NCBI GenBank assembly: GCA_025060305.1
Contig: JANXCD010000005.1
Location: 1 to 36,171, forward strand
DNA from: Armatimonadota bacterium
GTDB lineage: Bacteria; Armatimonadota; Fervidibacteria; Fervidibacterales; Fervidibacteraceae
Reading direction: 5' to 3'
DNA: 36,171 nt
Both the position numbers and the translations under genes were made by a program. Below the pieces are notes generated by a model. That model made no database searches and was not told where the DNA came from. It was given only the letters and a program-made list of their open reading frames with translations. Positions 1 to 36,171 of this stretch are shown here, piece by piece (positions within the stretch are counted from its first letter, which is position 1; the number at the start of each line of letters is the position of its first letter).

Positions 1-554
1 TGTCCAGCGCAAGGTTCTTCCCACAAGTGATGTGCCATGCGAAGCAAAACAACGCAGTTTTCAAAGGCTTTGTCTACATCACCTTCTTGAAGGTGAAACA
101 AAGCCTCTGTCCTTAACAAGCGGGCGATCAAACGAAGTGGTGCAAGATGCCGAAGTTGGATTGAATACGGGTCTGATTGCCATTTTATCCATCGTGAATG
201 GGGGTAGCGACTTGCTCGTTTCACGAGTGCGAGAGCGCTTTGACATCGCTTCAAAATTTGGCGAACTTTTTCCTTGTCTACTGGACGGTTGTTCCAAAGG
301 TCATCCAGCATTTGCTCTTCTGTCCATGAAAGTGTTGGCAACGCACTAATTGCCTTTTGGTAAACTGTCGCAGCATTCAAAGAAGGCGGAATTGGTGGCA
401 CTAAGTCTTCGTAGCGCATTGGTTCACCTGCTGCCTTTATCGCCTGCCACTCTTTTTCTAACTCCACGAAAGGCAACCGATACAGGTGCCAAAACCAATA
501 GCCGAGCAAAATCAGCGCAAGCGCAACGAAGCCTAAAACGATTTTGCGTCGCAT
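1..554 (-). CDS. Membrane-anchored hypothetical protein, 3' part outside window
   Basis: The reading frame is open from an ATG at 554 to the window edge, giving 184 residues with no stop. It begins MRRKIVLGFV and has one hydrophobic segment at about residues 4-22, then a short aromatic linker and a soluble, mostly helical region. An AATVYQKA stretch near residue 55 and a W/L-rich amphipathic helix follow, so this looks like a bitopic protein with a helical extracytoplasmic domain. A purine-rich SD (GGTGATGG) lies about 8 bases before the ATG. It is the last visible gene on this strand, 134 bases after the aldolase gene. I do not recognise the family; short helical membrane-anchored proteins of this kind occur in Planctomycetes and Armatimonadota, which is a weak resemblance only. 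Confidence 0.75.
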   Translation of the reverse strand, partial: MRRKIVLGFVALALILLGYWFWHLYRLPFVELEKEWQAIKAAGEPMRYEDLVPPIPPSLNAATVYQKAISALPTLSWTEEQMLDDLWNNRPVDKEKVRQILKRCQSALALVKRASRYPHSRWIKWQSDPYSIQLRHLAPLRLIARLLRTEALFHLQEGDVDKAFENCVVLLRMAHHLWEEPCAG

Positions 555-616
555 CGCCGTTCACCATCACCGTTTATGCCACATGCGGTTTTTCTCATTT
601 CAGTTGTAGGTTCAGG

Positions 617-669
617 CAAGCCCGCCCGAAAATTTTTCAGGCAGATTTCATCCATCTTGAGTATAGAGC
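617..669. repeat. Dispersed about 55-bp repeat, GATGAAATC hairpin family
   Basis: This intergenic block aligns over its whole length with 27551-27609. Both begin CAAGCC(C/T)GCC, continue with an A/T run ending TTTTTC and a GATTTCATCC core, and end with TTGA(G/A)TATA(G/A)AGCGA. The core on the minus strand, GGATGAAATC, can fold as a short hairpin. It lies between the aldolase stop and the next gene start on the minus strand. Confidence 0.7.
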
Positions 670-688
670 GATTGCTCTTCTGCAAAAA

Positions 689-1768
689 TCATGAGCCATA
701 TTCGGCATACCATTTAGGCGACTTGCCCTTCAGTTCAATTTCGCATTTGCCACCAAATTTGGGATGTTCATACCAAGGTCTTGCTTTTTCGGCATAAGCG
801 TTTGCTCTAATGAAGTTGTAAGCACCAACAGTTGATAACCACTCTTCCATCTTGGCTTCGTCAGGGAAGTAATCAAGGACACCTTTCCAAATTGCACGAC
901 CGCAGAGGAATCCGCTGGCTCCAGCCTCGCAAGCCATCTCAACTTGGATGAGGAACTCTTCAATGTCAACACCAGCACTCAAGATGACCCAAGGTGAGTT
1001 AGCAACATCATTCAGGTCACTGCAGAACTTTTCAACTTCTTTAAGGGCATAAACTGCTGGTCGTTCTTTCCCATCAAAAGCGCCGTTGGCAAACTCTTTG
1101 ACGAATTTCAAATCTGCTGGGAACTCAACTTTAAGGATGTCAACGCCATATTCAGGTTTGCTGAACTCTTTGACACTTTCAATGACGACCCAAGGTTTCT
1201 TTTTGGCATATTCAGGGGTTTTTGATTCGCCGGTGACCAGGTCATAGCCAGTGAATTCCAACAGGAAAGGCAAATCATATTTGGCGCATTCTTCTCCGAC
1301 TTTTTTAACGACTTCTTGTTGATGTCGGCAAGTTTCTTCTGAAGCATCGGGGCGATAATGGATAAGCAACTTGACGGCATCTGCTCCTGATCTGAGTGCT
1401 TTTTCAACTGACCAACCTTCAATTAAAGTTGCCCTTCTTTCTCGCTTGCCGTTGACTTCAACTCTCTCAGGCGGTGACTCTTCGTAAGCAAGCAACAGAC
1501 CAACACGAGGTGGCAAATGCTGGATTGAATAAGGATAGCCATAAACTGGGTCAGTTAAAGTTGCAGTAGAGTAGCAAGACAGATGTTTTGTGACTAACTC
1601 TTTCACTCTTGCCACATGCTTGAACATTTCATCACTTGGGATTTCACCCAACTTCTTTCGGATTGCTTCCCTCATAGAGTCTCTTTGATCAATTGCCATC
1701 ATCTTAAAGCGACCTTTCTCATCCGTCAAAGAACGAATCCTTTGCCACTTACCAGCAGATAACTGCAC
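689..1768 (-). CDS. lacD: LacD-like class I aldolase (tagatose-1,6-bisphosphate aldolase family)
   Basis: A 359-residue cytoplasmic TIM-barrel aldolase. Known LacD proteins cleave tagatose 1,6-bisphosphate to dihydroxyacetone phosphate and glyceraldehyde 3-phosphate through a lysine Schiff base. Family marks are MMAIDQRDS at about 23-31, DAVKLLIHYRPD at about 130-141, and GVDILKVEFP, in which K213 is the likely Schiff-base lysine. The C-terminal half carries the ILSAGVD and FLCGRAIW phosphate-binding strands. The GTG at 1768 is chosen because GGAGGTG lies 8 bases upstream; the frame stays open to 1840 but that part is cysteine-rich and unlike the family. The length is slightly above the usual 325-340. 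A candidate promoter lies about 170 bases upstream. The true substrate could be another ketose bisphosphate. Confidence 0.85.
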   Translation of the reverse strand: MQLSAGKWQRIRSLTDEKGRFKMMAIDQRDSMREAIRKKLGEIPSDEMFKHVARVKELVTKHLSCYSTATLTDPVYGYPYSIQHLPPRVGLLLAYEESPPERVEVNGKRERRATLIEGWSVEKALRSGADAVKLLIHYRPDASEETCRHQQEVVKKVGEECAKYDLPFLLEFTGYDLVTGESKTPEYAKKKPWVVIESVKEFSKPEYGVDILKVEFPADLKFVKEFANGAFDGKERPAVYALKEVEKFCSDLNDVANSPWVILSAGVDIEEFLIQVEMACEAGASGFLCGRAIWKGVLDYFPDEAKMEEWLSTVGAYNFIRANAYAEKARPWYEHPKFGGKCEIELKGKSPKWYAEYGS

Positions 1769-1938
1769 TGCATCTTCACCTCCACAACAACATAGTTGAC
1801 TAATCTCTGAGCGCCAGCAAGAAAGAAAAGAATTTCTCAAAAGTCAAGCCTTGAGCCTGCCAAACTTTCTGGTTTGGCAATAGTCCGACCTAAAGCCTCA
1901 ACAAAATTTGAATGTAAACGAAAGATTTTTTCAAAGTA

Positions 1939-1967
1939 ATCATGAAACGATAAGGTCTCAATGTCAA
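1939..1967 (-). promoter_or_regulatory. Candidate sigma-70-type promoter for the aldolase gene
   Basis: Read on the minus strand, a perfect TTGACA (1967-1962) is followed after 17 bases by CATGAT (1944-1939), which matches TATAAT at 4 of 6 positions. It points toward the aldolase start at 1768 and implies a leader of about 165 nt that includes the inverted repeat at 1858-1879. Confidence 0.45.
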
Positions 1968-2003
1968 TAGTAGTTTACCTGACATCTTTCCTCAGAAATG
2001 CAA

Positions 2004-2050
2004 AGCGGATGAAATCTGCCTTCATAGTTTCAGGCAAATTTCACCCGCCT
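2004..2050. repeat. Two GATGAAATC-type hairpin repeats
   Basis: Two adjacent units in opposite orientation. The unit at 2004-2020 has GCGGAT and ATCTGC arms around GAA. The unit at 2032-2050 has AGGCAAAT and ACCCGCCT arms around TTC, pairing fully if G-T wobbles are allowed. They belong to the family seen at 617, 10497, 18197, 27551 and 34701. Confidence 0.55.
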
Positions 2051-2157
2051 TTATCCAAGACAAAATTTCCAGTTCGCTGTTGGTAGCCAAACTTTCAGGA
2101 ATACCAACAAGCCATTAAAGAAGCGTCTCTGTCAAAGATATGACTGACTACAGGTGT

Positions 2158-3024
2158 CTATTGCCACCAGAAATCTGGTCTTGAACAGCGGACATCAGGG
2201 ACTTCATCGCAAATTGTAAAGCGTAGCGAACCGTTAAGCGGTCCGACAGGCGAGACTGGTCTTGCCATTCGGATTTGTCGCCATTGATACCATTTAGCAT
2301 GGCTATCAGCAAAGCCTAAAATTGAGCCTCCACTGTGGCGTGTGGCAATTTCATCCGCTCTAGGGTCTTGGTCAAGTGGAGGTGGATAAAGTTCGGGGAA
2401 AGCGAGCCTTCGGACTATTCCTGATGGTGAAATTCCCCAAGGTTGGTTATAGCCCCATGGGGTGAAGAAGGCTGCTTCACTATCACCCCAGATAACAAAC
2501 TCGGCTGGACGCTTTATTGAGGATATTTTTCCATAGCCCTCACCATCGTTTTGAACGAACTCGTTATAGCCATAGTTGATTATGTAAACCCACTCAAATC
2601 TTCGGATAGAAGGATGAGTTCCGTAGCCAGAACCACATGTCCAACCCCAGCCTGCCCTTCCACCGCCCAAAGGCCAACTCCAATCACGGGCTGTTGATGG
2701 ACATTCGTAAATTTGTCGGTTGCGGACATAAGTGTCCAACTTCGCTGGGACGGGAGCATCATACATTGCCACTGGTCCGCCAACCCAACAAGGAGTCCTC
2801 CAGAAAGGAAAGCGATCATCAAAATCGTTCAAGTATTGAGCGGTTGCCGTCAAAATGTTGCGCATGTTGCTCGTGCACTGAGATTGTCTAGCTTTCTCAC
2901 GGGCACGAGCGAACACAGGGAACAAAACGGCTGCCAATATTGCGATAATGGTAATGACAACGAGCAACTCAATGAGAGTGAACCCTTTCTTTTGTTTTTG
3001 CTTATGGCGATTGAAACACTTCAT
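2158..3024 (-). CDS. Prepilin-type N-terminal domain protein, H-X9-D family
   Basis: A 288-residue type IV pilin-like (pseudopilin) protein. A basic leader ends at G14, followed by FTLIELLVV with the conserved Glu five residues after the cleavage site. The hydrophobic helix continues into ARAREKARQSQC, a signature shared by the large H-X9-DG/DUF1559-like pilin families of Planctomycetes and Armatimonadota. Near the C-terminus, H230 and D240 are separated by nine residues, but the residue after the Asp is Ser (DSH) rather than the usual Gly. The start at 3024 is set by AAGGAGGG 6-7 bases upstream; the frame runs on to 3066 without an SD. It is presumably cut by a prepilin peptidase and displayed or assembled at the envelope. 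Genomes of these groups carry many copies, so a specific function cannot be given. Confidence 0.9.
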   Translation of the reverse strand: MKCFNRHKQKQKKGFTLIELLVVITIIAILAAVLFPVFARAREKARQSQCTSNMRNILTATAQYLNDFDDRFPFWRTPCWVGGPVAMYDAPVPAKLDTYVRNRQIYECPSTARDWSWPLGGGRAGWGWTCGSGYGTHPSIRRFEWVYIINYGYNEFVQNDGEGYGKISSIKRPAEFVIWGDSEAAFFTPWGYNQPWGISPSGIVRRLAFPELYPPPLDQDPRADEIATRHSGGSILGFADSHAKWYQWRQIRMARPVSPVGPLNGSLRFTICDEVPDVRCSRPDFWWQ

Positions 3025-3127
3025 CGCTATCCCTCCTTCACGAGTTTTTAGCGTTAACAAAAGCAAAGTAATTATGCCACTACAGACAAAGGGCTTTCAA
3101 GTTTGGTCTGTAACGCCTGCCTATCTT

Positions 3128-3643
3128 TCAAAACAACTTCAGCCTAAGCAAAACCCAAAGGAGCAGACACAAAACCAATCCGTTCAAAAGTAAAGTTAAC
3201 AGAAGAAATTTTCGTAACGAATTCATTTGCCTGACGGTGTTGTGTAATTTTTGTGATATGCCTCCTAATTCTTCTCTAAGCGAAGAGATAGAGTGGGCGA
3301 ATTCATCTCTCGTTAATGCACGAGCCAATTTGCTTTCAGTAGCACTCCATTCATGCTTGGTAACAAGTTTGGGCAACATATCAGACAAGCGAACTTCAAG
3401 TTTTTGGAAGTCTTCTTTTGTCGGGTTGCGTTCCATTTGCCTTTCAATTTTGCTGACTTCAATCTTCGTTACAGAATTAATTAGCAAAGTGTCAAGTTTG
3501 CCTGTTAGCCTTTCAACGGCTTCTTTAGTTGCCAAGTCATTTAGCCTCTCTTCAATTCTGTGGATATCTTCTTTTGTGGCAAACTTTTCAAGCGCTTGTC
3601 CAATTTGTTGCCAGAGCCTTTCATTCCACTCCCCTTCTCTCAT
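3128..3643 (-). CDS. Coiled-coil protein with C-terminal membrane anchor
   Basis: 171 residues. A charged heptad-rich helical region fills residues 1-145. It contains repeated short units of the form (A/P)TKE(D/A), at FATKED, LATKEA and NPTKED, as in many coiled-coil proteins. A single hydrophobic segment at about 147-168 with only three residues after it makes this a tail-anchored topology. There is no signal peptide. GGAGGCGAG lies about 6 bases before the ATG. The gene starts 17 bases after kdsD on the same strand, so the two are probably cotranscribed. I do not recognise a specific family; it could be a scaffold or stalk at the inner membrane. Confidence 0.75.
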   Translation of the reverse strand: MREGEWNERLWQQIGQALEKFATKEDIHRIEERLNDLATKEAVERLTGKLDTLLINSVTKIEVSKIERQMERNPTKEDFQKLEVRLSDMLPKLVTKHEWSATESKLARALTRDEFAHSISSLREELGGISQKLHNTVRQMNSLRKFLLLTLLLNGLVLCLLLWVLLRLKLF

Positions 3644-3660
3644 TTTTTCTCGCCTCCATT

Positions 3661-4665
3661 TTAAAGGATTCCCGCTTGCAACAAATCTTGCACATCAAGC
3701 ATGCCTATTGGACGACCGAAATCGTCAATAACAGGTAGGTCGTCAATTTGATAAGTTTGCATCAAATGAAGGGCTTCAGTTGCTAATGCCTCAGGCTGAA
3801 TAACTTTGGGCGATTTGGTCATAACTTCGGTTACTGGTGAATGGAACAAGTTTACATCTTTAAGCAAAGCCCGACGCAAATCTCCGTCAGTAACTATCCC
3901 ACATAGTTTGCCGTCGTCATCAACCACGACACATGCTCCAGCACGGGCTTTTGTTATGGCTGCGAAAGCAGCCTTTGTTGGCTCATTGAAATGGACGATT
4001 GCAAGCCTTTCTCCCTTCCTCATCAAGTCTTTGACTTTCAAAAGTAACCTTCGTCCCAGTGTGCCCGCTGGATGCAATTTTGCGAAATCTTCTGGCGTGA
4101 ACTTTCTTGCTTTCATAGCAGCCAAAGCCAAGGCATCACCCATAGCAAGCATCGCAGCAGCACTTGCCGTTGGCGCTAAGTTGAGTGGGCAAGCCTCTCG
4201 CTCAACTGAGACATCCAAAACGACATCCGCCGATTTAGCCAAGGTTGAATTTGGGTTACCAGTGATGACAATGAGTGGAAGCCCCAATCGCTTTATTGCT
4301 GGCAGGATAGTCAAAAGTTCATCTGTCTCACCGCTGTAACTTAGTGCGAGCATAACATCTTTGGATGTGATAGCGCCTAAATCTCCATGAACTCCTTCGG
4401 CTGGGTGAAGAAAGAGCGACGGCGTTCCCGTGCTTGATAAGGTAGCAGCAATTTTCTTGCCAATAGAACCAGACTTGCCCATACCAGTGACGACTACGTG
4501 TCCTTTGCAACTCAGGATTATGTGGACTGCTCTCTCAAAATCGTGACCAACTCGCTCTGCAAGTTGCTGTATCGCATTTGCTTCTATCCGAAAAACCTCC
4601 TTTGCAAGGTCGCACAAACCATCAATGTCAAAAATGGCATCAACTTTTTCCTTTGAACTGAGCAA
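3661..4665 (-). CDS. kdsD: D-arabinose 5-phosphate isomerase (KpsF/GutQ/KdsD)
   Basis: Converts D-ribulose 5-phosphate to D-arabinose 5-phosphate, the first step of Kdo synthesis for lipopolysaccharide. An N-terminal SIS domain (about 30-185) contains VTGMGKSGS, STGTPSLFLHPAEG(V)HGD, LSYSGETDE and EACPLNLAPT, all close to E. coli KdsD. The phosphosugar-site His sits in the KLHPAGTLGRR stretch. Two CBS domains fill about 210-334 (TDGDLRRAL, QIDDLPVIDD). The length of 334 matches the family (328 in E. coli). I prefer the TTG at 4665 because GAGGTG lies 6 bases upstream; a GTG at 4674 is possible but overlaps that SD. No other Kdo gene is in the window. The enzyme implies an LPS-bearing outer membrane. 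Confidence 0.93.
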   Translation of the reverse strand: MLSSKEKVDAIFDIDGLCDLAKEVFRIEANAIQQLAERVGHDFERAVHIILSCKGHVVVTGMGKSGSIGKKIAATLSSTGTPSLFLHPAEGVHGDLGAITSKDVMLALSYSGETDELLTILPAIKRLGLPLIVITGNPNSTLAKSADVVLDVSVEREACPLNLAPTASAAAMLAMGDALALAAMKARKFTPEDFAKLHPAGTLGRRLLLKVKDLMRKGERLAIVHFNEPTKAAFAAITKARAGACVVVDDDGKLCGIVTDGDLRRALLKDVNLFHSPVTEVMTKSPKVIQPEALATEALHLMQTYQIDDLPVIDDFGRPIGMLDVQDLLQAGIL

Positions 4666-4907
4666 TCTCAACACCTCGCTATTGTGCTAAATTTCTGCAA
4701 AGGCATTATTTGCCATAGGAGTTAGACAGTTATAGTATGCTGCACAACAAATTGCAGAAAGAGCAAGTGAACTATGCCTAAAATATGCCCGAAAAAACAG
4801 GGAAGTGCACCGCCTAAATATCCAGTTTCAATCTTTACTCAAAAGTTTGTTGGTGTAACCTCAAGGTCGGACTACTGCTCAACAGAAGAAATCAAGACAG
4901 AAAAAAG

Positions 4908-4980
4908 TCGGCACGCCAGTAGGCGTGCCCTCCGAATTGGCTAAAAATCTCTCGGAGGGCAGGGCTACTGCCCTGCCGAT
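4908..4980. repeat. Head-to-head pair of TACT-loop hairpin repeats
   Basis: Unit 1 (4910-4929, reverse orientation) has stem GGCACGCC/GGCGTGCC around AGTA. Unit 2 (4958-4977, forward) has stem GGCAGGGC/GCCCTGCC around TACT. Both stems are perfect over 8 bp. The outer GGCA/TGCC is the same in both while the inner four pairs differ. Each unit carries a CGGAGG flank on its inner side, so the pair forms a larger inverted repeat. The layout resembles paired REP elements. Confidence 0.8.
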
Positions 4981-5303
4981 AAATCTAACGGCATATTACC
5001 AACACACCTTGAAGTAAAGAGCGTCCAGTTCTTTCTGCAATAAGTAGTGATTCCGCTTATTTTCCTCAAGGCTTTCAAGAAACTCAAACTCATCCATGTC
5101 TATTCAACGCTAAACTGCATCAATCATGTTGACAAAAGACTTAGCGTCGGGTTACTCTTTTATGCTGCACGAAAATTTCTGTCATAAGATTTTGTTGTTC
5201 AGTTAGCAAAGTTTTCTACCGAGAAGTTTTTCAGCAAAGAGCGTTAGACATCGCTCTAAAAAGCGGGACAAAATTTTTCAGGTAACTTTAGGTTTGCCAA
5301 AGG

Positions 5304-5332
5304 TTGACAGCAGTAGTAAAGTATGCTATCCT
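5304..5332 (+). promoter_or_regulatory. Promoter of the NlpC/P60 gene
   Basis: A perfect TTGACA at 5304-5309 is followed after 17 bases by TATCCT at 5327-5332. Transcription would begin near 5339-5341, leaving a leader of about 95 nt before the GTG at 5434. An in-frame ATG at 5323 lies inside this promoter and therefore cannot be the start. Confidence 0.65.
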
Positions 5333-5433
5333 TTTATGCGATTCAAAAAATAGGGCGAGCAAAAGCGGGTCGTTATAACTGTGTGGTTCGTAGTCGTTCA
5401 GGTGGCAAATTGTGTGAGAAAGGGGGCAATGAG

Positions 5434-5907
5434 GTGCGCTTTCAATGTTGGCTTTGCGGTCTGGTGGGTGCTTTGTTAGCATCTTCTTGTTTCGCTTCGG
5501 AAACTTCGCAATCATCTCATCAAAAGCATCCTTTGGTTGAAAATGCGAGAAAGTATCTTGGAATCCGTTACCGATATGGTGGCTCATCACCTTCTCGTGG
5601 GTTTGATTGTTCAGGATTTGTCTACTACTTGCTTAGCCGTCATGGAATTCGTGCCCCTCATTCTGCAGCAGCGCTTTTCAGAATTGGCAAACCCATTTCA
5701 AAGTCGGAGTTAAAACCTGGTGATTTGGTCTTTTTCAAGAACACAGCAAGAAGGCGTGGAATAACTCATGTTGGCATCTACATCGGCAATGGCAAATTCA
5801 TTCATGCATCAAGCGGTCGTGGTCGTGTAACAATCACAAGTTTGAGGGATTCATATTACGCTGCTCGATTCGTCGGAGCAAGAAGGTTGCCACTGCGTAA
5901 AAAGTAA
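5434..5907 (+). CDS. Secreted NlpC/P60 cysteine peptidase
   Basis: A 157-residue exported cell-wall hydrolase. NlpC/P60 enzymes typically cut the D-Glu-gamma-meso-Dpm bond of peptide stems. A hydrophobic signal segment covers about residues 4-21 with likely cleavage after CFA. The catalytic domain starts at KYLGIRYRYGG. C59 in GFDCSGFV, H112 in THVGIYIGNG and H124 in KFIHASS make a complete Cys-His-His triad. LKPGDLVFF precedes the His strand as usual. The GTG at 5434 is supported by AAAGGGGG 7 bases upstream and by the promoter at 5304-5332. The protein is a bare catalytic domain with no SH3 or LysM targeting module. ASSC at the end of the signal is not a good lipobox. It stands alone on its strand. 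Confidence 0.93.
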   Translation: MRFQCWLCGLVGALLASSCFASETSQSSHQKHPLVENARKYLGIRYRYGGSSPSRGFDCSGFVYYLLSRHGIRAPHSAAALFRIGKPISKSELKPGDLVFFKNTARRRGITHVGIYIGNGKFIHASSGRGRVTITSLRDSYYAARFVGARRLPLRKK

Positions 5908-6162
5908 ATAGGCGCTGTTAGCAACTGACAACAATTTGAAGGAGATTGGTCGGGGCTATTTGAAACTGCCTTTGCCAATCCTTTTCAGGATAAGTTTTCC
6001 TCACGCTCGGCATTTCCCATGGCTAAAGTCAAGCGAGTAAGTTATCTCTGCCTTTTTCGCTGCTGTCTTTCAAACAGGCAATTCGGTGAGAATGGAAAGC
6101 CTCTTCTTTTACAAAAGCGCTTTAGCACAAGTCAGTTTTTCTTCCAGCCACCTTTTGGCGGG

Positions 6163-8079
6163 TTACTTTTTGCTTTCCGGCTTTGTTTCCTTCTTTTGTT
6201 CTGTTGGTGATTTTTCTGGGATTTTTATCAATCTTGCCCTCAAGGGTTCGTCCTTCCAGCGGATAACAGCATCAGCACCTAAAACAACACGAGCCTTGCA
6301 GGCTTCAGGATAAACAATTGCAACTACTGCTTCACCTATATCTTCTTCAAGTCTCACTACTTTTCGTTCAGTTTCAACGATGATTTCACGATGGATTCGG
6401 AAAGTGTCGCCAACCTTAATGCCTTGATTTTGACCGATGTCAATGTAAACGAAAAGGGCGTCTTTTTCGGTTTCAACTCTCCCGACCAATCCTACAACAG
6501 CTTCTGGGACAAAAGGAACCGTAACAGGTGTTGGCAATGCAAATGGGGCAAGCCACTGAATTTCTTCACGCATAGCATTCAAAATTTCAGAAATAGCAGA
6601 AGTTGCAGCAGATGAGAAAAGTTTTTCGTCATTTACGGATGTTGAAACTTGTAGCACAAAAGGCTCAACTCCGTTGTTAAGGGAGGAAATCAGCCCCTCT
6701 TCAAATTTGCGAGTATCTTCAACTATTTCCTTAATTGCCTTTCCAGTCACAACTTTTCTCCATATGACTTCCCCTGTTTGACCGTCATATAGCCATGCTT
6801 GCAACTTTGCAGTTACTGACTCAACACGAATGGTCAAGACTTCCAGAATTGCCTTATCCGTTGATGCTGTTCGCTTCCTTGACAGAACTTGTTGGCGGAC
6901 TGTTTGAGTGTCAAAATCAACCAACCTACCAGATAGAACCAAATTGGCTTCGTTGATTTTTGCTAACTTCGCAATAAGTTGTGGCTCAATATTCCCGTCC
7001 TGAAAAGGAGACCAATCACGAAAAGGATCAAGAGGCTTTATTGGCATGACTGTTTCAGCGGAAAATCCTGCATTCTGAAAGGCTCTGTAAACTTGAGCGG
7101 CGAAATTTCCAACCTGATTGCGATAATAAGCGATATCGCCAAAAGGAACAACGAGCAACTTCTTAACAGAACCAATAACAGGATGAGTGATAACAACTGG
7201 TTCTTGAGGGACACTTAAGATGTCAGGGTAGCGCCTTATAAGCCCTTCCAATGCCTTCGGAAATGAACCGTAAAACAAAACTTGCCAATAGTTTCCACCT
7301 TTGGTTCTTCTAACAGCGACACTTTGATTGGGTGCCAGCAAGTTCAAATTAAAGGGAATCCTTTCACGAACCAAAGAAGGCACAGGTGGAATCAAAAGGT
7401 AGATTTCAGTTTCAGTCAAAAGCAAATCCTGAACCTGAGACAAATTTTCTGGTGTAGTCCAAACGAAATTGAAACTTACTCGCTCTTCAAAGGCATGGAT
7501 AATTTCCTGACCGGCATTTGTGATGACGACGAAAATTGGGACAGGAATCACTTCTTGGAATTTCATGTCAATTGGTGCACGAACTAATCTTCGGGAAAAT
7601 TCTTCAATTGCTTGCTTCAAACCTGAATAGGAAGGTGCAGAGAAGAAAATCCTGTAATAAATGCCCCTTAAGTCTTGCACTGCCTCTGAGGCAATCACAA
7701 CATCCCGATGGCGAATGAGTTTCAAATCAAAAGGAACAATTTGGCTATGCTCAACTGCCAAATCGCTTCTCGCACGGTCAATAAGGACAACTATGCTCCT
7801 TCCAGCAGTTGTCAACTCATTTATGCGTAAGGGCAACTCTTTTAAAGGCACAAACTCAGCAATGTGGAAGGGCGGTAGATAAGTTCGGAACAAATTGAAA
7901 AGAGTCTCATCATTGGCTATAACAAACATAGGTGTTTGAGCCAAAAACTCAATAGCAGGTCTCGGCTCTTTCAAGGCTTTCCCAATGTCTTTAAAAAAGA
8001 TGTCTTGCTGGGCTGAGGATAAAAATGTTAGCGACAAAGTCCAAAGTGCAACCACACCTAAGCAAACTCTTCGTCTCAT
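6163..8079 (-). CDS. Secreted multidomain protein, paralogue 1 (internal repeat + CsgG-like + FlgT-C-like)
   Basis: 638 residues. A signal peptide covers 1-23 (cut near SSA/QQ). Two related alpha/beta units follow, at about 49-166 and 180-284. They share the order P-(M/I)-FV, a helix, (I/V)(Y/V)(L/V)LI, PF(D/N)L(K/N)L, and Y(Y/W)(R/Q)(I/V)(F/L)F followed by a (G/A)L..(A/L)I..(F/Y) helix. Residues 305-510 start LLVVPFGDI and include LVLSGRLVDFD and YDGQTGEVIW, the pattern of CsgG/TolB-N-like periplasmic domains. Residues about 527-610 (VYIDIGQNQGIKVGDTFRI and GEAVVAIVYPEACKARVV) resemble the FlgT C-terminal domain. The tail is basic and low-complexity. The start is set by GGAGGTGG about 8 bases upstream. 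It is the downstream member of a tandem pair with the gene at 8296-10242. Domain names are by pattern only; the N-terminal half is unfamiliar to me. Confidence 0.85.
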   Translation of the reverse strand: MRRRVCLGVVALWTLSLTFLSSAQQDIFFKDIGKALKEPRPAIEFLAQTPMFVIANDETLFNLFRTYLPPFHIAEFVPLKELPLRINELTTAGRSIVVLIDRARSDLAVEHSQIVPFDLKLIRHRDVVIASEAVQDLRGIYYRIFFSAPSYSGLKQAIEEFSRRLVRAPIDMKFQEVIPVPIFVVITNAGQEIIHAFEERVSFNFVWTTPENLSQVQDLLLTETEIYLLIPPVPSLVRERIPFNLNLLAPNQSVAVRRTKGGNYWQVLFYGSFPKALEGLIRRYPDILSVPQEPVVITHPVIGSVKKLLVVPFGDIAYYRNQVGNFAAQVYRAFQNAGFSAETVMPIKPLDPFRDWSPFQDGNIEPQLIAKLAKINEANLVLSGRLVDFDTQTVRQQVLSRKRTASTDKAILEVLTIRVESVTAKLQAWLYDGQTGEVIWRKVVTGKAIKEIVEDTRKFEEGLISSLNNGVEPFVLQVSTSVNDEKLFSSAATSAISEILNAMREEIQWLAPFALPTPVTVPFVPEAVVGLVGRVETEKDALFVYIDIGQNQGIKVGDTFRIHREIIVETERKVVRLEEDIGEAVVAIVYPEACKARVVLGADAVIRWKDEPLRARLIKIPEKSPTEQKKETKPESKK

Positions 8080-8236
8080 TAACAAGCCACCTCCAAAAAT
8101 TTGAGCAACGCTCTTCAATTTGTTTAGCGCACCTTGAGATCAAACTCCTAACCGAAAGAAAAATTAACGCTACGCTAATAGCGCTTTCAAATTTATCAGC
8201 AAATACAAGTTAATGCTTGCCAGGCAAATTTACCGT

Positions 8237-8278
8237 GTTTAACTATATCGTAAGTTTAAGGCAAAAGTTTAAGGCAAA
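8237..8278 (-). promoter_or_regulatory. Promoter region with 13-bp tandem repeat, paralogue 1
   Basis: On the minus strand TATAGT (8247-8242) is a good -10. The 28 bases at 8237-8264 match those at 10287-10314 upstream of paralogue 2 at about 20 or more positions. A perfect direct repeat of AGTTTAAGGCAAA (plus-strand reading) occupies 8253-8265 and 8266-8278, over the expected -35 region, where a regulator could bind. No good -35 hexamer lies at 17-bp spacing, consistent with an activated promoter. The last point is inference. Confidence 0.5.
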
Positions 8279-8295
8279 GGAAAGACTAAAACTTG

Positions 8296-10242
8296 CTATT
8301 GCTTGCCTTCATCAGGAGCGGGCAAGATTGGTGGAGAAGATTTTTGCTCAGTTTGCTTTTCACTTTCAGGCTGAGTTCCCTTTAGCCTTTCTGAAGGCAT
8401 TTTTTCTGGCGTCTTTGTTAGTCTTGCCCTCAAGGCGACGTCCTTCCATCGGGCAACGGCATCAGCGCCAATAATCACACGAGCCTTACAGGCTTCAGGG
8501 TAAACATTCACCACTATTGCTTCACCTAAGTCTTCTTCCAGCCTTACTGCTTTTCGCCCAGTCTTAACGATGACCTCACGGTAAATGCGAAAATTGTCGC
8601 CGATTTTTATTCCCTGATTTTGCCCAATGTCAATATAGACAAAGACCGAATCTTTGTCAACCTCAACAGCGCCGATCAAACCTTCAATGATAGTCGGTGC
8701 TACCTTGACAACTAAGGGTGAAGTGGGTTGGGAGAGCCAGTGAATTTCTTCTCTCATTGTTGTCAAAAGTTCAACGATGGCAGCAGTTGCTGCCGAAGGG
8801 TAAAGTTTTTCGTCGGAGATAAACATGGAAATTCGGTCAGGCTGGAGTGTTGGTGGTTTCGCTGCTTCAACCTGACGGGTGCTTTCAACAGATTCCTTCG
8901 TTGCTGTGGCTGTGGTTGTTTTTGACCAAATGAGTTCACCTGTTTGACCTTCATAGAGCCAAACTTGCAAGCGGGCAGTTGCGCTTTCAATTCTGATAGT
9001 CTTGATTTCCCAGATTTTCATGTCTGCTGCAGGACTTGGTCTGCTTGACAACCTTTGAGTCCGAACTGATTGAGTATCAAAGCCACTCAATTTACCAGTC
9101 AAAATCAAATCTGCTTTGTTGGCTTTCGCTAACTCAAGGATATACTTTCGCTCAACTGTGCCATCTTGGAAAGGAGACCAATCATAGAGCGGTTCTGGAG
9201 GTTTAGTGGGCATTAGGGTTTCGTTGGCGAACCTTTCGTTTTGAACTGCATTGAACACTTGAGCAGCGAAATCGCCCACTCGGTCACGGTAATAAACGAT
9301 GTCGCCGAAAGGAACGACAATCAAACGCTCAACATTACCGATGACAGGGTGAGTTATCACCAAAGGTTCTTCAGGGACATTTGAAATGTCAGAGTATCGT
9401 CTCAAAAGCCCATTCAAAGCCTGAGGAAAGGCTCCATAAAACAAAACCTGCCAATAGTTACCGCCCTTGTTTTTCCGAACAGCAACACTCTGATTGGGAG
9501 CAAGGAGTTTCAAGTTGAAGGGTAATCGTTCCTGAATTGAAACAGGTGCAGGAGGAAGCAAAAGGTAGATTTCGGTTTCAGTTACAAGCAAATCTTGAAC
9601 TCGTGAAATTGTTTCTGGAGTAGCCCAAACGAAGTTGACATTTGTTCGCTCAGCAAAAGCATTGACAATTTCTTGTCCGCCATTTGTTATGACAACACAA
9701 ATCGGAATAGGGGTTGCTTCCCTCATCCTCATGTCTCTCGGCTCACGGACTAATCGCATGCAAAATCGTTCAATAGCGTTCTTCAAGCCAGCATAGGAAG
9801 GGGCGGAGATGAAAACTCGGTAACGAGTGCCTTTTGAATCTCGCAAAACATCGCAAGCGATGATAACATCTTGGCGACGAATGAGGGTCAAGTCATAAGG
9901 GACAACATGTCTTTGCTCAATTGTCAAGTCGCCTCGTGAACGGTCAACGATGACTACAACGCTCCGCTCAGTGGCAATTAACTCTTCAATCCGAAAACTT
10001 AAGTCTTTCAATGACACGAATTCGGCTGCATGGACTGGTGGCATATAGGTGCGGAAAAGGTTAAAAAGAGTTTCGTCGTTAGTCACAATGAACATAGGTG
10101 TTTGAGCCAAAAGTCCCGCTGCAGGGCGTGGCTCTTTTAAGGCTCTTGCAATGTCTCTTAAGATGTCCCTTTGCGCAGCAGAAAAGGAAAGTAACGAGAT
10201 CGCAATGAATGTTAGCGCTGTCAACTGAATCCATCGCTTCAT
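8296..10242 (-). CDS. Secreted multidomain protein, paralogue 2 (internal repeat + CsgG-like + FlgT-C-like)
   Basis: 648 residues, collinear with the gene at 6163-8079 and very similar throughout, for example KEPRPA, AQTPMF and NDETLFNLFRTY near the start and YIDIGQNQGIK near the end. It has the same architecture: signal peptide, two duplicated alpha/beta units, a CsgG/TolB-N-like domain (VVPFGDIVYYRDRVGDF, LILTGKLSGFD, YEGQTGELIW), a FlgT-C-like domain and a low-complexity tail. The tail is longer here and rich in Glu, Lys and Pro. The copies differ most at the linker before ISDEKLYPSAAT. GGAGGTGG lies 8 bases before the ATG at 10242. The gene is divergent from the membrane protein at 10677. 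The function is unknown to me; a periplasmic or outer-membrane envelope role is inferred from the domains. Confidence 0.85.
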   Translation of the reverse strand: MKRWIQLTALTFIAISLLSFSAAQRDILRDIARALKEPRPAAGLLAQTPMFIVTNDETLFNLFRTYMPPVHAAEFVSLKDLSFRIEELIATERSVVVIVDRSRGDLTIEQRHVVPYDLTLIRRQDVIIACDVLRDSKGTRYRVFISAPSYAGLKNAIERFCMRLVREPRDMRMREATPIPICVVITNGGQEIVNAFAERTNVNFVWATPETISRVQDLLVTETEIYLLLPPAPVSIQERLPFNLKLLAPNQSVAVRKNKGGNYWQVLFYGAFPQALNGLLRRYSDISNVPEEPLVITHPVIGNVERLIVVPFGDIVYYRDRVGDFAAQVFNAVQNERFANETLMPTKPPEPLYDWSPFQDGTVERKYILELAKANKADLILTGKLSGFDTQSVRTQRLSSRPSPAADMKIWEIKTIRIESATARLQVWLYEGQTGELIWSKTTTATATKESVESTRQVEAAKPPTLQPDRISMFISDEKLYPSAATAAIVELLTTMREEIHWLSQPTSPLVVKVAPTIIEGLIGAVEVDKDSVFVYIDIGQNQGIKIGDNFRIYREVIVKTGRKAVRLEEDLGEAIVVNVYPEACKARVIIGADAVARWKDVALRARLTKTPEKMPSERLKGTQPESEKQTEQKSSPPILPAPDEGKQ

Positions 10243-10286
10243 TGACAAACCACCTCCGTCATGAAAGAAAAAAGCCAACTACCAAT

Positions 10287-10320
10287 CTTTGACTATACCG
10301 CAGGCTTAAAGCAAAGGCAA
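10287..10320 (-). promoter_or_regulatory. Promoter of paralogue 2
   Basis: On the minus strand TTGCCT (10320-10315), a 17-base spacer and TATAGT (10297-10292) form a good sigma-70-type promoter. The expected start of transcription is near 10285, about 40 nt before the ATG at 10242. The -10 and spacer are shared with the element at 8237-8264. Confidence 0.6.
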
Positions 10321-10439
10321 CAAAGAAAAGGGGAACAAATTTGACATTAGTGAACCTACCGAAGGTCAAGTTGATATGCCTAAAAAACCGTTGCCATTTG
10401 TTACAAATTTTGTTGGTAGCCATTTTCTCCAAACATGCT

Positions 10440-10487
10440 ATAGGCTTCAGCCCATATTCGCTGATAAAGGGCAGGTGAAACCTGCCC
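10440..10487. repeat. Two dispersed hairpin repeats
   Basis: ATAGGC/GCCCAT around TTCA (10440-10455, one mismatch) resembles the ACAGGC-type hairpins at 33030 and 33178. GGGCAGG/CCTGCCC around TGAAA (10469-10487) is a perfect 7-bp stem related to the GATGAAATC family. Confidence 0.5.
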
Positions 10488-10496
10488 AAAATTTGC

Positions 10497-10517
10497 AAGC
10501 GTATTTCATCCGTCCTT
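10497..10517. repeat. Degenerate GATGAAATC-type repeat
   Basis: AAGCG-TATTTCATCCGTCCTT keeps the TTTCATCCGTCCTT half of the family, as at 34707-34721, but its other arm is partly lost. Confidence 0.4.
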
Positions 10518-10676
10518 ACAACACAAATTTTCGCCAAATAAATTCGGCGCTTATAAATCCGTTATCAATCACCAGATAAAGCCAATGGCATATGCAAAAG
10601 AGCACCCGAAAACTTTTTGTAGTGAAGAGCGAAACACTGGTTATCCGGTGACAAAATTCCATCGGTGAATAAAGAC

Positions 10677-12530
10677 ATGTTTCGGAAGGTTGTTTTCATG
10701 TTGATTTTTGCCCTCACTTATTGCACTTTCGCTGTTAGCATTAGCGAAAAGTTCTCGTTACCGAAGGTTAGTCAAATCACCATTGTAATTTGCGATGCTT
10801 TGACGCTGCAGTCATTGATGCAGATGGGAGAACCGATGAAAATGCTACTCCAAAGTTCTGCCGTAGGGTTACTTAGCGGTTCATCGTTGGAACTTAGAGG
10901 TCGCAAAGGGGTTTTCGTCACTTTGGGCAGCGGAAAGAGAGCGAAAGCAAAGGAAAAGGCTGATTTGGGTAAATGGTTGCAACAAAATGACAAATCTTTT
11001 AGCCTTGTCGGAAATGGAATTTTGGAAGCCATTGTCGGTGTTAAGGCTTACAGTAAAGCAAAACTCATCCGTCAACCTGATGTCACTTTCGTTGCTGCTA
11101 CAAAAGCGTCGTTGCTTCCAACCCTTGAAAATTTTTTGAAGCGACTTAGTGAAAACTCTTGCCTTTGGCTTATCGTTCCTAACTCGCCTCAAACGGACTG
11201 GTCAACTCGCCACTTAACTCCGATTTTGGTCTTCGGCAAAAAAGTGCCCTATGGTCTGCTGACCTCAACGACAACGAGAAAAATCGGTTTGGTCTCATCC
11301 GTTGATTTTACTCCGACATTACTTGCTCAACTGGGGATTGAAAAACCTGCAACAGTGACAGGAAGCGAAATCAAAGTTGTCAGTTTTGAAGGTGACCGAT
11401 TGGCTTACTTGAAATGGCTTGACGAAAGAAGCATTAGACCGTTGAAAGACTTGAAAGCGCTCGTTGTTGTGATTGTGCTTATCGTTGCCATTGCTGTTGC
11501 CTTTACTGGCTATCTTGTGAAACTTTACCTAAAAGGGATGAGAAATTTGTTCAGCATTTTCGCTCCAATGACGACTTTTGTTATTCTTGCAGGCATGTCA
11601 ATTCCAGTGTCGCTATTTTTCGTCGGTCAACTGCCCAGCCAAAGCGGCGTAACAAGCGCTTTGCAACTTCTGATATGCATTAGCCTTTTAAGCATGCTTG
11701 CTCTATGGTCGGCGAAGCGAATTGACAAAATTGCTGGTTCTCTTTTTCCTGTCTCCCTTCGGGCAGCGAGTTTAATTTGTGCTTTGTCAGCGTTTGTAGC
11801 CTTGTTTGGTGTTCCGCTTTATTGGGCAACTCCTCTTGGACACTACCCAACAACTGGATGGCGTTACTTTGGCATCACAAACTCAGGCATAGGGATAGTT
11901 TTGGTAGGGACAATTTTTTCGTGGCAATTGCTCAATTTGCCTTCACGATTCGTTGCCGTGTGGCTTGCGACTGGAACGCTACTGATGGGCTTTTCACTCT
12001 GGGGAGCAAACTTTGGGGGAGCGCTGACTTTGGCTTTTGGATTTGCTGTCGCTTGGCAACTGCTCGCCCGACAAGTTCGCTCGTGGCAGAAAATTGCAGT
12101 TTCAATCGTGGGCGCTGTGCTCTTGACATCGCTCTTTCTTTTTGCCATTGAAAGTTTCGTGCCAACAGGACAAAAATCTCACATAGGGCAACTTTTGCAA
12201 CGAGTAGAATTTGTCGGCATCTCCGCTTTGACAGAAGCCGTTCAGCGCAAATTGATGATTCTACTGGAATTTTTCCTGAGGACGCCCTTAAATTTTTTCA
12301 TTCTTTTGACTTTTGTCGCTTTCCACTATGCAGTCGCTTATTTGGCGAAAGGATTTGATTTGTTCGCTCAGTTGAAGTCAGCATTTGTCGCCACATTTGT
12401 AGGAGCGTGGTCAGGTCTGTTTCTGAACGATAGCGGAATAGAAGTTGTTGGAATGGCATTGGTCAACATTGGTGGCATGTTTCTCTTAGTGTTAATTGAA
12501 TCAATTCGTTTGATTGTTAATCAGAGGTGA
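10677..12530 (+). CDS. Polytopic membrane protein with extracytoplasmic alkaline-phosphatase-like N-terminal domain
   Basis: About 617 residues. A signal-anchor helix (about 5-20) is followed by a soluble domain (about 30-255). It has a strand IVICDA near the start and VDFTPTLLAQLGI near the end. That arrangement, strand-Asp early and a 'DhxPTLL..lGi' element late, is seen in alkaline-phosphatase-superfamily proteins. The usual metal-binding His residues are not evident, so the domain may be non-catalytic. About ten transmembrane helices fill the C-terminal 350 residues, with a GWRYFGITNSGIG loop that recurs in a poorly characterised membrane family. I chose the ATG at 10677 because GGTGA lies 8 bases upstream; a GTG at 10665 is also possible. 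It is followed by the DUF2227 gene with a short gap and shared translation signals, so the two form an operon. Confidence 0.75.
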   Translation: MFRKVVFMLIFALTYCTFAVSISEKFSLPKVSQITIVICDALTLQSLMQMGEPMKMLLQSSAVGLLSGSSLELRGRKGVFVTLGSGKRAKAKEKADLGKWLQQNDKSFSLVGNGILEAIVGVKAYSKAKLIRQPDVTFVAATKASLLPTLENFLKRLSENSCLWLIVPNSPQTDWSTRHLTPILVFGKKVPYGLLTSTTTRKIGLVSSVDFTPTLLAQLGIEKPATVTGSEIKVVSFEGDRLAYLKWLDERSIRPLKDLKALVVVIVLIVAIAVAFTGYLVKLYLKGMRNLFSIFAPMTTFVILAGMSIPVSLFFVGQLPSQSGVTSALQLLICISLLSMLALWSAKRIDKIAGSLFPVSLRAASLICALSAFVALFGVPLYWATPLGHYPTTGWRYFGITNSGIGIVLVGTIFSWQLLNLPSRFVAVWLATGTLLMGFSLWGANFGGALTLAFGFAVAWQLLARQVRSWQKIAVSIVGAVLLTSLFLFAIESFVPTGQKSHIGQLLQRVEFVGISALTEAVQRKLMILLEFFLRTPLNFFILLTFVAFHYAVAYLAKGFDLFAQLKSAFVATFVGAWSGLFLNDSGIEVVGMALVNIGGMFLLVLIESIRLIVNQR

Positions 12531-12535
12531 TGAAG

Positions 12536-12967
12536 TTGCCATCAGGGAGAGTCCATGAGACTGTCAATTTGTTAACTTTGCCAGCAGCAGTTTACTTCTT
12601 GCCTGACCAATTGCCTAAAATTCCTTTTGCTGCAGGATACCTTGTTGGCACTTTTTGGCTTACACCTGATTTGGATTTGACGACCAGCAGACCTGCGAGG
12701 CGATGGGGAATTTTGAGAATTTTTTGGCTGCCTTACGCTTGGCTCTTTACCCATCGTGGTCTATCGCACAGACCTTTTTTGGGTGCTTTGACGAGAGTGC
12801 TTTATTTGGCAGCCTTAGCGGGCATCGGGCTTTTTCTCCTTGACCTTTTAGGCTATAAGTTGCAATTTGAAATTTCGCTGAGTGATGGATGGCTAAGTTT
12901 CTTTGCAGGTGTCCTTGTTGCCGATGCTATTCACCTTGTCCTTGACACTGTTTTTCGGAGCAAGTAG
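12536..12967 (+). CDS. DUF2227-family membrane metal-binding protein
   Basis: 143 residues. The TTG at 12536 gives the start MPSGRVHE, which matches the conserved N-terminus of DUF2227 proteins (MPSGRTHD), and AGAGGTGA lies 5 bases upstream. GTG and ATG codons at 12527 and 12530 are in frame but would precede the family start. The motifs FWLTPDLDL, RRWG(I)LRIFWLPY and HRGLSHRPF follow the family order (PDLD, RWG, WLPY, HRSxxSHGP). The His and Asp residues are the presumed metal ligands. Three or four hydrophobic segments are present. A final VADAIHLVLD segment carries another family His and Asp. The gene starts 5 bases after the upstream stop. The family's biochemical role is not known to me. 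Confidence 0.85.
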   Translation: MPSGRVHETVNLLTLPAAVYFLPDQLPKIPFAAGYLVGTFWLTPDLDLTTSRPARRWGILRIFWLPYAWLFTHRGLSHRPFLGALTRVLYLAALAGIGLFLLDLLGYKLQFEISLSDGWLSFFAGVLVADAIHLVLDTVFRSK

Positions 12968-13101
12968 GCAAATTAGAAAATGCGAACACGAAACGACATA
13001 ACAACTAAGGCAACTGTCCGAAGAGCCAGAACTAAGTTAATGTGTCTTATGCCAAATTTTCATTTAGCATCAGGGTTAAATCTATCGCTTTTTCGTGTTG
13101 G

Positions 13102-13983
13102 CTAAAGTTGATGGTGCCATTTCGGGTTTCTATTAGTTGACATCGTTTCCCAATTTTCAATGAGAACTTGCAAATCGTAAGCCTCTCGCCTTGCCCTAAG
13201 GTCAAAATAAAGCAAAGTCATGAATACGCCCCAATAGGGCATGATTAGAGCGTTAGTCAATTGTTGCCAGATTTGACCTGCGACTAAAAGGCTTACTCGG
13301 GTTGGCAAAGGCAAAACCTCACGCCCAATCTCTACTCCGAGAACCGAAACCATACCACCCCATCCAATCAGCATGGAAACTATTGTTATGAATAATGATG
13401 AAGCCAAGTAATAGATGAGAACCCTCAACCATTCCCAGTTTGGGAGCACCAATTGAATATGCCTTTTTATGGCTCGCAAGTATGAAAGTCCTTCAAGCAA
13501 GATGATTTGCTCAAGGACGGCGAAAAAAATGACGACAGTGAACAAAATGCCAATGCAGCAAAGGGCTAAACCCGCAATCATAGGGAAAAAGGCAATAAGC
13601 ATCGTCAAAATTAGTGCACCCAAGCGCTTTAAAACAGCCATCCAAGCCTCTCCAAAACCTATGGGTTTGCCCATTATAGCCTGACCAGCAGCCCAAATTT
13701 GAGCGCCATAACCGACGACGGAAGTGAATAGGAGCAGTAAGTAAGCGAGAACCATAAGGGCGATATAGATGGGTTCAGTCGGCAACATTTGTGGTAAACT
13801 TGCGATCATCCCGAAGACAGTGCCAAACAAAGCAGGGACAAGCGCCAAACCAAATAGTATTGCAAAATTTCGCCTGTAAATTTCCAATGACTCTTCAAGC
13901 ATTTCAACAAGCCCCATTGGATAGGGCAAATTCAATTTCTGTCCCAACTCCCGAATAAGCAAATCTCGTTGTGCTGGAGTCAT
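13102..13983 (-). CDS. Polytopic membrane protein (GDPD membrane-domain/YciC-like)
   Basis: 293 residues. A cytoplasmic N-terminal stretch (about 1-40) is followed by about six transmembrane helices, paired as in the glycerophosphodiesterase membrane-domain/DUF975-type families. These have a central G(E/F)AW helix after GQAIMGKPIGF and a final helix ending YFDLRARREAYDLQ, a C-terminal motif often seen in these proteins (YYDLR.R.E..DL). AAGGATG lies 6 bases before the ATG at 13983; an ATG at 13992 is in frame but overlaps that SD. It is a single gene, convergent with the DUF2227 gene. Its role may be membrane organisation, which is inference. Confidence 0.75.
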   Translation of the reverse strand: MTPAQRDLLIRELGQKLNLPYPMGLVEMLEESLEIYRRNFAILFGLALVPALFGTVFGMIASLPQMLPTEPIYIALMVLAYLLLLFTSVVGYGAQIWAAGQAIMGKPIGFGEAWMAVLKRLGALILTMLIAFFPMIAGLALCCIGILFTVVIFFAVLEQIILLEGLSYLRAIKRHIQLVLPNWEWLRVLIYYLASSLFITIVSMLIGWGGMVSVLGVEIGREVLPLPTRVSLLVAGQIWQQLTNALIMPYWGVFMTLLYFDLRARREAYDLQVLIENWETMSTNRNPKWHHQL

Positions 13984-14229
13984 CGCCTTCATCCTTCTTT
14001 TGCCTTAGTGTCTCAAGTTAACATTTTGACACATCTGCTATGGCTGAAAAATTGGATTTTAGTTTTGGCATAAATTCTGTAGAAGCCAAAGCAAAAGATA
14101 AACTGGCAAATTTTTGAGCAAAGAACTCTGGATCTTAAAGCACCTTTGCCTAACTGAAAGAAAATTTGCATACTTTATGTCAGTGTGGCTTTCTGTCAAT
14201 GCGTTGAATAGGGAAAGGAGGCGGTTAAA

Positions 14230-15063
14230 TTGACAAGATATCAATTGCATATTCCGGCACAAAAGGGAACAGGTTGGCACATCATTGCCTCGCCTCAACA
14301 GGGTCAAACAAAGCAAATTACTTTCTCGCTTTTGAGGCTTGAAATGGAGAACGAATATGAAGGTCAATCAAATGGTGAAACTGTTGCTGTTCTTCTGTTT
14401 GGATTGATTGATGCTGAAGTTGATGGTAAAAGGTGGTGCTTCATAGGGCAAAGGAGGGATGTTTTTAGTGGCAAAGCCTTTGCCCTTTATATTCCACCCA
14501 ATGCCCGTTTTAGAATTCATGCCCACTCCTTTGTTGAAATGGCTTTTGGCAGTGTGCTTGCACCTTTGGGCGGAGAACCTAAACTGATAACTCCAGACCA
14601 AGTGAAAAGTCGCAGCGTGGGAATTTTCAACTGGAGGCGAGATATTGATGACATCGTTGATGCATCTTTTCCAGCAAAGCGTTTGCTTGTTGGTGAGACA
14701 CGAAATCCACCTGGCAATTGGTCATCCTATCCACCTCACAAACATGAAGAGGAAAATCCGCCCTTTGAAACGAAAATGGAAGAAGTCTATCATTTTCGTA
14801 TCTTTCCACCGACTGGCTTTGCAATTCAAACTATTTACACTGAAGATGGGGAATTGAACGAAGCAATTATTGTCAAAGATGGCGATACAGTTGTCATCCC
14901 AAAAGGTTATCATCCTGTTGCTGCCCCTCCTGGCTATGCTGTTTACTACCTTTGGTTTCTCGCCAGCGAGGTAAGACGAATGTTTGTCAAGTTTGATCCA
15001 AACCACGAATGGGTCAATGCTGCAGAAGGCACAATGAAGGAGTATCAGCGATGGCTCAGTTGA
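14230..15063 (+). CDS. iolB: 5-deoxy-glucuronate isomerase (IolB family)
   Basis: 277 residues, close to B. subtilis IolB (271). IolB converts 5-deoxy-D-glucuronate to 2-deoxy-5-keto-D-gluconate in myo-inositol catabolism. It is a double-cupin protein. The C-terminal cupin has GNWSSYPPHKH (H170, H172), MEEVYHFR (E185) and GYHPVAAPPGY (H228), the expected metal ligands. The TTG at 14230 is fixed by AAAGGAGG 8 bases upstream and by a good family match at TGWHII. The next gene, a sugar-isomerase-like TIM barrel, starts 25 bases downstream and is likely cotranscribed. The other iol genes are not in the window unless the neighbour serves as IolE or IolI and the LacD-like aldolase or ribokinase serve in place of IolJ or IolC, which is speculative. 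Confidence 0.92.
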   Translation: MTRYQLHIPAQKGTGWHIIASPQQGQTKQITFSLLRLEMENEYEGQSNGETVAVLLFGLIDAEVDGKRWCFIGQRRDVFSGKAFALYIPPNARFRIHAHSFVEMAFGSVLAPLGGEPKLITPDQVKSRSVGIFNWRRDIDDIVDASFPAKRLLVGETRNPPGNWSSYPPHKHEEENPPFETKMEEVYHFRIFPPTGFAIQTIYTEDGELNEAIIVKDGDTVVIPKGYHPVAAPPGYAVYYLWFLASEVRRMFVKFDPNHEWVNAAEGTMKEYQRWLS

Positions 15064-15088
15064 GTTTGCAAGCGACGGTGATTTAGCC

Positions 15089-16021
15089 ATGAAAGTAGTA
15101 ACTTTCAAACTTGGCGTCGTTCAATTCATGGCTTTCCCAAACACTGATCAAAATCCAAAGGCTTTGCTCGCTTCCTTGAAGTTGCTTGCTGTTGACTCTG
15201 ACTTTGGTCTGGTTGAATTGACAAAAATGCCTGACCAAAAGACACTTGCGCAAGTCCGCTCTTTACTTGAAACAGCCTACTTGGATTGTGGCTTTGCAGC
15301 AACGCCTTTGATTTTGAGACAAGGCTTAAACCCTTCAGCCATTGACGAAGCAATTCGTAAAACTGCGGTAACCAAACTGAAATCTTGCGTTGATGAAGCC
15401 ATTGCTTTAGGAGCGAAAAATTTTACTCTAATGAGCGGACCTTTTAATGGTAACGAAGTTGCTGAATTGAAAGCCTTCATTCAAACTCTTGACGAAATTT
15501 GCACCTATGCTGCTGACAAGTCTCCAGACGAACCACTTTTGGTTCTGGTTGAACTTTTTGACCGCAATGTTGACAAGAAAGCACTTATCGGTCCAAGTCG
15601 TCTCGCTGGTCTGTTAGCATCAGAAATGCTTGATCGTCACGAAAACTTTGGGCTTTTGGTTGACTTAAGCCACTTGCCCTTGCTTAAGGAAACTATTGAC
15701 GAATGTTTAGTTTCACTTCCGCCTAATTCAATCCGTCATGTTCACATCGGCAATTGCGTCACTGTTACTGATGACCCGCTTTTTGGCGATCAACATCCGC
15801 CTTTCGGTTACCCTCGCAGCGAAAACGGAGTTGAACAAGTCCGCAAGTTTTTGAGTGCTTTACACAAAATCGGATATTTTGAGCGTCCTTCACCATATAA
15901 GTTGCCTACCCTGACCTTTGAAATTAAGCCTTTACCTGAGCAAGAGCCAGTTGTTGTGCTTGCCAATGCAAAACGAATCTTGAAAGAGGCTCTGATTGAA
16001 TGGGTCAATCCTTTATCCTGA
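15089..16021 (+). CDS. Sugar phosphate isomerase/epimerase-like TIM barrel
   Basis: 310 residues, AP-endonuclease-2/xylose-isomerase-like barrel. The four metal ligands usual in this fold can be placed: Glu in VLVELFD, Asp in GLLVDLSHLP, His in IRHVHIGNC and Glu in LTFEIKP. A PFGYPRSENG loop follows the His strand. GGTGAT lies about 9 bases before the ATG. The position 25 bases after iolB suggests a role like IolE (2-keto-myo-inositol dehydratase) or IolI (inosose isomerase). The sequence is not close enough to either, by eye, to assign. Confidence 0.8.
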   Translation: MKVVTFKLGVVQFMAFPNTDQNPKALLASLKLLAVDSDFGLVELTKMPDQKTLAQVRSLLETAYLDCGFAATPLILRQGLNPSAIDEAIRKTAVTKLKSCVDEAIALGAKNFTLMSGPFNGNEVAELKAFIQTLDEICTYAADKSPDEPLLVLVELFDRNVDKKALIGPSRLAGLLASEMLDRHENFGLLVDLSHLPLLKETIDECLVSLPPNSIRHVHIGNCVTVTDDPLFGDQHPPFGYPRSENGVEQVRKFLSALHKIGYFERPSPYKLPTLTFEIKPLPEQEPVVVLANAKRILKEALIEWVNPLS

Positions 16022-16041
16022 AAATTAGTGCGGAAAATCTG

Positions 16042-17358
16042 TCACTTAACTTTTTTCCAGTTCACTGCAGTGAAGGCTTTGCGACCAGCGTAAATGGCTT
16101 TATCGCTCAGTTCTTCCTCAATCCGAATAAGTTGGTTGTATTTCGCTACCCGTTCGCTCCGTGAAGGTGCACCAGTTTTGATTTGACCTGCATCGGTTCC
16201 GACAGCCAAATCAGCAATGAAAGTGTCTTCGGTTTCACCGCTTCGGTGACTGATGATGCAAGCGTAGTCCGCCTCTTTAGCAATTCGCATCGTTTCAAGG
16301 GTTTCAGAGAGCGTCCCAATTTGATTGACCTTGATGAGAATTGCATTTGCAATGCCCAACTTAATTCCACGCTTCAGCCTTTGTGGGTTAGTAACGAACA
16401 GGTCATCGCCAACAAGTTGAATTCGGTTGCCCAATGCTTTAGTCAACATCTCCCAACCTTTCCAATCGTTTTCTGCCATCCCGTCTTCAAGCGAGATGAT
16501 AGGGAAGCGGTCAACAACTTCCGTCCAGAAACCAACCATGTCTTCTGCGTTCATTCTTTTGCCTTCACGCTGCCAAACATAAACTTTCTTCTTGGCGTCG
16601 TAAAGTTCTGAGACTGCAGGGTCCATTGCCAAGCATACATCTTTGCCAGTTGTATAGCCTGATTTTTCAATGGCTTCCATGAGCAGTTGCAAAGCCTCAA
16701 TGCTGCCTCCGTCAAGAATTGGTGCGAACCCGCCTTCGTCGCCTACGCCGACATTTCGCCCCATTGAAATGAGGACTTTGCGCAGCGTGTGATAAATCTC
16801 AGAGCACATCCTCAAGGCATCGGCAAAAGTTAATGCACCAACTGGGACAATCATGAACTCTTGTAAGTCAAGGTTGTTTTGAGCGTGAGCGCCACCGTTA
16901 ATGATGTTCATGAGTGGGACAGGCAAAGTTACACCTTTGCTGCCAAAGAGTTCGGCAATGTGCCTGTAAAGCGGAACGCCCTTAGCAGCAGCGGCAGCAC
17001 GAGCAGCAGCAAGTGAAAGGCTTAGAATCGCATTTGCACCCAACTTTGACTTATTTTTTGTCCCGTCAAGTTTCAACATCGTTTTGTCAATTTTGCCCTG
17101 TTCAATTGGGTCAAGTCCTTTGACCGCTTCGGCAATAATTTCGTTGACATGTTTGACTGCAGTCAAAACTCCTTTCCCACCATAACGGGATTTGTCGCCA
17201 TCTCGCAACTCCAAAGCCTCGTGTTCACCTGTTGATGCGCCCGATGGGACAGCAGCCCAACCCTTGCAACCATTGTCCAAAAGTACCTCTGCCTCAACTG
17301 TCGGATTACCTCGTGAGTCCAAAATCTCTCTCGCCTTGACCTCAACAATCGCAGCCAT
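16042..17358 (-). CDS. eno: Enolase (phosphopyruvate hydratase)
   Basis: 438 residues. Reversibly dehydrates 2-phosphoglycerate to phosphoenolpyruvate in glycolysis. It has the complete family sequence: [11 protein letters not shown] near the start, SGASTGEHE (about 39-47), E208 in [10 protein letters not shown] (catalytic acid/base), D246 in AMDPAVSE, E291 in SLEDGM and D318 in GDDLFVTNP (Mg ligands), catalytic K343 in LIKVNQIGT and SHRSGETED at 370-378. AAGGAGGG lies 6 bases before the ATG. It is monocistronic and convergent with the TIM-barrel gene, only 20 bases apart. Nothing is missing. Confidence 0.98.
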
Positions 17359-17547
17359 CTCAAATCCCTCCTTAAATTTCGTTCGTCAGTGCAAAATCAA
17401 TTCAATTTTTTCCACGCTTGAGCATGTCAGGCAAATTCAAATTTGGCACAAAACCCTTCAAGCCGATGCAGGGCAATTAACCTTGACAATTTTCAAGTTT
17501 GTTACAACTTGGCTTGCAATTCGGCAAATTTCCGCAGTTGAAACGGC

Positions 17548-17932
17548 TCAAATTGGCTGAGCCTCAACGACAAGGTAATCCTTTACTTCCATTGCACTGT
17601 AAAACCTTGCCTTTTCGCTGAGCGCCTCACCAAGCGACTTGGTGCTGACTGCAACTTCAACGATGACATCAGGCGTTGGACTATCTTCGTGAACTTTGTA
17701 AATCATTCCGATACGCTCCAAAGGTGGTGAACCTTGAATAACGGTAGCAATGTCAGGTGCATATCTTTTTCCCCCGAATTCAAAAAAGATGTCACGGATA
17801 ACTTTTGCATCAGGAAAACCTTTTGATCGCTTCCTTTAGAAACTCTTTCAACTCGTTAACTTTTTCGCTATGCCATGCATTTTCTGGCATTTTCTCTTCA
17901 AGCACCTTCGTAACAGTAGCAGGGTTGATCAT
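17548..17932 (-). pseudogene. Uma2-family (DUF820) nuclease remnant, frameshifted
   Basis: An ATG at 17932 with AAGGAAG upstream opens a frame that stops after 40 residues at 17810. Shifting one base at the run of four T (plus-strand A at 17815-17818) restores a continuous frame to a TGA at 17548. The downstream frame contains GKRYAPDIATV, PTPDVIVEV and LSEKARFYS followed by VKDYLVVE. These are the core PD-(D/E)xK-type pattern of Uma2 proteins, in which PDVIVEV carries the acidic residues. The joined product would be about 128 residues, shorter than the usual 180-200. Either the gene is decayed or one base is wrong in the assembly. The family is often found as mobile, multicopy genes of uncertain role. 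Confidence 0.75.
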
Positions 17933-18302
17933 ATCAAACGCTTCCTTTGAACATCTTTTTCATCAAAAAAACAAACTTCAGAAATTCTCATCAACTTAGT
18001 CCTTACCGTAGCCCCTTTTGCCACCAAATTCCTTTCTTGCTATTCTTTACTCTTGTCTTTCTGACAGAAAGTCTTTCTCTGGAAACTCATCCCTTTTCTA
18101 TTTCTTGTAGCGTGATGGAACTAAATTGACCTTTGGCAAGGGGAGTTAGGCTAACACTGAGCCAAGAAAATTCTGGAGAGAAATTATCTTTCTGAAGGCA
18201 GATTTCTGCCAAAATTTTTTCAGGAAGAATATTAGCCCTGTCTCTGAGCAGGGACATGTGAAAAAATGATTATCCGACGGATGAGGAAGGAAGTGAATTT
18301 TC
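17933..18302. other. 370-bp gap upstream of the M16 peptidase gene
   Basis: No gene is supported. There is a perfect short palindrome CTTTCTG-A-CAGAAAG at about 18056-18070, a GGCAGA-TT-TCTGCC hairpin at 18197-18210 followed by an A/T-rich TTTTTTCAGG tail, and a CCCTG...CAGGG inverted repeat at about 18236-18253. I found no clear promoter for the M16 gene. Confidence 0.45.
18197..18210. repeat. Short hairpin related to GATGAAATC repeats
   Basis: GGCAGA and TCTGCC arms around TT. The following TTTTTTCAGG flank is also found beside the copies at 617 and near 5270. Confidence 0.4.
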
Positions 18303-19592
18303 ATGGAAAAGATTGAAATTGTTCGTTTGCCTAACAATTTGAGAATCGCTTATCATCTCATACCTTGGGCTCATACCATCTCCATAGGAGTTTGGATAAG
18401 TGTTGGAACAAAGGATGAAAAAAAGGGAGAGGAGGGAATGGCACATTTTGTTGAGCATGTTTTATTCAAAGGAACAAAGGAACGAACAGGTCGGCAAGTG
18501 GCTCAGTTGATTGATTCTCTTGGTGGAAATATTGATGCTTTCACGGAAAAGGAACTAACTTGCTTTTACATGCGAATTTTGCCAGAGCATTTATCACAAG
18601 GTTTGGGACTGCTTAAGGAGATGCTCACTCAACCCCTTTTGAGACCCAAAGACATTGAGATTGAAAAAGGCATCATTTTGGCTGAAATTCAAAACATTGA
18701 AGACACACCAGAGGAATTTGTTAGCGAAATCTTTTTTGAAGCCCTGTGGGATGGTCATCCGCTCAGTCGTCCCATTTTAGGAACGAAGGAAACTGTCCAA
18801 AAATTCCGACGCTCCCATTTGCTCCATTTTTTGAAGCGCCACTATGTCCCCGAAAAGACAGTGATCGCTGGTGCAGGCTCTGTTGAGCCTTCAAAGTTCA
18901 TTGATTTAGTTTCTCAACATTTTGGGAACTGGAAAAGAAACTCAGAAATTGATATAGATCCAGAACAACCTCCCCCTAACCCTTCGCCTTCACTCCGATT
19001 TATTCAGCGTCAAACTGAGCATTTTTACTTTACTTTCGGCGTTCAAGGTTCTCCAATTACTGAATTCGCTTATTACCCAACATTGGTTCTGGACATAATC
19101 GTTGGTGGCGGAGCCAGTTCCAGACTTTTTATGGAAATTCGTGAAAAGAGAGGGTTGGCTTACACCATAGGCTCCTTCTCCGTTGCTTTCAAGCGAGCAG
19201 GTTTCTTCGCCATTGGTGGAAGTTGTTCTCTCTTTGATGCCGAAAAGGTCATCCGTATCATTGCAAGGGAGTTAAAGCGGATAGGCGAAAAGGGAGTTGG
19301 AAAGAATGAAATAGAGCGAGCCAAAAATCAACTCAAACTGAACATTGTCATGGCTCAAGAAAGTTTAACAGGGTTGATGATGCGGCTTGGTAGGCAAATT
19401 TACTACTTTGGTAACCCAATCCCTATCGCTCATATTACTCAACGAATTGAGCAAGTCACAACGGATGAAGTTGTTGAAATAGCACAAAAACTTTTCTTTG
19501 GGAAAAAATTTGCCAGCGCACTTCTCGGTCCGATTAAAGACAATGAGGCTGAAAGATTGCATTTCATCTTTAACGATTCCCTTCAGGCTTAA
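18303..19592 (+). CDS. M16-family zinc metallopeptidase (processing-peptidase type)
   Basis: 429 residues, a single-chain two-domain M16B peptidase of the size of mitochondrial processing peptidase subunits. The inverted zinc motif HFVEH (H48, E51, H52) and the third ligand E128 in LAEIQ, 76 residues later, are intact, so it should be active. The C-terminal domain carries the RLFMEIREKRGLAYTIGSF motif that helps bind substrate. There is no signal peptide, so it should act in the cytoplasm or at the inner face of the membrane. AAGGAAG lies about 10 bases before the ATG. Family members degrade or process short peptides. The downstream genes on this strand are envelope proteins but begin over 200 bases away. 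Confidence 0.93.
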   Translation: MEKIEIVRLPNNLRIAYHLIPWAHTISIGVWISVGTKDEKKGEEGMAHFVEHVLFKGTKERTGRQVAQLIDSLGGNIDAFTEKELTCFYMRILPEHLSQGLGLLKEMLTQPLLRPKDIEIEKGIILAEIQNIEDTPEEFVSEIFFEALWDGHPLSRPILGTKETVQKFRRSHLLHFLKRHYVPEKTVIAGAGSVEPSKFIDLVSQHFGNWKRNSEIDIDPEQPPPNPSPSLRFIQRQTEHFYFTFGVQGSPITEFAYYPTLVLDIIVGGGASSRLFMEIREKRGLAYTIGSFSVAFKRAGFFAIGGSCSLFDAEKVIRIIARELKRIGEKGVGKNEIERAKNQLKLNIVMAQESLTGLMMRLGRQIYYFGNPIPIAHITQRIEQVTTDEVVEIAQKLFFGKKFASALLGPIKDNEAERLHFIFNDSLQA

Positions 19593-19810
19593 CCTAAATT
19601 TTTGTCTTTCCACAATCTTTTCGGCTTAGGCTAAAAGACAACGCTAAATCTTTATCATTATGCTTCAGGTTTTGTCAACGACGAATTTAGGTTTCCCTAA
19701 AAGGCGCATCTTCTATGCAGTGATTTTTGTGAAAGTCAGCGTCATTAGTCCTGATAGCATGCAACAATCCTTTGTCGTAAACTTGACGAATTGGGAAAGG
19801 GTGTTCAAAG

Positions 19811-21910
19811 ATGTTTCGTCTGTCCATTGTCTTTTGCCTATTGTTGACAATTATTGCTAACGCTCATGAGCGACCATCTATTGAAGTTTATGGTGTCAAT
19901 GAACGATATGAAGTTGTTGTCCCATTGGTTGAAGAAAAAGAGTCTCCTATCATTGATGGCAAACTTGATGAACCTATTTGGGAAAAAGCGGCAAAGGTTT
20001 GGGGCTTTAGGCAAATTTCGCCCCATTTGGGTCAACCAGCAACTCAACCTACAACCGTTTTCATTCTGACAACGAAGGAAAAACTTTATTTCGGTTTCCA
20101 ATGCAAAATACGAAACAAAAACTCAATTCTCGCCTATGAAACTCGTTACGACGCTCCAATGAAGCGAGACGAGAGGGTATCTGTTTTTTTGGACACTTTG
20201 CACACTCACGACCGTGCTTACTCTTTCACTGTCAATGCTCGTGGGACTAAAGCCGATGAAAGGTTTGGCAACATTGATTGGGACAGCCAATGGGAAGCAG
20301 CAATCCAAGTGGACGAAAATGAATGGAGAGTTGAAATTGCAATTCCATACTCAATTTTGACCTTTGACCCTAACAGACCTACTTGGGGTTTCAATTTTGG
20401 AAGATACATAAGTGAGACCGACGAGTGGACTTCTTGGGCTTTTGAGCCAGAAAGACCTTTTGATATGCGATACAGGCCCCACTTAGTTGGTTTGCCATTG
20501 AAAGAACAAAAAGGCGTTGCTAACAATCTCTCTCAGCGTTGGACTTTGAAAACCTTTTCAGTCGCTGAACATCAGTTTGACAAAGGCAAAGGCTTCGGAA
20601 ACAACTATGGCTTGGATGGCGAATGGACAATTAGACAAAACCTTGCCTTGCGCTTCGTCTTCAAACCTGATTTCAGCGAAATTGAAGAAGCCTTTGAAAG
20701 CATTGATGTCAGTTATGTTGAGCAGTTCATACCAGACAGAAGGGAATTTTTCGTGCAAGGTAACGAATTCTTTAGCGAAGTCGCCGTAGCCAGCGAAGGC
20801 TGGCGACGAGGCAACGAACCCAGCCTTTTCTATTCACGCAGAATTGACAAATTTGACTTAGGCACAAAACTGACAGGTGCTATCAGCAACAGCAGGCTCG
20901 GTTTTTTGAGCACTCACGACCTTGAAAATGACGAGCACACTTTCGTCTTGAATTTTGCTCAAAGTTTTGGAACGCAAGGAAGAGCATACTTGGGCTATGT
21001 TGATGCTCTCAGAAGCAATAATTTCAATCGTGGTTTTGTGATTGGTGGTGAAACCAGTTTCGGAAACCGAAACCGATTCTGGCTGAGAGGCAGTTATGCC
21101 CGACACTTCTCTTCGCAAGAAAACAGAGATGGCGGAGCGGGGATAATTCGTTTCGGATATAACGACGAAAATTGGTTCATTTCTTTAGGCTACACAACCT
21201 TTAGTCCCAACTTTCGCCCTTTGCTCAGTTATACTCCCAGAACTGACTTCAAGCGTCGTTCGGTTTTTGTAAACAGGAACTTTACTTCAAAGGGCACAGA
21301 ATTTTACAGAAACGCGGGCTTTCATGTCACTTTCGCCGATGGCGAAACTTTTGATGGCAGGTTCTTTGAGCGAAGTTACGGTTTAAATTTCTGGTTAGAG
21401 TTAAAAGACCAAACGGAAATTAGCGTCGCTTGGAATCAAAATAAGCATGCCGAATATCACATCCGTCAAGAACCTTTCAGTGACCGTTCACTTTCAATCT
21501 CCTTAGACTTAGGTGGCAACAAACCCTTAAGGGCTGATTTATCTTACAGGTTCGGACGAGCCTTTGACGGAAGATACACTCAACCAAGAATTGCAATTCG
21601 TTGGGATAAACCTGACGGTTCATGGCGACTTCGGCTTGATTGGAGCCAAAGGCATCAAACTTATAGCGGTGGGAGAAAGCAAAAAATTAATTCTCACGAA
21701 ATCAACATCGTAAGAGTTTTAAGTCCACACAAGTGGCTGGTGCTGCGTTATTACAATCGCAGCGGCGATTATAGCGTTAAGAACTTTGCCCTCTCCTTTA
21801 GAATTCGTCGTGAAACTGGCGAAGAATTCTTCCTAATCTTGGGTGACCCAAGGGCTAATCAGACAAGAAGTCGCATCGCCGTCAAATGGATTTTACCTTT
21901 CAAGTTTTGA
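19811..21910 (+). CDS. DUF5916-type outer-membrane protein with CBM9-like N-terminal domain
   Basis: 699 residues. A signal peptide covers 1-18 (cut near ANA/HE). A CBM9-like domain follows at about 40-225: IIDGKLDEPIWEKA, VSVFLDT near 120 and WRVEIAIPYSIL. The DUF5916 region starts near 230 and includes RREFFVQGNEFF and SLFYSRRI, a hallmark of the family. The C-terminal 330 residues alternate polar and aromatic residues in short strands, and the protein ends PFKF with a terminal Phe, the outer-membrane barrel assembly signal. The start ATG has GGGAAAGGGTG upstream. Known proteins of this type are outer-membrane and linked to glycan use, but no reaction is established. The DUF1080 gene follows 71 bases later. 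Confidence 0.87.
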   Translation: MFRLSIVFCLLLTIIANAHERPSIEVYGVNERYEVVVPLVEEKESPIIDGKLDEPIWEKAAKVWGFRQISPHLGQPATQPTTVFILTTKEKLYFGFQCKIRNKNSILAYETRYDAPMKRDERVSVFLDTLHTHDRAYSFTVNARGTKADERFGNIDWDSQWEAAIQVDENEWRVEIAIPYSILTFDPNRPTWGFNFGRYISETDEWTSWAFEPERPFDMRYRPHLVGLPLKEQKGVANNLSQRWTLKTFSVAEHQFDKGKGFGNNYGLDGEWTIRQNLALRFVFKPDFSEIEEAFESIDVSYVEQFIPDRREFFVQGNEFFSEVAVASEGWRRGNEPSLFYSRRIDKFDLGTKLTGAISNSRLGFLSTHDLENDEHTFVLNFAQSFGTQGRAYLGYVDALRSNNFNRGFVIGGETSFGNRNRFWLRGSYARHFSSQENRDGGAGIIRFGYNDENWFISLGYTTFSPNFRPLLSYTPRTDFKRRSVFVNRNFTSKGTEFYRNAGFHVTFADGETFDGRFFERSYGLNFWLELKDQTEISVAWNQNKHAEYHIRQEPFSDRSLSISLDLGGNKPLRADLSYRFGRAFDGRYTQPRIAIRWDKPDGSWRLRLDWSQRHQTYSGGRKQKINSHEINIVRVLSPHKWLVLRYYNRSGDYSVKNFALSFRIRRETGEEFFLILGDPRANQTRSRIAVKWILPFKF

Positions 21911-21981
21911 AGTGAACTTTTATGGCAATGAACTTGACTTTGGCATCAAAGTTTCAAAATTTGACAAGGAGGTTGATCAAA

Positions 21982-23070
21982 ATGCGTTGGTTGGCATTAC
22001 TTGGTTTGATGCTCTTGACTTCACCTATTGCTGCTCAAAGCCTTCCTAAAGACGAAGACTTTGTGCCACTTTTCAATGGCGAAAACTTTGATGGCTGGAG
22101 TATCATAGGCGATAAAAATGCATGGCAAGTTAGAGATGGTTTGATAGTTTGCACTGGCGAAGGGAGTGGCTGGTTGAAAACTAACTGGGAATTTGATGAC
22201 TTCATCTTTCGTGTTGAGTGGCGCATTAAAAGCGGAGGCAACAGCGGAGTCTTTTTCCGAGCCTTGCCTGTCGCTGACCCATGGGTCAATGGCTTTGAAA
22301 TTCAAATCCTTGACGACAAAGGCAAAATCGGTCCTACCAACTGCGGCGCTGTTTATGGGCTTGCTGCACCGAAAGCCAATCTCGTCAAATCTGGCGAATG
22401 GAACACTTACGAAATTCACGCAATTGGAGACCGACTTCAGGTTTACTTCAATGGCATTTTGGTTCACGACCTTGACTTAAACTCCAATCCCGAAATGGCT
22501 AAAAGACCAAAGCGTGGCTATATTGGTTTGCAAAATCACGGAGATTATGTTGAGTTTCGCAATCCTCGCATCAAAGAGGTTGGGTTTAAGTGGCTTTTCA
22601 ACGGTAAAGATTTGTCGGAATGGAAAACTGAGGGCGCTGGTGAGTGGAAAATTTTGCCCAACGGAATCTTGCACTACACTGGCAAAGGCTCTCACCTTTG
22701 GACAAAGGAAAGTTTTCGCAATTTTGTCTTGCGAGTAGAGTGGCGAATTGAAAAAGGCGGTGATAGTGGAATTTACTTGAGGGGCGATGTAACAGGACGA
22801 GCGCAAGCCAACATCTGGGAAAACCCTATGGGTTCAGGTCAAATTTGGGGCTACAACATTTCGCCTAAAAAACGAATGGATGCTCCAACAGGTGAATGGA
22901 ACTATATGGAAATCCGAATGGTCGGAAACAAAGTGAGCGTTTGGCTTAACGGTGAATGGGTCATTGAAGATGCAGAACTAAAGGGCATCGCTGAAGAAGG
23001 TCCGATTGCACTTCAACATCACGGAACACCTTTGTGGTTCAGGAACATAAGAGTCAAAGTGCTGCCCTAA
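21982..23070 (+). CDS. Secreted double DUF1080 protein (3-keto-disaccharide hydrolase-like)
   Basis: 362 residues. A signal peptide covers 1-18 (cut near IAA/QS). Two DUF1080 (concanavalin-like) domains follow in tandem at about 24-192 and 198-362. Each starts with a 'LFNG..(F/L)..W' element (PLFNGENFDGW; WLFNGKDLSEW) and has GGNSGVFFR or GGDSGIYLR, then (G)EWN(T/Y)(Y/M)EI and a V(Y/W)(F/L)NG strand. DUF1080 enzymes are known to act on 3-keto-glycosides and related sugars. AAGGAGGT lies 8 bases before the ATG at 21982, which rejects an upstream in-frame ATG at 21922. The gene is on the same strand as the DUF5916 gene and ends convergent with ribokinase. Confidence 0.92.
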   Translation: MRWLALLGLMLLTSPIAAQSLPKDEDFVPLFNGENFDGWSIIGDKNAWQVRDGLIVCTGEGSGWLKTNWEFDDFIFRVEWRIKSGGNSGVFFRALPVADPWVNGFEIQILDDKGKIGPTNCGAVYGLAAPKANLVKSGEWNTYEIHAIGDRLQVYFNGILVHDLDLNSNPEMAKRPKRGYIGLQNHGDYVEFRNPRIKEVGFKWLFNGKDLSEWKTEGAGEWKILPNGILHYTGKGSHLWTKESFRNFVLRVEWRIEKGGDSGIYLRGDVTGRAQANIWENPMGSGQIWGYNISPKKRMDAPTGEWNYMEIRMVGNKVSVWLNGEWVIEDAELKGIAEEGPIALQHHGTPLWFRNIRVKVLP

Positions 23071-23126
23071 AGCCACTTTAGTGAGACATTACGAATTTTT
23101 TCCGACGCCCTTTAATGCAGAGCCTC

Positions 23127-24056
23127 TTAAGGTTGCGATTTGAGTAAACTTTCAACTTCGTTACGAGTTGGCATTGAAGGTTGAGCGCCAACTTTGGTGC
23201 AAGCAATCGCTCCAGCAGCATTAGCGAAAAGGACCGCATCTTCAATTGGAGCGCCTTCAGCCAAGCGAACTGTCAACGCTGCTGCAAACGCATCGCCAGC
23301 AGCAGTTGCGTCAACGGCTTGAACTTTGAAGGCAGGGAAATGACGGACAAAATCTGGTGTTGCAAGCAGAGAGCCGTTCGCTCCCAAAGTCAAAACGACG
23401 GCTTTCGCTCCTTTGTCAAGCAAAGCCTTTGCAGCCTTTTCAGCGCTCTCAAGGTCGGTAACTTGAATTCCAGTCAAGCCTTCAATTTCTCGTTCGTTGG
23501 GCGTCCAAACATCAACCAATCCAAACCACTCTTCAGGAAAAGTTTCTTTCGGCGACGGTGCTGGATTGACAATGACTAATGCTCCGTGCCTGCTGGCTTC
23601 ACCGATTGCGTAGCCTACTGTTGGCAAAGGGATTTCAAATTGAACCAGCAACGCTTTCGCATTTTCCCAAACAGGCGATGCAACTTCAATGTCCTTTCGG
23701 CTCACTCTACCGTTTGCCCCTGGGGCGACGACAATTTCATTTTGTCCAGTTTCGTCAACGAAAATGAGAGCCACTCCCGAAGAAACTTCAGGGTCTCGCT
23801 GAAGGAAATCGGTTTTGACACCTGCTTCTTGAAAACTTTGCAACAGAATATCGCCGAATGTGTCTTTGCCCACTCGTCCTATAAACCAAGTTTCCGCTCC
23901 GAGCCTTGAGCAAGCGACAGCCTGATTTGCTCCTTTGCCTCCGCAAGCCATTTCAAACTTAGTGCCCAAAACCGTTTCACCTGGCGCTGGCAATTTAGGG
24001 GCGAAAGCAACCATGTCCATGTTGGCACTTCCGACCACGACCACCTTGACACTCAT
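23127..24056 (-). CDS. rbsK: Ribokinase (PfkB family)
   Basis: 309 residues, the same length as E. coli RbsK. Phosphorylates D-ribose at O5 with ATP. The N-terminal VVGSANMDMV, GGKGANQA at 39-46 (sugar-binding), NPAPSP and WTPNEREIEGLTG in the middle, and VDATAAGDAF with the catalytic base D255 are all ribokinase-type. The C-terminal GAIACTKVGAQPSMPTR segment is the usual cation-binding and lid end. GGAGGTGA lies about 6 bases before the ATG. It is the last gene of a minus-strand set (rhomboid, proline-rich protein, ribokinase) and follows its neighbour by 16 bases. No ribose transporter or RbsD is near, so the substrate could be another pentose or nucleoside-derived sugar. Confidence 0.94.
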   Translation of the reverse strand: MSVKVVVVGSANMDMVAFAPKLPAPGETVLGTKFEMACGGKGANQAVACSRLGAETWFIGRVGKDTFGDILLQSFQEAGVKTDFLQRDPEVSSGVALIFVDETGQNEIVVAPGANGRVSRKDIEVASPVWENAKALLVQFEIPLPTVGYAIGEASRHGALVIVNPAPSPKETFPEEWFGLVDVWTPNEREIEGLTGIQVTDLESAEKAAKALLDKGAKAVVLTLGANGSLLATPDFVRHFPAFKVQAVDATAAGDAFAAALTVRLAEGAPIEDAVLFANAAGAIACTKVGAQPSMPTRNEVESLLKSQP

Positions 24057-24072
24057 CTAACTCACCTCCCAG

Positions 24073-24798
24073 TCATTGTTTTGATTCGTCGCTCTTTCTG
24101 CTCTTGCTATCATCTTCGCCTGAAGGCTTTTCTTGCTCAGGTTGCTTTTCCTGTTGTGACTTTTCTGGCATAGGTTTGACTTGTGGCATTTTCTCGCTGC
24201 TTGAAGGAGTTGAAGGTGTAGGTGGTTCTGGCTTCATCAAGAAGGTAGTCAATAGCCAAAGGGTTGTGCCAATATCAACTTCACCTTGAGTTCTGATGGC
24301 GACAACTCTTATGTTGCCAGAATTTTCATTTAGGCGAGCCGTAAGGACGAACAAACCTTTTTTCGGTGGCTCAACCATGAGCATCGTTTCACGATGACCG
24401 CTGCTACTCCTGTTCCAAAAAACTCGCCTCCAGCCTTGAGCCTCAAGCAAACTCTGGTTCATCTGCACCAAATCAGAAGTGGTTGCTCCTTTTTTCCGGA
24501 AATCGTATTCAACGAGCCAAAGGGCTTCCATGCTCGTTATCAAATCACGCAATTGCTCACCTGAGATTACCTGCCCTCCTGAATGCTGAAGACTAAAGTA
24601 AGCGAAAACTTGAGCGACAACGGGCAACAAATCTTCTTTCGTCAACTGGAGTTCGGTCAACAATGTTGCTCCCGCTGGCACGAAGATAATGGGTTTGAGT
24701 GGCGGTTTGGTGGCAGTCGGTTCACTCGTCGGTTGAGTTTGTGCGCAAGCGAAGGCAAGGAAAAAGGCAAGTGTAAAACTGACAAGCACTTTACTCAT
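24073..24798 (-). CDS. Secreted hypothetical protein with Pro/Glu-rich C-terminal tail
   Basis: 241 residues. A signal peptide (MSKVLVSFTLAFFLAFACA) is cut near residue 19. A compact alpha/beta domain follows at about 55-190 (LLTELQLTKEDLL, ALWLVEYDFR, WRRVFWNRS and FVLTARLN). The tail of about 50 residues is dominated by Pro, Glu, Ser and Lys and is likely disordered. AGGTG lies 7 bases before the ATG at 24798, and an ATG at 24801 is equally possible. The start overlaps the rhomboid stop (TGATG), which suggests translational coupling. I see no family beyond a general likeness to small secreted DUF proteins. The link with rhomboid suggests an envelope location. Confidence 0.75.
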   Translation of the reverse strand: MSKVLVSFTLAFFLAFACAQTQPTSEPTATKPPLKPIIFVPAGATLLTELQLTKEDLLPVVAQVFAYFSLQHSGGQVISGEQLRDLITSMEALWLVEYDFRKKGATTSDLVQMNQSLLEAQGWRRVFWNRSSSGHRETMLMVEPPKKGLFVLTARLNENSGNIRVVAIRTQGEVDIGTTLWLLTTFLMKPEPPTPSTPSSSEKMPQVKPMPEKSQQEKQPEQEKPSGEDDSKSRKSDESKQ

Positions 24799-25997
24799 CA
24801 TCTTTCACCTCGCTTTCGGAATTGAGCAGCCAAACTTGACGCTTCTTGCCTCCAATGAGTTTGACTGTATTTGAGCCAAAAAAGGTGAAGGCATTGGCTC
24901 GCCTTGTCTTCGTAGCCCAACCTCCAAAAAAGTTCAGCCGCTTTCAAAAGGGCTTGTGGCGACTTAGGAAAATCAAGTGCTTCGGACGAAAGTTGAAAAA
25001 GCCTCAACGCTTCACGATAACAACGATGCCTTTCAAGTTGCTCTGCAAGCGTAAAAACGATTTCGGCTGACAAGTTTTGAACTTCGTCCATAAGAGCGAT
25101 TTTGCATGCTTCTTGAATTGCTTTCTCATCCCAAAGGAAATGTTTGATGGCTTCCTGAAAATTTCTTTCAGCCATTGCAAGATTTCCACCTGCCAAAAAA
25201 TTTCTGGCAGCAGCCAAGAAGGCAAAAATTTCTTTTGTTTTCAATTTGGCTAATTGCGACCAAAACTCTGCTGCTTCAAGCCAATGCCTTTCGCTTTCAG
25301 CCTTCATAGCCTTTCGCTCCAGTTGCTCCAGTTTCGCTTGATTGTGCCAATTGAACCCAAATGCTGTCAAGATGCCGATAGCGAAACTCGCTATATGGGC
25401 GATGGCAGTTTTGTCAGCCCCGTAGGAAAGGAGAGCAAATTGACCTGCAAGCCAAAAAGCAGCGAGCCACCAAACTGGCGTGGTGAATTCTCGCTTTCGC
25501 CAATGCCGACCGTAAAACATTAGCCACTTGACTCCGACATTTCTAAATCGGATGCAAAAAGCGCCAGCGCAAAAAGCCACTATCGCTGATGAGCCAACTA
25601 AAATTGGCGGTTCAAATTGACCTTGCCAAAGCCAAAACCAAGTTTGAGCCTTGAGAGCAACGAAGTGAGCGAGCGAAGCGAAAGCCAAAAACCGCTTCCA
25701 GCCCATCTCCAACTCAACGAACCAACCAAAAAGCCAAAGCCCTAAAAGATTAACAGCAAAATGCGAAAAATTGGCGTGAACAAGTAAACCTGTAAAAGCG
25801 CTCCACCAATTGGGCTTTTCAGGATCATAGCCGAACATTTCAAACCAAATTTCTTTTGCCGTCGGCGCAAACTCTTGTCGGCTGAGAAACACAAATTGAG
25901 CCAAAAACATCGTTGCAACGGCGAGCGTGAACGAGACTATCGTCAAAGGCAATCTTTTGGGGCGCTCCGTTAGACCTACTGGAAAAATCAAAATCAT
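24798..25997 (-). CDS. Rhomboid intramembrane serine protease with C-terminal TPR-like helices
   Basis: 399 residues. Residues 18-215 form a six-helix rhomboid core. They include HANFSHFAVN (H74, H79, N83) in the second helix, GSSA with catalytic S137 after a hydrophobic loop, and AHIASFAIGIL with catalytic H201. The Ser-His dyad is complete, so it should be active. The usual GxSG is GSSA here. Residues about 222-395 are soluble helices with TPR-like spacing (WLEAAEFWSQLAKL, MAERNFQEAIKHF, CYREALRLFQLS), probably cytoplasmic and involved in partner binding. GAGGTGAAG lies about 8 bases before the ATG. It is translationally coupled to the downstream secreted protein. Confidence 0.9.
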   Translation of the reverse strand: MILIFPVGLTERPKRLPLTIVSFTLAVATMFLAQFVFLSRQEFAPTAKEIWFEMFGYDPEKPNWWSAFTGLLVHANFSHFAVNLLGLWLFGWFVELEMGWKRFLAFASLAHFVALKAQTWFWLWQGQFEPPILVGSSAIVAFCAGAFCIRFRNVGVKWLMFYGRHWRKREFTTPVWWLAAFWLAGQFALLSYGADKTAIAHIASFAIGILTAFGFNWHNQAKLEQLERKAMKAESERHWLEAAEFWSQLAKLKTKEIFAFLAAARNFLAGGNLAMAERNFQEAIKHFLWDEKAIQEACKIALMDEVQNLSAEIVFTLAEQLERHRCYREALRLFQLSSEALDFPKSPQALLKAAELFWRLGYEDKASQCLHLFWLKYSQTHWRQEASSLAAQFRKRGER

Positions 25998-26137
25998 CTT
26001 TGCTCTTCACCTCTTCGTCATCCCATAGCAAATTATGGCAGGAAGGAATGAAGGAGTGAAAAGGATGGACAAGAAAATGACAGTTTTGCTGGCACAAATT
26101 TGACCCTTTCATGTCATAATTGCATTCGGTGAGGGCA

Positions 26138-27076
26138 ATGGGCATAAAAGGTCGTGACTTTTTGTCAGCAGCGGACATTAATGCTGAAGAAGCATTGGCT
26201 CTGTTTGAGTTGGCTAAGCGATACAAAGAGCAAAGGCATGCGAAAATTGAGCACGATGAGCCACTAAAAGGCAAAAAGGTTGCTATGCTTTTCCAAAAGC
26301 CATCGCTGCGAACGAGAGTGACTTTTGAACTTGCAGTGCATGAACTTGGTGGCTACCCTGTCATCTTGACTCAATCAGAAGTTGGGTTGGGACAGCGTGA
26401 GGCTGTCAAGGATGTAGCCAGAAACCTTGATAGGTGGGTTGATGCCATTGTTGCCCGTGTTTTTGAACACGAAACTCTCGTGGAGATGGCAGAATGGGCG
26501 AAAGCGCCAGTGATAAATGCCCTCTCCGATTTGGAGCATCCTTGTCAAGCCGTCGCCGATTTGTTCACCCTTTGGGAAATCTGGGGCGATGTTCGCAATC
26601 GCAATTTGACATTTGTTGGCGACGGTTTCAATGTGGCTCATTCCCTTTTGCTACTTTGCGCAACTTTGGGCGTGAATTGCACTGTGGCGACGCCAAAAGG
26701 CTACGAGCCTAAAGAGGCAATTGTCCTCAAAGCGAAAGAGATAGCATCAAAAAGCAACGCTCAAATTGTCATCACTAACGACCCAATTGAAGCAGTCCGA
26801 AACGCCGAAGCCCTTTACACTGATGTTTGGGCGAGCATGGGTCAAGAAGCGGAAGCAGAAAAGCGAAAGCGTGACTTTGCCAGATTTCAGGTCAACACTC
26901 AACTTCTAAAGCATGCACCAAGTGGCGTTTTTGTGATGCATTGTTTGCCTGCTCACAGAGGTGAAGAAATCACTGACGAAGTTTTGGATGCAACTTTTAG
27001 CCTTGCTTGGGAGCAAGCGGAAAATCGCTTGCACGCACAAAAGGCATTGTTGGCGAAAATTTTGGGAGGGGATTGA
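26138..27076 (+). CDS. argF: Ornithine carbamoyltransferase
   Basis: 312 residues. Makes L-citrulline from L-ornithine and carbamoyl phosphate in arginine synthesis. The carbamoyl-phosphate loop is KPSLRTR (56-60 SLRTR; most enzymes have STRTR), followed by HPCQ at 134-137, DVWASMG at 229-235 (ornithine loop) and HCLP at 268-271. The tail WEQAENRLHAQKA is typical, and the overall sequence is close to archaeal and thermophile enzymes. GGTGAGG is about 4 bases before the ATG at 26138; the frame is open upstream to a TTG at 26120. No other arginine gene is in the window. The next gene begins 1 base after the stop. Confidence 0.96.
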   Translation: MGIKGRDFLSAADINAEEALALFELAKRYKEQRHAKIEHDEPLKGKKVAMLFQKPSLRTRVTFELAVHELGGYPVILTQSEVGLGQREAVKDVARNLDRWVDAIVARVFEHETLVEMAEWAKAPVINALSDLEHPCQAVADLFTLWEIWGDVRNRNLTFVGDGFNVAHSLLLLCATLGVNCTVATPKGYEPKEAIVLKAKEIASKSNAQIVITNDPIEAVRNAEALYTDVWASMGQEAEAEKRKRDFARFQVNTQLLKHAPSGVFVMHCLPAHRGEEITDEVLDATFSLAWEQAENRLHAQKALLAKILGGD

Positions 27077-27077
27077 A

Positions 27078-27530
27078 ATGAACGCCGAGAGACCGCCAGA
27101 CACTTTGGCGAAATTCACAAAAGTTTTCGTTTACCGTCAGTCGGCGGTTAGACCATACTGGCTTGCTTGTGCTGCTGTCGTAGTCATGATGGTCTTTTTC
27201 CTTTGGGTTTTCGCTCAGTGGGAAAGTTTGACCTTTTCTGTTTTGGTCTTGCTTTCGTTGCCAGTGGCTTTGGTTTTCGCTTTCACTGTCTACCTTTGGC
27301 TCTTGAGCAAAACAGCGATGTTGGTCGTTACCGAACACGGAGTAGTTTACAGCGACCGATGGGTCAAGCGAGCCCTTTTGTGGAGCGAAATTGATGCCAT
27401 CACCAACTACTCAATTCGCAGCAAAATTGGCAAGAACATTGCCCTTAGACTTGGTCTCAAAGCCATTGAAAACTGGCAAGAATTGGTCAACATAGCCCGT
27501 GAGTTTAGCGATGCGAGAATTTTGGTTTGA
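27078..27530 (+). CDS. Small membrane protein with PH-like cytoplasmic domain
   Basis: 150 residues. Two transmembrane helices (about 25-46 and 53-75) are followed by a small beta-rich domain at about 83-150 (MLVVTEHGVVYSDRW, LLWSEIDAI and IALRLGLKAIENW), the pattern of bacterial PH-like membrane proteins. GGGAGGGGA lies 4 bases before the ATG. It starts 1 base after argF and is clearly cotranscribed, but no functional tie to arginine synthesis is known to me. The DUF is not identified. Confidence 0.75.
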   Translation: MNAERPPDTLAKFTKVFVYRQSAVRPYWLACAAVVVMMVFFLWVFAQWESLTFSVLVLLSLPVALVFAFTVYLWLLSKTAMLVVTEHGVVYSDRWVKRALLWSEIDAITNYSIRSKIGKNIALRLGLKAIENWQELVNIAREFSDARILV

Positions 27531-27550
27531 TGCCGTCATAAATTCTCGTT

Positions 27551-27609
27551 CAAGCCTGCCTGAAATTTTTCGTGCTGATTTCATCCGCCAAACTTTGAAT
27601 ATAAAGCGA
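27551..27609. repeat. Dispersed about 58-bp repeat overlapping a gene end
   Basis: Aligns end to end with 617-669. On the minus strand it supplies the last codons (ALYSKFGG) and the TGA stop of the secreted protein gene at 27581-28543. The GGCGGAT and ATCAGC arms around GAA form an imperfect hairpin. Confidence 0.7.
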
Positions 27610-28543
27610 GGTCAAACTTGGCTTCAACTTTCATTTGGAAAGAGGGAGCAGGCATTTGAGTTGAAGGTGGCGGTTGTTGACTTTGATTTTGTTGTTGCGC
27701 TTGTTGCTGATTTTGTTGACCTTCTTCGCCCTGTTCACCTTCTTCATTTTGACTTTGTTCTTGCTTTGAGTTTGCATCTTGGTTTGTTTGAGTGACAGGA
27801 ATTTTTGTCCCCACTTCCAACTTGATTGAGCCTGAAGCGGAAATTGTCCGTCCCTCTGCGATGCTGAAGACCACTTCGCTTTCGGCACTGTAACGAGCAG
27901 TGAAGTTCCATTGAGAACGCAAAGTCGGGTCAACTAAAGCATCAATAGGCAATAGGTAACGGAGTCGCAATTTAATAGGCTGAAGTCTTGGTGGAAGGTT
28001 AGCAGGTTGTTCAACGCACTGGACTGTCGCCAAAGTTATCGTCGCACCCAATTGGTGAACACCTTGCCAAGCATCACCAATTTGCACGCCTTCTTTAGGG
28101 AACGGAACGACAAGGGCAGCAAGGGCTATCGCCATAAGGTCAAAGTTGGCAACAAGTTCGTCAAGGGAACGAGCACCTCCACCCATGATGTCAAGGATTT
28201 CGCCTGTCGGAGTCGTAACGAAAGTTAATTGAACCCATCCGAGTTTTTGAATTTGCTCGCCTACGGAAGAGAAAACTCTCAATTTACCGCCTTTGATGGT
28301 CAAATCGCATTTCAACTTATCGCCTAACTTTTGCCATTTTTGCTCAATTTCAATTGCTGCGCCCAACTGTGCGAACCAGAAAAATCCGCTCGCTTCCATT
28401 TGAATTTCGCCGTTAATGAGCAGTCGGTAAGAAGACACTTGACCAACTGCTGGCAAGTAAGAGGGTTTATGCAAAGGCTTTTGGGTTATGCCGAGCGCAA
28501 CTGATAAATTCAAGCAAGTCACAAATGCCAATAAACGCTGCAA
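27581..28543 (-). CDS. Secreted DUF6263-like protein with Gln-rich region
   Basis: 320 residues from the TTG at 28543, which has AAGGAGG about 9 bases upstream. An ATG at 28582 overlaps the previous stop (TAATG) and would add 13 residues but has no SD. A signal peptide lies at 1-18. A beta-rich domain follows with VGQVSSYRLLINGEI, GEILDIMGG and VPFPKEGVQIGDAWQG. The same order of elements occurs in the neighbouring upstream gene, so the two are probably paralogues. Residues about 255-300 are Glu/Gln-rich low complexity (GEQGEEGQQNQQQAQQQ). The C-terminus lies in a dispersed repeat. The DUF6263 label is by pattern only, and the function is unknown. Confidence 0.7.
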   Translation of the reverse strand: MQRLLAFVTCLNLSVALGITQKPLHKPSYLPAVGQVSSYRLLINGEIQMEASGFFWFAQLGAAIEIEQKWQKLGDKLKCDLTIKGGKLRVFSSVGEQIQKLGWVQLTFVTTPTGEILDIMGGGARSLDELVANFDLMAIALAALVVPFPKEGVQIGDAWQGVHQLGATITLATVQCVEQPANLPPRLQPIKLRLRYLLPIDALVDPTLRSQWNFTARYSAESEVVFSIAEGRTISASGSIKLEVGTKIPVTQTNQDANSKQEQSQNEEGEQGEEGQQNQQQAQQQNQSQQPPPSTQMPAPSFQMKVEAKFDLALYSKFGG

Positions 28544-28581
28544 AATAAGCAACCTCCTTGCCTTCTTGAAGGACGAAGGCA

Positions 28582-29505
28582 TTAGGACTTGATAGAAACC
28601 AATTCGGTGACGCTTTTGACCTGAGTTTGCGCTTGTAAACTCATGATACCGCCACCAACATTTTCAGGCATTTGAATGACGACGCTCATTTTTGTCTCAG
28701 TGTTGACCTCGCTTTTAGAGATTAGCCCTTTTGCTAAATCAAACCAATATTTGGTGTTGGCTTTCGTTCCGCCTTTCGCTTGAAGGTCAATGCCCATTTC
28801 CTTTAACATCGGAAGTTTGCTCACAAGTTCGCCAATTTCAGGGACTTCGCTTTGGACTTCAACAACAGCAAGTTCATCGTTTCCCTTCCGTTCAATACAA
28901 GTCAACTTGCCTTTGTTGGAAATTTTTGCCGAAGCAGGTTGAGAGCCGGGCAAAGGCACAGGGACAGTTCCTGTTGACTCCCAATTCTCTCCGACTTTAA
29001 CTGACTTTGGCGGCAAGTTAGGTTGGAACAAAGCCCATGCATTTGCGCTAAAGACAAGGGCTTGCAACGGGTCTTGTAGAAACTCAAATTGCTCAATTGG
29101 TTTTTCGCCTTCCAATTTCAACGGTTTAATCTCGGCGATTTGCCCATCGGGTTTCAATTTCATCAAGAGCCTAACTGTCGGAACCTTTTGCTCATTCGTT
29201 TGCGAACCACTTGTGGACATCAAAAGCCCCATCTTCCCGCTCACTGTTACGATTAAAGTTGCGGTCCCATCATCAGCAACTTCTTTGATGACTTCCTCTT
29301 TGGTCAACTCGCCCTTGAATTGCAAATCGGTAGCGACACCGATTTCGCTGATCAAATTAACTTTGCCCTCAAGATTGACTTTGTAATTTACGGTTTGACC
29401 TTGTTGATAACGAAGCCTCAAGGAAAACTCCTGCTGCTCATCAGCGAAAATCAAACCGCCCAACAATGCAAGCAACCCTAACAAAAAGAATTTGCCTAAC
29501 TTCAT
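28582..29505 (-). CDS. Secreted DUF6263-like protein
   Basis: 307 residues. The start at ATG 29505 is preferred because GGAGGG lies 6 bases upstream; an ATG at 29511 directly abuts that SD. The signal peptide MKLGKFFLLGLLALLGGLIFA is cut near residue 21. The mature protein is a beta-rich domain: LRYQQGQTVNYKVNLEG near the N-terminus, DGQIAEIKPL in the middle, then VKVGENWEST, ELAVVEVQSEV and a TKYWFDLAKGLISKSEV ending strand pair. That final 'T..WFDL..G.i' element is common in DUF6263-type secreted proteins. It lies upstream of, and touches, the paralogue at 27581-28543. It may be a lipoprotein-like scaffold, but there is no lipobox. Confidence 0.75.
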   Translation of the reverse strand: MKLGKFFLLGLLALLGGLIFADEQQEFSLRLRYQQGQTVNYKVNLEGKVNLISEIGVATDLQFKGELTKEEVIKEVADDGTATLIVTVSGKMGLLMSTSGSQTNEQKVPTVRLLMKLKPDGQIAEIKPLKLEGEKPIEQFEFLQDPLQALVFSANAWALFQPNLPPKSVKVGENWESTGTVPVPLPGSQPASAKISNKGKLTCIERKGNDELAVVEVQSEVPEIGELVSKLPMLKEMGIDLQAKGGTKANTKYWFDLAKGLISKSEVNTETKMSVVIQMPENVGGGIMSLQAQTQVKSVTELVSIKS

Positions 29506-29619
29506 GTTCATCCCTCCAACGAAGTTCTTAGGTTTTTCAATCCACCTTGAAAATTTTTTCGTGCCGAAAATTTAGACGCAAGATTGTCATCTGCGACAAA
29601 CTTGCTTTGGTGATGAAGG

Positions 29620-30402
29620 ATGCTTCTCCGCAGGCTCAAGCAAATTCTTGAGCAAGTTCAACAAGGTCAGTTGAGCGTTGACGATGCTTTGCGAGAACTG
29701 CGAAATTTGCCCTTTCAAGAACTTGGTTTCGCCAAGATTGACCATCATAGACTGTTGCGTCGTGGCTTTCCTGAAGCCGTCTTTTGCCTCAACAAAACTC
29801 CAGAACAGGTGGCAAAAATCGTTAATGCTATGAGCCAGACAGGTGTGACTGTTTTGGCTACAAAAGCCAGCGAAACTCACTACAATGCTGTCAAGGAATT
29901 AGTCCCGCAAGCCCATTACTATCGGCTCGCTAAACTCATCGTGGTAGAAGGTCAAGAGCCAACAAAAGTTCCTACAGAAAAACAACCCAAAATCGCTGTT
30001 GTGGCAGCGGGAACAGCGGATTTGCCTATCGCTGAAGAGGCAGCCCTTACAGCAGAATATGCTGGCTGCAAAGTTGAACGCATCACTGATGTAGGCGTTG
30101 CTGGCATTCACAGGCTTGTTGAGCATTTACCTACATTGGAAAAAGCCGATGCCATCATTGTCGTTGCCGGCATGGAAGGTGCATTGCCAAGCGTCATCGC
30201 TGGTTTGATGTGGCAACCCGTCATCGCTGTCCCAACGAGTGTAGGCTACGGGGCGAGTTTTCACGGATTATCGGCTCTTTTGACAATGTTGAATTCATGC
30301 TCACCAGGAATTGCTGTCGTCAACATAGACAATGGCTTCGGTGCAGGTTACCTCGCTGCATTGATAGGGCGAATGGCAAAAGGTTTGCTAACACAAATTT
30401 GA
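29620..30402 (+). CDS. larB: Pyridinium-3,5-biscarboxylic acid mononucleotide synthase LarB
   Basis: 260 residues. LarB carboxylates and hydrolyses nicotinic acid adenine dinucleotide in the first step of the nickel-pincer cofactor of lactate racemase. Residues 1-110 are the N-terminal domain (LSVDDALRELRNLPFQELGFAKIDHHR) and 120-260 form a PurE-like domain. The latter includes VVAAGTADLPIAEEAALTA, ITDVGVAGIHRL, VVAGMEGALPSVIAGL and PTSVGYGAS, all characteristic. The ATG at 29620 is the first in frame after a stop, with a GGTGATGAAGG purine run upstream. LarC, LarE and LarA are not in the window. It is followed by a decayed prophage. Confidence 0.95.
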   Translation: MLLRRLKQILEQVQQGQLSVDDALRELRNLPFQELGFAKIDHHRLLRRGFPEAVFCLNKTPEQVAKIVNAMSQTGVTVLATKASETHYNAVKELVPQAHYYRLAKLIVVEGQEPTKVPTEKQPKIAVVAAGTADLPIAEEAALTAEYAGCKVERITDVGVAGIHRLVEHLPTLEKADAIIVVAGMEGALPSVIAGLMWQPVIAVPTSVGYGASFHGLSALLTMLNSCSPGIAVVNIDNGFGAGYLAALIGRMAKGLLTQI

Positions 30403-30667
30403 GTTAGGACTTAGGCAATCGCAACAAGAACTGCAATTATGCGTAGGCGAATGAAATGGAAGGTGAAAAGATAAGGCAGAAATTCCTGCACTTTACGAAA
30501 ATTGACGAGAATTGAGTTGCAGAATTGGGGGAAAGGAAGGGGTTGGTTTTGTCGGGATTTGATGGAATTTTGAGCGATTTTGAAGGGATGGTGAATTTCG
30601 GACACCTTCCCAAAACTACGGCAACTGTTCCCTGAACTTCTTGAGATGTTGAAAGAGGGTAATGACA

Positions 30668-30859
30668 ATGAGGCGAAAAGGGAGAAGGGGCGATGAAAGG
30701 TTCGTAGCGTTGTTGAAATCTATGAGGGCTAATGGTGCTACTTCTGCAGAATTAGGTAAAGTCGCATTGGAGGCGATTGATAGCGGTTGGGAAATAGCAA
30801 CTTTGGCTCGTGCAATCGGTGTTTATCATAGAATGGTAGGTTTGAGTTGCAGCCATTAA
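30668..30859 (+). CDS. Small basic protein with possible helix-turn-helix, prophage region
   Basis: 63 residues, starting at the ATG 30668 with AGAGGG 8 bases upstream. The N-terminus is highly basic (MRRKGRRGDER). A helical stretch, SAELGKVALEAIDSG and WEIATLARAIGVY, ends in a pattern like the recognition helix of small phage regulators. The gene may be shortened at its C-terminus. A plus-strand frame in another phase, reading KLRQLFPELLEML and ending near 30694, looks like the 3' end of an upstream gene now lost. Confidence 0.4.
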   Translation: MRRKGRRGDERFVALLKSMRANGATSAELGKVALEAIDSGWEIATLARAIGVYHRMVGLSCSH

Positions 30860-31040
30860 GGTGGAAGCCGAAGGGTTTGAAACTGGTTGAGCAACAAAAA
30901 TGTCGCCGCTGCCAAACGACAATTTGCTTGTGGTCATCGGAAAAACTTTCCCTTGTCTTGGCTAAAGCAACGAGAAAATGTTGCTTTGGTCAAATTTCCA
31001 TCACGGTCAAGTTGAGTCAAAATCATTGCAGGTGATAGTG

Positions 31041-32108
31041 ATGGCAATTACGAGTTGGGAAGAACTTCGCAAGATAATGGAGGGTAAAAGGAACGCTCCT
31101 TTGATTGCGGGCATCAATGTTTCCGTCACATCTGCGATAAGGCTTGGTGCCCTTGAAGCCCTTGACCCAAAGAAGTTTCCTCTCGCTCAAATCAAGGCAA
31201 GAGAGGATGCTTGTCCTTTTTGTAGGGCTATGCACAACAAGGTTTTGAGGATTGACCAACATCACGCTTACCTTCCGCCTTTTCACATCAACTGCCGATG
31301 TGTCGTTGTTAGATTGTCGGAAGGTGCTGCACCTGTTGATTTTGACCCTGAGGATGAAGAGATTAAGCGTAATTTGCACCACGCCCATTTTGTTGCCGAT
31401 TTGGTCAAAGGTAGGCAAGTTCGTTATGAGGCGTTGAGAGTTCCAGCAAGGGTTGAAGGTAGAGATTTCATTTTTCGTAGGTTCAAAGACAAAGCGACAG
31501 GCAGATGGCTAAGCAAGTTGGAGTTTAGGCAAGGAAAGCCTACATGGCTCAAGTTTGAGGGGTTTGAAAACTTGTTGCCTGAAAAGGGGCAAGAGCCAGT
31601 GTTTGACCTGCAAAGGATTGGGAGGGCAATCAGGCAACTTAGGCAAGCCTACCCAGAACTTTTCCATCGTGCTGACCTTAGAAGGGTTGTTATTCGCCCT
31701 CGTTTGCCTAAACCTTATGAGACAGAAAGAGGTTTTACCCGTCCTCCCAGTGGGATTGTTTGGTTGGGCGCAACCGAGATATCTCAGAGAAAGTTGCCAC
31801 TTGGAAACATCACTGCAACTGACCAGTTCCTTTTGACTTTGGTTGAAGAACTTTTGCATCCTAAAGCGAGAACCTACAAAATCAATCATACGAAAAGGTG
31901 GTCAAGGAAGCGTGACTCTCTTATGGGGCGAGATTGGCTTTTGCCAATTCTTTACAAAGATTTGTCTCTGGAGCAACAAAGAGAGATTTTGAAAGATTTT
32001 GAAGATTGGGTTTGCAAAGGGATTGCTGCTTTGTTGGTGGGGCAAAGTAGGTTAATCAACGACGAGGTTGAACACATACTTCGTTCCCTTTGGGGGGAAT
32101 TGAAATGA
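31041..32108 (+). CDS. Phage MuF-like minor head protein with unassigned C-terminal domain
   Basis: 355 residues. Residues about 20-92 are the end of a Mu gpF/SPP1 gp7 head-morphogenesis domain, with the cysteine-histidine signature C58-P-F-C61, H82, C85 and C87 (DACPFC and FHINCRCVVV). The N-terminal helical half of the usual domain is short or missing. Residues 100-355 are not part of the standard head protein: a basic strand region (VVIRPRLPKP), LVEELLHP at 267-274 and a helical end. MuF proteins are known to carry variable C-terminal, often toxic, domains. AGGTGATAG lies about 5 bases before the ATG. The next gene overlaps by 4 bases (ATGA). Confidence 0.8.
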   Translation: MAITSWEELRKIMEGKRNAPLIAGINVSVTSAIRLGALEALDPKKFPLAQIKAREDACPFCRAMHNKVLRIDQHHAYLPPFHINCRCVVVRLSEGAAPVDFDPEDEEIKRNLHHAHFVADLVKGRQVRYEALRVPARVEGRDFIFRRFKDKATGRWLSKLEFRQGKPTWLKFEGFENLLPEKGQEPVFDLQRIGRAIRQLRQAYPELFHRADLRRVVIRPRLPKPYETERGFTRPPSGIVWLGATEISQRKLPLGNITATDQFLLTLVEELLHPKARTYKINHTKRWSRKRDSLMGRDWLLPILYKDLSLEQQREILKDFEDWVCKGIAALLVGQSRLINDEVEHILRSLWGELK

Positions 32109-32545
32109 TAATTGAAGGCAGGAAACGCTTTCGCTATCTTATTCTCAAAAAATCAGAAGATGAAATCGTTGCCTTTTACAGACCAGAGCAAATTCTTTAT
32201 TTGGGCGAGGCAAAAGATGACCCTGAGTTGATGGAGATAGTGGCGCCTTTGGATGTCGTGGTTGAATACTACCCTGCTGAATTGGCTGTCAAGCCCCTTG
32301 AGGGTGAAGAAAAGGAAAGCCTCAAAAGGGTTCTGATTTGGCTTGACGAGAATTTGCCGAAAGAAAAAGTTGAGAAAGAAGGTTGGTTGATTGTCCCTGA
32401 AACTTATGCCAAACCCGATATTGGTCATTTAGCGGAGCCAGAAGATTACGAGCGCATAAAGCGAGGCGGAAGGCGTAGGATAACTGAAATTCCTGAGTGG
32501 CAAGTTTACTTTGGCGAAACTACTGACGACGATGTTCAGTTATAA
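32105..32545 (+). CDS. Acidic protein coupled to the MuF gene
   Basis: 146 residues, rich in Glu and Asp (LEGEEKESLKR, KEKVEKEGW, TTDDDVQL), with alternating strands and helices and no membrane segment. It starts at an ATG that overlaps the MuF stop by 4 bases, with GGGGGGA upstream. I do not recognise the family. An acidic protein translated directly after a MuF protein with an unknown C-terminal domain would fit an immunity partner, but could equally be a structural phage protein. The 3' end overlaps the convergent tail-type gene by 26 bases. Confidence 0.65.
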   Translation: MIIEGRKRFRYLILKKSEDEIVAFYRPEQILYLGEAKDDPELMEIVAPLDVVVEYYPAELAVKPLEGEEKESLKRVLIWLDENLPKEKVEKEGWLIVPETYAKPDIGHLAEPEDYERIKRGGRRRITEIPEWQVYFGETTDDDVQL

Positions 32546-32975
32546 CCGTGAACCTTATCCTTGAAACTCTCAAGAGCGCATTTTGAAACCTGACGGTAGG
32601 TGAAAAGTCAACTTCGGTGACTTGCAAAATTAAAGCCAAGCCTCCTGCTTGGACATCCGTTGCCAAAACTTCTGCAACGCAATCGGTGTAGTCGTGAAGT
32701 AACTTAGCCGTTTCTTCTTTATCGCTTCCTGCCACTGCTATCCAAACTTCGCCTTCCATCTTTTGTCTCAATTTGCCTTGAACTCCCAAAGTTGCTTGTT
32801 GTTGTGGGTAGCGGTTGATGTCAACGGAAAGGCGTGGCAAAACGGTTGGCGAAGTTATCACCAAATCGCCATACTCAATTTCTGTTGGCAAAGCCAAGTT
32901 GGCTTGAGCAAGTTTTGTTGGCAAGTTGGTATTTAAGTGATTGATGATTTGCTCAACGATTTGTCTCGTCTTCAT
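32520..32975 (-). CDS. Phage tail-completion or minor structural-like protein, inverted
   Basis: 151 residues. An N-terminal helix (QIVEQIINHLNTNL) is followed by a beta-rich core (ITSPTVLPRLSVDINRYP, GEVWIAVAGS) and a helix, then strands ending VTEVDFSPTVRFQNALL(R)VSRIRFTV. This is the layout of small phage tail-completion/neck proteins. GGTGATGG lies about 4 bases before the ATG. It lies on the opposite strand to all the other phage genes here, which is unusual for a head-tail cluster and suggests an inversion. Confidence 0.55.
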   Translation of the reverse strand: MKTRQIVEQIINHLNTNLPTKLAQANLALPTEIEYGDLVITSPTVLPRLSVDINRYPQQQATLGVQGKLRQKMEGEVWIAVAGSDKEETAKLLHDYTDCVAEVLATDVQAGGLALILQVTEVDFSPTVRFQNALLRVSRIRFTVITEHRRQ

Positions 32976-33029
32976 TCACCATCACCTTGTAGCGGAAACT
33001 GAGGCTGTTGTCTAAAACCAATCCATGCT

Positions 33030-33051
33030 ACGGGCTAAAGCCTGTTCCTAC
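33030..33051. repeat. ACAGGC-type hairpin repeat
   Basis: ACGGGC (33030-33035) and GCCTGT (33040-33045) around TAAA, followed by TCCTAC. Read on the minus strand it begins GTAGGAACAGGC, like the copy at 33178-33199 (GTAGGGACAGGC). One G-T pair is present in the stem. Confidence 0.65.
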
Positions 33052-33064
33052 ATGGCAATTTTTC

Positions 33065-33122
33065 GGTCGGGCGGTAGCCTGACCTTCCGAAAGAATTCGG
33101 AGGGCAAGCCTACTGGCTTGCC
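33065..33122. repeat. Head-to-head pair of TACT-loop hairpin repeats
   Basis: Unit 3 (33065-33084, reverse) has stem GGTCGGGC/GCCTGACC around GGTA, with one G-T pair. Unit 4 (33103-33122, forward) has a perfect stem GGCAAGCC/GGCTTGCC around TACT. The inner flanks TTCCGAA and TTCGGAG face each other, as in the pair at 4908-4980. Unit 4 is followed by GAATTTTT, so it could also act as a terminator. Confidence 0.8.
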
Positions 33123-33144
33123 GAATTTTTCCGTCTTGATTTTC

Positions 33145-33199
33145 GGTTCGTCAGTAGCCGAACCCTCTGATTTGCGAATAGGCTTGTGCCTGTCCCTAC
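33145..33199. repeat. TACT-loop hairpin and ACAGGC-type hairpin
   Basis: Unit 5 (33145-33164, reverse) has GGTTCGTC/GCCGAACC around AGTA with one mismatch, then CTCTGA. It is followed by ATAGGC (33178-33183) and GCCTGT (33188-33193) around TTGT, then CCCTAC. Both families thus occur side by side. Confidence 0.65.
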
Positions 33200-33359
33200 T
33201 TGCTTTTTACGGCGTCCGAAATGGTTTGTTGCAAAATTGGTGACAGTGGTAGACTACGGTGCCCAATTTTGCGAAAACTTTTGCCCTACAATCGCCTAAA
33301 AAGGGGCACCCCTATATTAGAGCCCAGATTTTTCCCAAAGAGGAAGTCAAAAAGCGGGA

Positions 33360-33629
33360 ATGGAACTTGAGAGGTTGCAAATTCAGTTTCGCATTCTAAC
33401 AGGTTCATCGGATAAAGCAGCGAAAATGATGGCTCAAATAAGACAAATTTCCCAAACTTCTGTCTTTGATTACAAGACCTTATCCGAAGCAGCAGCAAAA
33501 CTTGGCAACACAATTTCTGCTGTTGGTGGCGATGTAAATCAAACCCTACCTCTTTTGCAAAGGATTCAAACTCTCGCTTTAGCCTTTGATCAAACTACAC
33601 CTGAAGCCCTTAGCGGAAAGTGTCCTTAG
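33360..33629 (+). pseudogene. Phage tail tape measure protein, N-terminal fragment
   Basis: An open frame of 89 residues whose sequence (FRILTGSSDKAAKMMAQIRQ, TSVFDYKTLSEAAAKLG, VNQTLPLLQRIQTLALAF) matches the N-terminal start of tail tape measure proteins, which normally run to several hundred residues or more. The match ends near residue 84 (TPEAL) and the frame stops at 33629, 48 bases before fabH. The start has no good SD; a stop lies upstream at 33318. The rest of the gene is gone, and the junction with chromosomal sequence is therefore near 33614-33670. Confidence 0.75.
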
Positions 33630-33677
33630 CCACTTGAGGCAAATAGAAAAGGAAAGCAACACAAAAAATCTTTGTGC

Positions 33678-34658
33678 CTACAATCTCATGACGAAACTTG
33701 CCCACGATAAACCTGCGCCAAAACTGACGGCAACGATAACGCTTCCTTCTTTCAGCAGACCATTTTGCTTTGCTTCTTTCATTGCGATTGGAATAGAAGC
33801 GGCGGAAGTGTTGCCATATTTGTCAACATTGATGATGATCTTTTCCATTGGAACTCCGAGCCTTCTTGCTGCAGCGTCAATAATTCGGATGTTGGCTTGG
33901 TGCGGGACAATCAAGTCAACATCATCAATTGTCAAACCAGCATTTTGAACGGCAGCGAGAGTGCTATCAGCCATGACTTTAACAGCAAACTTGAAAACTT
34001 CATTGCCATTCATGTAGATAGTTGAGCGGCTGTTAATTCCGATTTTTGATGGTGTCACGCAGTAACTTTGAATTGCTTCAGCCTTTAGGAGCGAACCGCC
34101 ACTACCATCGCTACCTAAATCAAATCCCAGTAAACCTTTACCTTCAGGCACGGGAGCGATAACAGCAGCGCCAGCGCCATCTCCGAAAAGAACACAAGTT
34201 TTTCGGTCAGTCCAATCAACGATACGAGTTAGTGTTTCCGAACCAATAACCAAAGCGCAATTTGATGCACCATTTTGAACGAATTGGCAAGCGGTCACGA
34301 TACCATAAACGAAGCCTGTGCAGCCAACAAGCAAATCAAAGGCTGCCGCTTTCGGCGAGCCAATAGCATTTTGAACCAGACAGGCTGTTGAAGGGAAAAA
34401 GTAATCAGGCGTAACAGTCGCAACGATGATTAGGTCAATTTCGTTGGCAGAAATATTTGCGTCGGCGATAGCCGCTTTTGCTGCTTCAACAGCCATAGTC
34501 GTTGTCGTCTCGTGAGAAGCGGCAACTCGCCTTTCCTTTATGCCTGTTCTGGTCTTAATCCAATCGTCGCTTGTCTCAACGAGTTTTTCAAGGTCAAAAT
34601 TAGTCAACACCTTCTCAGGCACATATGAGCCAAGCCCAATAATCCCAGCAGCCCTCAT
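33678..34658 (-). CDS. fabH: 3-oxoacyl-ACP synthase III (FabH)
   Basis: 326 residues. Starts fatty-acid chains by condensing acetyl-CoA or a branched acyl-CoA with malonyl-ACP. The Cys-His-Asn triad is complete: C113 in LVGCTGFVYG, H253 in VPHQANIRI and N283 in KYGNTSAASIP. E. coli FabH has C112, H244 and N274. The local sequence around the Cys is GCTG rather than the usual ACSG or ACAG. DDWIKTRTGI(K)ERR, ATVTPDYFFPSTACLVQ and LFGDGAGAAV are typical. GAGGTG lies 6 bases before the ATG at 34658, rejecting a GTG at 34667 inside that SD. It stands alone without plsX, fabD or fabG, next to the prophage remnant. Confidence 0.96.
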   Translation of the reverse strand: MRAAGIIGLGSYVPEKVLTNFDLEKLVETSDDWIKTRTGIKERRVAASHETTTTMAVEAAKAAIADANISANEIDLIIVATVTPDYFFPSTACLVQNAIGSPKAAAFDLLVGCTGFVYGIVTACQFVQNGASNCALVIGSETLTRIVDWTDRKTCVLFGDGAGAAVIAPVPEGKGLLGFDLGSDGSGGSLLKAEAIQSYCVTPSKIGINSRSTIYMNGNEVFKFAVKVMADSTLAAVQNAGLTIDDVDLIVPHQANIRIIDAAARRLGVPMEKIIINVDKYGNTSAASIPIAMKEAKQNGLLKEGSVIVAVSFGAGLSWASFVMRL

Positions 34659-34700
34659 TGCTTTCACCTCGGCAAGAGTTTTTGTTTGTTAGTGTAGGTA

Positions 34701-34720
34701 GGAGCGGATTTCATCCGTCC
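34701..34720. repeat. GATGAAATC-type hairpin repeat
   Basis: GGAGCGGAT and ATCCGTCC arms around TTC upstream of fabH. The TTTCATCCGTCCTT half is shared with 10504-10517. Confidence 0.55.
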
Positions 34721-34817
34721 TTAAAATTTGGTCGGCTTCGCTTGCCAATATAATTGGACAAAATTTCTCAGTTTTTTACCGCCGAAATTTGTCAGTGAAT
34801 TTTAGAGCCTATGACTT

Positions 34818-36171
34818 TTATAAAACCCCGTGTTGATTTAAAGAAGTGTCGGATGATTTTTCCAACAGGCTACATTTGCGAATGAGCGAGGCAGCGATAA
34901 GGTAGCAAACTGCACCGAAAACAATTGCTTTGCTGTAGCCTGCAAACTTGCCTATTAAAACAGCGCTAACTGAACCGACCACGCTCATAACACCATTAAC
35001 GCCCCAAAGGTAAGCGACGCTAACTGCCCACAAAACTGGCGCTATCCTCATAGCCGAAGGGAAAGGCATTCCCATCGGAATGCCCAAAGCAACCGTCATA
35101 GCAAAAAGAGCAAATGCTCTGGCGAAAAGTGGCAAACCTTGCAATGCGTTGACGACAGGCGTAATTAAAAGACCAAGCAAAGCAGCCGAAGCAGCCACAA
35201 CGATGCACGCTGTCATAGCCCAATTGCCAAGTCCTTCGTTCTTTTGCCTTTGCGTCAAAACGCTGCCGATAGCGCCACCAAGCAAAAGCGCTCCAACAAA
35301 CAAAGCGAGTGTGTGAGTTGGGCTTCCAAGTAAAAGCATAGTCCTTTGCATCAAGCCAATTTCAACCAACATGAAGCCAATTCCCAGCAAAGCGACATAA
35401 AGGGTCGGCATCCAAAAAGTTTGCAAAGTGAACACTTTGCTTGAGCGCCTTTTGGTTTCCGTCAATCCAGCCAAAATCCCAAACGCCAAAACAATAACGA
35501 TAGCAGAAATGACAAATTGCCACATTATCGGCGGAACTGTAGGTGAAAGGTCTACGAAGAAGGGCGAATCATCAGTGACTGCTCGGACATTGATTTGGTA
35601 GCGCCAAAGAGTGTCTGAGACCACATCATTAGCGGAGTAGTCACCCATAGCGACCGAACGCAGCGGTTCATCGGCAGCAACGAAGGGAACGAAAATAGGA
35701 ATGATTTGCCATCGCTCAGTGACGGTCTTCAAAAGTTGGGCATCTTCTTTGCCAAAGGGCTTGCGAGCCATTATGACCAGTTGTCTATAAGGTGTTGCAC
35801 CCCAAAATTCTTTTGGAAACTCCCACCATGCGAGATGAAAAACAGCATTTTTGTGTTCTTTTCCAGTTTGCTCTTGAACAACTTCCAAGCAAGTTAGCCA
35901 CCAACGCAAGGCAAGGGATGGCTCTTGAGTTATCAGCGCCACCATCCCCTTTTCGCTCAAAACTTTCCAGTAATCATGGCAAGCATCTTTCGTGTGCACA
36001 TAACTTTCAACCAAAGCCAAGCCCGCTTTGCCCATTGTTGCTGTCTGAGTTAAAGCCATGATGACCAAATCGTAACGCTTGCGTGTTTGCTTGACGAAGG
36101 CTCTCGCTTCTGCAATGTAGAACTTAACTCCTTGTTTTTCGTAAATTCCGCCATTAAAGTCACGAAACTTT
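34818..36171 (-). CDS. Spermidine synthase-like polytopic membrane protein, N-terminal part outside window
   Basis: The frame is open from the window edge, giving 450 residues. The visible N-terminus is the end of a Rossmann methyltransferase-like spermidine synthase fold: KFYIAEARAFVKQT and RYDLVIMALTQ match the 'v.i.DaR.fl....YD.Ii' strand and helix of that family, followed by the helix and strands of the rest of the domain. About seven transmembrane helices occupy residues from about 215 (IMWQFVISAIVIVLAFG), with ALLGIGFMLVEIGLMQR and the MGMPFPSAMR loop seen in membrane-embedded spermidine synthase-like proteins. Such proteins carry a transporter-like membrane part plus a synthase-like domain; the order here is synthase part first and membrane part last. 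No aminopropyl acceptor site can be judged. It starts beyond the window. Confidence 0.8.
   Translation of the reverse strand, partial: KFRDFNGGIYEKQGVKFYIAEARAFVKQTRKRYDLVIMALTQTATMGKAGLALVESYVHTKDACHDYWKVLSEKGMVALITQEPSLALRWWLTCLEVVQEQTGKEHKNAVFHLAWWEFPKEFWGATPYRQLVIMARKPFGKEDAQLLKTVTERWQIIPIFVPFVAADEPLRSVAMGDYSANDVVSDTLWRYQINVRAVTDDSPFFVDLSPTVPPIMWQFVISAIVIVLAFGILAGLTETKRRSSKVFTLQTFWMPTLYVALLGIGFMLVEIGLMQRTMLLLGSPTHTLALFVGALLLGGAIGSVLTQRQKNEGLGNWAMTACIVVAASAALLGLLITPVVNALQGLPLFARAFALFAMTVALGIPMGMPFPSAMRIAPVLWAVSVAYLWGVNGVMSVVGSVSAVLIGKFAGYSKAIVFGAVCYLIAASLIRKCSLLEKSSDTSLNQHGVL

Follow-up and report, generated by a model that had tools for sequence, protein, structure and literature searches.

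The last eight codons and the stop codon of a gene for a secreted protein were found to lie in one end of a MITE, a non-autonomous transposon with REP-like hairpins. The gene belongs to a 36,171-nucleotide stretch of an Armatimonadota draft genome, referred to here as the window. Very likely, a MITE end, probably mobilised by an IS1595-family transposase, landed in or joined the last codons of the gene, now gives the protein its C-terminus and stop, and has since decayed. The element family is new; the kind of event is already known from other bacteria and is unusually clear here.

The host gene (27581..28582, minus strand) encodes a secreted protein of unknown function of 333 amino acids, with an apparent signal peptide and a Q/P-rich linker before a conserved AKFDL. 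A sequence-only reading of this DNA had placed the gene at 27581-28543. Its end stood, and its start was moved because the longest open reading frame begins with the ATG at 28582, the TTG at 28543 being only an alternative. The claim that a repeated block supplies the last eight codons and the stop agreed with the translation, in which ALYSKFGG is encoded at 27584..27607 (minus strand) and the TGA occupies 27581-27583. The start codon lies one base into the stop of the upstream gene (28582..29511, minus strand), and the pair is conserved in the relative G002. The products of these two adjacent genes, which overlap by one base, are both secreted proteins and are weakly similar (22% alike over 142 amino acids, E 0.003). 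The convergent neighbour, a membrane protein gene behind argF (27078..27530, plus strand), has a native C-terminus of its own. No close relatives of the host protein were found in a search of the contig collection. Elsewhere in the window, the adjoining open reading frames 6163-8118 (651 amino acids) and 8296-10278 (660 amino acids) share about 75% DNA identity over long stretches and represent a tandem gene duplication.

Orthologues of the host protein were compared in four relatives: G001 (64% identical), G002 (50%), G003 (43%), and G004 (27%). The window's own draft genome, G000, measures 2.0 Mb and is about 62-63% complete, and G001 is also about 62% complete. Immediately before the stop, the orthologues read AKFDLVPAQ in G001, AKFDLLPAR in G002, and AEFQLIKLE in the distant G004; the G003 orthologue is cut by a contig end and has no C-terminus to compare. 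The window protein matches the orthologues through AKFDL and then continues with ALYSKFGG, so that it ends in AKFDLALYSKFGG. At the junction, G001 reads GACCTTGTGCCTGCCCAGTGA and the window reads GACCT/CGCTTTATATTCAAAGTTTGGCGGATGA, where the slash marks the boundary. DNA homology to the orthologues ends at the repeat start (GACCT/CGCTTTATATTCAAAG, with the junction GACCT/CGCT). With a model of the terminal inverted repeat (TIR), no terminal repeat was detected at the end of the host gene in G001 or G002. ALYSKFGG was absent from the ends in G001, G002, and G004, and none of these orthologues had the same C-terminus without repeat-like DNA. The element thus supplies C-terminal codons and a stop that are both absent from the orthologues. 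One of two options raised from the sequence alone, that the repeat replaced the original C-terminus, is supported, since the repeat-free orthologues have different and shorter ends and homology stops at the repeat boundary.

The block at 27551-27609 belongs, in degenerate form, to a repeat family found throughout the genome. Its alignment with an intergenic segment, described earlier as 617-669, was recovered as a local alignment with 617-671 that scores 47 with short gaps. For comparison, 59-mers drawn at random from the window averaged 25.5 when aligned to the remainder of it, and of 300 only a few reached at least 38. A 19-mer from the repeat tail, with up to 3 mismatches allowed, matched the window twice, at these same two sites, where 0.01 matches were expected. 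When the block was used as a query against the whole genome, 22 further matches were obtained, the best of which (L002, E 1.1e-5) covered almost its full length. A covariance model of the hairpin part gave 148 matches at about 100 places, with 150 of the 1705 candidates scored. The window copy reached 39.8 bits with this model (E 3.4e-8, match spanning 27538-27594), a somewhat favourable value because the 39 copies used to build the model include it; the direct match to L002 is independent of the model. One query, a 77-nt consensus, was partly built from the window copy, and its E-value for that copy was therefore not taken as independent evidence.

Membership in the family held for the block as first delimited, and its extent was corrected to about 27541-27608. 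This truncated and decayed MITE copy (27541..27608, minus strand) contains, in the direction of the gene, a terminal repeat, a REP hairpin, a spacer, and half of a second REP hairpin. The left half and the target duplication are missing, and the best full-length relative is L002. The terminal inverted repeat has the contracted form CGCTTTATATTCAAAGT (27592..27608, minus strand), and its first base is the end of the orthologue homology. It differs from ACTTTGAGTATAGAGC by 2 mismatches, matches the TIR consensus at 90%, and is not significant alone against the full-length-TIR model (E 2.1); it was assigned as a putative terminal repeat via the adjoining REP hairpin and the contracted copies L002, L008, and 617-671. 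The REP-type hairpin GGCGGATGAAATCAGCAC (27573..27590, minus strand) has the loop TGA, which is the stop codon of the gene. Alignment of copies located the remaining arm of the second REP hairpin, CAAGCCTGCCTGAAA, at 27551..27565 (plus strand). The window hairpin folds no better than shuffled sequences (z-score -0.36), indicating that this copy has decayed, and a functional hairpin in it was rejected on the same score. Further copies in the window are a second contracted-terminus copy (605..671, plus strand), which is intergenic and lies 18 nt past the stop of the gene that ends at 689, and two REP doublets found with the covariance model (2000..2055, minus strand, E 9e-12; 10464..10519, plus strand, E 4e-15).

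What the sequence-only reading had missed is that a MITE, bounded by terminal inverted repeats and 8-bp target duplications, ends in this repeat. The consensus of 39 aligned copies, GTAGGGGCAGGTGAAACCTGCCCGAAATTTTTCGGGCGGATTTCATCCGCCCCTAC, consists of two GTAG-tagged hairpins in inverted orientation, which is the REP-doublet layout of GTAG REPs and REPINs. In these hairpins, 84.6% and 81.0% of cells are paired, and the fold of the consensus is very stable (-40.5 kcal/mol, z -8.3). The right part, AACTTTGAGTATAGAGCG, forms a module of its own, with 54 matches compared to 20 for the reversed pattern. It belongs to a MITE with the termini CGCTCTTTACT...TTGTTGGT, whose terminal inverted repeats are CGCTCTTTACTYCAAAGTTTGTTGGT and its complement, and represents one of the two. 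Complete copies are about 150-300 bp long. They have terminal inverted repeats of about 25 bp and target duplications of 8 bp, and often enclose GTAG-type REP hairpins. The distance between the members of candidate TIR pairs is 147-500 bp, mostly 150-300, and the hairpins between them differ, the REP doublet being a frequent one. The flanks of these pairs agree over exactly 8 bp (67% identity, with 31% after shuffling; perfect in 6 of 31); other duplication lengths from 2 to 11 bp gave at most 41% identity. The elements are therefore MITEs: short, multicopy, and devoid of a transposase gene, with terminal inverted repeats and a target duplication of fixed length. Because the window copy keeps one contracted end, the target duplication and the TIR pair were shown on complete copies only. 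One of these is in the window (4829..5023, plus strand); it measures 195 bp, has both terminal repeats, and is flanked by TCCAGTTT and TCCAGTTC, which are alike at 7 of 8 bases. The strong inverted repeats at 4902-4979 form its internal hairpins, and a related piece lies at 33094-33130. A 209-bp MITE at another locus (L023, 1229-1437) has the same terminal repeats and a perfect 8-bp duplication around a different palindromic filling of GCACTCCGC-type repeats, which suggests that the interior is exchangeable. A correctly facing TIR was present within 150 bp of 29 of the 105 REP doublets (28%), compared to 4% at random places.

The TIR profile matched at least 146 times in G000, 14 times in G001, at least 150 times in G004, and not at all in G002 or G003; the REP doublets follow the same pattern across the five genomes. 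The exact TIR is present in two Armatimonadetes draft genomes, SKYB128 and SKW126. In SKYB128 (L209, 3273-3816), a remnant of an IS1595 transposase (PF12762, DDE_Tnp_IS1595, 46 bits) is followed by the MITE terminus GGTATAATTTTGTTTGTTTT...CCAACAAATTTTTGAGTATAGAGCG, and a locus in the window's own genome (L048) keeps the same IS end of about 90 bp without the gene. Members of IS1595 usually make 8-bp duplications (PMC8101967), the length seen for the MITE. Since the remnant shares the terminus, the own-genome locus keeps the same IS end, and the duplications agree, an IS1595-family transposase is the likely mobiliser, though this is not proven and draws on a single remnant from another MAG and a single IS end in the own genome. 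No intact IS1595 element or transposase was found among the loci examined around repeat matches. A parent of the ISL3 family, which the 8-bp duplications and the CTCTTT-like terminus had brought to mind, was rejected because PF01610 is absent from G000-G004.

The new gene end probably arose as follows. A MITE copy inserted into the final codons, directly behind the conserved AKFDL, or was joined there by a rearrangement. Translation now enters the terminal repeat, in which no frame has a stop, and ends at the TGA in the loop of the first REP hairpin; the old last three or four residues and stop have been lost, with ALYSKFGG in their place. The far half of the MITE would have been lost later, and the remainder would have decayed. 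The ALYSKFGG tail is probably neutral, since protein ends tolerate change and the element brings stops close to its edge.

Both direct insertion followed by loss of the other half and a rearrangement fusing the gene with a MITE already in place are possible. In the latter case, a deletion or inversion would have joined the secreted-protein pair to a MITE residing elsewhere, for example behind the argF cluster, and the repeat would have come to serve as the end of the truncated gene. The absence of half the MITE and of any duplication fits this view. In G002, a different gene (L086) comes after the argF-membrane-protein pair, and the two secreted-protein genes are located on a separate contig (L026); in the window the two pairs meet at the repeat, which places the repeat at a synteny breakpoint. 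However, gene order behind the host gene differs between G001 and G002 as well, so the breakpoint is unspecific. The boundary also falls on the very first base of the terminal repeat, as expected from insertion but not from random fusion. Direct insertion is favoured for this reason, and we regard a rearrangement as a conceivable but rather unlikely origin.

Another possible explanation is that the repeat is a REPIN, a GTAG-type REP doublet moved by a RAYT, and that the terminal repeats are unrelated neighbours. The consensus does have GTAG/CTAC ends and two inverted hairpins, and GTAG REPs elsewhere often supply the stop codons of ORFs (PMC3733652). RAYT genes exist in two relatives, G002 (L109, 1384-1908) and G004 (L110, 1384-1842), but G002 lacks this repeat family. 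None was found in G000, G001, or G003, of which G000 and G001 are incomplete at about 62-63%. The presence of a RAYT thus does not track the repeat, and a RAYT as sole mobiliser was rejected, since no RAYT was found in the incomplete G000 and G001 and the RAYT-bearing G002 has no REP doublets. In addition, copy number goes with the TIR family across the five genomes, and the part encoding ALYSKF is outside the REP hairpin, in the terminal repeat. The REPIN explanation is consequently improbable.

The other option raised earlier, settling of the element at gene ends, finds support as a tendency. Where a REP doublet partly overlaps a gene (eight cases), the overlap always falls at the stop end and never at the start. 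Of the outer TIR ends, 18 of 43 have a stop less than 20 nt away, compared with 1 of 47 for starts (Fisher P 2.5e-6); these gene ends come from a simple codon-usage gene caller, for which starts are less certain than stops and starts overlapping elements may be under-called. Two further proteins also appear to end in MITE-encoded residues. A RluD-like pseudouridine synthase (L177) ends in LYAQKVFEQDW inside a TIR and GTAG, with the stop from the GTAG, and a GHMP-type kinase (L008) ends in GAYAQVCG in a TIR and REP, with the stop from the hairpin loop. Homology to PDB structures ends at residue 328 of 335 in the former and at 350 of 358 in the latter, about where the element begins, which supports element-made ends for both. 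The rsmG product (L179, ending GGNG) and a small protein (L013, ending SRDR) also terminate inside the element. From the outer edge inward, all three frames of the TIR lack stops, and the REP gives TAG at nt 2-4 and TGA at nt 12-14, so insertions into last codons yield short tails.

The clustering behind stops, together with the very stable fold of the consensus, could mean that the element is kept at gene ends for a function as a terminator, mRNA stabiliser, or translation brake, as with E. coli REPs near stops, which lower translation when less than 16 nt from the stop (as reported in PMC12306157). But the window copy no longer folds, and selection against insertions near starts or inside genes explains the clustering without a function. 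A retained function of this kind is therefore doubtful. Such selection is sufficient to account for the stop bias without targeting, and the strength of the clustering makes targeting versus selection testable. A promoter role for the tail was rejected, since each of the two window copies abuts the 3' end of a minus-strand gene and element ends lie more often near stops than near starts. We also entertain, as a speculative and quite unlikely reading, that the MITE acts as a portable gene-end cassette, with its open TIR, TAG and TGA within 14 nt, and a possible terminator, by which insertions into last codons would be repaired at once. If this were true, gene ends made by the element would be expected repeatedly throughout the genome and the phylum, and protein C-termini would be renewed by them. 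Finally, the degenerate state and poor folding of the copy would fit a chance resemblance or convergent drift, in which the gene lost its stop and was extended into unrelated repeat-like intergenic DNA, but this is extremely improbable given the hairpin-model and genome matches (E 3.4e-8 and 1.1e-5), the boundary at the end of orthologue homology, and the replacement of residues before the old stop as well.

This gene provides a clean, orthologue-tested example of a small mobile element writing the C-terminus and stop codon of a protein. Such elements appear little described in the host phylum, and a literature search for Fervidibacter and transposable elements found nothing. The MITE resembles IS1595 members in its 8-bp target duplications and in sharing its terminus with an IS1595 remnant, and differs from them in having no transposase gene and no intact IS found. 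With GTAG REPs and REPINs it shares GTAG ends, inverted doublets, location behind genes, and stops for flanking ORFs (PMC3733652, PMC3116915), the TAG stops in particular being given to ORFs by GTAG REPs (PMC3733652). In contrast to those systems, the hairpins here are often enclosed in a MITE bounded by TIRs and 8-bp duplications, and a search of the incomplete genome gave no RAYT. REP-like hairpins, which are usually tied to RAYTs, are thereby linked to a TIR-bounded MITE with IS1595-like features. In Coxiella burnetii, QMITE1 and QMITE2, which are other MITE families with other termini, likewise overlap the 3' ends of functional genes, and in one strain the last 33 residues of enhC come from a MITE (PMC5896051). 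The RU-1 small mobile sequences of enterobacteria are also fused to gene 3' ends, as in the amidase ECA3499 (PMC2759123). RU-1 is an unrelated element of 127 bp in other hosts and adds a 35-residue tail in the amidase case, but there, as here, a small mobile repeat replaces the normal stop and encodes a new C-terminus.
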